From Chondrosia reniformis (taxonomy: Eukaryota > Porifera > Demospongiae > Chondrillida > Chondrillidae): a DNA stretch of 64,000 bases. The notes under the pieces are model-generated. The model ran no database searches and had not been told where the DNA came from. It saw nothing but the letters and a program-made list of their open reading frames with translations. The stretch is from contig OX359201.1 of NCBI GenBank assembly GCA_947172415.1, positions 5,146,001-5,210,000 on the forward strand, read 5' to 3'. A program made the translations under genes and the position numbers. Positions 1 to 64,000 of the stretch are shown piece after piece (the stretch's first letter is position 1; each line of letters opens with the position of its first letter).

Positions 1-883
1 AGAAAATGTACTCAACTATAACTGATATACCGTACCATAGCTAATGTACAGAAGGTGAATATGTATCCTCTGATCTGTACATACAACAGTGTCCTAGGGG
101 ACAGACAGCCAACATGTGTAGTATAACAACGCTCCCCAGAGCTGAGGAGTACACAGCAAAATGAATTAAACAGGCTTCACTCCCACATTTTTGCACTTGG
201 AATGCTGCACTTTATACTTGGTAATATGCCAAGAGCAGGATTGGCGATTGAATGAATGAAATGCTATTGAATGAAATTCTATTGGATGAAATGCTATTGG
301 ATGAAATGTAGATACTGTAAATATTTTCTAAGAAATTCAAAAACAGCTAATTGCCATGATCAACTGAGACCTCAAAACAATGACATGTTCCAGATCCACA
401 GATGTTAGTTAGGATATGAAATCATGAAATGAAATTATTCACAGAGACCAAGGATGTGTAGATTTCTAAATTATCCTTCATACCAGATTAGTGACAATCT
501 GAGAGAGACACACATCTTGGAAACTACTGGAAGAACTGCTATTCTCTTAAAATTATTATCCAAGACAGTTGTGCAACATTCTCCAACATCACTACCTTTG
601 AGGCATTCATAAAATGGAGTGCTCAATCATCTGTAGACTGCAGGAATCATCCATTCTACAATTAAATCTACACACTTTATAATCGTTATCACAATTTTGT
701 TGTAACAACTGAAAAAGATGTATTGTGGAATGTGGCTAAGCTTATCTGGAAGGTCAGGTCAATGTTACATAAACAGGCAATCAGAACATTTACATAGATA
801 CAAGAATAATCTAAAACACCATTTAAGTACAGCATGCAACATCTTAAAGCAAGGGTCTATATATACAGGCAGGTAGATAGTGA

Positions 884-975
884 GAGCTTTAGATGAGAAT
901 ACAAGAGTCTTCTCCTCATTCTCTTCCACTGGGCCAGACAACTGTTTCTGGGAATTCCACCCTTCATCATGAAAG
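884..975 (+). repeat. Dispersed repeat family, copy
   Basis: This copy carries the family's hallmark segments: an AGAGCTTT(A/G)GATGA block, then a pyrimidine-rich stretch, then CCACTGGGNCAGACA and GGGAATTCCACCCTTCATCA. Similar copies lie near 40898-41062, 47450-47672, 48065-48195, 49975-50190 and 57990-58155 on this strand. Copies in reverse lie near 30424-30532, 31920-32105, 33490-33630, 35655-35745, 36775-36985, 42720-42835, 45705-45800 and 46215-46310. The fullest copies are about 200 bp. No terminal inverted repeats or coding capacity are visible, so the class is unknown; a non-autonomous element is likely. Confidence 0.75.
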
Positions 976-1795
976 TTATATACACATACACAAGCATAGC
1001 AAAATGCAAAAATTGATCAGAAAGCACAAACAGCAACACAGAGTATATGTCTGTACTTACATACATCAAGATAATTGTGTTTAAGATAAAGAAAATCTAT
1101 TGGGGTCAAAGATCATGGAGGCAAGGGATATATAGACATAAGTATAGATGATAAGGAAGTCTTAGTTATAAAATTCCATTAAGCTGTGAAGGCATCTCTC
1201 AGCAAGATGTGGTCTTCCTAATAGAGTGGCAGACTGTGAAGTGACTAGAACATCCTTTGGGCTCTATTAATCAAATTAACTATCTTAATTGATAATAAAA
1301 TCTAATGTCTACATATATTGTTAACATACACTGCATCAAGTATGAATACTTCCTATCACATGAATGTATGTATGTATTATGGCTATATATAGAATTTGTA
1401 AAGTAAACGACAATATACAGAGCCAATATAATAAATTGTCATGGCATATTAGAGTACTAATTAATAGTTATACAAATTGTAAGGCAATTTGATTAATGTT
1501 TCTACTTAAGTTTAATGCATAAATTATTATTTTCATCAATGTGGTTTCTAATATAAGTGGCTAGCTGGATGAATAGCCCCCACAGAGAGTACATAGAACT
1601 CAAATGTGGTGGGCTGATTAGAGAGAGAATAGGATAATTCAATTATCCTATAATACAAGTCTTAGTGTCTAAGGACGAGCTATGAATCAGTTCACATGAG
1701 TGGTCATGTTGAGGGCTATTGGTTTGTAAGTGGTTCTATTAATTGTGTCTCTTCATAGAGGATAGGTCTTTATTGATCTTCCTAAAGTTATAATT

Positions 1796-1910
1796 ACCGT
1801 ATATTCCCCAATTTTTCGGCAAAGCAAAAAGCAGATCCTAGTCAGCAATTAGGAATATATGGGTCACAATCAGAGGCGCTACAAAAATTTAGGGAATATA
1901 CGATAATGGG
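1796..1910. mobile_element. Small MITE-like inverted-repeat element
   Basis: The ends are imperfect inverted repeats of about 20 bp: ACCGTATATTCCCC with AATTTTT at the left, and AAAAATTTAGGGAATATACG at the right. The internal part is about 70 bp and has no coding capacity. It is a non-autonomous DNA-transposon remnant by form; the superfamily is not assignable. Confidence 0.55.
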
Positions 1911-4900
1911 TTTTACTGCAAAGGTATGCATCAGTTTGATTGTCAATAAGAGCAAGATTTATTAAATTATTCCTCTTTTAAGTGTTACCTTCCTTATTTA
2001 GAATACTGCTTGCTCTGATGAAATCAGGTATAACAGTTGCACAATAAAAGAAGATTGATTTCTTCAGATTAGCTCCTGTCTTTCCTTCATGTTGTACATA
2101 TACAAGCACTTTTAGGAGTAAGCTCATTATAACAACAGTTGGTTTACACATTCAGCATCCTCCCACCTACAAGGAGTACCCGACGGACACACCCTGAACA
2201 CAAAGAACTGTTCCCTTACAAACAGCCCACAAGAATGCACAAAAATGACACCTCTAGTCCTACCCCCAAAAATACACATACGTATGTACATATACACTGT
2301 ATATGTACATACCAGGTACAAAGTCAAATAATAAGATCAGTGTTATTAATGGAACAGTTGGACAAGAATCTGCAGTATGCATTGCATAAAAACATTACCC
2401 AGTGAAATATAATCTCCATATGTATGTGTGTGCCACTGATCATACAACTAACTGAATGGTCAGCTTTGAACTCCCTGGTCATTACTCATCCCACATCAGT
2501 AACAGAAACAACTTTGTTTACAGGAGATAAGGTGAAGCTGTACTTGCCAATATGTAATGCTTTGCATACTAACAAGCTGACCTATTACCCAATCAGATTA
2601 ATAATAGACCAAACATCCATTTTGAAATAAAGTGCCTCATTTTAATGGAAGGATTTTTGCAGCTAGTCAAACCACCAGAGGTTAACTAACTTAAGCTACA
2701 CAAGTAGAGAGACAGTCTATAACCAATGTTAACAAGTTCAAATAAAGGGGGTCCCAGATGGTCTATAGGTCCCTCTGAACTACCCTGGGCCATTGGACTA
2801 GGAAGGAGCCTACATTACAGGGAGTCTGAAGAGAGACTTTCCAAAATGGCTACCTCAGCATATTTCTCTGTACTTAGTGTGAGAAAGTACTCTTTTAATA
2901 ATCAATCAGGGGCAGCCTTGTTACCTAGTTAGCCAACCACAAATATTACAAGATTAAACACATTCATTGCTGACCTACTCAATTCCCCACAAGCTGAAGG
3001 CAAAGGTCAAGGAAGCAACCATAGTGTCTTTACCAACTTTAAGGAGGAAAAATAAAATTATAACTATCTTGGAATGATACTAGTAGACAACCATCCCAGA
3101 ATAGAGACAAAACACAGAAAAGTAAACAATAACACAGAATTGTTAATTTAATAAATTTTTATTTCATGATTCCATTAGAGGTGACCCTATTGCCATGGAA
3201 ATGACCTTTGAGCATACACACACAAGTTGCTAGGATACAGAGCATCCAATTAGAGGAATGCCTATTTTTTGTTACAGGACACAGGCAAACACATAGCAAC
3301 TCTATTTATAGACATATTGTATGACAGCAGTTGATACATCCATTGCACACACACATGCATTGAAGTCACAAAGGAGGGTCTTACACAAAAGAAACATGTC
3401 AATAGCAATTTCTATTGAAAACGTGTAACATTTCCATTTGCTGAATACAACTATAATTCCATAAGGTACACAATTTAAATATCCTTGAATAGAAAAACAA
3501 TTCCAAACACACCAGCTAAATGAAAAGAAAAGTACACTCTACTTTAGTTATAGTACAAAATGTAACATACAGTACGTATATATCCACATTATATTATTAT
3601 TATTATAAAATTAGCAAGATGAGAATACTATATAACACCTGAAATTAAAAGACAATATTAACATAAAATTATTATTATTATAATTAGAGTCCCCTTAGTG
3701 TACCTAAAATTAAGGTGTAGATCAATGCCAACAAGTGCTGATTAATTACAATGACAACCCTACATACATACATGTATATACAGTATGTTGGAAAGCCTTT
3801 TGAACTAATTAATTATATGGAAGGACCTTAATTAACCTATTCTGTCCCCAGAATAAGACACAAGTACACAAATTATACAACTTAGCACAAATTTAGCATT
3901 CAGAAGTTTTCTAATGAATTTCCAAACATGTATAGAATTTACCTTCACTTCTAAAATGTATGGAACTTTCCTGAGACAGTCGCTTGCTTAAAATGACCAC
4001 TTAAATCCCAAAAATCACAGCAAATCACTTTTAAACCAGTCAACTATCTAAAGCAGCCACATAAAGCAGGCCTCATAGGTGACCTGATTAGGAAGGTTTC
4101 TCTACATTACATTCCTTCACAAAGGAATAGGAAGGAGAGGGGTGATGCCAAGACCACCAAATATAGATTTATCAACACTTTTACAAGGGAGAGACCCCCA
4201 GCATGAGGTCCAAAAATGAAATGGTTATTTTTGCCATGGTAACCATGAATCCATATTATCTACAGGTGGTGTGACTTTGACCATAGTAACAGAATACACT
4301 AATTTAATTGTCATACCTATGTGCGTGCATCAAAATTAGTATCATCAATGGGACAGGAAGGCAGTTTTAAGGATTCGTCAAACAGGTTACACTAAAAAGG
4401 TACCTACGTATGGAAACACTTGCCATCTGACACACCTAAATCCCTTAAAAATATCTCACTGCTGAGAGAGCCTTTGTCAATGTATAGCATATGAAACTGT
4501 TTACAAAGTCTGTATGTACCAATTTAGGCATATCTCACATTCTGGCTAATTGAATCACTTCCAATAAGATGAGGATTGTTCATATTTAGTAACTCAGCAC
4601 AAAGGAGAGACAAATATTATTGTGGCAGTCATAGCTCAGCAGGATTCGGTGACAGTCAAGATCTGAGTTTAACCTCTAGTTACTGTTTCATTGTTCTTCC
4701 CACTTGATAAAGTTTGCAATTGTACACTTGTGGTTGGATTATAACTTCAACTATTCAAGTACAAGCATGACTTATGGACGTTCAAAGAATCAAAACATAC
4801 AAGGTACATGTATAGTACACTACAGGTAATGTATTGTATTACATAGAATTGTACAGAAAAACTTATGTTTATGTGCACTATAGGTAATGTATTGTTTTAC

Positions 4901-6565
4901 AATTGTACAGAAAAACGTATGTTTGTTTATGTCTGTGTGAATAACATTCCTATCATCTATGATTAATAGGCTATAAGATATTTGGGTAAGGGAATTAGGG
5001 TTAGTATGTACACCACAGAAGTATACTTTACTGGTTCTACTAGTCACATAACAGAGTCTCCTTCTTGTATAAGATGGTTAAAGTACTTTTGACATGCACA
5101 CTAAATATCTGTGATGTGGAATGGGACATCTGAGGACCTCATTATACTTCTTACAGAACAAGACAAGTGTTGAGCATTCAAGAACAGACGACTAGTTATA
5201 TGGAAAGTAAAAACCTAGAAGCTAATGTATGTACGTATATTATAGTGTACATAGCTCAAAATACATTTAATTCCATTAGCTGATCATAATGTAATCTGGC
5301 ACAGAGATTCATGCATAGTGATGGAAGAAGGAAGCCGTAAATATTTCTTCATTCTTCATTCAATAAAGGGAACAATTTATAGTTTCTTTCTACTGGAAGT
5401 AGATACATGATTAGGTCAAAGGGGTTCTAGATACAGCCACAATTCAAACTTTCAAACATTCCCTCTTTGACCACATCAACCAATTGAGGCCAAACATCAA
5501 CCCAAAGAAGATGGGCATATTCTGGCAGTTTCCTCTGAAAAGGATGGTCAAACTTTCAGTGTGAAAATCTTTGGCGCAGAAGAGTAAATTTTGAAAATTA
5601 GAAATATCTTAACAATTTACTAGCTCTGTTAGCCAACCACAACTTCAACAACACACCGCATTCTTGTGTGATCTTACAATCTCTGACCCTTTGCAAGAAC
5701 CAATATGTAGGTGCATTCAAATACAAAACATCCGCTAAACAGGATTGACAAGCAGATAACGTTTTCCAATGTATAAGAGTCCATAATTGTATAGTATGGA
5801 CTTATGATTAACATTTTAAACTCGTGTATACTTCAGTCAATACAATCTCACCTAATATTAAAAGTTTAGCTTACTCAGGAACAAAACTATTTTACATACA
5901 TAAAGGTGTTTTAACCTTATATGTGAAAATAACTGACAAAGCAATTAATAGTGCTACATTTCTAAAAGTTAACACAATAGTTTACACAAAAGTGTGTTGG
6001 TATACTTTGTATACAAACACCTTTACATAAACAATCTTCATTGGCCAATATACACTAGACTATTGTATAATATACAGGGTATGTAAACCATACATACAGC
6101 ACAAACTACTATAAATTTAGTACCTGTTTAGAAATATGAATATGCAGTGGATTACAATGATATTCTCCTCCAACTGTAATTGACACATCTCTAGACAAAC
6201 TTAAAATAAGTACACCTTACCATCAAGAAATCCCCTGGTAGTTACAGGCCATAAAATATTGAAAATGAAACAGACACATCTATCAGTATAGCTGAGAAGG
6301 CTTGCAATGAATGTATGCATAAAAATGACAATCTTTAATTATTTAATTTGAATATACAACCATGCATGAAATACATTGTTTAACAATTAGATGATCATAA
6401 CTACTCTACTCAACAATCAAAGATTTGCTACTGATCTAGACCTAATAATTCTAAATAGACTTCAACTATTGATAGTTGAGTTACAATAATCGGATCATGA
6501 CACCTTTAAACACAATACACTGTAACAAAAGTAACATTACATATTGATGTGCACGTGCAACTTAC

Positions 6566-6870
6566 AGTTTCTGGAGAAGGTCTTCGGTAGATTTAATTCT
6601 AAATTTATCCTTGGAATGCAAATCTTTTAATTTTGCTGCAAGTGATCTTATCATGCCAACTATCTTATTATACCTAAAAACAACAAAATATTAGTGCCAT
6701 AAACCAAAGTGAATCAAATAGCAACTTTCCTACTTTGTGTAGTCTTCTCTTTTTTGTAGATGGTATTTTCTAATTACCCTTATCTCCTTTAAGTTATTAT
6801 CGGATTTCCATGTTATAAAATCAACTTTTTTTAACAACTTTTTCTCATGGAATTTCAAAGCCCTCACCAT
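6566..6870 (-). CDS. IMP3: IMP3, U3 small nucleolar ribonucleoprotein (5' part)
   Basis: Two exons read on the minus strand: 6870-6734, starting with [15 protein letters not shown], and 6673-6566, starting [18 protein letters not shown]. The junction is GT (TTTGTG/GTAGGA side) to AG and restores lysine in REDYTKYNK. The 82 residues follow the N-terminus of IMP3, a nucleolar U3 snoRNP protein of the small-subunit processome needed for early 18S rRNA processing. Family members are about 180 residues, with an S4-like RNA-binding region in the second half. Exon 2 runs into CTGTAAG. This reads as an in-frame TAA, but it is also a good GTAAGT donor with phase 2, so at least one more exon is expected to the left. 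The start is head-to-head with Notch. Identity is firm for the part shown; the C-terminal half is unaccounted for. Confidence 0.85.
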
Positions 6871-7040
6871 TTTGTACACGGAACGTAAACAAAACGTAGA
6901 ATAACTAAAGGCGTGGTCAACACTTGACGTAATGAAGGCTCGCCCACGTCCTGTTTAGAGTAATTTTTGAGTGTTCCTAACGAGAGTTAAGTGTATTTCC
7001 CTGATTTTAAGGAGAAGATTCTGTGTCGTAGTCTTCGGGA
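6871..7040. promoter_or_regulatory. Probable bidirectional promoter, IMP3/Notch
   Basis: Only 170 bp separate the two divergent start codons, so core promoters and both 5'UTRs must fit here or inside the first exons. A CRE/ATF-like TGACGTAA lies at 6925-6932, and GCCCACGTCC lies a few bases further on. No TATA box is evident. Shared use is inferred from spacing, not shown. Confidence 0.6.
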
Positions 7041-10000
7041 ATGAAGACGATAGCTTTATATTTTTCAGTGACTATATTTCTATTAGTAGTGAACCAGTTT
7101 GTTGGAGTAGGTGAGTTATTTGGGCAACGTTTGATCTATTACCAGTAAATTTACTACTATACAACTACCGGTCTGCATTTTATTTACTTTCAAGTGTGTC
7201 TTTGAAATCTTCTCGAAACATTTTGACTGGAAATTTCTCTTTTTCTTGTTAATTCATTCTATCCTTTTTGTTCGGGTTCTACGATTTCTACAAATGCACA
7301 ATTAGTTTAGCGGGGACTTTAGAGTTTATATAGTCTAAGTGTGATCTCTCTTTGGTAGTTGAGTGAAGAAGTTAAGCGTTATTGCTAAAAAAGGAGAAGA
7401 ATTGGTGTCTAGGATAACGTAGCGATATGACGCAGCCCACGTAATACCGGTCACGTACATGTACTATCTCAAACTATTTCCATTACACATTCCGTTCAAG
7501 TGAATGTATGGATATCGTAACTCGGGAACTTAAGCACGACTCTACGTTAGACGGGGCAAGAAAGGTAACTGTTATACGGTCGGATAAGTAAATGATATCA
7601 GAATGCAATTACAGTGCGACAGCAGTCTGGTTGTATGGCGACCAGACAGAAGTCTGCGCTTCGACTCGTTGCGGAATTACGCGCGCTTAGTTTGTCGCAC
7701 CTTAGGTATGGCTTAGAGAAGAGCTATCTCGAAAAGGGAGTACTTATAGGAATAAATCGACGACTATTGGCGATGTTATTCGAGTAATTATTCCTAAAAT
7801 GGTTCGCATGCCCCATATTTGGTGGGAGTGTCTTGTGTTAGAGTATCACTATTGTTAATATTGCGGTTTGAGTGTTGTCTATCTGTGTCGGGTAAACTTG
7901 AATTGTGTATAAACGTGCTTGCGTTAGCCTGTGTATAACTATATTCTGTAGAGCCTTCTTCAAATTGTTTTTCGTAGGGTATTCTGAAAATCTACATTTT
8001 CTAGTTGTTTAAATCGCTTATAGTTTATTTGTAGTTAAAAACTTTCCATAAGTGAAATTAATTTTATTTGTAATTTCTATTATAACTAAGTGAACATCAA
8101 TAGAGAAAGAAATAATTCATTTATTTAATTTTCTATCTTTCACTTTCAAAATTGGTATTTGCATTTTCTTTAAATTATCTGGGGGACGGCAAATTTGTAG
8201 TCAAAATCACTCCACTTCAATTATAGGTGTTAATTACTACATTGATCATATGCTAGGCATTCTTTTGGAAAGAAATATGTTCTTACCAATGTAGCCTTTT
8301 CCCTAGCTGTTTTGTAATTGTAATTGTGTAGCTAACAGGTGGTACCTGTAGGTAATTTGGCTGCAGCTATCTCCGCTTCAGTAATAGAGACTTTTCCAAA
8401 TAAGAGGAACACATTGTAGGAATACCTCTATTAGATACCTGCAGTGTGTATGATTTAAGTTGTAGACAATTAGATTTAGTTTTAGCTTATTTAATTATGT
8501 TTTTGTAGCTACTGAAGTATGTAGGTACAGTTCTGAGGAATGTGATGAAGAGAACTATCATTGTACATACAGAAATGAATGCAAGTAAGTTTCTAATAGC
8601 ATCAATAAAGTCATTACTTCTTTGTGGTTTACAAGTGAAGGGATAGACATATATAATTAAGGATTATATCTTTAAGCTTGTAGGTGTTCTGATATTGATA
8701 CTATGTTATTTAATACCCTAATTTACTGCATTCCTGTGGTAATTGTGTAATGAATTTTGTTTTCTTCAAAGGAACAATTTGTACTGTTGTTTCTTTGATC
8801 TCATCATTCTTTGTTACAACAGGTAAACACCCCATGTTACTGCTAATGTTACCTATACTCTTGTTGTCCCTTGTATTTGTTTCATTCTTGTGTACATAGT
8901 TAGATATTTATTTAAGGATATGTGCTCATATTTGATAAAGGTATATTTATGTTTGTATCTCAGTTTTACAGATGAAGGAATTTAACAATCTCACTAATTG
9001 ATTTAAATTGAAAGTGTAAATAAACATATGTATGTATTATATATCCGTAGTTGTATGTACATAACTTGGAGTGTGCATTCTTACTTGTAACATTCCCTGT
9101 TTAACTTTACTATGAAGTTTGAGTAGAGGTCACTTTTTCTGCTCTCCAGAACTTGAGGTCTTTGCTTGCTTAGTCTAGATTGACTATTAGAAGTGGTAGA
9201 TGAGTATATGGCTAAATTGTTAGCATGTTCACTTGTGTAGTAGTAAATGTGAATTATAACATGAATTAAAAATAGGGGGACTTGGAGACCTAAAGGCTTT
9301 GGATGTTGAAATTATTAAACTCTAGATTATGTATGCATCTGCCTGCTCATGTCAACTGAATGAAAATGGGTGGAATTTAGTCCCACTAAATGGTACCCAC
9401 GGTCTCTCCTTACTACTCAGAAAGACAGTTGTTTAAAGGAGTTAATTGAACTAAAGTCTCTGCAAAGGCTACAATGAAGAAGGAAATTTACTTCTTCATT
9501 GTAGCTCTTCTGTTTTGCTTAAGACCTATCAGTAGTGCATAGAATGAACAAGGTAGCTTCCTATATATGTGGACAGCTAAGAATGATGTAAGTATGCATG
9601 CTACTTTATAAATTGCCCTGGCTCTGGTGTTCTAGTGCCTTTCAATCTGACATGTGGTGACATGAACCATTATTGAAATTAATCTGGTACATGCATACAT
9701 ACAGGGATTTACATAAGAATAACTATTTTCCTACATACTATGCCTACTCTGTAATAATAAAAAGCCTATATTTGTATTTTCTGATGGAAGATTGCCCGTG
9801 TTATACAGCCATGATGGGAAATGTTTAAGATACGTAGCACCATAAATCATCTGTTATGAAAGACACCTTATATACAAGCCACATATATGATCCTTTTTAG
9901 AATGTTTCCCAATTAAACTACGTATGTATGTAAATGTAGATGTTGTATAGTTGTGTGAATACATAGGTAATATTATCCATGCTAAAAGTTTAAATATGTA

Positions 10001-13000
10001 GTGAAATTAGGGGACACAAGTACGTAATTCATGGACTGTGTTCTTGACTGAATGTTTGAAGCACCTTTGATGTAAGAGTTGTGTTTACTTGAGTGTGTTG
10101 GAGTGAATGTAGTCAAGGGCAAGCACTACACTGCCTACGCGAAATCATGTAACTGTGTAATTCACTGATGCCATATAAGGAATGTTTATTATTAGATAAG
10201 ATTTCATTTGAAATGGAAGCCCTAATTGTGAATGGTTTGATTTAACTCTAAATTTGTTCTATGATTTGAAATTGCCAACAACAATCGGTCTATTAACATT
10301 GCAAGGTAACAGCCAGGCAAATGAACATCCCTTCACTGTAATAGGGCTATGTACGTACGTACATAGGTTTGATATACGTTATACGTATATACGTACGTAA
10401 TACAAACCCCATATTCAAATGGTTTCAAAGGATTCAAAGAGTTACTCTACGGGATAGCTCTGGTAGATATTGAATATGTGTTAGTGTTTCAAAATATTGT
10501 CAAAGTTAACCGTTCTTGGTGTGATATGTTGAGACATTTTGTGGGGATAATTTTGTAGGTACAAAATTTATGTATTAGCTAAATCTAAGAGTATTAAGGA
10601 ACAGTTTTATTTTATTTTTGGTTCTTTTCAGATTTTTATTTTTCTAATACAGGTGTAACGATGGATATGTGGGAGAAAATTGTACGTCAATCTGTGACAC
10701 TGACCAATCCAGATGCAAACCTGAAGAAGATTGTGTGCTCTTTCCGGACCATCCGGCCTTGGATGGTTATCAATGTATTGATTCACCTTGTAAAGGTGTA
10801 ACCTGTCAAGAAGGAAAACAGTGCTACGCAATTCGTAATCAAACTGCAGAATGCTTGAACCATCCTTGTGATGCTGATCCTTGCTTCAATAATGGAACTT
10901 GTGTAAAAGATGGCAATACTACTTACCATTGCAATTGTCCAAAGTATTTTGACGAGAACTTCAACTGCGCCTTTACTTACCTCTGCAGTACTAATCTCTC
11001 ATCCGAACAGCACTGCCAGAATGGTGGAACTTGCAATGGAAAAGATTGCATTTGTCAACCAGGTAGGTAGTCACTTGAACCAAATTGTAAAGGCTATTCA
11101 ACTATGTACATGCCTTAATCCTTTTAATTGAACCTCTTTTAGTCTATTCTCTTACTGCATTTCCTTAGCTTCATATGAAATGTGTTTTAGAGTATTTATT
11201 AATAACTTGTTTTACGATATTCAGTGAAGTTCACTTAAATCAAAATAGCTTAGCCCAAATTTCTGGATAAGTCAAATACGTAAGTATCATTGTCCCAGCC
11301 AAACTACGTACTGTATACTAATATACGTACACAGATAATTGAACTTCCTTAACTGGATATTTTACGTATAGTTATCTCAAACCGATCACAGTAATTCATT
11401 ATTATTTTGTCCACTTAATGAACATTTTAAAGCAAGGAAACATGTATTGACATTTAGAAAAGCATTAAAAAGTATCTTCAAATAGTCCAATATAACCAAA
11501 AATCACTTTGTTGTTGATTTGTAAGGGCATACATGGAATAGGCAGCCATAGTTTTCGGCCATCCCCACTTAGAGACTGTTGTATCTTACTCCCTGATTAA
11601 ATTAATGTTTTGGCACTGGTAATTGAAGTTATGTATATTAAAATAATGAATTCTGATAAGTGGGATTATTGATAATTTGAACAGATAATATAGGCAAGAA
11701 TCAAATCATGGCAGTAAAATCATTATGAGTTGACTAGGTCATTTGGTTTTAAGTCATTCAAGAAGCCAGTGGCTATGAACCCTTATATAATAGCCCTGGC
11801 CCCCAGTGCTCTGCTAATGGGAGACACTTCAATCTCAACCACATTACCCTCATGTACATAAGTACGTACGTATATATACTAAATATTATTAGATGATAAG
11901 GATTTCTTCTAACTTTGCCCAACTTATCTTTGGGATGGTTCATCTTTAGACTTTTGAGCTTCTAGAGACACAGTTTGTTTCTTTATTAAGTTGAAGAAGA
12001 AAGAAGACCCCCAGGGTCAAAACATCCAATTCTAAAGAAACAAGCTGCATCTCTCTAGGCACTCAAAAAACAAAAATACTTAAACCATTTCAAAGACTAT
12101 TTATTCTAAATGGGTGATTTAATTAATGAGATGTAAGGTAAATGAATATTCCAGCCTATTTCCAATAATTTATTGTCATCACCATCACCTCAATAATCTT
12201 TCTCTTTTTAACAGCATATGATGGTGTCAGGTGTGAAAAGCAGATTAACTGTACTCAGCCCTGCGGTTCTCATGGTACATGTACTGAGGATAATGGAAAA
12301 TTCCAGTGTATATGTGATCCAGGTATGCACATATGTACGTATGTACGTAGCTGCTTATTTCTGGCTAACATATCAGGCCATATCTTTTAGATGGTACATA
12401 TTTCGATTCTTTGAGCGTCTAAAAATGCAGTTTGGCTTGAAAATCTTTTGGTTGAACGTTTCAACCCTGAGGGTCTTCATCAGCGACTGATGGATAGGAT
12501 TTTCAGTGGTCAATTTATCATTCAATTATTCTACAGCATTCCTGGAAACGTTTTTATGCTTCCTCTTCTTCTCTTCCGGTTGGAGATCATGTGACAGGAA
12601 CTGAAAATAGGCGGGAAAAGGTGTCTATAAAAGGACCACTGAAAATTCTATCCATCAGTCGCTGATGAAGACCCTCAGGGTCGAAACGTTTGACCAAAAG
12701 ATTTTCAAGCCAAACTGCGTTTTTAGACGCTAAAAGAATTGCAAGATATAACATCTAAAAGATAAGTTCAATGCAGTCAGAAGAAATCCTTAATACTCTT
12801 AAATCAGGCCATGTTGATTTATGCAATTGGCATATGATATGTACGTTCCCACAGATTCGGAAAAATACGTGGTCTGGCTTTGTACTTTATAGATTCTACT
12901 TACTCATATACAATAGTGTCATTTTATTCTCTATATCATAAAATATTGTAAAATGCAATCAAAGTACGTACATGCTTTAAAAGTTCAATTAAAGAATCTT

Positions 13001-16000
13001 AAAGTACGTACTTTTCAGTTCTTGACAAATAAAAAATTACTTAAAATTCAATCAAAGTGTTAATTTTTTTCTATGTATAAAAACTTAAATTGATGTATGC
13101 CATTGTTTTCTAAATAGGTTACTATGGTGATACTTGTAATTCAACCAATGTCTGTGGATGTGGACCTGAAGCAACATGTAACAACAAAACTAAACAGTGT
13201 GAATGCTCTTCGGGACTCATAGGGCAAAATTGTATGCATGAAACCTGCAATCATGACCCTCCGCCTTGTGTGACTCATTATGGGATTACACCAAGGTGCA
13301 ATAACACAGACAAAGGTTTTGTTTGTGATTGCCCAGCCTGGACAAGTGGCCGTCGCTGTGAAACCGTAGTAGACAAGTGTCCTGGATACTGCAACGCCAG
13401 TGGAACAAGGAGTTGTAAGAATGCGATAGATGGTCCCCAGTGTCAATGTCTGTCTGCTTATACCGGAACAACGTGTTCTGAGCTCAAAAAGGGTCCCTGT
13501 GAAAACCACCCCTGTCAAAATAACGGCATATGTGTGGCCATTATTGGAGATGTCAGTACTAGTGATGGTGGTAGCGGCAGAGAAGGTAGAAGCAGTGGAG
13601 AGGGAAGCACCAGTGGAGGGGGAAGCACCAGTGGAGGGGGAAGCACCAGTGGAGGGGGAAGCACCAGTGGAGGGGGAAGCGCCAGTGGAGGGGGAAGGAA
13701 CAATGGAGGGGGAAGTGGCAGCGGTAGAGAGGAGAGAAGCAGTAGAGAGGGTAGAAGCAGCAGTGGAACGTTCCATTGTAATTGTTTGTTTCCATTCACG
13801 GGATCATTATGTAATGACACAAGAGAAAGTTGCAGCGAAAGTGAACTAAGTTGTTTAAATGGAGGCAAATGTAACGATTCCTTGGGATACGTAAAGTGTG
13901 ACTGTGTGGATGGCTATTCTGGGAATGACTGTGCTATTCTTCCAGAACCTGGACCTATTGACAATAAAGCTGTAGAAAATTGTGGTATTATAACTGCTTC
14001 CGGGAAGACTTGTAATGAGAGTTTCAGAGACGGAATTTGTGATGTAGAATGTAATAACAAAGATTGTTCCAGTGATGGATTGGATTGTCGTCAGTTTCCT
14101 GAGATGTGTCCGGAGAAGTAAGTTGTATTTGTACCTAAGAAATAGATGGTTGTAGTGTTCCTTTTGAATAATGATTAGAAGCTTATTTACGTAAGTGAAT
14201 GAGTACATATATTTGCATATATACCATATTTTTATCTATGTTGTTTGTCCAAAACTGTTAGTGAAATCAGGTAATGATTTAGTAGACTTTCTGTATAATT
14301 ACAGCTCTTTATTTATCATTATCATAAAGACAACACCTTGATACTTACTGATGTAATATAATTGTCAACTATTCGAGGGTTTTAGATAAATTTAAGAGCA
14401 TACATAGAGTGATGGTGATTGTGCATGTATTGTGTATTTTCACATTTTCCAGGATCCGATCGTTCTGTGTTGCCAACTTTCAGAATGACATATGTGATGA
14501 TATGTGTAACTTTCCATCCTGTCAGTATGATGGAGGAGATTGCGATACCTCTCAACCTGATCCAACTTCTGGCCTTGTAAGTACAATAAACTAAGTGCTT
14601 CACAATAGGGTACACCTGCAGTTGAACATAAAATAGTCTTTTCAGGTGCAGATGTGAATGGGGCCCCCTTTGAATATTGATATTGGAGAAATATTTGGAT
14701 AATATTTTAGCAATAGTATTTTTACTTTCCTTTACCTAATGTGTCTTAATTACGTACATGAACCTACATAATTGATGGATGATCGTATGTTTCATATTGC
14801 AGTTGGGTGATATTTTGGTGTTGGTAATTCTTGTGCCTTCCCCTGAGGACTTCCACTTGAGAAGAAATGAATATTTACTCCAAATTGGTGAACTTTTAAA
14901 CTGTATTCCCATTCTCATTAATGTTGAATTAATTCCCAATGCTAAAAGAAGTGATGAAGGAGTTAAGTAAGTTAGCTATTCTTTTAATAAATTTAGTGTG
15001 TAAACTGTTTAATGGTTCAATTGATAACCAATTTTTACCAGTTCTAACTGAAATGGTACCCCAACTGAAATCTATTTTTTCCTAGCAATGTCTTTATGGC
15101 CCTTAGAAAACATTGTCTGAGGTCATTTTCTTCAACTTCTACTGGTGGTGTTCACATATACGTATGTAGTTATTATGTTGTATTTGGACTGTACTCTGAT
15201 GTAATCAAATAGTGTGTATACATATGTACGTACATACTATTCATATGTTTAGAAAGAAATCCATTTCCATTGACTTTTTTAAGCTATATATGTATTTATG
15301 TACGTACGTAGGTTGAAAACAGAGTTGAAACTGGATGTTAGCAATTGTAACAGAACAGTGGAAAGCTGCATTAGCAGTGTGCAAGAGGTACGTATGTACA
15401 TATACGTATACTGGAATTTTTTGAGGCAGGCCTGTGTGAGCTTCACAAAGACAATAACTCCAAAGGGCCCAATGTATGGCTATGAATACATATATACGTA
15501 TACCTTGACCATTGACTCTTGCTTTGTTTTGGACTGGCTTGGAGCTACGTACCATGGATGCCAAATCTGTTAATAGATATACTTTTCTCTGTTACAATTG
15601 AATTTGTGTGAATGTACGTACGTACATACGTATATACGTACGTATGTTACTGTAGTTATGACTTTATACACTTTCTTCTGTCATGAAAACTACATACTTT
15701 TTCGTAGGTGTACATACGTATGTACATCCTTCGACGTGGCTAGCGTTCAATATTGATTGTATCTGTCTAGTATACGTAGATGTGTATATATTTACGTATG
15801 TGTATGTTGTAATACATGTATTGCTGTTACCTACTTATGTTCATGTGTTATATACCATATGTACATACGTACGTATGTATGTATGTATGTAATGTATATG
15901 TAGTATTCGAGACATCTGTCGCCTACAAAACACACTCATTAAACTACTTCACTTCCTCTTTTTCTTTCCAGGCTAGCAAAATAGTTAATATAGTAGTCAG

Positions 16001-19000
16001 TGCAGAAGACTTTAAGCCTGCTGGATATCAAATAGCCAGTTCCACTGTCATGCAGGATCGTAAGTTTATCTATAATATTACTCTCTCCTATAAAGTGAAC
16101 TTCACTGTAAATACTGTACCTATATATGAAAGATATGGAGTACATGCCTTGATGAGTAGATGATTATTGAGCTACAGCTCATTGCTAATGGAAGGGCCTC
16201 CATGTTGAAATAGTCAACCCTAGAGAGGAACTGTTGCTCAATATCCATCAATTTATAATTAAGTACTTATTAAAGTACATACGTATGTAAAGGTGTGATC
16301 ACACATGTGCAGCTGGTGTATTACCATGAATGAGTAACTATCTGTTATATTACTTAGCAACATCATCTCCACCACCACCAACACCTCTGGGAGGATATAT
16401 AGGAATTGCGATAGGTGAGCTTGTAATTAGCAACTACTAATAAGTACTAGATGATTGAGATTTTTTCTAACTGCACCAAACTTATCTTCGGGATGATTCA
16501 TCTTTATTCTTTTGAGTGTCTAGAGAGGCTCTATTTCTTGATAATTTGACACTTTGACCCTTTGAGTCTTCAGCAGCGGCTGAGTTGCTCAAAGACTTAA
16601 GATGACCCATCTAAAAGATAATAAGTACTACTTTTGACCCAGGGTCCTCCTAATATTAACACACGCAGGGCTGCATAGAGAAATGCCCCCCCCCCCGACT
16701 TTTGGGAATACCCCCTAAACTGCTTCGACACCCTCATACCAGTGCCCCCCCTAAGTTTTGAAAATTTTCATTTTGCCCCCTCTGGCCCCAAGTTCTGCAT
16801 ACAGCCCAGATACGTACGTACATACGTATATGTACTTATCATGGTACGTATATGTATTTTTAATATATGAACATAGGTGTGGTCGTAATTCTGGCTCTAG
16901 TGATAGTGGTCCTGACAGTTATTAAGAGAAAAAGAACAGTTCGTGCTGCCATCTGGAAGCCTGACCAGGCTAATACTGGTACACCAAGAAGTGCCAGTTT
17001 TGAGGATGATGTTCCAACTTCCAAACGTGTGGTCATGGGTAAAGAAGAAAGTCGCAGGTATGTAATTGTAGTAACTATATGTACAGTACAAGACAAAAAA
17101 GTTGCCGGATTATGCCCGTAACCAAACCCATAATGGAACCTGTAACAAAAACGTAATGATTTTCAACTACGCCCCTAATCCCATCAAACTAATAGCCGTA
17201 ACCGTGTGTCCATGCATATTGTATAGCACATAAATTACTGCTAACTGTATTGACTACATACTCATGCACATATGTACGTACGTATGTACATAATGACTTC
17301 TTTGTAGTTAGTATAAGTGGAGAAACATGAGGGAAGCACTGCTGTGATAATTGTAGTTCAGTGGCAGAGCACTGGTGATTGTATCCAGCTGTCCTGGGTT
17401 CAATTCCCAGCAATTATTCATCTGAGTTTTCCCCTCTTTATAATATTTGAGACTGATTATAATTACGTGTGGTTTGTTTATCACTTTGATTAATTGTGAT
17501 ATTGCATAATAATTACTTCTAATAATAAAAAAATAAATAAAAAAAATAATAATTACTTCTACATAACTGTATGAAATGGTGTTTATTTTAATATAGTGAC
17601 CCAAGTATGTATGTAATTTGCAACTTGTTTCAACTTTTTTATTCAGGAGTTTGAGGCAAGTTGAAGATGTTCCCTTGAAGGCTGTGGACGAACCACAATG
17701 GAAGAATGTCTATGTGGAAAACACACTTGACCCAATGAAAAATGAAAAGGTTGTTATTGGGCAGGAATTGCACGAAGCCGGTTGGTCTTGCCTGCATTAT
17801 AGAGCATTGAGCAATCAAGCTCGTGTTCAGGACTGCGTGCAGCGATTCAATAGGGACACAGACTACACAACTGATGTTAACATCCGGGGACCTGGTGGAT
17901 ATACAGCCCTTATGGTGGCTGTCATGTCTGGCCAGGTTCGGAAGGACGATGAGGATGAGAGTGATGCGGAAACATCCAAACCTCTAACGAATGGAGATGC
18001 AGCAGCTAAGGGTGAAGCACTAACTGTCATTGATCTGCTCAAGATGGGTTCTGATCCATGCATCAAAAATGAATTTGGTATGTAATAACATGGCACCAGT
18101 TACTACAGTTTTCTAACATGAATAAATTAAATGATAACCAAACCACAAGTTTTAGCTCTAATATTCAAAAACTATGATGAAAGTAGAGTAATAAGATCTT
18201 GAATTGAGTGCTCGCAGCATATAAAGTTCTGTATTATTTTTTTCCTATTTAGGTCAAACGGCCCTTCACATTGCTGCTGCTTGCTCAAGAGCTGATGCCG
18301 CTAGACAGCTTCTACGATACAAGGCAGATCCCAATGCTCAAGACAACACTGGACGTTCATCACTCCATGTAGCAATTGCTAGTGATGCTGAAGGGGTGTT
18401 TCAAATTCTCCTTAGACATAAAAACATCAACCCAGAGTTGGAATCAGAAGATGGAAGCACTCCGCTGATCCTGGCAACACAGCATCATGCTGTCTCTATG
18501 GTGGAACAACTCCTGAAGGATGTCAATGTCGATCCTAACACTACAGATAAAAATGGTAATCTACCAATAACACTATGTTATCCAAGCTTTGAAGAAACAT
18601 AATTTGTGTCAATGTTAAAGGATTATACTTGTGGCCATCTTGAATCCCATATCAAACATTCTCTTGGGGTTTCTTATAAACTTGCAAAGTTCTGCTAGGC
18701 GTATCTTATCTTGAAATTGTTTATTCTGTGCTTAGGTAAGACAGCTCTTCACTGGGCGGCCAGTATGAACATGGTGGATGTGATGAAGGTCCTGACAAAA
18801 AGAGGTGCCAACAAAGATGTACAAGATCAACAGGTTTGTCCTTTGAGCAGTATTAGTCAAAAATATATTTGTTTGTCCAAAATCTTGATTATCCAAACTG
18901 TGGATTTATTGCACAACCCATAAAAATGGCCTCTTTTTAGGAACAGAAAAGTGATTAGTTTTTTTAAATCTATTGCTCAAATATTGACTTAATTGTTTTT

Positions 19001-20057
19001 AAGAGAGGATATTACTAACATAGTCATATACGTACGTACGTATGTACTCCATTTTCAGTTGGGAATGTTCTTTGAATGCTATAAATAGTTTGATAATCTC
19101 TGTAGTTCTCTTTCAAGGATTTAAAATGGTTATTTCTTCATCTTGTAGGGGCAGACACCACTGTATTTGGCAGCAAAGGAAGGGTCTTGTGATGCCGTGT
19201 GTTTCTTATTGGAAAACTATGCCAATAGAAATATTGTGGATAGCATGGAGAGGTCACCTCTCAGGATTGCTAAAGAGAAATTCCACGAGGATATTGTGAG
19301 GCTCTTGTCTGAATGGAGCTACTCACCTCAGGGAGAACAAACCTCACCACAACAAGTTGAAATCCATCGATTAAGAAATGGCTACCCAGCTAAGAATGGC
19401 TACCTACGTGAGGCAACTTCTTTGGCACCTCCTCCCTACACAATGGGACAAGAACAGCCGCTGCATTCACAGAAATACCCGCAACCCTATCCCACCCAAT
19501 GCCAGCAAAACCTCCCTTGCACCTCCACCAACCCCTGTCCGCCCAGTGTGTCATCTACTGAGGCCTACGCCACTCTTCAACCTCATCCCAGCCACCAGAG
19601 AATGCCAGTCATTGGAGCAGACGATCTACCAGTCCTTGACCATCTGCCAGTGACTACTACTTCCGAGGAGATGTACTACCATCCAATACCTTCGACAAGC
19701 AGTCCCTACTCTTCCAATCACTCTCCGGAGAATGCAATTAGTCCCTACAATGGAGCTGTGGATCAGATGGGGTCCTACCAAATGACCAATCAAGCTACTC
19801 ACCCTCACCTCCATCAGACAACCAACCCTCTAATGCAAATGTATCCATCACCTCCATCATCAAATGGCGGGGGTCCCAATCCGATATCTCCTCCCTGCGA
19901 GCCATATCCATTACCTGTCCTTACTCCCCCAGAATCAAAAAATTCATCACCCAGAGACTCTGATGGAATGCAAGAGTCTTCGGACTACCTGTTAAACTTA
20001 CCGAATGGCTATCCTGGATGTCAGGTTCAGGAACAATATATTATGATGCATCATTAG
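7041..20057 (+). CDS. Notch: Notch receptor, complete, 15 exons
   Basis: Exons: 7041-7110, 8509-8584, 10653-11062, 12215-12322, 13118-14117, 14453-14576, 14803-14966, 15312-15387, 15972-16059, 16358-16414, 16877-17057, 17647-18077, 18253-18555, 18736-18833, 19149-20057. All introns are GT/AG and the phases close to 4,095 nt (1,364 aa). Order of parts: signal peptide ([17 protein letters not shown]), about ten EGF-like modules to residue ~500, two LNR modules (~510-581), NOD (~597-650) and NODP (~651-705). Then come a transmembrane helix (~719-740) followed by KRKR, a RAM tryptophan motif IWKP (~750-753), ankyrin repeats (~800-1115) and a Pro/Ser-rich tail with an LTPPES degron-like motif near residue 1320. 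It is a single-pass receptor whose cleaved intracellular part binds CSL. The ectodomain is far shorter than in flies or vertebrates. I saw no RXRR-type furin site between NOD and NODP. Confidence 0.95.
7111..8508 (+). other. Notch intron 1, CpG-containing 5' half
   Basis: This intron has no coding content. Its part from about 7400 to 7900 contains clearly more CpG dinucleotides than the surrounding introns (for example ACGTAGCGATATGACGC and TTACGCGCGC). That would fit an unmethylated promoter-proximal or enhancer region. This was judged by eye only. Confidence 0.35.
9468..9505. other. Perfect 15-bp-stem hairpin in Notch intron 2
   Basis: GCTACAATGAAGAAG is followed by an 8-base loop and its exact reverse complement. 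Flanking GCAAA and TTTTGC could extend the stem with a bulge. It could be a small structured RNA, a pre-miRNA-like hairpin or the relic of a palindromic element. The rest of intron 2 (8585-10652) shows nothing else recognisable. Confidence 0.5.
11885..12080. mobile_element. MITE-like element, degraded copy
   Basis: It begins with GATGATAAGGATTTCTTCTA and carries the GGATGGTTCATCTTTAG block. A central GAAGACCCCCAGGG...AAAACATCC hairpin-like segment follows. The right arm (GCATCTCTCTAGGCACTCAAAA) is a degenerate inverse of the left. It shares its arms with the elements at 16448-16625, 30750-30875, 32835-33100 and 53363-53500. Confidence 0.5.
12381..12764. mobile_element. MITE with long terminal inverted repeats
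   Basis: The ends TATCTTTTAGATG (12381-12393) and CATCTAAAAGATA (12752-12764) are exact inverse copies. The inversion continues imperfectly for about 125 bp on each side through the blocks GCAGTTTGGCTTGAAAATCT and GACCCTCAGGGTC. Each arm carries a CTGATGA-stem-GAAAC motif (right arm 12662-12687, left arm in reverse at 12458-12483). The element has no coding capacity and sits in Notch intron 4. It is a non-autonomous DNA element by form. Confidence 0.75.
13553..13767 (+). repeat. Coding Gly/Ser minisatellite inside a Notch EGF module
   Basis: An 18-bp unit encoding GSTSGG is repeated about five times (core ~13600-13695) and flanked by related Gly/Ser/Arg codons. It gives about 70 low-complexity residues (~367-438). 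It lies between the third and fourth cysteines of an EGF-like module: [12 protein letters not shown] comes before it and [16 protein letters not shown] after. The reading frame stays open through the array, so it is part of the protein. Confidence 0.85.
16448..16625. mobile_element. MITE-like element, copy in Notch intron 10
   Basis: Shares the family arms TTTTTTCTAACTGCACCAAA and GATGATTCATCTTTATTCTT on the left and GATGACCCATCTAAAAGATA on the right. The middle holds a degenerate TTTGACCCTTTGAGTCTTCAGCAG hairpin block. It is followed by a C-rich tract (about 12 C at ~16687) and a CCCCCTCTGGCCCC segment. That C-rich unit recurs in other introns (for example 34390-34450 and 46570-46620). Confidence 0.5.
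17335..17500 (+). mobile_element. tRNA-related SINE
   Basis: Carries a pol III A box-like TAGTTCAGTGG (17354-17364) and a B box GGTTCAATTCC (17397-17407) spaced as in a tRNA. A non-tRNA body with TATTTGAGACTGATTATAAT and a GTGGTTTG...ATCACTTTGATTAAT tail follows. A second copy lies at about 44535-44695 (B-box region GGGTTTGATTCTCGGCAA), and weaker relatives are near 4625-4765 and 55915-55980. It does not fold as a full tRNA, so it is not annotated as a tRNA gene. Confidence 0.7.
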
Positions 20058-21030
20058 AATTTATAAAATATGTATTTGTATGTTTTATGTATGCAGACCA
20101 ATACATTTGGCAGGTCCCCCTCTTTCAACTTTATAACTAGTGTAGTAACATCCATTTATGTATTTGTATTGACCATGGAGACCACATCAGTATCCGTATC
20201 CTGTATTATTATAATTTTTTCTTGCACATTTGTTATACCTTTGACACTATATTTGCATTCTAGTTTCATTCTTTAAGATACTTATAATGTGAATTTACAG
20301 TATGTATTTAATAACTGTGTTCAAAATCAACAAACCTTGTATACGTATGTACGTAAATGCATGAATACTCTAATACCATTTTCAAAGGTTAACATGTCTA
20401 TAAAGTTGCCATGCATGCATGATTGATTCCCTAGTGCATCAATCATGATCAGTAGACATATTGCAACCAAACACAGAAGTCGCTTAGTGATAAGTGTGGT
20501 TAATAAGTCACTTATTCTACTTGTGTTGTTTGTCTGTCAAGGTTCTATAGATCTGATGCTACAACAATCATGGGATTTAATTTGAAAAAAGAGTGAATAT
20601 GACAAATAATGTATGTATACACACCTAATTGTAACGCTCTTATAATGTGTACACCCAAATGTGCTGATTTTAAAATTAGATAATCATATGGATGGAAAAC
20701 TTGGAATGCCCGGAACTGGAAATGCAATTATGCCAATATGGCAGTCAACCGTGAAACAAAGATGGTAAGTTGGAGAGAGCCACAAGAACAGCACGGCAGG
20801 GCCCTTAACGTCTGGTTTTCCATACACCCCATTTCAAATACCTATGCAAGTATGCAGTGAATTTATTTGAGCAAAATTGAACAGTAAACAAAGAATCTGA
20901 TATTTAACAATAAAGTTCGTATAGTTAAATTAATTAAAACAGTAAGTAATAAACACAAACAGGCTTAAAGATTTACATGAAGTTTTAATTAGAAAATTTA
21001 AGTATTACTGTTTCTCAAAGGTACATGGAT
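20058..21030. other. Convergent 3' intergenic region, Notch/XRN2
   Basis: The 973 bp between the two stop codons must hold both 3'UTRs. A plus-strand AATAAA lies at 20909-20914, and a minus-strand AATAAA (TTTATT at 20862-20867) lies 164 bp past the XRN2 stop. These are candidates only, and their arrangement would make the 3'UTRs overlap. No other feature was seen. Confidence 0.45.
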
Positions 21031-24000
21031 CTACTTCCAGTACTTTTTTTGATAATATTCAGAATAGGAGGAGTTTGTGGTCCTCTTGTCCTGTGGCTGG
21101 GGAGGACCCTCATTTCTCTGAGGGGGAGGGTCCTGCAGATGCCTAGATTGGCCCTGTTGATACTGATTTTGGTGACCAGCGCTTTGGTTACCATGGTTAC
21201 CATAGGCTGAAGACTGTTGAGAATAGTGAGACCAGTTCCTTGAAGGAGGAGGTGGTTGTTGCTGTTGGACAGGAAGGGGTGCCCAAGTGAGGGAAGAAGG
21301 AGCTACATAGGGAAGTATAATTGAACCATGAGCCTTAAATCCATAAAATGATTTGTATACTGTAGTTTATCGTTAATATTTAGATGGTAAAATTTTACAA
21401 GTTTAGTGCTTAACATTGTAAAGCTAAATTGAGAACAAACATCATATTAAACAGCAAAAATTGGAAGTCGAAAAACACTAAATAGTTACACTAACAAAAA
21501 TTGAAAAATAAGGATTCCTACTAACTGCATTGAACTTATTACTTTGACCAAAACATATACCAAAAACTGCATCTTTAGATACTCAACAGGTTGAAAGATG
21601 TTCATAAAAAATTAATCCAACAGTAAAAACATTTCAACATAAGACCTTGGTATACGTACCATTATTGTAACTTCTGGTAGATCTGTCGTAGCCATGGTTA
21701 CCCTGCCAAGACTGTGATCCATTCTGTGGCCTCCTGCTGGATTCATAGGAGCCATACCTGGAGGGCTGCCAACGGTTGTCAGCATACGACTGATGATGAT
21801 GTTCGCCCCCTCTTCCATACCTATTGGAATGCCATTGGTCGTTACCCTCATATCTGCGATGGCCACCTTGACCGTACTGATTTTGATCGTTGTGGAAGTA
21901 CACAGTTCTGCCAGTCTGCTGGTCACTTTGATGTGGACGTTTAGGATCAAACGTGGCCCCTCTCACAAATCTCTGAACATGATCCGGAGTGCCATAAGGA
22001 CTAGTTCTGTCTGACTTGATGAACCCGAGTTGTGGCTTGAAATAGCCAACATGGTCACCTGGTCTCAGGACAGGATCAGGCATTCTGCATAAAAGGAACA
22101 TGAAATGTCAGCTAAGGGATACAGTATAGTACATATATACAGTATAATAGATATATACAACAGAATTGATATAATATATAGATATATATAGCATGTATAT
22201 ACGTACGTACAAGTATGCACAGTAGTATAGTATATACAGTAAAACATCTAATATATACTGTATAGCGTGAAAATTTGTTGGCATTTAAATTTGACGGGGT
22301 TGCAGAACAAGGTTGTGACATCATACAGTCAACAATGGCCGTGCATGTTGCTGCTCAGTCGTAATTTTATGCGAACGTAAATTTGGCAGTTATCTGCGAG
22401 ACTGCCAAACCGTCAAATTAAAATCTCCATCAAATTTCTGGCTATATGGTATATATACGTGTATATATATATAGTTATAATGTACAAAAACTACATCCTT
22501 ATCTGAACACAAAACACTTAAAATGGTCACCTAAAATTGCCACCCCACAAAGCTTAAACATATCAATTTTAATTTAAACTTCCCAGGAAAGAGATTTTTC
22601 TTAACTACTGCATTTCACACTTACCTAACTCTTGGTAGGAGGGTTGCCTTGAATATAAACCCATCAGGTAGAGGTGGATCTGAATATTTTACACTGCAGG
22701 TAAAAGTATGGTAAAACTGCTATTATATAATTTATACAACAGAAGAAAATTCTTCATGTTACTTTTATGTTCCGTACATTAGCTATATATCTGCTGCTTC
22801 ATATTGTAATTGAACATATATCACGTTACCAGGGCAACCGGGTTATATCTGGGGTGTTATAAACCATATATTTCACACTTGAACTAGTGATAAATGTTAT
22901 ATCACCAGTAGGCCTACTTATGTTTACTTATCATCACCTTTACAATTGATTCAAGTCAAACATGATATACGTATATTAATTATACCACACTCAAGTGTGA
23001 AGCCAAGTGATATCTGCCCTCTGAAGGTCTAGGGCAGATATCACTTATGCATCACACTTGAGTGTGGTATAACTACTACATATGTTTATGAACATATATC
23101 CTATATACATACATACATTGAACATACGTAGACTCTATATACATAATATATTGAACATATATCCTATATATACATACATACATTGAACATACGTAGACTC
23201 TATATACATAATATATTGAACATATATCCTATATATACATACATACATTGAACATACGTAGACTCTATATACATAATATATTGAACATATATCCTATATA
23301 TACATACATACATTAAACATATAGTGGTAATAATACTAACCAAAGGACCTGGTTCCTTTTAACTGGCTCCAATTTGGGAATTGGAGGAAGGACTTTTCTA
23401 AAAAAAGAAAACCCAATTGATGACAGAGAAAATAAGCAATTAGTATTAATTAGTTACACTTGCAGTAATATTGGAGGTCTCTTTGTATGTAATGGTCTGT
23501 CTTCAGCATAAACTTTTTTAGATTTAGATTTTAATGATTGCTAAAGGCATTTCATAAATCTAAAATGGTTTGCATGCAGACTAGAGTGGTTGCCACATTT
23601 GTATACAAAAGAGATATATCAGTTAACTGAAGTGATGGCACTACACTGCAGACTAGGCAATACAATATTAGGAAGATTGTTTGACTGGCTAGTCATGTGA
23701 CATCATCAGAATAGACTGTTTGACTGGCTAGTCATGTGACATCATCAGAATAGACTGTTTGACTGGCTAGTCATGTGACATCAGAATAGACTGTTTGACT
23801 GGCTAGTCATGTGACATCAGAATAGACTGTTTGACTGCCTAGTCATGTGACATCAGAATAGACTGTTTGACTGCCTAGTCATGTGACATCAGAATAGACT
23901 GTTTGACTGACCAGTAATATGACAACCGTATTACCTCACAGGAGGTTTACAACCTAACAGTCTACTACTGACATTGGGTCACTAAGGCTGACTAGTGGTT

Positions 24001-27000
24001 GAGTGGTCGATAATCAGACATACTTTCCTGGAAGTGTGTTATCAGGGGAGTCTTCTGGCAGCACATCCCCAGACATTCCCTGAGTGAGGTCTGCGTTGAG
24101 GGGCATTGCCTTGACTGAGTGAATGTTGTTAGAGTCAACATTTTCACACAGAGCAGATAGAGACTCAAAGACCGGATGGCTCTTGTGTGTGAACAGACGA
24201 TCAGATCCCAAGCTGTTCCTCAATACTACACAACAATACACCATCAGTACACAACAATACACCATCAGTACACAACAATACGCCATCAGTACACAACAAT
24301 ACACCATCAATACACAACAATACACCATCAGTACACAACAATACACCATCAGTACACAAATATTTCAGGTGATTAAAGGATGTTTGCGTTACTTACTTTC
24401 CTCAGGTAGCAAATCAGGATACACCTTATCTAAAACATTTAGAAGTCTCCCTTCATCCACAAAGGGAAGAAGTGCCACTCCTTGCCATGCAAACTTCTTG
24501 CCATTAAGATCAATTTTAAAGTCAATGGGATAAAAATCTATAATTTCAGAGTCCTACCAAGAGAAACAATTCAGATAAATTACTATATAATAAATAAAAT
24601 ATATAATATAGAAACTAATAGGGTCATTGGTCCAGAATCCCTCTAATTCCTGAAGGATCTAGTCAAACATACGTATTTCTAAGGTCAATAGAGAGGAAGG
24701 AACCTTTCACTATCTTGTACAACGCATCTCTGTCACAATCCAGTGAGGTCAGTATTTTACAATATTCTATCTACTAATATGAAGCGTGTTCAATTTTGGG
24801 CTAGTGTAATTATAGAGTTTTTGCATCAATATTTGGAACAATGGAAATTCCAGATACTTAGCTGATCAGGATCCATATTAATCACTTTGAAATTTCTCGT
24901 AAATCCCAAAATAATATTTTATGTATCGGATAAGGGATCATAGCAAAGGATACACATACGTACATGCATGTACTGTATATATGTAAATGTTGACATAAAT
25001 ATACTAAATTTGTGACTAACAGGCTCAACCATAAGTTTTCTCCACGAGGGGGGAAGGAAGTAGGAACTACCACCTGGAAATACACTCATTAACTGTTCTA
25101 GCGGCTTAAACTGTGGAAACAGAATATATCATTAGATTAAAAATTATTAATCATGTTGTTAAATTAAAAAATAGCTCACAGGTGTTGTCTTTTCCTTAAA
25201 AGTATTATCTATTTTGTCAATGCCAACGAAATCTGATGCAAATGGTGCGTAATGGAAGGGATAGTACCATTTCCAAGAAGGACAGCCCTGTGGAGGTACA
25301 GAGAAATAAGTATAGGATGGACAGTTCTGTGGAGGTACAGAGAAATAAGTATAGGATGGACAGTTCTGTGGAGGTACAGAGTAATAAGTATAGGATGGAC
25401 AGTTCTGTGGAGGTACAGAGAAATAAGTATAGGACGGATGGAGTAAAGATGAATATATGATAGGCATAAATATCCACATAGCAACCAAGAAGAAGTCAGT
25501 TAATCAAATTATAAGAAATTAGCAGTATGCTAGTACCCAACAGAGGACCCTACCTGATAGTAGTATGCTAGTACCCAACAGAGGACCCTACCTGATAGTA
25601 GTATGCTAGTACCCAACAGAGGAACCTACCTGATAGTAGTATGCTAGTACCCAACAGAGGAACCTACCTGATAGTAGTACGCTAGTACCCAACAGAGGAC
25701 CCTACCTGATAGTAGTATGCTAGTACCCAACAGAGGAACCTACCTGATAGTAGTATGCTAGTACCCAACAGAGGAACCTACCTGATAGTAGTATGCTAGT
25801 ACCCAACAGAGGAACCTACCTGATAGTAGTATGCTAGTACCCAACAGAGGAACCTACCTGATAGTAGTATGCTAGTACCCAACAGAGGAACCTACCTGAT
25901 AGTAGTATGCTAGTACCCAACAGAGGAACCTACCTGATAGTAGTATGCTAGTACCCAACAGAGGACCCTACCTGATAGTAGTATGCTAGTACCCAACAGA
26001 GGAACCTACCTGATAGTAGTATGCTAGTACCCAACAGAGGAACCTACCTGATAGTAGTATGCTAGTACCCAACAGAGGAACCTACCTGATAGTAGTATGC
26101 TAGTACCCAACAGAGGAACCTACCTGATAGTAGTATGCTAGTACCCAACAGAGGAACCTACCTGATAGTAGTATGCTAGTACCCAACAGAGGACCCTACC
26201 TGATAGTAGTATGCTAGTACCCAACAGAGGAACCTACCTGATAGTAGTATGCTAGTACCCAACAGAGGAACCTACCTGATAGTAGTATGCTAGTACCCAA
26301 CAGAGGAACCTACCTGATAGTAGTATGCTAGTACCCAACAGAGGACCCTACCTGATAGTAGTATGCTAGTACCCAACAGAGGAACCTACCTGATAGTAGT
26401 ATGCTAGTACCCAACAGAGGAACCTACCTGATAGTAGTATGCTAGTACTCAACAGAGGAACCTACCTGATAGTAGTATGCTAGTACCCAACAGAGGAACC
26501 TACCTGATAGTAGTATGCTAGTACTCAACAGAGGAACCTACCTGATAGTAGTATGCTAGTACTCAACAGAGGAACCTACCTGATAGTAGTATGCTAGTAC
26601 CCAACAGAGGAACCTACCTGATAGTAGTATGCTAGTACCCAACAGAGGAACCTACCTGATAGTAGTATGCTAGTACCCAACAGAGGAACCTACCTGATAG
26701 TAGTATGCTAGTACCCAACAGAGGACCCTACCTCATAGTAGTATGCTAGTACCCAACAGAGGAACCTACCTCATAGTAGTATGCTAGTACCCAACAGAGG
26801 AACCTACCTGATAGTAGTATGCTAGTACCCAACAGAGGAACCTACCTGATAGCAGTATGCTAGTACCCAACAGAGGAACCTACCTGATAGTAGTATGCTA
26901 GTACTCAACAGAGGAACCTACCTGATAGTAGTATGCTAGTACTCAACAGAGGAACCTACCTGATAGTAGTATGCTAGTACTCAACAGAGGAACCTACCTG

Positions 27001-30000
27001 ATAGTAGTATGCTAGTACCCAACAGAGGAACCTACCTGATAGTAGTATGCTAGTACCCAACAGAGGACCCTACCTGATAGTAGTATGCTAGTACCCAACA
27101 GAGGAACCTACCTGATAGTAGTATGCTAGTACCCAACAGAGGACCCTACCTCATAGTAGTATGCTAGTACCCAACAGAGGAACCTACCTGATAGTAGTAT
27201 GCTAGTACCCAACAGAGGAACCTACCTGATAGTAGTATGCTAGTACCCAACAGAGGAACCTACCTGATAGTAGTATGCTAGTACCCAACAGAGGAACCTA
27301 CCTGATAGTAGTATGCTAGTACCCAACAGAGGACCCTACCTGATAGTAGTATGCTAGTACCCAACAGAGGAACCTACCTGATAGTAGTATGCTAGTACCC
27401 AACAGAGGAACCTACCTGATAGTAGTATGCTAGTACCCAACAGAGGAACCTACCTGATAGTAGTATGCTAGTACCCAACAGAGGAACCTACCTGATAGTA
27501 GTATGCTAGTACCCAACAGAGGAACCTACCTGATAGTAGTACGCTAGTACCCAACAGAGGAACTTACCTCATAGTAGTATGCTAGTACCCAACAGAGGAA
27601 CCTACCTGATAGTAGTATGCTAGTACCCAACAGAGGACCCTACCTGATAGTAGTATGCTAGTACCCAACAGAGGAACCTACCTGATAGTAGTATGCTAGT
27701 ACCCAACAGAGGACCCTACCTGATAGTAGTATGCTAGTACCCAACAGAGGACCCTACCTGATAGTAGTATGCTAGTACCCAACAGAGGAACCTACCTGAT
27801 AGTAGTATGCTAGTACCCAACAGAGGAACCTACCTGATAGTAGTACGCTAGTACCCAACAGAGGAACCTACCTGATAGTAGTATGCTAGTACTCAACAGA
27901 GGAACCTACCTGATAGTAGTATGCTAGTACCCAACAGAGGAACCTACCTGATAGTAGTATGCTAGTACCCAACAGAGGAACCTACCTGATAGTAGTATGC
28001 TAGTACCCAACAGAGGAACCTACCTGATAGTAGTATGCTAGTACCCAACAGAGGAACCTACCTGATAGTAGTATGCTAGTACCCAACAGAGGAACCTACC
28101 TGATAGTAGTATGCTAGTACCCAACAGAGGAACCTACCTGATAGTAGTATGCTAGTACCCAACAGAGGAACCTACCTGATAGTAGTATGCTAGTACCCAA
28201 CAGAGGAACCTACCTGATAGTAGTATGCTAGTACCCAACAGAGGACCCTACCTGATAGCAGTATGCTAGTACCCAACAGAGGAACCTACCTGATAGTAGT
28301 ATGCTAGTACCCAACAGAGGAACCTACCTGATAGTAGTATGCTAGTACCCAACAGAGTCCTCTTGTGTAAGCCTCTACAACTCTTTTTCTAAAGTCACTT
28401 GTAACTTTTACTTCAAACTTATTATTATAATATCTTTCCTTCCATCCCTCTTCCCATAGCCTGTAAGGAAAGAGATACGTGACACATTAGCATCAAAAGC
28501 AAGTTCCACTATCCTAATCTTACTTCACATCATCTTCCACTTCTTCGTCACTATCTACTGCTTCATTTGAGGAAGGTGGAGGACGCTTTCTAAAGTTACC
28601 CTGCGACTCCAATGAAGGAGTGCTCTTACTGTGATGAACATGATCTTTACTGTCTTGGTCCATCCTCAACCAATTTCTCAGGTCAACAGCTGCCTCCTTG
28701 TTTGCGTCATGCTGCTCTTTCATGCTGGATATCCTAGCCTTGTATGCCTCCTGCCTGATACCTCTACCAGTGGCAGAACCACTCGGGCCACCTGGACCTA
28801 TCGGCTGACAGGAAGGTAAGACTCATTACAAACATTCCACTAAAGCACAAGGAAGAAGGGAAAATCCCAGGCATACTTACAGAAGTAGGAGCCTAAGGCC
28901 CATATGTACTTTTGAATCTGGCTTAATATTTACATGTTTGTATATGTACGTATGTACATATACATATAAGGGGGCCAATTGAGTTGGAAGTTGAGAATCT
29001 GTAACTGAATCAGGTAATGGTATATATATGTCTGAACCCGGGCTTATATTGGAGACTGGGCTTGTACAAGAGACTGGGTTTTTATTTTTCAACCCTTCAA
29101 TTCATATTGGTAAATCAACTTTGTTGAGACAATTTCCACATAAGCTACTGTATGTATAGAGACCAGCATGTTTGATAAGTATGAATATCATAAGTACTTT
29201 AATAGTGTGTCAGTGGGCTTATATTGGGGACTGGTCTTCTATTTTTTTGATAACTCATAAAGGTGGGCTTCTATTAGAGGCCTGGCTTATATTAGAGATA
29301 ATACGGTATACAGTATGTAGGTACATGTAACACTTAATACTAACCACTGCAGCTGCAGAGCCTTCTCTTGGGACCCAGCTGGGACTGATATACTCATTCT
29401 CCTAACAAGTAGGAACAGTAGCTCCTTCATAGATCAACATACTCTGTATACTGTATATAGCATAGGTGACCTCTTGTATGGGAAATTAAGTGTCACATGA
29501 TTCAAGTACATCTACTGCAGCACCAAGCTTAAATATATTCATTTGTAAATGAACACTACTAAAGTTGTTCCAGATATAGAAAACCTGCCAAACCATCCAA
29601 GGGACCGAGGTCTCATCTTGGCTGGGGGATGAACGTTCTATTAAAAATGGCAACCAGTGATTGCCTCCCAGTCATCTAAATACATATGTATAGGGGAAAC
29701 CCGCAAAAGAACCACAGATGCTGTTTGGCCCTCCTTAGGGCCCATCAGTGTGGTATACCTTTCCGATGGTGAGTTTGGATGACTATCTTTAACTTATTAA
29801 TCCACCACAAGTAAAATACTTGTAGTTTCATAGCAAGTAAAGATGGAGGCTGCAGTCTGCAAGCGTGACTGAGTGCTCACAATATTGTTCTAGATAAGAG
29901 TCTGGTTGCTACGTAGTTTCTATGTAAACGAACCAGTTTTTGTCTCTTTTTTCTTTCTTTCTGTCTTCGTCTCATTTCCAGTTCATTCTCCCTTCTCATC

Positions 30001-33000
30001 TTAAATATCTCATCCTCAACCAAGCCCAGACCTATGACAATACATAATAATATATGGAATAGGGCAGCCATGTTTTTTGGCCCTTTATATGTAGACTGTA
30101 CTACGTACTTCACTCTCTGATTACACAATGTCACCATAATACTTATACTTAGACTGTACTACTTCACTCTCTGATTACACAATGTCACCATAATACTAAT
30201 ACTTAGACTGTACTACTTCACTCTCTGATTACACAATGTCACCATAATACTTATACTTAGACTGTACTACTTCACTCTCTGATTACACAATGTCATCATA
30301 ATACTAATACTTAGACTGTACTACTTCACTCTCTGATTACACAATGTCACCATAATACTAATACTTAGACTGTACTACTTCACTCTCTGATTACACAATG
30401 TCACCATAATACTAACACAAACATGACAAAGACTCCCAGGGTCACTGATGAAGGGTGGAATTCCCAAAAACAGCTGTCTTACCCAGTGGAGAAAGGGAAA
30501 AAAGAAGTATTCTCATCCAAGCTCTGTAGGAATCAGATTGGACTTACTGTTCAATATTAACTGCACCCGTTCCAGGTTAACTTTCCCATTTTGAGTTAGA
30601 TATCCCTGCAAGAAAATGGGTATGGGAAATTTAAGGCGCCTCTAGACACCAGCAGGGAAGACCCCTAACTTAGATAATGAATAAGTCTCAAACTAAGATG
30701 CTGACATATCTCTGAAGCAGACTGATGTACAAGAGGATAAATAGGAGTATCGAGACTGAGATGATTCATCTTTAGTCTTTTGAGTGTCTAGAAAAGCAGT
30801 TTGCTTCTTTAGAATCAGACATTTCGACCCTAGGGGTCTTCTTCAAGTACCATCTCAAAGATAATTTTATGGAGCTATCCAAATCATCAATTTACATATA
30901 CGTACGTACGTATGTTCCATTCACGGTAGCCATGCTTACGTACATGTGTTTGAGGGAGGACTGCCTTGTATAGGTTGATGAGTCTGTCAATAGCTCCTTC
31001 TCTTATCTCCAGAGAAGGGAGGTGTGGCAGGAAGTCATTGCCGACAAAGAAACACATGAACACCCAATCATCTATAGCCCTCTACACAGAAGAGACAATA
31101 AAGAAGAAGGAAACAGAAGAGATGATAAAGAAGAAGGAAAAACTAAATGCGTGGGGCCAGGGTATTCATTTACTTATTACAGCAACTTCAATACACAATT
31201 AGAAAGGTCTATTGCCACTTTTGTTAGTTCCTTGTACCAAAAAGAAAAAAACAAGTAACAATAAATAAAAATAAATGTACATATAAATAAATAAATACAT
31301 TATATGTAAAGAATATGTACTAATGTTACACATATCCACATTAAATGGTGAACTAGGAGGACTCTGTTCTAGTCTATTGCATTTAAGTTTCCTTATATGA
31401 ACGCCATGGCAACTATATTGATAGGAAAATGGTGGCCTAGATTTACATGTATGTCAACTAGTGCATTCATTACTTCCAGATCAAATGGGAAGGACAGTCC
31501 ATCCATTCTCAGCTCCTTTGCAAGATACTATAATCAGAGAAGATAAGACATTGTGGAAATAGAGTACACATCACTAGAGCAGCTAATGAGTCATTAAAAT
31601 AACTTTTATCCACTCTACCTACAGTATGTATATCATATCTCCATTAAAACACTTTAATGCTTACAATCTACTATGCGCTAATGTATAATGTATAATGTAT
31701 AAGCACACTAATGGGATAGTACACTGTCATATCAATTTCCAATCAGTTTTATTCTACTCCATTAACTTTTTATCAGTTCTTCTAATTGATAATAAACATA
31801 CAAAATCACACCATTAAATCAATACATGAAAAGAGGAAACGCCAATTTGGAGGTTGACTTGGTTTTTTGAATTATCATAATCCCTCACATTAATCTATCT
31901 TTACATTGATAACATATAATCTTGCATACATTTGAGCCAAGGACTCGCAAAATACCAAGAAAAAGACAAAGACTCCCAGGGTCACTGATAAAGGTTGGAA
32001 TTCCCACAAACAGCTGTCTGGCCCCAATGAAGTAGGTGAAGGAGAAAACCCTTGTATCCTCATCCAAAGCTCTCACTAAGTTTAGTTCCCTATAGGCCTT
32101 TTAATCTAAAATAGATGTAGCATATTGAAAAATGGTGTGTTAGATCATTCGTTTTGCTATCTACTTACTACATACAGTAGTTCGTATCATTATTGCAACA
32201 TACAGTACTAGGTTGCTGCTTCACAGAAGGCTGTGTGTACAGAAACCCACCTCTCTTAGAACACAGAGACGAATGAAAATAAAACTCTTTTCACCATCAT
32301 CTTGTACAGCAAACTCATCAAACTGCAAGGAAATTCAAAAGCAGTTATGATACTCAAACCACAACCATTCTATTTGTAAGCTTTATAGGGATGTGCAAAT
32401 ATATGGCTACACTATACATTTCAGGCATACATACGTATGTGGCAATAGATTAATACCTCTCCCCTCTTCTCCCTGGCCAGACCAGTGCAATCGGCCATGC
32501 TGTGCCCAATCTGGCTACACATTTCACAGGTTTTCTGGCGAGTTGGTTTGAATTCCTCCCTCAGTATAGTGAAGTGTGGCTCGTGCGTAGCCAAACCCAG
32601 CATAATAAGATCAGCTATAGAGACATGATACGGAAACAGAATAGAAATCAGTGTTTCTTTCAGAGTATTTAGCAAGGGAGGGGGGGGATGATGATAATAG
32701 AAATGAAGGGGGGGAGGGCAAACATATTTAGTGCACCAATGTTTATTCTAGCACATACGTATATAGCATATAACATTTGTCATTTTCAAGGGGGCAAATT
32801 GCCCCTTCTGAAAGAACCCCTGGAAATGGATTTTTTTCTAAGGATCTAGAAGATTGCTTCAAACGTCTTATCCTTGAGATGGTTCATCTTTAATCTTTTG
32901 AGCATCTAGAGATGAAATTCTCCATAAAAGAGGTAGTCTTCAGCAGTCGCCATCAGTTGCTGAAGAAGACCTCTGGGGTTGAAACGTCCGATCTCAATAA

Positions 33001-36000
33001 ATAAATTGCATCTCTAGACATTCAAAAGACTAAAGATGAACCATCTAAAAGATATGTTTGATGCAGTTAGAAGAATCCTTATCATCTAGTCTTTGCCTAT
33101 ACATAAGTAAACCAAACGTTTGCTACATAAGTGGCACTATAGACTGTAAACATCACACAACAAGTGATCTACAGATACCCTCTAATCTAATCACACAGGA
33201 CATCGAGAAGACACAGATATGCACTGAGAGCTTACCATCAGCTCCATAGAGACAGTGGTGAGTGTTAGGATCATGGCCTGGAGAACCTGCAGCAAACACA
33301 AGTCACAGGTTACTCAATATCTCAACGACATTTAATGGTGTGATTATCATTTCAATTAGTCATACGTACGTATGAGTTATATATTACATGTCCAAGCAGG
33401 GCATAAGAATAAAGATAAGATTATTGTAGAATAGACAAAATATCTAGGAAAATGGTGTATTAGATTGCTCATGAACTGGTACAGGATTCCCAAATGGTCA
33501 ACAAGAAGACAAAGTTTCCCAAGGTTACTGATGAAGGGTGGAATTCCCAGAAACAGCTGTCTGACCCAGTGGAGAAGAAGAGAAAGAGGAGGAGAAAACT
33601 CTTGTATCCTCATCCAAAGCTATTCACAATAATATTAATGTATTGGTCAGTTAGGAAAAGCTAGACAGAAAGTGTGTTTCATATAGTTACATTACATGTC
33701 CAAGAGTAGAGCAGAAGAATAGAGAGAAGACTGTAGAATAGATGTAGTTATAAGATCGGCTTCAGTTAGAAAAGTGTGTGTAAAATAATAAATCCAGTGA
33801 TTATTCACTTCGCTGCTTCCTTATGAAGTCCATCACTTTATGTTCACCTTCTCCAGGCACATTGGCATCAGAAAGAATGACCTTTATCTTCTGCCAGGCA
33901 GGATCTTTGTTCATTCGATCATGAATGTAAAACCTCAGGCACTTGGCAAGACGAAACATAAATTCTGTTCCTGGGGTGATGCAGTTGCTATCAAAGTGTG
34001 AATCGGAGGCCTTCTCTGGAGGCAGATCGCAACCTAAAGAACAAGAAGAAATAGTTTTGCAAAACTAATAAGCAATAAGTGGCAGCTGAAAAGGATTCCT
34101 TGCAGTGGCAACCTGTTAAAGGTTTAGGCACACCAATAAATTACGTGTTTGCTGAATGCTCTACCTATGAGGAGTGACACATTGCATGAATTTGTCGAGT
34201 ATAAATTGAAATAACGTTTGCTTTTCCAAAAAAACTTTGGTCACATTTTCATGTAGTGATAAAGATATTTAAAAACACTTCTGAGGTCTGTAGAATCCTT
34301 CCTAGTGCACAATACACTGAGCCAATATGGGTAAAATCCACTAGTTAGCATTCTACTAAAAATTTGTCAATTTGAATATTTTCAAGGGGGTGGGGGGATT
34401 TTAAAAAAGGAGGCAGATATCCCCTCTGTCCCCTAAAAGAAACCCGGAACAGGTAAAGCTTGCTAGCTATCTAGTTGGATAAAACTTACAGATCTACCAG
34501 TCACAGCTTAGCATTACACAAAATCTTGTATTTTCAAGAGCATAGGACAGGAATATTTGTTTTATTGATCTGAAACTCAGGTGAGAAAATGTTCCATCAT
34601 GCATACTTAAGAGAGGCTTCATACGTTAGTACATTTCCATATCCGCATATGATAAGGACAGACGCTCTTATATATAGACCAACGCTCTTATATATAGACC
34701 AACATTTGGTCTCCAATGTGAACCAGAGGAGGGAATATAACATCTGTGTAGCAACTCTGTCTAAATGTGATTGTACCTGCAGCTGCCATCTCCTCTCTCC
34801 TGTTCTTCATCGCTTCCTTCTTCTCTCTACTCTCCTTTGAAGCTCTAAACCTTCTTGACCGCTGCTGGTTCATCTTAGCTCTCGGAGCCTAAGGGAGATT
34901 GTGCAATAACCATAATAATGTCACATAGCCCTTGGAGCCTAAGGGAGATTGTGCAATAACTACATTAATGCCACTACGTATATAGCCCTTGGAGCCTAAA
35001 GGGTGATTGTGCAATAATATCAGGGTATTACACAACTGTACTTACAACTCCATCTATTGCCATATATAGCAGCTTCCTAGGTCTGATAATATTAAAGATC
35101 CTATCAATGTAGTCAAAGATGGCCAACATCATTTCATCCTCATTAGCTGGAGCAGGTCTGTTCATACAGAAGAGAAGCAGATGTAATCACACGAGTACTG
35201 GAACAGAACCACTCAATCTAATGTGTGCAGTGCGCCAGTGCTTATAAGGAGAAAGGATCTGCAACAATGAAAACTTAAATGGCACTTGTGTAGAGTTACG
35301 TATGTACGTAAGCTGTCTGGTTCTCAGTACTCAGTTCAAATTACTTATATACTGATTTACTTTAATACTAAACCTTTCCGTATAAAATGTACGTATAATA
35401 TCCAATATAAAACATCAATTTTTGGGTGCATGCATTACAAGATTGCACAACTCCTCTCATACAAAGTACAAAAGTGTAGCAGTCAGTGGTTACGTATATA
35501 CGTATATACTGCATGAACTACAGTATTAAATAGGCTTGCTTAATTATTTTCTGAAATAAGTTTTGCATTCAACATTTCAACTGTTGCTAAGGTCTTCCAC
35601 AGCAAAGTTCAAACAGAGTCATATACAAAGATAAATCTCTGTATACGTATAAGTTACTGATGAAGGGTGGAATTCCCAGAACAGCTGTCTGGCCCAGTAG
35701 AAAAGGAAAGATAAATTGATATGCAAATACAAAGCTCTCTAGGTTTCCTAAGTAGTATAAATCTAGGAAAATCTAGGAAAATCTAGGAAATCTAGGAATA
35801 CAGTCTAGTCTACGTAAGGATTCCTTTGTCTCAATATGATGCCAACCAGGTCTAAAGGAAAATGTTATAAAAAAACATTTTCTTGTTAAATTGCTCCATC
35901 ATTTAAATGGTAAATAATTTTAAAAGCATACATTTTAGTTTACTGATGTTACAGAACTGGACCCCAGTGGTGAGAAATTACTAACTTGTCTTCTGGGTGA

Positions 36001-37441
36001 CAACAAGGATGTATAATTCCATTCATGTCAAGGTAGAGGTTATCAAACTCCACACTGTTAGGGTTGGGCAGGGTGGCATCAACAGGAATAACCTCGCCAT
36101 CTACACAATTCCTCTGGAAGAGAAAATAGTCCGATCAATACATAAGAAACAATAAATAAACAAATTTCTTGAGTAACTAAAGTGTATTTTGTTGTTTGGT
36201 GTTGGCTTGGCAACATTTATATTTATGGTAACCAGAAGGAAAGCAATGATGACATCAGCATCTGATTACTACTATTTCATTAGGACCAATAATGACTATA
36301 TGTTATGTGTAGGCAAGCTTATGTCATATGGACAATAGCAAATGAAAAGTTAGTGAACTAAGGACCTTTTCATATGACTATCCTCTTCTTAATTGTTCCA
36401 TTAGTTAAATAGAAATTATTAGTAATAAACAATGGAAGTGTGTAAAGAAGTGGTTGAAGGAAAAGTGAAAGGAAAACAGCCTCGAGGAAGACCAGGGACA
36501 AGACGGATAGACAATTTTAAATTAAGTGGTCACCTCTGAATTAGGGTCAGTTCTTAAAGTCCTGGCGAGAATTGCATATATACTGATAGACCTTATAATA
36601 AGGACAAGTTCAGCTGGCCCAAGCTGACCACATTAGACATGTTTCACTGTACATATGTTCAGCACATTTATTTCACATTGTTATAATTAATAATGACCAC
36701 TATATGCACAATGCATCTATATAACTTACAACATATCTTAATAAATAATTAGGTCAGATTTCCAATAATTACACGTGAGCCAAGGATTCACAGAAGATCA
36801 AGATAAAGAAAAAGACAAAGACTCCCAGGATCACTGATGAAGGGTGGAATTCCCAGAAACAGCTGTCTGACCCAGTGGAGAAGAAGATGAAAGAAGGGAA
36901 AAGAAGGAAGAAAAGACTCCTGTATCTTCATCCAAAGCTCTCTTCAGGTTTAGTTCCCCTATAGGCTCTTTTACAAAATAGGCATAGCATATAGGAAAAT
37001 GGTATATTAGACATTTCATGTATACATAATCTCATATATAGCCCAGCGCCTGCTATATCTCACCTCTTTTTATGACTTATATCTATGTAAGGGAAATGGT
37101 CGAAACATCCGACAAGGGGATCGAACCAAAAACTGTTTTTTTGATGCTTAAAGAGCCTTTCGAAGATATACAAAGTGTTATCCACAAAGCTTGTTCTTTG
37201 ATAAGATTCGGTCATCTTATATATCTGTATATGCTTAGCGCTCTAAATTTTAAACGTATAATACACGTGTATTACAAGGCGAAATGGTGTCGAAAATATA
37301 AATTCTGATTGCGACCACACCAACTGAGAACCAAATCTATAGTTTGAGGCACGTACGCCTAAAACTGACCTCTTCGTTACAGGGTACAAGAATTGAACTA
37401 TACTTCTTTGAAAGCCATCTGAAAAAGGCTGGAACACCCAT
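21031..37441 (-). CDS. XRN2: XRN2/Rat1 nuclear 5'-3' exoribonuclease, complete, 23 exons
   Basis: Exons, 5' to 3' on the minus strand: 37370-37441, 35986-36113, 35046-35157, 34777-34888, 33809-34033, 33236-33286, 32457-32614, 32251-32322, 31474-31527, 30944-31081, 30548-30605, 29913-30031, 29345-29401, 28524-28804, 28328-28460, 25180-25287, 25021-25110, 24397-24553, 24024-24225, 23341-23397, 22625-22693, 21660-22084, 21031-21302. Phases close to 3,150 nt (1,049 aa). Hallmarks in order: [11 protein letters not shown] start, [58 protein letters not shown], a zinc knuckle C-X2-C-X4-H-X4-C near residues 263-276, [40 protein letters not shown] and [13 protein letters not shown]. The tail is Gln/Asn/Gly/Arg-rich. 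The zinc knuckle and the length favour XRN2 over XRN1. The family degrades 5'-monophosphate RNA in transcription termination and rRNA processing. The donor of exon 12 is uncertain (29913 or 29934, both in phase). Confidence 0.96.
22258..22445. mobile_element. MITE-like element in XRN2 intron
   Basis: Short inverse segments AAATTTGACGG at the left and CCGTCAAATT at the right bracket about 150 bp. AAATTTGGCAG and CTGCCAAACCG repeat the pattern inside. No coding capacity. The boundaries are approximate. Confidence 0.45.
22981..23071. mobile_element. Near-perfect 40-bp palindrome
   Basis: The left arm starts TATACCACACTCAAGTGTGA and ends GATATCTGCCCT. After a 10-base loop (23021-23030) the right arm repeats it in reverse with very few mismatches, ending ACACTTGAGTGTGGTATA. 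TA flanks both ends, as expected for a TA-target MITE. The stem would be about 40 bp in RNA or single-stranded DNA. Confidence 0.7.
23089..23325. repeat. 65-bp tandem repeat, about 3.5 copies
   Basis: Each unit contains TTGAACATATATCC and AACATACGTAGACTC. The units at 23151, 23216 and 23281 are almost identical. The array lies in the XRN2 intron between exons 20 and 21 and is intronic only. Confidence 0.8.
23675..23922. repeat. 36/39-bp tandem repeat, 7 copies
   Basis: The unit is built on GACTGTTTGACTGGCTAGTC followed by ATGTGACATCAGAATA. The first two copies are 39 bp, with an extra ATC; the later ones are 36 bp. The array is intronic in XRN2 (intron 19). Confidence 0.85.
24226..24360. repeat. 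21-bp tandem repeat abutting the XRN2 exon 19 acceptor
   Basis: Six or so copies of CACAACAATACACCATCAGTA (forward strand) start directly at the intron side of exon 19. Read on the gene strand, each unit ends GTTGTGTAC where the true acceptor reads GTTGTGTAG. The array therefore appears to have grown out of the 3' splice-site sequence but does not keep the AG. The 21-bp period leaves open frames on both strands, which are not genes. Confidence 0.75.
25288..25443 (-). repeat. 39-bp tandem repeat carrying acceptor-like CAG sites, XRN2 intron 15
   Basis: Four units start at 25288, 25327, 25366 and 25405. On the gene strand each ends TTTCTCTGTACCTCCACAG, and the first of them is the true acceptor of exon 16. 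The base after each CAG begins AACTGTCC, close to the exon's own GGCTGTCC, so the unit seems to span the 3' splice site. A period of 39 keeps the frame: use of an upstream CAG would add 13 residues ([13 protein letters not shown]) per unit without a stop. Confidence 0.85.
25521..28365 (-). repeat. 38-bp satellite, about 75 copies, made of the XRN2 exon 15 5' splice site
   Basis: On the forward strand the unit is CTGATAGTAGTATGCTAGTA followed by CCCAACAGAG and GAACCTAC. In the gene direction this is exactly the last 30 nt of exon 15 (coding CWVLAYYYQ with flanking bases) plus the first 8 nt of the intron (GTAGGTTC). The exon copy is 28328-28357, and the array runs unbroken from it into the intron. 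Copies differ only at a few recurrent positions (AACC/ACCC, TACCC/TACTC, CTGAT/CTCAT), so the array is young or homogenised. Each copy keeps a CAG|GTAGGT donor. Confidence 0.95.
30090..30418. repeat. 54-bp tandem repeat, about 6 copies
   Basis: The unit contains CTTAGACTGTACTACTTCAC and TCTCTGATTACACAATGTCA. Copies are almost identical and lie in XRN2 intron 11, directly followed by a reverse copy of the dispersed repeat (30424-30532). Confidence 0.85.
30750..30875. mobile_element. MITE-like element, short copy
   Basis: Carries GAGATGATTCATCTTTAGTC, TTTTGAGTGTCTAGAAAAGC and a CATTTCGACCCTAGGGGTC hairpin block, then CCATCTCAAAGATAA. Same family arms as 12381-12764 and 32835-33100; it lies in XRN2 intron 10. 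Confidence 0.55.
32835..33100. mobile_element. MITE with inverted arms, XRN2 intron 6
   Basis: The left arm (CTTCAAACGTCTTATCCTTG, GAGATGGTTCATCTTTAATC) is inverted at the right (GACTAAAGATGAACCATCTA, AAAAGATATGTTTGATGCAG). The centre has two facing hairpin blocks, one reading TGCTGAAGAAGACC and GGTTGAAACGTCC. No coding capacity. Confidence 0.65.
34881..35030 (-). repeat. Triplicated acceptor region of XRN2 exon 4
   Basis: Three copies of a 50-57 bp segment start at 34881, 34931 and 34988 (forward). Each contains (C/T)GGAGCCTAAGGGAGATTGTG followed by CAATAA. The first copy includes the first bases of exon 4 and its CTTAG acceptor, so the unit spans the 3' splice site. The other two lie inside the 157-bp intron 3 and keep TTAG acceptor-like sites. 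Confidence 0.8.
36530..36660. mobile_element. Fragment of a DNA-transposon-like repeat
   Basis: Contains GTGGTCACCTCTGAATTAGG, GGCCCAAGCTGACCACATTA and GACATGTTTCACTGTACA. Parallel segments lie at 52782-53035 (ACAGTAAAGCCTGTGTGAGC at its left, AGGCCAAGTTCAGCTGGTTC near its right), so both are copies of one element. Confidence 0.45.
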
Positions 37442-37640
37442 CTCCTTTCATGCAGAGCCAGTCATATATCTAACATAAAGAGCTCCACGTGGCAGCCATT
37501 TTTCTCGTCCTACAAAGCTCGAGGGTCTGATTGCGCAACTTTATTAAACGTGTTTGTGGTCTAAATTCCTTGTACCCGTCTGCTAATTATTTCCGGCGTA
37601 GGAGTATCACTCGTCCGAACAGATAAGCACGCTCGAAGAT
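37442..37640. promoter_or_regulatory. Probable bidirectional promoter, XRN2/talin
   Basis: The XRN2 start codon at 37441 faces rightwards-transcribed talin, whose ATG is at 38159 behind a likely 5'UTR intron. The intervening stretch is richer in CpG than its surroundings and contains an E-box CACGTG (37486-37491) and a YY1-like GCCATTTTT beginning at 37495. Shared promoter activity is inferred from orientation and spacing. Confidence 0.5.
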
Positions 37641-37699
37641 ATCCAAATCAGGAGCCCAGAGAAACAGAGACGAACATTTCCATTAGTTATATTATATTG

Positions 37700-38124
37700 G
37701 TAAGTAATTCTTTCTGAACTATTTTGCACATCTTATGAGCAACTGCCGCAAGCTGTTCAGGATTTAGATTTAGAGAGAATCGGTTTAATACGTAACGCTT
37801 TAGACAATTAGCAAATAAAAGATTTTCTTTTGGTAGGAACGAATTATATCTTGTGAATTAAAAGGATTGCTTCAGAATGATTTCGTAGAAAAGCGCTGTG
37901 AGCCAGGAGGTGTGTCCGAGCGAATAGGTCGTATCGTGCAGTATAGACAATCAATTTTCATATAACATCTACCAACGAGCTAACCTCCGGCGTAACTAGA
38001 TTAATTGACAGTTCACAGGAAAGCAAGTCATTGTTTTTCCTCGTATTTGTAACAATGATAATATTGTTGTTTATGGACGGGTGCAGAATACTTTATTGAA
38101 TTAAACTGTCTTTCTTCTTAATAG
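37700..38124 (+). other. Candidate talin 5'UTR intron
   Basis: A strong donor TTG|GTAAGT at 37700 and a pyrimidine-rich acceptor TTTCTTCTTAATAG ending at 38124 would splice a non-coding leader exon to the exon that carries the talin ATG at 38159. This is inferred from splice-site quality only. Confidence 0.5.
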
Positions 38125-38158
38125 TTGTAGAGTGGATAGTTGCCAATTTAAATCAGTC

Positions 38159-41100
38159 ATGGCAACGCTGACACTCCGAATAAACATTTCAAAAAGTAAC
38201 ACACAGAAGATGATGCAGGTACTTCAAGTTTATATTGAATATCTGGTACCCTATCTCTACCATGCACCTCTCTGTCCTGGCCATGTACCTCTCTGTCCTG
38301 GCCATGTACCTCTCTGTCCTGGCCATGTACCTCTCTGTCCTGGCCATGTACCTCTCTGTCCTGGCCATGTACCTCTCTGTCCTGGCCATGCACCTCTCTG
38401 TCCTGGCCATGCACCTCTCTGTCCTGGCCATGTACCTCTCTGTCCTGGCCATGCACCTCTCTGTCCTGGCCATGCACCTCTCTGTCCTGGCCATGCACCT
38501 CTCTGTCCTTGCCATGCACCTCTCTGTCCTGGCCATGCACCTCTCTGTCCTGGCCATGCACCTCTCTGTCCTGGCCATGTACCTCTCTGTCCTTGCCATG
38601 CACCTCTCTGTCCTTGTCATGCACCTCTCTGTCCTGGCCATGTACCTCTCTGTCCTGGCCATGCACCTCTCTGTCCTGGCCATGCACCTCTCTGTCCTGG
38701 CCATGTACCTCTCTGTCCTGGCCATGTACCTCTCTGTCCTGGCCATGTACCTCTCTGTCCTGGCCCTGTACCTCTCTGACCTGGCCATGTACCTCTCTGT
38801 CCTTGTCATGCACCTCTCTGCCCTGGCCATGTACCTCTCTGCCCTGGCCATGTACCTCTCTGTCCTGGCCATGTACCTCTCTGTCCTGGCCATGTACCTC
38901 TCTGTCCTGGCCATGCACCTCTCTGTCCTGGCCATGTACCTCTCTGTCCTGGCCCTGTACCTCTCTGACCTGGCCATGTACCTCTCTGTCCTGGCCCTGT
39001 ACCTCTCTGTCCTGGCCATGTACCTCTCTGTCCTGGCCATGTACCTCTCTGTCCTGGCCATGTACCTCTCTGTCCTGGCCATGTACCTCTTAGGTATACC
39101 AATAACCTTGATAATACATATGTGTTAAACTGCAATTTGTTCCATCAAGTCAAAATATGTTCTGTGCTTCTATCAGTTATCATCATAAAAAGTTAGATTT
39201 GTAGCTGTGTTAATGATCCAGTTTTTTAAGATTGGAGGAATCCTACAAGTATAAAGCCATTAGTTTGATTGCTTGAGAAAGCCTTCTTTGCAGGGGCTAC
39301 CATAATACTTTCTCTAGATGACTGCACCATGTAAATATCTACCTCATTTTAGAAGTCACTGAGACAAATCAATATCTACCTCAATAGTTACATTCCTATT
39401 CCTTTAATTCACTGTCTGATTGGCTAAAGTAACTAATTAAATACTTTTGTGTAATCTCATTACAAAGCCCAAAAAGAGATGACAACATAAAAATGGATTT
39501 GATGTTGCAACGTCTATAATCTAGTAGTTATTATAAATTCATTTTGCAAGATTTCAGAAGTAATTAAGGACATACTTTGAGCTACAGGCTTCACTAAAGA
39601 AGCAGTTCTACGTACATGAAAAAAGTAATTAAATTCTCTCTTCACCATTCATGGTATTTAGGTATATAAATAATTTATTTATTTATTGATTATTGTAATG
39701 TGCCATTCCTTTGTGATATTGAAACCCAGAGAGAGAACTCACATTATGACATATATATATGATAATTTCCTGTATTCTAGGCAACCATTTTAATTAGTGG
39801 GTTATGACATCATCTGAAGGGTATGTGAGCTGATTACCATATTTGGTCATAATTTCAATACGTAAACTAAATACCATTGCTATTAAATCTTAAAGGATGT
39901 TTTTATTCCATATTCCAGCAGGGTCTGTTGTAAAGGAAGGCATCTATATATGTTAGCAGTTAGGTCCAATATTGATATTTAACAACATTCTGCTTCCATT
40001 AAACCAAAAATTAGACACAAATTTTGTATACTGAAAAAAGCATTAATTTCATTATGCATACACTAATGAAGTTATTAATGTAACATGTGTTTTAATTTTG
40101 GTCAATTAGGTTTATGTATGTATTCGTACAGTTAATACAGTTTTGCATGCAAAATTTATCAGTTCTTGTTTGCAATGTTACAGTATTGTGCTCATTCAGC
40201 AAAATGGAAAATCTCATCAATTTCATTGGCAACTAGTCAGTAGTGTATATACAGAAAAGAATAGTCTAAATTACGCAATGTTCTGTTTATATTGAGTGCA
40301 TACTTACATATGTATGTATAGGGGTTGGACGGTTCTTTCTTTATCTACTCTGGCCAGACAAGTATTTCTTGGAATTCCTCCCTTCCCCAGTGACCTCAGT
40401 CACATTGGTATTGTCTTCAAATTATGCTATTTTTGGGCTTATGTCTGTGTGTTTGCATTTATGTGGTTACAGACAAAGATTCTTTTAGAAATACCACAAA
40501 ATACAGTGTAGTAACATATTGAGGGAATAGGCTAGTTCAAGGTGTTTGTTTTCTGTTAACATTTGGCAAATTTGGCTTTCATCAAGAGAGAAAACATCCT
40601 TTTGAGAAGGGGTTAAATGCCCAAACATAGTTCATTAGTTATAGGTTAGTTAGTTAGAAAAAATATCTTTAAGAGGGGGTGAAATGGCCAAATGTAGTTA
40701 CTGATTAGTTAGTTTGGAGAAATATCTTTAAGAGGCGGTAAGTGGCCAAATGTAGTTACTGATTAGTTAGTTTGGAGAAATATCTTTAAGAGGGGGAAAA
40801 TGGCCAAAAAGCATCACTAGTCATTGGTTGGTTTTTAAATGTGTAACGTGTGACATGCCCTAATGGATGTACATGAAAAATCTAAGATACCATTTACCAG
40901 AGAGCTTTAGATGAAGATACAGTAGTCTTTTCTTCCTTCTTTTCCCTTCTTTAATTTTCTTCTCCACTGGGTCAGACAGCCGTTTCTGGGAATTCCACCC
41001 TTCATCAGTGATCCTGGGAGTCTTTGTCTTTTTCTTTATCTTGATCTTCTGTGAATCCTTGACTCACTATGCTAAATCTAGGGGCCTTATATACACTATT

Positions 41101-44100
41101 TTGGTGCCAAAAGTTAAATAAGGTGTTAACTAAGACACAAGACACATGTACATACTCCTCAATCTCTGCTTGTTCACACAGTTCAATGAGAACACCACGG
41201 TCCAGGAGGCTTGCGCTCTGATTGCCGAACGGATCCCAGAAGCTAATCAAAGTGCAGGTACAGGTAACTCATTTCAGGAATGTTCTGTGGCTATACTAAT
41301 ATAGTCAGCGATATATGTATATATACAAGTAAATAAAAACATTTACAAAAATGATGTTAGAAGTAGGAATGGCAGTGTTCACTAATACATCTGCAAAAAG
41401 TATCGAAACAAGACACTGATTATATGATAATACAGAAGTTGCATGTATACTGAAATTAAATAACTTAACCATACACTTCTGTGTTTGGGCGCACCAAGCT
41501 GAAGTAGGAATGGTGCACCCAAACACAGTGTGTGTTGGTTATTAAAAATAAGCAATTTGACTTTTGCCCAGGGAGGGGGGCTGTCCCCTCTGTTTCCCTA
41601 AAAGTAACCCAAACAAGTGTTACAATATAGCCAATTTGACTGCAAGCATGTTGTCTGTGAAGCATGTTTTGACTGCAAGCATGTTGTCTGTGCAGTTTTG
41701 ACTAGTTTTCTACTCTCTCAGTTGGTGACTGTGGCCTTTTCAAACCTGATGAAGACCCCAGAAAAGGAAGATGGCTAGAGGCCGGTAGAACAGTAGACTA
41801 TTATGGACTAAAGGATGGAGTAAGGAAAGCTTTTGTTCAGTAAAGAATGTCATTGTCACTGTCTGTGTTATTTTATCCATAGGATGTTTTGGAGTATCGC
41901 ACAAAAATCAGACCACTTCGTGTGAAAACTATTGATGAGAGTATAAAGACATTGCTGGTGAGAATATGTGTCTACAAACACTCCAAACACTCTCAATAGT
42001 CAATCTGTCTACATTATTGAGTTGAGAACTACGTACAGTATGTAGTTACGTAATACATGCTGTACTATTTGAAGATAATTGGGGCTACAGAGATTGCGAA
42101 ACTGACCATCCTATGTATTTGATATGAATAAGGTATGGTATTTTAAAATGATCTTATTGCCTTTGTGAAAGATTAAATATTGTGCAAGCTTTGTACATAC
42201 ATTCCTTAATAGCCATGTACATGAATGTTTATGTAAAAGAAATTAATTTATGACAAGTAGCCATTTTCTGATTTTCTACTGGTAGTACATTTATATGCAT
42301 CCACTAGTATACGTATCTATATAATAGTTGGAGCTACTAGATATATGGTATGGTGTTTCCATTTCTCGCCACATCTGAAATAGTAGGGATTTTGATGGAT
42401 AATCACATATATTTGTCTAATTCAAATTCAAACATGATAACTAATACATGTACAGTGGACCCTCGCTTAATTGAGGTTCGGATAACCGAGGTTCTACTGT
42501 ACTGTATATGAGTCCTTGGCTCCTATACTGTACATGCTGCCTGCCCTTGTCCAGTTGTGTCTGATTACTGCTAGTCTGGCCACTAGACCCTCCTTCTAGC
42601 TGCCAGATTAGATTACTGCAGATGAAAGAGGTTGTGTACTTTAATATGTCATGTGATATGTCACATGACTGTCACTGGCTGAGCTTGCTTTATGTAATTA
42701 GACACGCACAACTACATTCTCAGTGCAAGATGTACTGTCTGGCCCAGTAGAGAATAAAGAAAAGACTCTTGTATCCTCATCCAAAGCCCTAACTACATAG
42801 GTTTAGTTCCCTATAGACCTTATTAATGTAGAATATATAGATGTAGTACGTATGTAGGAAAGTGGTGTTTTTAGACTATTGATAGGGCTTATTTGTCACG
42901 ATCATGATGAGATATGAAGTTTATTGAGCAACAGTATATTGCTGATGAAGACCTACCGGTTGAAACGTTCTATTCCAAAGATTTAATGTTGCTGTTGCTC
43001 AATAAACTTCATATCTCACTATTTATATGTGCACATGTATTCTCAACTACATTTACTGATTGCTAGGTGGATGACAGCTGCACCGTTGCTGAACTTATCA
43101 AGATGATTGCAGCTAAAATTGGTACGTACGTATGTAGTGTTTTCTCTACTTTATATGCATACACTGGCACAGGTACATGTATATATTGATTGACTGATTT
43201 AGTATTGTAAGTCAGTAAAGCTAATTCTATCATGGTTTGTACATTGCTACATATATAGCTCCTAATGTTCTTTAATTTGACGTCCCTGGGACATTTGCTT
43301 ATTTAGCAACACAAGTGAATCAATTTTGTGGTAGATTGTTTATCCACACCCTGACTGTATGCCATATTTGGTCGGACACTCACTTATTCATAATAATAGT
43401 CTGATCTGGTGCAAAGTTTGAAATGTAATTTCTGTTGTGTGCAGGTTTAACAAACAGTGACGAGTATGCCTTGATATCAGAGGACGAACTGGAGAAGCCA
43501 TTCAAAAAGGGCAAAGTTTGTGTACACAGCATCACAGACACTCCCCTTTATAAGAGCCCATGTAGCATAAGAGACACCTTGTATAGCATTATAAGAGCCC
43601 ATGTAGCATAAGAGACACCTTGTATAGCATTATAAGAGCCCATGTAGTTTAAGAGACACTTTGTATAGCATTATAAGAGACACCTTGTATACCATTATAA
43701 GAGACATCTTGTATACTATTATGCATGTGTTCCATTTTATATAGTAGATTTTCATCTTTGTGTTGCCATAGTAACATCTTGTTGCTTGAATATAGGGGGG
43801 CTGGGGACAGAAGAAGATGGACAAAGTGAGAAAAAAGTGGCACATTGAGGATGAACGTAAGTCAAGTCACTTTTGAGAGGCAGAAGTTGCAATATGAATA
43901 CCTTTGGGTCTAAATGTCCAATCACTGAATCAATAATTGTTGCTCAATTAATCTCTCTCAACATAATAAGCACAACAAAGCCCCCGGCATTACAGACTAA
44001 TTGCACCTCAATACATACAACAATAAATGTGCTAATTCAAAAAGTTATTTGATTCTCTTAAATAGTGTGTATAGGTAAGGTGGTAACCAGTTTGAGGGTG

Positions 44101-47100
44101 ACACTCAGAAGGTGCCATATTGCCTGGCTGTATCTAATTTGTGTCTACAGTCTCATAATGTATCCTAGATACTGTTACTAGTCGAGTAGCAGCTGTTGCT
44201 GGTGATTTTTAAATTACATAATTAAACTAGTTATTGAGCAACCTTTCCACAGCTACAATATATACTGTATTTACTATACTGTGGACAGGCATCATGTTTG
44301 GTATGGTATACTTACTACAGTAGATTGCAAGCTGATTTTAACATAGCTACGTACGTATGTATGTATAACTTCTAACATCTCTTTTCAATTCATTGCTACC
44401 ATCTTTATGCCAACACAGCTTCTCCTCCTCTGTGTATTATTTAACTTATCAGCTGAAGAAGCCTATGTGGCCAAATACTAAATTAGAAGCAGCTTGAAGT
44501 CTTCCACAATTAAGTATTTCTCTGGTTATCCTGCAGTACATTATAGCTCAGTTGTGGTCATAACCAGCTGTCCTGGGTTTGATTCTCGGCAATCGCTTCT
44601 TTCATGTTTTCCCTCTTTTTAATATTTGAGGATGATTATAGTTAATTGTGGTTGGATTATCATTTCAATTAGTCATATTTCTCTCAATTTCCTTTTTCTG
44701 ATGTAGTGCATTGGCTGGCTACAGACAAGTCCTTGAGAGAACAAGGCATTGACGAGACACAGATTCTCGTGTTCAGGTATGTGTTGTACGTATGCATTAT
44801 CGTTTGACCAGAAAGGTGACTTCCATTATTGCTTGTGGTCATGTTGAGTGGGATTAGACCAGATAATTGACTAAATGTTATGCATGTTTACCGCATGTAG
44901 TTTGAGGTACTAATTTGTCACATTCTTTGCATTTTTCTCATTCAGAAAGTATGTGTACTTTAAAGATCAGAATATTGACCAGAGTGATCCTGTCCAAGTG
45001 AATCTGCTGTATGCTCAATGCAAAGAGGACATTGTAGATGGCACCCACCCTGTGTCGCGAGACGAATCTGTTCTTTTGGCAGCTCTTCAATGCCAGGCAA
45101 CGTTTGGAAACTTTAATGAAGCAAAACACAAACCAGGCTTCTTGAAGTAATTACCTACCAATCAGTGACTGTGTTACAGCTTATAAATTGAACAGCTTTA
45201 CAATTAAAATAAGGTTGCTAGGCAGCAATGTTAATCATTTAAAACAAAAACTGTACCCGCAAATATAAATGAATGCTAAAGTTAGTACAGCAACACACTA
45301 AAATGTACTCTGTATCCTACTAATCCCTGCTTGAAATGTCTGACTCCAGTACTTTGAAGTTCCTTGTCTGTCTCTCCCATGGAAATACTAAAACCAGTAG
45401 CTGTTAAAATTAGTAACATTAAGGTATATATGTATGTACGTACATACAGTACATATGATCTGGTTTTGTATACATCTGTGATTACTGTGAGGATGGCAAA
45501 GTCACACTAATTTGGTTCTCTTTTCAGTCTGCAAGACTTCTTGCCAAAAGAGTACGTGAAGTTGAAAGGGATTGAGAAAGCAATCTTTACAGTAAGCTGA
45601 CTGATCTAATGTTATAATTGGGACTCAATTGGAGTGATCTCTCTAACCAATGACTGTCCTGGAGAGGTGACTGTCCTGGAGAGGTGACTGTCCTAGGGAG
45701 GTGACTCTTGTATCCTCATCCAAAGCTCTCACTAGGTTTAGTTCTCTATAGGCCTTTTACTCTAAAGTAAATGTAGCTTTTTGGAAATACAGTGTATTAG
45801 CTGATTTATGAAATATGTACAGACTTAAACTCAAAGGGGTGCTTCAGCAACCAGAGCACCCCCAAATCTTCTACTGGGTATGCGTGGGGGACCATGTAAT
45901 GGTTTATTGACCCCCATCATGTGATGTTGTCTATTTCGTTTTTTGTTACATTTAGGAACATCGGAAGCTCAATTTGAGTGAACTGAATGCAAAGTTCAGA
46001 TATGTTCAAAAGTGTCGCTCAATGTCCACCTATGGAGTGACCTTCTTTTTGGTGAAGGAGAAGCTGAAGGGGAGGAACAAGCTTGTTCCTCGTCTTCTTG
46101 GCATCAGTAGAGATAGTGTCATGAGAATTGATGAGAACACAAAAGAGGTGAGATGTTCCTTACTACAGAAGTCTGTATAGTGGCAGTACATAGGAATTAC
46201 AAAGGACCTTAATAACAAGACTCCCAGGTTCACCATAAATGATGGTATTTCCCAGAAACAGCTCTCTGGCTAGTAGAATGGTCTGACAATATCCTCATAC
46301 AAAACTCTATTTGGCTTAACACTTAGTTGTGGTTCCAGGAAGATTTGTGTGATTCACTAAGGAACTAGGCATTTTAGTCGCTAAGGAACTAGGCATGTTA
46401 GTCGCTAAGGAACTAGGAAGATGGTTTGAGAATATTTTTGTAATGACACAGTTTCTTTTAGAAAATATCTCATTGGGGAGTGTACAATATAGGAAAGATT
46501 GAAGAGCAATTTAATTCAATATGTTTGTGTGCTATTAAAAATTGGCAATTTGATTTTCTTCAAGAGACCAAAATATTTTCAAGGGGAGGATAATGCCCCG
46601 TCCCCCTCATAGAAACTCTGAATACTGTAATCGATCTTGCCTGTCATTCTGTTGTGTGCACTTAATCCTCTTCTCTTCAATTGTAGGTTCTCCAGCGCTG
46701 GGAACTTACAACAGTCAAAAGATGGGCTGCCTCCACTAACAGTTTCACTCTTGACTTTGGTGATTACAAAATGGGATTCTACTCTGTACAGACTGCAGAA
46801 GGGGAATCTATTTCACAGCTTATCTCACGTTACATTGACCTTATAATGAAGAGTGTGAGTTTGACGTAGTTCCTAATTGCATAAGTAAAAGTGTAGTCAC
46901 ACTTGGGTACTGTCAGTAAAAGTTACCTCTGCCAAATACGTATATCTATGCGTTTAAGTGGGGGCCACTGTATATTAGGAAGCCTTTAATTAACCTGTTA
47001 ATTAACTGTTGCTATGACTTAAGGAATCGTCATAATTACAATGACCACACCAAGAGTATCCCATGTCATTCCACATTTACCTATAGGCAGTTTTAGTTGT

Positions 47101-50100
47101 ATTTATATGGTATGTATTGTACATATATATAGTAATTATAATAATAATAATATTTATGTATGTATGTATGTATTTAGGAGAAGCCTCGTCAGTTTGATGC
47201 TAATTTGTTGGGAGAGGATGATGAGATTGTAGAAGGAGAAGTGCTCGGGAAAACGTAAGATTTAGTGCTTTGTTTATTTGAAGTTGACATTTGAGGATCA
47301 ACCTAGTTCAATGTGTTTATTGGCTATTGAAAATATTGGCATTTTGACTTTCTTCAAATAGAGCAAAATGCCTTCTTCAGCCCCCTCCCCCCTCCCCCCT
47401 CCTCCACATATCTGATAGTTACTTAAATACATATGTACATGAAAAATCTAATATACCATTTTCCTACATGCTATATGCCTATTCTGTAAAAGAGCCTATA
47501 GGAGAACTAAACCTGAAGAGAGCTTTGGATGAAAATGCAGGAGTCTTTTCTTCCTTTCTTTCATCTTCTTCTCCACTGGGTCAGACAGCCGTTTCTGGGA
47601 ATTCCACCCTTCATCAGTGATCCTGGGAGTCTTTGTCTTTTTCTTTATCTTGATCTTCTGTGAATCCTTGGATAATGCACTTCATATAGAGTCCTTCCTC
47701 ATGTAAAATATTACTCTGATTTGAGTGATAATAAGTACTGTACAAGAGGTTCACTGGATGAGGTTGTACTAGATACGTACGTACATATGTGTTAATAGCG
47801 AATGTTGCCTATCTGTTCTATAGGGGTGTCATAACTCAGGTTCATGAAGGTGGACGCAGCAAAGGAATAGACACAGTTGTTGGGGGAAATGACCCACAGA
47901 AAGGCGCTCTCACAGGTCAGAAAGTCAATATACATACATATATACGTACCTTGGACTGATAATAGTGGTATTAGCTACTGTATACAGCATAAGTGGGTGA
48001 GTAAGGGAGTGGGGTTAAGGATATACGTACAACATGTACAGGAAGAGAACTAGTGACCACATGAAAAGTCTAATACACCATTATCCTACATGCTACACCT
48101 ACTAAAAAGCCTATAGGGAACTAAACCTGGAGAGAGCTTTGGATGAAGATACAGGAGTCTCTTTTTTTCTTTCTTCTTCTGCTCCACTGGGCCAGTATGT
48201 ACAGGAAGAGAACTAGTCACCAAAGCAATCTTATGCGTTTTGCTTGTTAGCCATTTTGTTTCCAGGCTGCCTGAATGCCATGGCAACGGGGTATAAACTA
48301 GTTATGGTCCTTTGTCTTGGAATTCAACCAAAATATAGTCACTCAGCCTTAGCCCAGTCTTGCGTGTTTCATCACCTCACTGCTAGGCTTTCACTTTTAT
48401 ATAATCAGAAAGTCCCTCACTGCTAGGCTTTCACTTTTATATAATCAGAAAGTCCCTCACTGCTAGGCTTTCACTTTTATATAATCAGAAAGTCCCTCAC
48501 TGCTAGGCTTTCACTTTTATATAATCAGAAAGTCCTTCACTGCTAGGCTTTCACTTTTATATAATCAGAAAGTCTGTGTTTCTGTGCGTGCTTACTTACG
48601 TTTGTTTGGCCTTTTTGCTCTTAGCGATCTTTACATGTGTCACTTTAAACTTATTATGCGTATGATATGATTATGTAAGAGTTCTATTCATAAGATTAAA
48701 ATATAGAGATTATAATAAGTGTTTAACAAGTAATTGTAGCTGATGTATATAATGTATGTACATGTTTTCTTGTGGTTCAGGTGATATGTTTTCAGGAGGA
48801 GATGGAAGTGGTACAGGAACAGTCTCAGGAGGTGTTAAGTATACGCCTGAAGTGAGTTGTTTACGAGATTCAAAATGGTATACTGTAACGATTTACAATA
48901 CCAAATCATAACAATAGTGTATTTAGTATGTGAACCTACACGCCCACACATACACACCCACACATACCGTACATTTAAGTGGTATTCTTTATTACTAGAA
49001 GCAATTTAATCCACAAGTTTTTTAAATGAGTTATGACAAAAATCTTGAAATGTTGCAGTGACGTTGCTGTAACAGTATAAGATACATAAATGTTCTGTTG
49101 TCATGGCAATGGTTGCTATACCTACATACTAGCTATACGTACAGTTGAAGATTTTTGTTATTTATATAAGTGAACGTATGAGGGTGGGAATTGTTTGTTG
49201 AGTAAGATTCCGATTTACCTGATGGTAGGACTTGCTTGGTGCTGAAGTGGTGGGCTTGCGTAACAGACTGCGAAGTGACATAAATGAGGGAGTTAAAGCA
49301 ATTTCACCAGCTTTGCAGGCACTTGGGGCTGCCAGTGCAGAGGTTAGCTGACGTACTCTTCATTTTAGTGTTTTTACATTTCACCATTTATTGGAATTGA
49401 ATATGAAGGTAATAAATTGTGATTTATCCAAATTAAAGAGAAGCTGTATAACCAAAATGACCAATGAGGCATGATGTTAAAAAATACCATTGATTAGTAT
49501 TCTAAGTGCTTGTTTAAGATTTTTAAAATCTAACCCCAATCCCTGGTTTTGCAGTATACTCCAGATGTCGCTATGGAGAATGTTTCAGCAACAGTGGCGG
49601 CCATTTTGGCCTCATCAGCTGCACTTTTGGCCATGAGCGAAGGTAGAGTTCATTGCAAATTGGGTACACATGTTTGTGAAGTCACATGATAGTCACATGA
49701 TAGTCAATAAACAATGGCTATTGCTGCAACACTAGCAATAGAATACTAGTCCAATCCTAACTTTGCACATACGTACGTACGTATGTGTACGTACGCATAC
49801 ATATAACCTGACTGTACAATTCTACAGTAGGTAGTTCTATATTGTGTTCTTTTTGTAAATTGTAGAAGATCCTGCTGTTGCTAATTACAATGCAATGGGG
49901 GCAGCAGTTGCAACAGCGTAAGTAAACTCTTTTGTGCTGTATTGTACATATATAGTTTCTATATGTAGATATGAAAAATCTAATACACCATTTTCCTACA
50001 TGCTATATGCCTATTCTGTAAAAAAGCCTATAGGGGAACTAAACCTGAAGAGAGCTTTTGGATGAAGATACAGGAGTCTTTCTTTCTTCTTTTTCTCTCT

Positions 50101-53100
50101 TTCATCTTCTTCTCCACTGGTCAGACAGCTGTTTCTGGGAATTCCACCCTTCATCGGTGATCCTGGGAGTCTTTGTCTTTTTCTTTATTATGAATCCTGT
50201 ATGCATGTATACATATTGCGTATAGCTTTAAATAGGCTTGCATTTGATATTATTTTCACGCTCTCTAGTTAAATTGTTGATTCTGTTTTCTGCAGTTCTT
50301 CCAACCTTGATGAGCTTGCAAAGTCCTGCGCAGTGCTTGCAGCCCTTCAAGTTGAGGGGCTCGATGGCGATGCTCTGAAAAAGGTGTGTGAAGACTTGGC
50401 AGGAGCTCTTGCTGACCTTCTCAACAGTTCAAAACCAGAAAATTGGGACAGCAGGTACTGGACACTCAGAGCTTTATTTAATACTAATTATGTGATGCAC
50501 ATAAAATAGACCATCTACACATATAATACTTGTTATTTAAATGTAATGATTCTAAGCTTTAAAATGCATGTCAGAAATCAGCAATTACATCCGACAAGAA
50601 TTTACTGGCAAACTAATGATATATACGTATATTGAGTAAACCAGTACCTCTACTAATACTGTTAGTGGACTTTTGAGGCTTATACAGTGCAATTATACTT
50701 ACCCTATTGTAAACCTAAAAAAAAACAGAAAATTGAGACAGCAGGTACAGGTTGTTATTGTTGTTGTTATTATTGTTGTTATTATTGTTAGGGATGAGTT
50801 GTTGGCAGCAGCTCAAGCCGTGGCTACCGCAAGTGCCAACCTTTTGTACATGCTCAATGACGTCTCAGCAGACAGACAGGCACAAGTATGAACAATAAGT
50901 GGTATCCACCCATCCACCCATCCACCCATCCACCCATCCACCCATCCACCCATCAATCCGCCCATCAATCCACCCATCCACCCATCCATCCACCCATCCA
51001 TTAATCGTTTCTCAGGAGATGTTGACCACTCTGGCCCAAGCTGTTGTCAGCTCTACCAATGCCCTCATCACTCATGCAGAGAAGATAGCAGATCTGGCCG
51101 ATGATCAGGCCCTGAAGGACCAGATCTATGCAGCTGCCAAGGAGACGGCTGCGGCTGCACGAGGTCTCCTTGACGCAGCCAGGCTGATGGAACCTTCATC
51201 TGACAGTGCCTTCTGCCAAGAGCAGCTCACAGAAGCCTGCAAGAACTCCATCGGAAAAGTGGAAAAGCTAATGTTTGTGCTTCAAGTAAGATTCCCATCC
51301 TAAACAGATAGTGTTTAATTTTAACTAGATATACACTCCACTCCGTGGCTGGGGCAATCGAGGCAAATTATATTCCATAACTATAATAAGAGGCACAGTT
51401 ACTTCACTATGACTGGCCATAGTTGCTATATCCCACTGAAAACTCAGTAAATGCCTATAAGCTTGTATTATCCCGCGAAAATGCAAGAAAGGGACGGAGT
51501 GTATAACTATTACTTATTACCCTTGACATACATTTAGTTGTTTTTATTGCAAATGGTTGTATTAATCATTTAAGACCATACATTTGTACAAAACTCCACC
51601 TCAAGTCTGTGTGGAAGGCCAGGAACTCAATTGCCAGCATTTAAATATTTGAATATTTTATGGAAATCTAACTCATTTCTGGTTAGGCTAACTCCACTAT
51701 TTATAAAGGTTATCTGATATTGATAAATGTAGGGTGCTTGTGAAGATGATAGCACACTGAAGGATCTAGGAGTGGCAGCAAAGGCTGTGACTGATTCTTT
51801 GAACAGTCTCCTGCTGAAGCTGAAGGAGACACAGTCGGCTGGTGACATTGGCCGAAGCACTGAAGCATATCAGGTAGTCTTGGCAACTGCCGAGTCCCTC
51901 TTAGCAGCCACTGACGACCCCAAGGAGGTCATGAAGAGAGCACGGGCGCTGGCTGATGTAAGACTGGAGTAGCTAGTAGTATAATATACGTATGTGTGAG
52001 TGGAATAAATTATTTGAGCAATTATGTCAGTAATTAGTGATAATTAGAAACATATAACTTCTATCTGCCCCCAACCACTGAATGCATTATCAATGTCTTT
52101 AGGCTGCTGAGGAGATGTTAAGAGTGTTGAAGCTGGAAGTGGATGACAGGGACATGTCAAGTCTGATGGACGCTGCAAAGGACCTCTCAGATGCCATCAA
52201 CAGAATGCTGAACTCGGCTAAAGTACGTAGACACGTGCAATACACTCTGTATTCATGTATTCAAAGTTCATGTAGTCATATACGTATTAATCTTCTATTG
52301 TAAGTCGCATAAAATATATATTATATATAGAACCTTACATTGACTCGTACATTAATTATTTAATTATATGCTTTAGATTACTATGGTACGTATATTGTAA
52401 CTTGCACTGTATATATATATTATACAATTTGGTACACGCCTATTCATGTACTATACAGGGAGCTGCTAGACCAGATGCCTCTGATGAAGCAAAGGCTGAG
52501 CTTGTCAGTGCTGTAGCTGAAGTGGAGACTGCCTGTGGATCAGCCATTGGTACAGTACAGAAGAGAGCAGCATTGCGCAAGCTCAGAGCATCCGCCAAAA
52601 ATGCTTATGCAGCTGACGTCCAACTGATTGCTGCTAGTCAAGGTGTGAGGGCATTTAACCCAGACGAGAGCTCCCAGGCTCACCTTCTTGCCCTCTGCAA
52701 GGTAAGACCGGCGGCATGTCTCTCCTCTGGGACTCTCCTTCTGTTGAACTGTGTTTAGAGTTGTGCATTGGGTACTAGTACAGTAAAGCCTGTGTGAGCA
52801 GCCACCTGACCAGAGCGGCCACCTGACCAGAGCGGCCACCTGACCAGAGCGGCCACCTGACCAGAGCGGCCACCTGACCAGAGCGGCCACCTGACCAGAG
52901 CGGCCACCTGACCAGAGTCATCACCTCTGAATTGCTGTTGGCTCTTATAATCTGAGTAAAAATATATGGCCTTTACAAATAATACTCTCTAATAGGCCAA
53001 GTTCAGCTGGTTCTAATCACATTAAACAAGATTTCCGTTGCTGTAGATTGTTGCTGATCAGATGGTCAATTTGGCCAAGTATTTGAGGGCAAGTGCCAAA

Positions 53101-56100
53101 AGACCAAACAGTCCTCACTCACAGTTGGCACTGATAGCGAGTTCACAGAGCATTCTTCTGGTGAGTGTGCAAGTGGATGTAGGTGATAGGGATACCCTTT
53201 AACTTATCCACTAAGATTGTATCAAATTGCCCTTACCTTCACATGTCTTGGCACTGCTATAATGATAATGTAGCTCATTAAAGATTATCAGATCAATTGC
53301 ATGCAATTTATGCATGTGTTGATGCATGTACGGCATGTGCGTGCATGTATGTATTTGTGTATGCATTAGATGATAAGGATTTCTTCTAACTGCACCAAAC
53401 TTATCTTAATTTGGTTTCTGACATTCCAACTTTGCAAGAAACTAAACTGCATCTCTAGACACTCAAAAGACTAAAAATGAGCCATCTCAAAGATGTATAT
53501 GCATTCCCCAAAGCTCTAATAGGTCTTCCCTACGTACGTGGGTCTATTCTACGTAAGTGTATTCTTCCTCAGCCTCCTCATATTAAAGCCTATATGTTGT
53601 AGAATATCCATACATGTATGTGCTGAATAAGCATTCAGATTGCACAATGTTTCACCAAGTCCCTCTTGCACTGTCTCCTCAGCCGAGTGCCAAGGCTGTT
53701 CAATGTGCTAAGAATGTTGTACCACATGTGGAAAATCCATCCTTGGCAATGCAACTCAGCAATTCTGCCAAGTCAACTACAGTGGCAGTGTCTAATCTTA
53801 AAAATGCAGTTGAAAAGGTTTGTTTCTTTGCAGATACATATGTAGTATTGATATAATATTTATATTAGTAGTAAGTACATTAAGAATGTGTAATACTAGT
53901 ACTGTAGGAATGTGTGTAATGCTAGTACTGTAGGATTGTGTATAATACTAGTACTGTAGGATTGTGTATAATACTAGTACTGTAGGAATGTGTGTAATAC
54001 TAGTACTGTAGGAATGTGTGTAATGCTAGTACTGTAGGATTGTGTATAATACTAGTACTGTGGGAATGTGTATAATACTAGTACTGTACAGCTTGCTGGC
54101 TGCAAGTATACAAGTAGTTTCTTGGTATTGTGTTCCAAATACACTTTACATCAAGATGCATCTATATATTATTGGTACGTATATGTGCTGAAGGTATTTA
54201 GGTATATGTACATACATATGTACATACATATGTAGAGATGAAATATGGTAAATAAATGGATAGAAAGACATTTATAGTCCAAAAAAGGACCTCTATTCAC
54301 AGTAATTTGGTTTGTTAAGTAATTGTTTCAGCTAATTAATTCAATTAATTATTTCAGCTAATTTATTCCATATACTGTAAAACCCTTAATATTAGCATGC
54401 CATTAATGTTAGCGAAATTAGCGATGCGATATCATTTGCTAATTTATGGTCAAGAAAATGTTTATTATTACGCATATGCAGTAACAAAATGCTAACTTAA
54501 ATGAACACTAATAAGTTATACTTTGGTAAAACACTAAATATAATGGACGTTAATATTAAGGGTTTTACAATGTATATAAATGGATGAGAAGGAGGGGCTC
54601 TAAGAAGAGTGGGCGTGTCACCTTGATTGTGTTCTATTTCTGATAGGCATCAGAGGTGTGCAGTTCTCTGGAGTTGGACTGTGCTATAGAGGCGCTCAAC
54701 AACCTCAGTCTTGACATTGATGGGTACAAGAGAGACGCAGCCAGTGGAAAGCTTGTCATGGAAATGGGGGAAACAGTAAGTTCTACATTTGAGCTGCTTT
54801 GATGCCTCCTCACTTTGACAGCATCTTATAGGCGCACTCCAGCCTCTTATATGCACACTTCAGCCTCTTATAGGTGCACTTCAGCCTCTTATAAGCACAT
54901 ATCAGCATCTTATATGCACACTTCAGCCTCTTATAGGTGCACTTTAGCCTCTTATAAGCACATATCAGCATCTTATATGCACACTTCAGCCTCTTATAGG
55001 CGCACTTCAGCCTCTTATAAGCACATATCAGCATCTTATAGGCACACTTTAGCCTCTTATAAGCACATATCAGCATCTTATATGCACACTTCAGCCTCTT
55101 ATAGGCGCACTTTAGCCTCTTATAAGCACATATCAGCCTCTTATAGGCGCACTTCAGCCTCTTATAAGCACATATCAGCATCTTATAGGCGCACTTTAGC
55201 CTCTTATAAGCACATACCAGCATCTTATATGCACACTTCAGCCTCTTATAGGCGCACTTTAGCCTCTTATAAGCACATATCAGCATCTTATAGGCACACT
55301 TCAGCCTCTTATAGGCGCACTTCAGCCTCTTATAAGCACATATCAGCATCTTATAGGCACACTTCAGCCTCTTATAGGTGCACTTTAGCCTCTTATAAGC
55401 ACATATCAGCATCTTATATGCACACTTCAGCCTCTTATAGGCGCACTTCAGCCTCTTATAAGCACATATCAGCATCTTATAGGCACACTTTAGCCTCTTA
55501 TAAGCACATACCAGCATCTTATATGCACACTTCAGCCTCTTATAGGCGCACTTTAGCCTCTTATAAGCACATATCAGCATCTTCTAGGCACACTTCAGCC
55601 TCTTGTAGGTGCACTTCAGCCTCTTATAGGTGCACTTCAGCCTCTTATAGGCACACTTATAAGCTTTGTCTGCCCCCTTAGTTGCCCACGTATGCAATGG
55701 AGTTGGGATCTGCTGCAAAGGCTGTTGGTTCTGCTATGGCTCAGCTCCTAGCTGCCGCTGACCAAGGAAATGCAGCATACACTGGCAAAGCAGCCAGGGA
55801 GACCTCTAACGCTGTCAAGGTACGTGCATGTATATACAATTGCGGTAGCCAGTATTTAAATATGGAGTATATGGATGGTGTACACTGAAAGTGTATTGAT
55901 CAGTCGTTGGTGGGCATCTTCATGAGGAGGATTACAACTACTTGTGGTTTGCTTATCAATTCGATTAGTTATATACTTGTCTCTGCCACTTAGCAACTGA
56001 CTCATGTGGTTTATGGTGTGGCAGCTGGAATGACCGACAGGAATGACCAGCAGGAGATCCTTGATGCTGGAAAACACGTTGTTGCAGAGTCAGAAAGTCT

Positions 56101-59100
56101 TCTAAGAGAAGTAAAGGGAATAGTTGAGGTTCCACATCAGCCAAATAAGAAGGCTAAACTCTCCCAAGTGAGTTCCACTTTGTGTCCTTACGTGCAGTAT
56201 AAGCATGCCACCTCTTTCTGTCTGTATTTCAGTCAGCAAAGGCTGTGTCTCAAGCCCTCAATGAACTAGTGGATTGTCTTCCTGCTCAGAAGGAGATTGC
56301 TGCTGCAATACGAACTGTAGCTAATGCTGTCAAAGAAGCTGAAGTATGAATAGACATACATGTCATCTAATGTCACCATCACCCTCCCTCCCTCAACCTC
56401 CACAGTCACCATCACCCTCCCTCCCTCAACCTCCACAGTCACCATCACCCTCCCTCCCTCAACCTCCACAGTCACCATCACCCTCCCTCCCTCAACCTCC
56501 ACAGTCACCATCACCCTCCCTCCCTCAACCTCCACAGTCACCATCACCCTCCCTCCCTCAACCTCCACAGTCACCATCACCCTCCCTCCCTCAACCTCCA
56601 CAATCACCATCACCCTCCCTTCCTCAACCTCCACAGTCACCATCACCCTCCCTCCCTCAACCTCCACAATCACCATCACCCTCCCTCCCTCAACCTCCAC
56701 AGTCACCATCACCCTCCCTCCCTCAACCTCCACAGTCACCATCACCCTCCCTCCCTCAACCTCCACAATCACCATCACCCTCCCTCCCTCAACCTCCACA
56801 GTCACCATCACCCTCCCTCCCTCAACCTCCACAGTCACCATCACCCTCCCTCCCTCAACCTCCACAATCACCATCACCCTCCCTTCCTCAACCTCCACAG
56901 TCACCATCACCCTCCCTCCCTCAACCTCCACAGTCACCATCACCCTCCCTCCCTCAACCTCCACAGTCACCATCACCCTCCCTCCCTCAACCTCCACAGT
57001 CACCATCACCCTCCCTCCCTCAACCTCCACAGTCACCATCACCCTCCCTCCCTCAACCTCCACAGTCACCATCACCCTCCCTCCCTCAACCTCCACAATC
57101 ACCATCACCCTCCCTCCCTCAACCTCCACAGTCACCATCACCCTCCCTCCCTCAACCTCCACAGTCACCATCACCCTCCCTCCCTCAACCTCCACAGTCA
57201 CCATCACCCTCCCTCCCTCAACCTCCACAGTCACCATCACCCTCCCTCCCTCAACCTCCACAATCACCATCACCCTCCCTTCCTCAACCTCCACAGTCAC
57301 CATCACCCTCCCTCCCTCAACCTCCTCTAAACCTTCTTCTACAGGGTATCAAACCTCCAAAGGGACAATCTTACCAGTCCCTTCAGAACAGCCTCTCTGT
57401 GGCTGCCTCTGACCTGAACCAGCTTGCCAACGAGATGTACACGGTTGGGAAGACTAATCCTGACCAGCTACCTCAAGCAGCCACTGCATATGCTCAGAAG
57501 TTCAAAGAGATGGTCAATGCAGGTGCGTAAGATATACTGGAATATGGAGCTATATTGTACAGCCTATTGTTATGGTAACCTCTAGAAATGTATATGTAAC
57601 TCCTAATGAAGAGCTATTTACGTATTCCCAAATTGAATGATTTTCCCGCTAATTTGGTGTAGGAATGGCATTAGCAGCTGCTTCTCAGGACAAAGACCTT
57701 CAGAGGTCCATGACTGCCAACTTGAGAGCTGTCTCACTGACATCTGGTAATGTCTTGCTGACTGTAAAAGGCCTGGCCGCAGACCCTAATGCTCCCAATG
57801 CTCTTAGTCAACTCTCTGCTGCCGCAAGGTGCGTACACACATATATGTAGGCTGGTCAATTAGTAATAGAGTTTGGGATCTTAATAACATTACCATAACT
57901 GTCATCAAATTCTTATAGGTTTTCCTTCAGTAGTACATCTAAGAAAATGGTTTACTTTATTCTGCTTGTATTAGTCCTCATCCTACTGTGTACAAATAAT
58001 CTAATACACCATTTATTAACATGCTACATCTACGTACTTTAGAGTAAAGGCCTATAGGGAATTACACCTAGTGAGAGCTTTGGATGAGAATATAAGAGTC
58101 TTATATACTTCTACTCCACTGGACCAGACAGCAATTCCACCCTTCATTAATGATCCTGCTACGTGTCAGCCATATCTCTAGGAAATGGTGTTTTAGATTG
58201 TTCTAATGTTAATCAGCAAGTCTGTCTCAAATGTGATAAAAGTATGATTTCTTGTAGGGGAGTGACAGATGCTATCAATGACCTCCTGAACATCATGTCC
58301 TCCGCTGCTCCTGGTCAGAAGGAGTGTGACGATGCCTTGAGGAAGATTGAGGTGGGAGAGAGAAGCTCAGCATTTGCTCTGTCGGTTTGTCATGGTCCTT
58401 TTGTGCTTCACATGTTTGTAGGCTGTTGAAGGCGTTCTCCAGTCTCCAGCTGAACCTGTTATGAATGCAACCTTCTTCCCGTGTCTCGATGCTGTGTCTG
58501 AAAGCTCGCAGGTAATGGAACACAAGAATGTATATACATACATACATACATACATACATACATACATACAGTACATATAAATGAAATAGTAAAGGTATTA
58601 GTTATGTCCATAATGAATATGGAGGAGGTACGTATATATTTGAGCATCAGGAATACTGCAAAAAACAGAAATTTGGAGACCTGTGTGTCAAAACGTCCAA
58701 ATTTCTGTTTTTGGAAGTTTTGCTGTTGCTAACATATATATCTCCTGTGTACGTACATACAGTACGTACACATAAATGTAAATGCCTTTTATTTGTATAT
58801 ACACCACATATAAGACTGTTACTCGCTATGTAAATCTTATTTGTTGTTATAATCTAGAAAATTGGTACTTCTGCTAACACCATGCCAGGACTGGCCAAGA
58901 GCGGTGAATTTTCTGAACTTGGGAAGACAGTTTCAGAGACAGGAGATGCTGTCTGTAATCTTGTGGAGGCTGCCGCTCAGGTAAGATCACATTTCAAATC
59001 ACATTCATGTCAACGTCATCAATACATACTGCTTGATTAAGTATTTTACGATTTTGAAATTCTATGCGACACATATATAGTTAAGAATGGCAGACTCCAC

Positions 59101-60238
59101 TTAATTGTACATTAATTTATTTGCTACATTTCTATTAAAAAAATTAAATAGACAGTTAAACTAATGTCTACAGCTTTACAGTTTTAATTGAATACCTGTT
59201 AGATTTAATGGAGAGGTATGTATGATTTCAATATGTAAGTGAGATGATACTTCCGTCTGCAGGCTGCCTACTTGGTTGGAATATCAGATCCGACCAGCAC
59301 GGCTGCTAAACCAGGCCTGATTCACAACTCCAGATTCCTAGAGGCAAAACAAGCTGTTCAAAATGCAACTCATACCCTGGAAGACCAACACTCAACCAAT
59401 CAGGAGGTGGTCACATGAATTATCTAATACACCATGCAGCATGTATCAGTATATATAAAAAATATCACCTCATATATATATACGTACGTATAATATCACC
59501 TCCCCCTTGAATAGACATTATCAATTAATAATAAACAAACCTGTTGAAATAGGTCGTCCCCTCAAAGTTTGTATTTCGTATATTTTCCCTACTTGTGATA
59601 TTTTCTAAAGAAAACCTGTACATGTATTTATATGGTGTGATAATTATTTTGAACTTAGCAAACAGGTTTCAACATTTAGACCCTTTGGTCTTCATCAGCA
59701 GTAGTCACACTTATCTCAGTAATCAGAGAATAGTACATTAATTTTGTTGTATCTTGCTTCCTAGCAAGTACATGCATAGTCTTTTGTTGGTGTTCTTTAT
59801 CTCTTCAGTTTCTCCTTCATTTTGTAGATTTTGAATGCCTTGAGTGCCATCACTAAGGAAGGTAGTTACTTGGTGACCTCATCACGAGCTGCCTCCCAGG
59901 CAACCACCAACCCAGTGGCAAAGAAACAGTTTATTACTTCCGCTGAGAACATCCTCAGCAACACACAGTCTCTTGTCAAAGGAGTCAGAGATGCGGGAGA
60001 AGGGTATGTTGTTAAGTCACCCGTCCATCAGTGTCTATCTATCTGTCCATCCATCCATCCATTCACTCCATCCATCCATCCGTCCATTCACTCCACCCAG
60101 CCATCCATCCATCCATCCATCCATCCGTCTATCCATCTGTCCATCCATCCATTCATTCCATCCATCCATCCATCCATCTGTCCATCCATCCATCCATCCA
60201 TCCATCCATCTGTCCATCCATCCATTCATTCCATCCAT

Positions 60239-60274
<36 letters not shown>

Positions 60275-63200
60275 CCATTCACTCCATCCATCCATCCATC
60301 CGTCCATCCATCTGTCCATCCATCCATTCACTCCACCCAACCATTCATCCATGAATGTATGTTTGTACAGCAATGCACGCAAGGTGGACACAAAGCCTCT
60401 CTTGACAGCTGTAAATGATGTAGTGGCCTTTGCTTCCTCTCCTGCCTTTGCCTCTGTTCCAGCAGTCATCGGTGAACAGGTTAGTGGAACCATACCTGAA
60501 TCAGGTGTTTGTTGTCTCCTACTTCACAAAGTACATGTATAGATAATCTGTCCACAGACAATCGTTTCTCAGAAAAAGATCATTCATCCTATATCTTTCT
60601 GCCATTTTGTACAAATGGATACTTTTTATGGCCCCATCACATATACATGTCTGTTGTAAATAGTAACTTCTGCAATTGAGTGACTTGTGATGGAATAAGA
60701 TTAAAGGTACATTCTCTAATGTACGTAAGTCTTTCCGATATGTAGGGCCGTACGTCCATGACACCCATACTATCAGCGGGCAAATCTGTAGTGTCTGCCA
60801 GCAAGAACCTCCTTGGTGCTATGAAAGGTCTTGTTGTTGAGCCGGGAGATAGTGAACTTTGGAAGAAGTTTCAAACTCATTCAAAGGCCCTCTCAGATGC
60901 CATGAAAGTCCTTTTAGGGGCAATCAAGTGAGTATTACTGAAATATCATAGAGAGGCAGTTAGTAAGTTCATATGCCAATTGGTTCATAAGATATACGTA
61001 TGTAACCAGTAGAGAAGAAGACAAGTAGAAGGAGAAAACTCTTTTATCTCTTTTAAAGCTCATGTTTGGTCAGTATACTAATTTTGTTAATCAATATACT
61101 AATATTTGTGGTTAGTATACTAATGTTGGCAGTCAGTATACTGATATTACAAAGGCTTAATGCTTTTCTTGGATGGCCAAGTTAAAGGATTTCACATTTT
61201 GTTGCAGAGAGAAGTCACCAGGACAAGCAGAATGTGAAGAAGCTATAGATGTCATCAACCAAGCCATTTCAGAGATAGATCGTGCCAGCATGGCGGTGCT
61301 CACTCGAACACTTACACCAGAAACCGCCTCCTCCTTGGACGACTATCAGGAGCAGATGTTGCATCATCTTGATGAAATAGAGAGTGTCATTGAACCACTG
61401 AATACTTCAGCTAAAAGCGAAGCAGAAACTTTGGGCCATAGAATCACTGATTTTGCAACCATTTTTCCTAAACTTGCTTCCATGGCGATAAGAACAGCAT
61501 CAAGAACTAAAGTTGAGCAACAGCAGAGTACACTCCTGGAACAGACAAAGACAGTTGCTGAATCAGCTTCACAAGTTGCCTTTGCCTGCAAATCATCTGG
61601 TGGCAATCCCAAGGTAACACCATCCACTCCATCACATACATACGTACACTCAAGGATTGCATAAGGTAACACATCCACTCCATCACATACATACGTACAC
61701 TCAAGGATTGCATAAGGTAACACATCCACTCCATCACATACATACGTACACTCAAGGATTGCATAAGGTAACACATCCACTCCATCACATACATACACAC
61801 AAGGATTGCATAAGGTAACACATCCACTCCATCACATACATACGTACACTCAAGGATTGCATAAGGTAACACATCCACTCCATCACATACATACGTACAC
61901 TCAAGGATTGCATAAGGTAACACATCCACTCCATCACATACATACGTACACTCAAGGATTGCATAAGGTAACACCATCCACTCCATCACATACATACATA
62001 CACTCAAGGATTGCATAAGGTAACACCATCCACTCCATCACATACATACGTACACTCAAGGATTGCATAAGGTAACACATCCACTCCATCACATGCATAC
62101 AAACAAAGATTGCATAGTCTCCTCTAACTTTGTGCTTTTGTTTAACAACTTTAGTCTAAAGAACATGACAAAGTGGACGAATCAGTGGAAATGATAAAAG
62201 AGGCTGTCACCGAACTGAAGGAGACTTTGGAGAAGGCCAGTAAAGATCTTGGTTTCATTAATCAAATGATTGAGAAGATCAATGAGGCCGCAAAGATGGT
62301 ATGTGTGTAGATACAGTACATTAGTAATCAGCTGTGTATTCAAAAACCATGGAAACCATTCCATGGTATCTGAAGTACCTTTTTGTAAATGTGTCATTGA
62401 TGAAATGGAGTCAAGCCATAAATATTGCTAATTACCTCCAAACATAGTATATGAAAATAGTAAAACAGTAAAAATTTTGTGGTGTATTTGAACAGTTTTA
62501 TCGGAGATGTATTTTTTTCTAATCACCAATTAAGCCGATAGCCACACTGTTGTTATTCATCTAAATATATTCAAAGATTTAGATTTATCTTTACATATAC
62601 ATAATGTGTATCTTTACATATACGTAATGTGTATCTTTACATATACGTAACATGTATATTTACATATACGTAACGTGTATATTTACATATACGTAATGTG
62701 TATATTTACATATACGTAATGTGTATATTTACATATATACGTATATATACATAGGTATCAAGTGGTGCTCCTGGCAGCGGAAATTTTACTTCTGCACACT
62801 CAGCTATGCTGGAAGCTAGCAAGAAAGTGGCCAAAAAGATACAAGAAGTGGTCAGTATAATAAGCCATGTATAACGTCCAGATGATGTGATGTCTTTTAC
62901 AGCACCTGCCCAATTGATATACGTTTGTATTGTGCAATCGATATACTCTTGTATTGTGCAATCGATATATATACTCTTGTATTATGCAATCAATATACTC
63001 TTGTATTGTGCAATCGATATATATACTCTTGTATTATGCAATCAATATACTCTTGTATTGTGCAATCGATATATGTACTCTTGTATCGTGCAATCGATAT
63101 ACTCGTATTGTGCAATCTACTGTATATACTCTAAAGGGCCAATTCCTATATCTACTAGGGTCAGCCAGGACTGGACCCAGCACAGGTTCCTGAAGAGGTT

Positions 63201-63983
63201 ACTGAACTAGTAGAGAATTATACTGCACTGGCAACTGCAGCATCAGGAGCTGTTGCAACTGCAGAATCACCAGAGGTACGTACAGCCAGACCTGCCATAT
63301 TTATATTTTACTGTTTATATACTTTTTATATACTGTTTATATACTTTTATATACTGTTTATATACTGTTCGCATATACTGTTTATATACTTTTATATACT
63401 GTTTATATATTGTTCGCATATACTGTTTATATACTTTTATATACTGTTTATATACTGTTCGCATATACTGTTTATATACTTTTTATATATATTTTGAATA
63501 TCTGCAGTTGTCTGAACATTTGAAGCTGGCTGTGCAGAACTTGGGCGTTGCCATAGGCTACCAGCTCACTGCCCTAGGTGAGCTGCTTGCTGGTGATGAC
63601 CCTCGAGCTAGGAGAGAGCTCCTGAATGCAACCAAGACTGTCAAGGAAAAGGTATTTGCTAGTCAACTGTAATTCATATTTCAGTCTCTCTTGTGACTTG
63701 CAGTGTAACCTGTGTAATTAGAATCCATAATTGAACTTTCACTGATCTTTGACAGTTGTTCATTTTATTGCTTGTCTCTCCCTAGGTTTCTTATCTTTTG
63801 GGTACCTTGCGTTCAGCTGCCAAGGGTAGCCAAGCATGTGAGGAGGCCTCCTCCAATATATTAGGAATGATTTCAGACTTGGAGACGACAGCCATGTTTG
63901 CCTCTTACGGAGCCTGGAAGACTGAGGGTATGGGAAGTGGAGCCTTTGCTAGGCAACACCAGGACATGATGAAGCTATCAGAT
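38159..63983 (+). CDS. TLN: Talin, 5' 45 coding exons (runs past the right edge)
   Basis: Translation starts [12 protein letters not shown] and stays in frame for 5,970 nt (1,990 aa) over 45 exons whose junctions are all GT/AG. Residues 1-399 form the FERM-type head (F0-F3), followed by a linker of about 80 residues rich in Gly and acidic residues, then the Ala-rich helical rod from about residue 480. Talins of known animals are about 2,500 residues, so roughly the last fifth (final rod bundles and the C-terminal actin-binding I/LWEQ module) lies beyond 64000. Talin links integrin beta tails to actin and vinculin at adhesions. Exon positions are given in the next two entries. The donor of exon 2 is ambiguous between 41257 and 41263, two CAG|GTA sites 6 nt apart and both in phase. 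Confidence 0.96.
38263..39090. repeat. 21-bp minisatellite, about 39 copies, talin intron 1
   Basis: The unit is CTGGCCATGTACCTCTCTGTC with frequent C/T and G/T variants (CATGCACC, CCTTGTC). It begins about 45 bp after the exon 1 donor CAG|GTACTT. Because 21 is a multiple of three, long open frames arise on both strands. They are repeats of seven residues without any other support, so I treat the array as non-coding. Confidence 0.9.
39096..41181 (+). other. Remainder of talin intron 1
   Basis: Contains no gene. About three diverged copies of a 57-60 bp segment (GATTAGTTAGTTTGGAGAAA, TATCTTTAAGAGG, GGCCAAATGTAG) lie at about 40600-40815. A full copy of the dispersed repeat lies at 40898-41062, and part of another at 40320-40400. 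Confidence 0.6.
41464..41534. mobile_element. Short palindromic element, talin intron 2
   Basis: ACACTTCTGTGTTTGGGCGC and ACC on the left are answered by GGTGCACCCAAACACAGTGT on the right around a loop of about 15 bases. A C-rich segment shared with 34390-34450 and 46570-46620 follows directly. Confidence 0.45.
42452..42501. mobile_element. pogo/Tigger-like terminal-repeat remnant
   Basis: CAGTGGACCCTCGCTTAAT at the left and the inverse GGTTCTACTG at the right resemble pogo-class termini, with GAGGTTCGGATAACCGAGG in between. Only about 50 bp remain, so it is a solo palindromic tip rather than an element with coding sequence. Confidence 0.45.
42905..43022. mobile_element. MITE with hammerhead-like core, talin intron 4
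   Basis: The arms GATATGAAGTTTATTGAGCA (left) and TGCTCAATAAACTTCATATC (right) are exact inverses. The centre has CTGATGAAGACC, a short loop, and GGTTGAAACGTT (42942-42968). Confidence 0.75.
43545..43720. repeat. Degenerate tandem repeat, talin intron 6
   Basis: Three to five copies of a segment with ATAAGAGCCCATGTAGCATA and AGAGACACCTTGTATAGCAT, later copies truncated. It begins within 45 bp of the exon 6 donor. No coding role. Confidence 0.7.
44535..44695 (+). mobile_element. tRNA-related SINE, second copy
   Basis: TTATAGCTCAGTTG, then CCAGCTGTCCTGGGTTTGAT and TCTCGGCAA give the A and B box regions. The body TTTAATATTTGAGGATGATT and tail GGATTATCATTTCAATTAGT match the copy at 17335-17500. 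It ends just before talin exon 8. Confidence 0.65.
48378..48577. repeat. 40-bp tandem repeat, 5 copies, talin intron 14
   Basis: The unit contains CACTGCTAGGCTTTCACTTT and TATATAATCAGAAAGTCC. The copies are virtually identical. Confidence 0.9.
50721..50750 (+). repeat. Duplicated 5' splice-site segment, talin intron 19
   Basis: ACAGAAAATTGAGACAGCAG followed by GTACAGG repeats the end of exon 19 and its donor (CCAGAAAATTGGGACAGCAG then GTACTGG at 50436-50460) about 290 bp downstream, with few changes. It keeps a usable CAG|GTACAG donor. A GTT/GTTATT-rich tract separates it from exon 20. Confidence 0.8.
50905..51003. repeat. (CCAC/CCAT)n microsatellite, talin intron 20
   Basis: Repeats of CCATCCACC fill nearly the whole short intron between exons 20 and 21. 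The intron has little else apart from the acceptor TCGTTTCTCAG. Confidence 0.85.
52782..53035. mobile_element. DNA-transposon-like repeat with internal 17-bp array
   Basis: ACAGTAAAGCCTGTGTGAGC opens the element. About seven copies of GCGGCCACCTGACCAGA fill 52799-52918. TCATCACCTCTGAATTGCTG and GGCCAAGTTCAGCTGGTTC follow, parallel to the fragment at 36530-36660. The tandem expansion seems to be an internal subrepeat of the element. Confidence 0.5.
53363..53500. mobile_element. MITE-like element, copy in talin intron 25
   Basis: Left arm GATGATAAGGATTTCTTCTA and ACTGCACCAAACTTATCTT; right arm GCATCTCTAGACACTCAAAA and GACTAAAAATGAGCCATCTC. Same family as 11885-12080 and 32835-33100, with the hairpin centre reduced. 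Confidence 0.55.
53885..54090. repeat. Tandem repeat of about 28 bp, 7 copies, talin intron 26
   Basis: The unit is AATACTAGTACTGTAGGA(A/T) plus TGTGTGT or TGTGTAT. Purely intronic. Confidence 0.85.
54370..54575. mobile_element. MITE with 22-bp terminal inverted repeats, talin intron 26
   Basis: TACTGTAAAACCCTTAATAT at the left and ATATTAAGGGTTTTACAATG at the right are inverse copies with one indel or mismatch. The interior (about 160 bp) is AT-rich without coding capacity. Confidence 0.75.
54830..55665. repeat. 21-bp minisatellite, about 39 copies, talin intron 27
   Basis: The unit is CTTATAGGCGCACTTCAGCCT with alternating variants (CTTATAAGCACATATCAGCAT) that form a higher-order pattern. 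Nearly every copy has a TTCAG or ATCAG. The array ends about 15 bp before the acceptor of exon 28. Open frames on both strands follow from the period of 21 and are not genes. Confidence 0.9.
56373..57325 (+). repeat. 33-bp minisatellite, about 29 copies, each with an in-frame acceptor, talin intron 30
   Basis: The unit is TCACCATCACCCTCCCTCCC followed by TCAACCTCCACAG. It ends in a long pyrimidine tract plus CAG, an acceptor of good form. The true acceptor of exon 31 (ACCTTCTTCTACAG, ending 57344) follows the last unit. The frame after each CAG is open and continues into exon 31, so each unit kept would add 11 residues ([11 protein letters not shown]). The array begins within 35 bp of the exon 30 donor and fills the intron. 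I keep exon 31 at 57345 because the talin family has no such insert. Confidence 0.92.
58655..58735. mobile_element. Short MITE-like hairpin, talin intron 34
   Basis: AAAAACAGAAATTTGGA (58661-58677) and the exact inverse TCCAAATTTCTGTTTTT (58696-58712) flank AGACC...GTCAAAACG, a degenerate relative of the hammerhead-like core seen in other elements. A (CATA)n tract lies upstream near 58530-58570. Confidence 0.6.
60025..60352. repeat. (CCAT)n-rich tract, talin intron 37
   Basis: Imperfect CCATCCATCCATC repeats with CTGT and TCACT interruptions start about 20 bp after the exon 37 donor and fill the intron. Frames rich in Ser/His/Pro/Ile are by-products. Confidence 0.9.
61614..62095 (+). repeat. 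51-bp tandem repeat starting at the talin exon 40 donor, about 9-10 copies
   Basis: The exon ends AAG|GTAACACCATCC. Each unit likewise reads AAG|GTAACA(C)CATCC, then ACTCCATCACATACATACGT and ACACTCAAGGATTGCATA. GT of each donor-like site falls at 61614, 61666, 61717, 61768, 61815, 61866, 61917, 61968, 62020 and 62071. The array therefore multiplies the start of the intron and its donor. Confidence 0.88.
62600..62750. repeat. 24-bp tandem repeat, talin intron 41
   Basis: Five to six copies of TTTACATATACGTAATGTGT plus ATA or ATC. The last one merges into the acceptor of exon 42 (ATATATACATAG). Confidence 0.85.
62918..63125. repeat. Tandem repeat of TTGTATTGTGCAATCGATAT units, talin intron 42
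   Basis: About nine copies of variable length (22-29 bp) with ACTC spacers. They fill most of the intron before exon 43. Confidence 0.85.
63297..63490. repeat. AT-rich tandem repeat, talin intron 43
   Basis: Copies of ACTGTTTATATACTTTTATA and ACTGTTCGCATAT lie directly upstream of the exon 44 acceptor (GAATATCTGCAG). Intronic only. Confidence 0.8.
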
Positions 63984-64000
63984 GTAAGCTCAGTAGTGAC

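Follow-up and report, generated by a model that had tools for sequence, protein, structure and literature searches.

Splice-site minisatellites at both ends of an XRN2 intron in the sponge Chondrosia reniformis

The stretch of the Chondrosia reniformis genome analysed here (assembly GCA_947172415.1, chromosome 13, OX359201.1) spans 64,000 nt (the window, within which all coordinates of XRN2 and talin features are given) and carries XRN2 on its minus strand and talin on its plus strand. One XRN2 intron begins in a ladder of 5' splice sites (25520..28357, minus strand; TRF and sequence reading), in which TRF finds a period of 38 bp, 98% matches, a score of 5452 and, for the one haplotype represented, 74.7 copies. 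In the sense orientation the unit is CTCTGTTGGGTACTAGCATACTACTATCAG|GTAGGTTC, i.e., 30 nt of exon end followed by 8 nt of intron start, and the exon end is itself copy 1; the initial annotation had already described this composition and its continuity with the exon. Its figure of about 75 copies of one 5' splice site agrees with the copy number, but the in-register GT donors number 74, the last copy being partial and devoid of a donor. The motif CAG|GTAGGT, said to be present in every copy, is found in only 58 of the 74, whereas AG|GT is kept at all 74 unit boundaries; the donor variants are CAGGTAGGT (58 copies), CAGGTAGGG (12), GAGGTAGGG (2), GAGGTAAGT (1) and GAGGTAGGT (1). A 21-nt piece of the unit is matched exactly at 51 places in the genome, none of them outside this array. 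The exon whose last 30 nt form copy 1 measures 133 nt (28328..28460, minus strand; tblastn with homologues P0001 and P0004, and reading), with its true donor, 28328|28327, placed by hand; a 63-nt intron lies upstream (28461..28523, minus strand; gene modelling). The location in XRN2 stands, and the intron, previously called number 15, is either 14 or 15 in a gene model that omits the stretch at about 29.95-28.82 kb. An alternate haplotype of the species exists as GCA_947172445.1, and the genome paper lists an RNA-seq run (ERR10177766).

Assembly errors commonly arise in tandem arrays, and this repeat could have been expanded or misassembled. We hold such an artefact to be extremely improbable: the assembly derives from PacBio HiFi data (0.80 million reads totalling 10.31 Gb, a calculated mean of about 12.9 kb) with a QV of 69.8, and the variant units are spread along the array, not repeated as a single block.

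The same intron ends in a second ladder, absent from the initial annotation and made of 3' splice sites (25280..25438, minus strand; TRF and sequence reading), with a 39-bp unit and 4.1 copies. Exon starts fall at 25287 (the real one, CAG|GGC) and at 25326, 25365 and 25404 (decoys, CAG|AAC), all four preceded by CAG; the +1 G is missing in the three decoys (GG to AA), which may reflect either selection against them or a single inherited change. The exon that follows has 108 nt and starts GCPSWKWYY (25180..25287, minus strand; tblastn and gene modelling), and is bounded downstream by a 69-nt intron (25111..25179, minus strand; gene modelling).

Only the outermost donor and acceptor together make the conserved XRN2 junction, which a regular expression finds unbroken in all but one of the 120 listed homologues; that one (P0036) has it too, with S replacing C before WVL. 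The spliceosome meets dozens of near-equal donors, of which the outermost alone gives this junction, and later donors lead to a stop, both as the initial annotation held: joined to the normal acceptor, donors 2-74 run into an in-frame stop in 73/73 cases. Splicing to a decoy acceptor would lengthen the protein in frame by 13, 26 or 39 residues. The outermost pair delimits an intron of 3,040 nt; the innermost would give one of 149 nt, near the short introns of XRN2 in size. The exonic part of the unit holds four variable columns, with one TGG to TGA stop (7/74 copies), two amino-acid changes and one silent change; going by these columns, the ladder copies look free of coding constraint.

Donor constancy as a hint of function is not upheld: 3/9 donor-core columns vary versus 3/29 elsewhere in the unit (Fisher p = 0.13 in a small test), and the core is no more conserved than the rest. 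The predicted U1 duplex reaches -11.8 kcal/mol in 58 of the 74 donors, donor 1 included, and none is stronger; donor strength was accordingly rejected as the selector of donor 1, which 57 decoys match in U1 pairing. RNA structure was not supported as a selector either: in a local fold the probability of donor 1 being unpaired is 0.0006, versus a mean of 0.0005 for the others, and the fold of three ladder units is no more stable than that of shuffled sequences (-28.9 vs -27.7, sd 3.5). Thus, neither strength nor structure picks donor 1.

A rival reading is a regulatory rheostat, in which some transcripts would use decoy donors, meet a stop and enter nonsense-mediated decay, array length thereby setting the XRN2 level. 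The stop behind every decoy and the 57 donors equal to donor 1 speak for it, as does the human CBS VNTR, itself a donor ladder and reportedly, by the title of Lievers 2001, associated with lower enzyme activity. Nonetheless, the donor core shows no excess conservation among copies, a stop is nothing unusual in 38 nt read out of frame, unrelated genes carry similar ladders, and the passages available on the amphioxus repeats known as mirages say that these leave splicing undisturbed (PMC3087553, PMC3902484); we therefore regard the rheostat, a tuning of XRN2 output also proposed in the initial annotation, as unsupported and unlikely. Quite unlikely, in turn, is its extension to both ladders as a heritable, length-variable XRN2 dial, with inner-donor transcripts destroyed and the acceptor ladder adding variants of 13-39 residues; if true, individuals or cells differing in array length would differ in how much of this transcription-termination exonuclease they make and in which form.

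The units also invite a reading as recursive splice sites. Each ends ...ATCAG|GTAGGT and is therefore a 38-nt GT...AG block, and splicing of donor 1 to any internal AG would rebuild the exon end and shorten the intron stepwise and harmlessly. In ratchet points AG and GT stand back to back, a likeness shared by all 74 unit boundaries, and a good polypyrimidine tract precedes them. The XRN2 units, spaced at 38 nt, differ in this respect: their tract is weak (pyrimidine fraction 0.56, below that of 17 among the 18 XRN2 acceptors in the model; runs of at most 4 pyrimidines), making the unit AG a poor acceptor. Moreover, one unit is shorter than the shortest modelled XRN2 intron (63 nt), although two or more are not, and recursive splicing is very unlikely here.

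Minisatellites abound in this genome, where array lengths sum to 34,648 bp in a 260,000-bp sample (about 13%). Their placement was tested in 18 introns of the XRN2 model, which here excludes the sequence at 29.95-28.82 kb and the intron at 25004-24554, and, for talin, in the 43 gaps that separate tblastn matches; the arrays had a unit of at least 15 bp and a TRF score of at least 150 (n = 18). Four of these 18 cross splice sites against 2.68 expected (P>=4 = 0.27, P<=4 = 0.89), a count in which the talin array barely figures (3 nt of exon) and for which XRN2 was chosen on account of its ladder; 2/16 straddle when the ladder intron is removed. Splice sites in the two genes are thus crossed at about the chance rate, and a placement bias is not supported. 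XRN2 alone gives a hint of excess, with 3/7 arrays straddling a site (about 1.1 expected; P>=3 = 0.083). Another acceptor-straddling array of this gene (34876..35017, minus strand; TRF and gene model), with a unit of about 50 bp, 2.6 copies and 83% matches, reaches 13 nt into the exon that begins at 34888; a further array (24227..24359, minus strand; TRF and gene model; 21 bp, 6.3 copies) ends one base before the intron end (24226).

Donor ladders also occur in other genes. That of talin (61611..62100, plus strand; TRF, reading and tblastn) has a unit of about 51 bp and 10 donors AAG|GTAAC, shares just 3 nt with the exon, and runs into an in-frame stop from 9/9 later donors. The talin exon ending at its first donor (61182..61613, plus strand; tblastn) matches residues 1616-1759 of homologue P0121, whose residues from 1760 onward fall in the next exon match, from 62155; the open frame 61161-61661 matches Pfam PF21865 (E 6.7e-46). 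A further ladder lies at an exon end of tyrosyl-tRNA synthetase, recognized by comparison with PDB, the Pfam search of this exon giving no match.

A genome-wide search for three tandem donor motifs returned 530 places versus 293 for the reversed motif, and another such search 15 versus 5; though a single array yields many places, the excess counts against a purely incidental reading. About 100 of the 530 places were inspected (contigs 1-4 only), amounting by eye to some 20 arrays. Eighteen stretches were analysed, one array each, two neighbouring arrays not being treated separately; with four arrays from the second search, the sample comprises 22. An open frame of at least 30 codons reaches the first donor in 9/18 arrays, and one of at least 28 codons in 3/4 of the later arrays; comparisons covered frames of the former nine, seven with Pfam and three with PDB. 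Only the tyrosyl-tRNA synthetase array was placed at an exon end (1/22), and with this coverage the fraction is no estimate of the frequency of exon-end ladders.

A donor-derived origin of minisatellites in general was not clearly supported by donor scores. The best score per unit among the 55 arrays of the 260-kb sample reached thresholds 6, 7, 8, 9 and 10 in 13, 11, 4, 2 and 1 units, against means of 9.9, 6.05, 3.9, 1.65 and 0.75 (maxima 18, 11, 10, 4 and 3) in 40 letter shuffles and 12, 7, 5, 3 and 2 in reversed units. The absence of a donor motif at threshold 7 from 44/55 arrays bears on telescripting as well, whereby the decoys would bind U1 and shield the 3-kb intron from premature polyadenylation. 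The ladder does offer 74 U1-pairing sites within 2.8 kb, but its donor core shows no sign of constraint, and we find this role highly improbable.

The reading that we favour, with a probability of roughly 0.7, is that the XRN2 ladders are incidental, locus-specific minisatellites tolerated as the outer sites win. A 38-bp segment lying by chance over the exon-intron boundary would have been tandemly duplicated, the array expanding into the intron, and a separate 39-bp minisatellite would likewise have arisen over the acceptor; we propose that use of the outermost, exon-proximal sites is what lets the array survive. Most likely the cell has a strong preference for the donor nearest the exon, an alternative also given by the initial annotation. 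In favour of the incidental reading are the apparent freedom of the copies from coding constraint, a donor core no better conserved than the rest, the abundance of arrays, their roughly chance-level crossing of splice sites in XRN2 and talin, and the donor ladders of talin and tyrosyl-tRNA synthetase; the missing +1 G of the decoy acceptors and the hint of excess in XRN2 go against it. We infer which XRN2 sites are used, and why, and equally that human splice-site rules carry over to sponges. Each of the two ladder exons is short (133 and 108 nt) and sits between a very short outer intron (63 and 69 nt, respectively) and the long array intron, a layout for which human data point to a choice by exon definition. 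In the portions available of a human study, only the upstream one of identical competing donors is used in minigenes under exon definition, an exon with a short upstream and a long downstream intron favours its upstream donor, and with the mirrored layout the acceptor is chosen much as under exon definition (PMC9225289). The same portions report an overall human preference for the upstream of competing 3' sites (PMC9225289), which would favour a decoy acceptor in XRN2, and intron definition would favour the innermost, 149-nt pair; both go against the favoured reading. Donor 1 is the earliest to be transcribed, and U1 tethered to Pol II could retain it; however, tethering is also reported for cryptic intronic donors, and introns are reportedly not removed on a first come, first served basis (PMC8316553), so tethering need not favour donor 1.

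With its 74 near-equal donors and four similar acceptors, this intron amounts to a naturally occurring experiment in the selection of splice sites, and the choice of the outer or the inner pair directly tests, outside bilaterians, exon definition against intron definition. The case also suggests that a sponge genome rich in minisatellites tolerates such arrays across exon-intron boundaries.

The sites of another human CBS variant, 844ins68, are, by the title of Romano, said to be 3' splice sites. The passages available of PMC2630376 term them donor sites; there, the intron 7/exon 8 junction is duplicated and the more distal of the two sites is strongly favoured, a duplicated boundary as in XRN2 but single, with no array. 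This preference speaks for use of the outer sites in XRN2. The initial annotation knew of no described system of this kind, yet two had already been reported, the mirages of amphioxus and the VNTR of human CBS. As far as the same passages go, the latter is a 31-bp repeat named c.1444_1467+7(16_21), with 16-21 copies (PMC2630376), a name that gives 24 nt of exon end and 7 nt of intron start and thus a donor in each copy. The XRN2 unit likewise joins exon end and intron start, but with 30 + 8 nt, 74.7 copies and an unrelated gene, and with an acceptor ladder not described for CBS in that portion of the source. Mirages, according to the sections available, are minisatellite-like repeats across exon-intron boundaries, known in Adh3 (units of 10-72 bp), the globins BflGb6 and BflGb9, PGBD5 and troponin C; boundaries of both the 5' and the 3' type can be affected, and AG/GT stands in many, not all, units (PMC3087553, PMC3902484). 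Length instability between alleles or cells is a further mark of the class. The XRN2 arrays, which we take to be mirages in a sponge, are likewise tandem minisatellites (38 bp x 74.7; 39 bp x 4.1) across boundaries, here set by homology, of a protein-coding gene, with AG/GT signals in their units. In contrast, their host is a sponge, and they are known from genomic sequence alone; their 74 donors compare with 6 and 3 units in BflGb6 haplotypes, and they occupy both ends of one intron, an arrangement that those sections do not describe for mirages, although the two repeats of PGBD5 possibly share an intron. Boundary-spanning repeats are thus already known from lancelets and one human gene, and the XRN2 case is unusually large.

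The XRN2 gene lies on the minus strand, with its start codon at 37441 and its far end near 21940 or further on, as located by tblastn with homologues obtained from a protein search; P0001, one of the homologues used, shares 62% identity with the conceptual XRN2 query. One exon (28460-28328, minus strand) carries a donor ladder, and the next (from 25287, minus strand) starts with GCPSWKWYY; the ends of the intervening intron were placed by tblastn matches together with reading of the sequence. None of the 120 listed homologues interrupts the junction of both exons (119 checked with a pattern, the last by eye). This intron, numbered 15 in the initial annotation, is the 14th or 15th in our count. 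The ladder itself (25520-28357, minus strand) is as real as that annotation had proposed: the final 30 nt of the exon and 8 nt of the intron form a 38-bp unit, found in 74.7 tandem copies of one 5' splice site. Every copy had been credited with the exact CAG donor motif; AG/GT is present at 74/74 in-register donors, but exact CAGGTAGGT only at 58. Variable columns amount to 6 of 38, with 3/9 in the donor core vs. 3/29 elsewhere (p = 0.13), and the near-identity of the copies therefore suggests that they were homogenised recently, not that the donors are constrained. One variable column of the exonic part creates a stop codon in 7/74 copies, a point against their use as exons.

At its 3' end, the intron holds an acceptor ladder not mentioned in the initial annotation (25280-25438, 39 bp x 4.1), whose unit consists of a polypyrimidine stretch followed by CAG and by 8 nt from the following exon. 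The true acceptor is the final copy (CAG/GGC), and the three upstream copies read CAG/AAC. They are spaced in frame, without stops, so that decoy use would add 13, 26 or 39 residues, in 13-residue repeats alike save Y for F in one copy. An in-frame stop follows when any of donors 2-74 is joined to the normal acceptor (73/73), as had been anticipated for later donors; it also holds that only the first donor yields the conserved junction, provided that the outermost acceptor is used. The conserved protein thus results only from the outermost pair (intron of 3,040 nt), the innermost pair delimiting a 149-nt intron. U1 pairing reaches -11.8 kcal/mol at donor 1 and at 57 more donors, none being stronger, and just one of the 18 modelled XRN2 donors pairs more strongly (-12.4 kcal/mol). 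Since neither U1 pairing strength nor predicted accessibility sets donor 1 (28328/28327) apart from donors 2-74, position should decide splice-site choice, if the protein is made.

Work on human alternative sites reports that the choice between equally strong competitors depends on the unit of recognition, and that sites nearest across the exon are preferred when flanking introns are long (PMC9225289). In minigenes with two identical CAG/guaagu donors the upstream one was used exclusively. Among the human donors, the bias to the upstream site grows with a short upstream and a long downstream intron; for acceptors, the mirrored intron-length class mimics exon definition (PMC9225289). The intron before the ladder exon measures 63 nt and that after the next exon 69 nt, and with these outer introns the two exons correspond to those two human layouts. 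U1 tethered to Pol II has also been described to hold the nascent upstream donor (PMC8316553), and such tethering could favour donor 1. On the other hand, the upstream acceptor is preferred overall in the human data (PMC9225289), and cryptic intronic sites are reported to be tethered too, with no first-come-first-served order (PMC8316553). By analogy, sponges would obey these human rules; because of both counterpoints, we give a probability of roughly 70% to the XRN2 ladder being an incidental boundary-spanning minisatellite ("mirage") combined with exon-proximal site choice. Regulation through the ladder may occur but is far less probable.

The C. reniformis genome (15 contigs, 117,379,552 bases in all) is reported as 14 chromosomes plus the mitochondrion, with an N50 of 8,459,200 (contig 7) and an N90 of 6,903,244 (contig 13), one figure legend giving a total of 117,390,217 and a longest sequence of 10,413,042 vs. 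10,409,357 for contig 1; odChoReni1.1 was built on HiFi data (0.80 million reads, 10.31 Gb, QV 69.8), and RNA-seq and alternate-haplotype accessions are listed (PMC12181767). Minisatellites are dense in it: tandem repeat finder returned 116 arrays, summing to 34,648 bp, in a 260,000-bp sample, where donor motifs showed no clear enrichment in array units. In XRN2 and talin, 4/18 arrays straddle a splice site, against 2.68 expected from placing the parent unit at random (P>=4 = 0.27, P<=4 = 0.89), and arrays in these two genes show no sign of attraction to, or purging from, splice sites; XRN2 by itself gives 3/7 (P = 0.083). Two further XRN2 arrays lie at acceptors on the minus strand, one taking in 13 nt of exon (34876-35017) and one ending a base before the intron end (24227-24359). 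Upstream of the gene, a 21-bp x 39.6 array (38260-39090) has two minus-strand frames open throughout. Many introns of the window (e.g., at about 36.9, 35.7, 33.6, 32.0, 30.5, 47.5 and 50.0 kb) contain open frames with similar stretches, e.g., WEFHPSSV, which by eye looks like a dispersed repeat family.

Donor ladders are seen in three conserved genes: XRN2, talin and tyrosyl-tRNA synthetase. The talin ladder (61611-62100, plus strand, same window) has 10 donors at an exon end, with a unit of about 51 bp. Genome-wide, CAGGTRNGT occurs three times in tandem at 530 places vs. 293 for the reversed motif, and CAGGTAAGT at 15 vs. 5, places that overlap inside arrays and are thus not array counts. 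An exon-end position was shown for one of 22 such arrays examined, that of the synthetase (L034:827-1070, within G000:C1:3220400-3222000, plus strand), with exon end LLYPGLQ, 8 AG/GTGGGY donors and a 34-35 bp unit; the query, cut at the first donor, aligns with the human enzyme up to the final residue of the query (E 1.6e-17), and past that donor the repeat starts. Elsewhere, stretches L020/L021 and L022/L023 (C1 2.01-2.05 Mb) share 31-bp and 33-bp array units about 24 kb apart, suggesting a recent segmental duplication, and L026-L028 (C5 2.027-2.047 Mb) hold two long open frames (942 and 1,632 codons) with a period-297-bp array, possibly encoding paralogous repeat-domain proteins.

Overall, the observation in the initial annotation stands with corrections and its interpretation is borne out in part; its remark that it knew of no such described system is overtaken by the literature. 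Among the open-licence papers listed, some in capped listings and most judged by title and abstract, we found no case from sponges, no donor ladder this large and none at both ends of one intron. The XRN2 ladder is nonetheless not a new kind, as amphioxus mirages and a human CBS VNTR have been described. The former are exon-intron boundaries duplicated in tandem, at 5' and 3' boundaries, where RT-PCR suggested that splicing is not hindered; at Adh3, somatic instability was observed (PMC3087553, PMC3902484); the sponge repeat likewise lies over an exon-intron boundary. The latter, c.1444_1467+7(16_21), comprises by its name 24 exon and 7 intron nt in 16-21 copies (PMC2630376, PMC1395315), and its unit, like that of XRN2, joins an exon end to an intron start, with 30 + 8 nt in the sponge vs. 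24 + 7.
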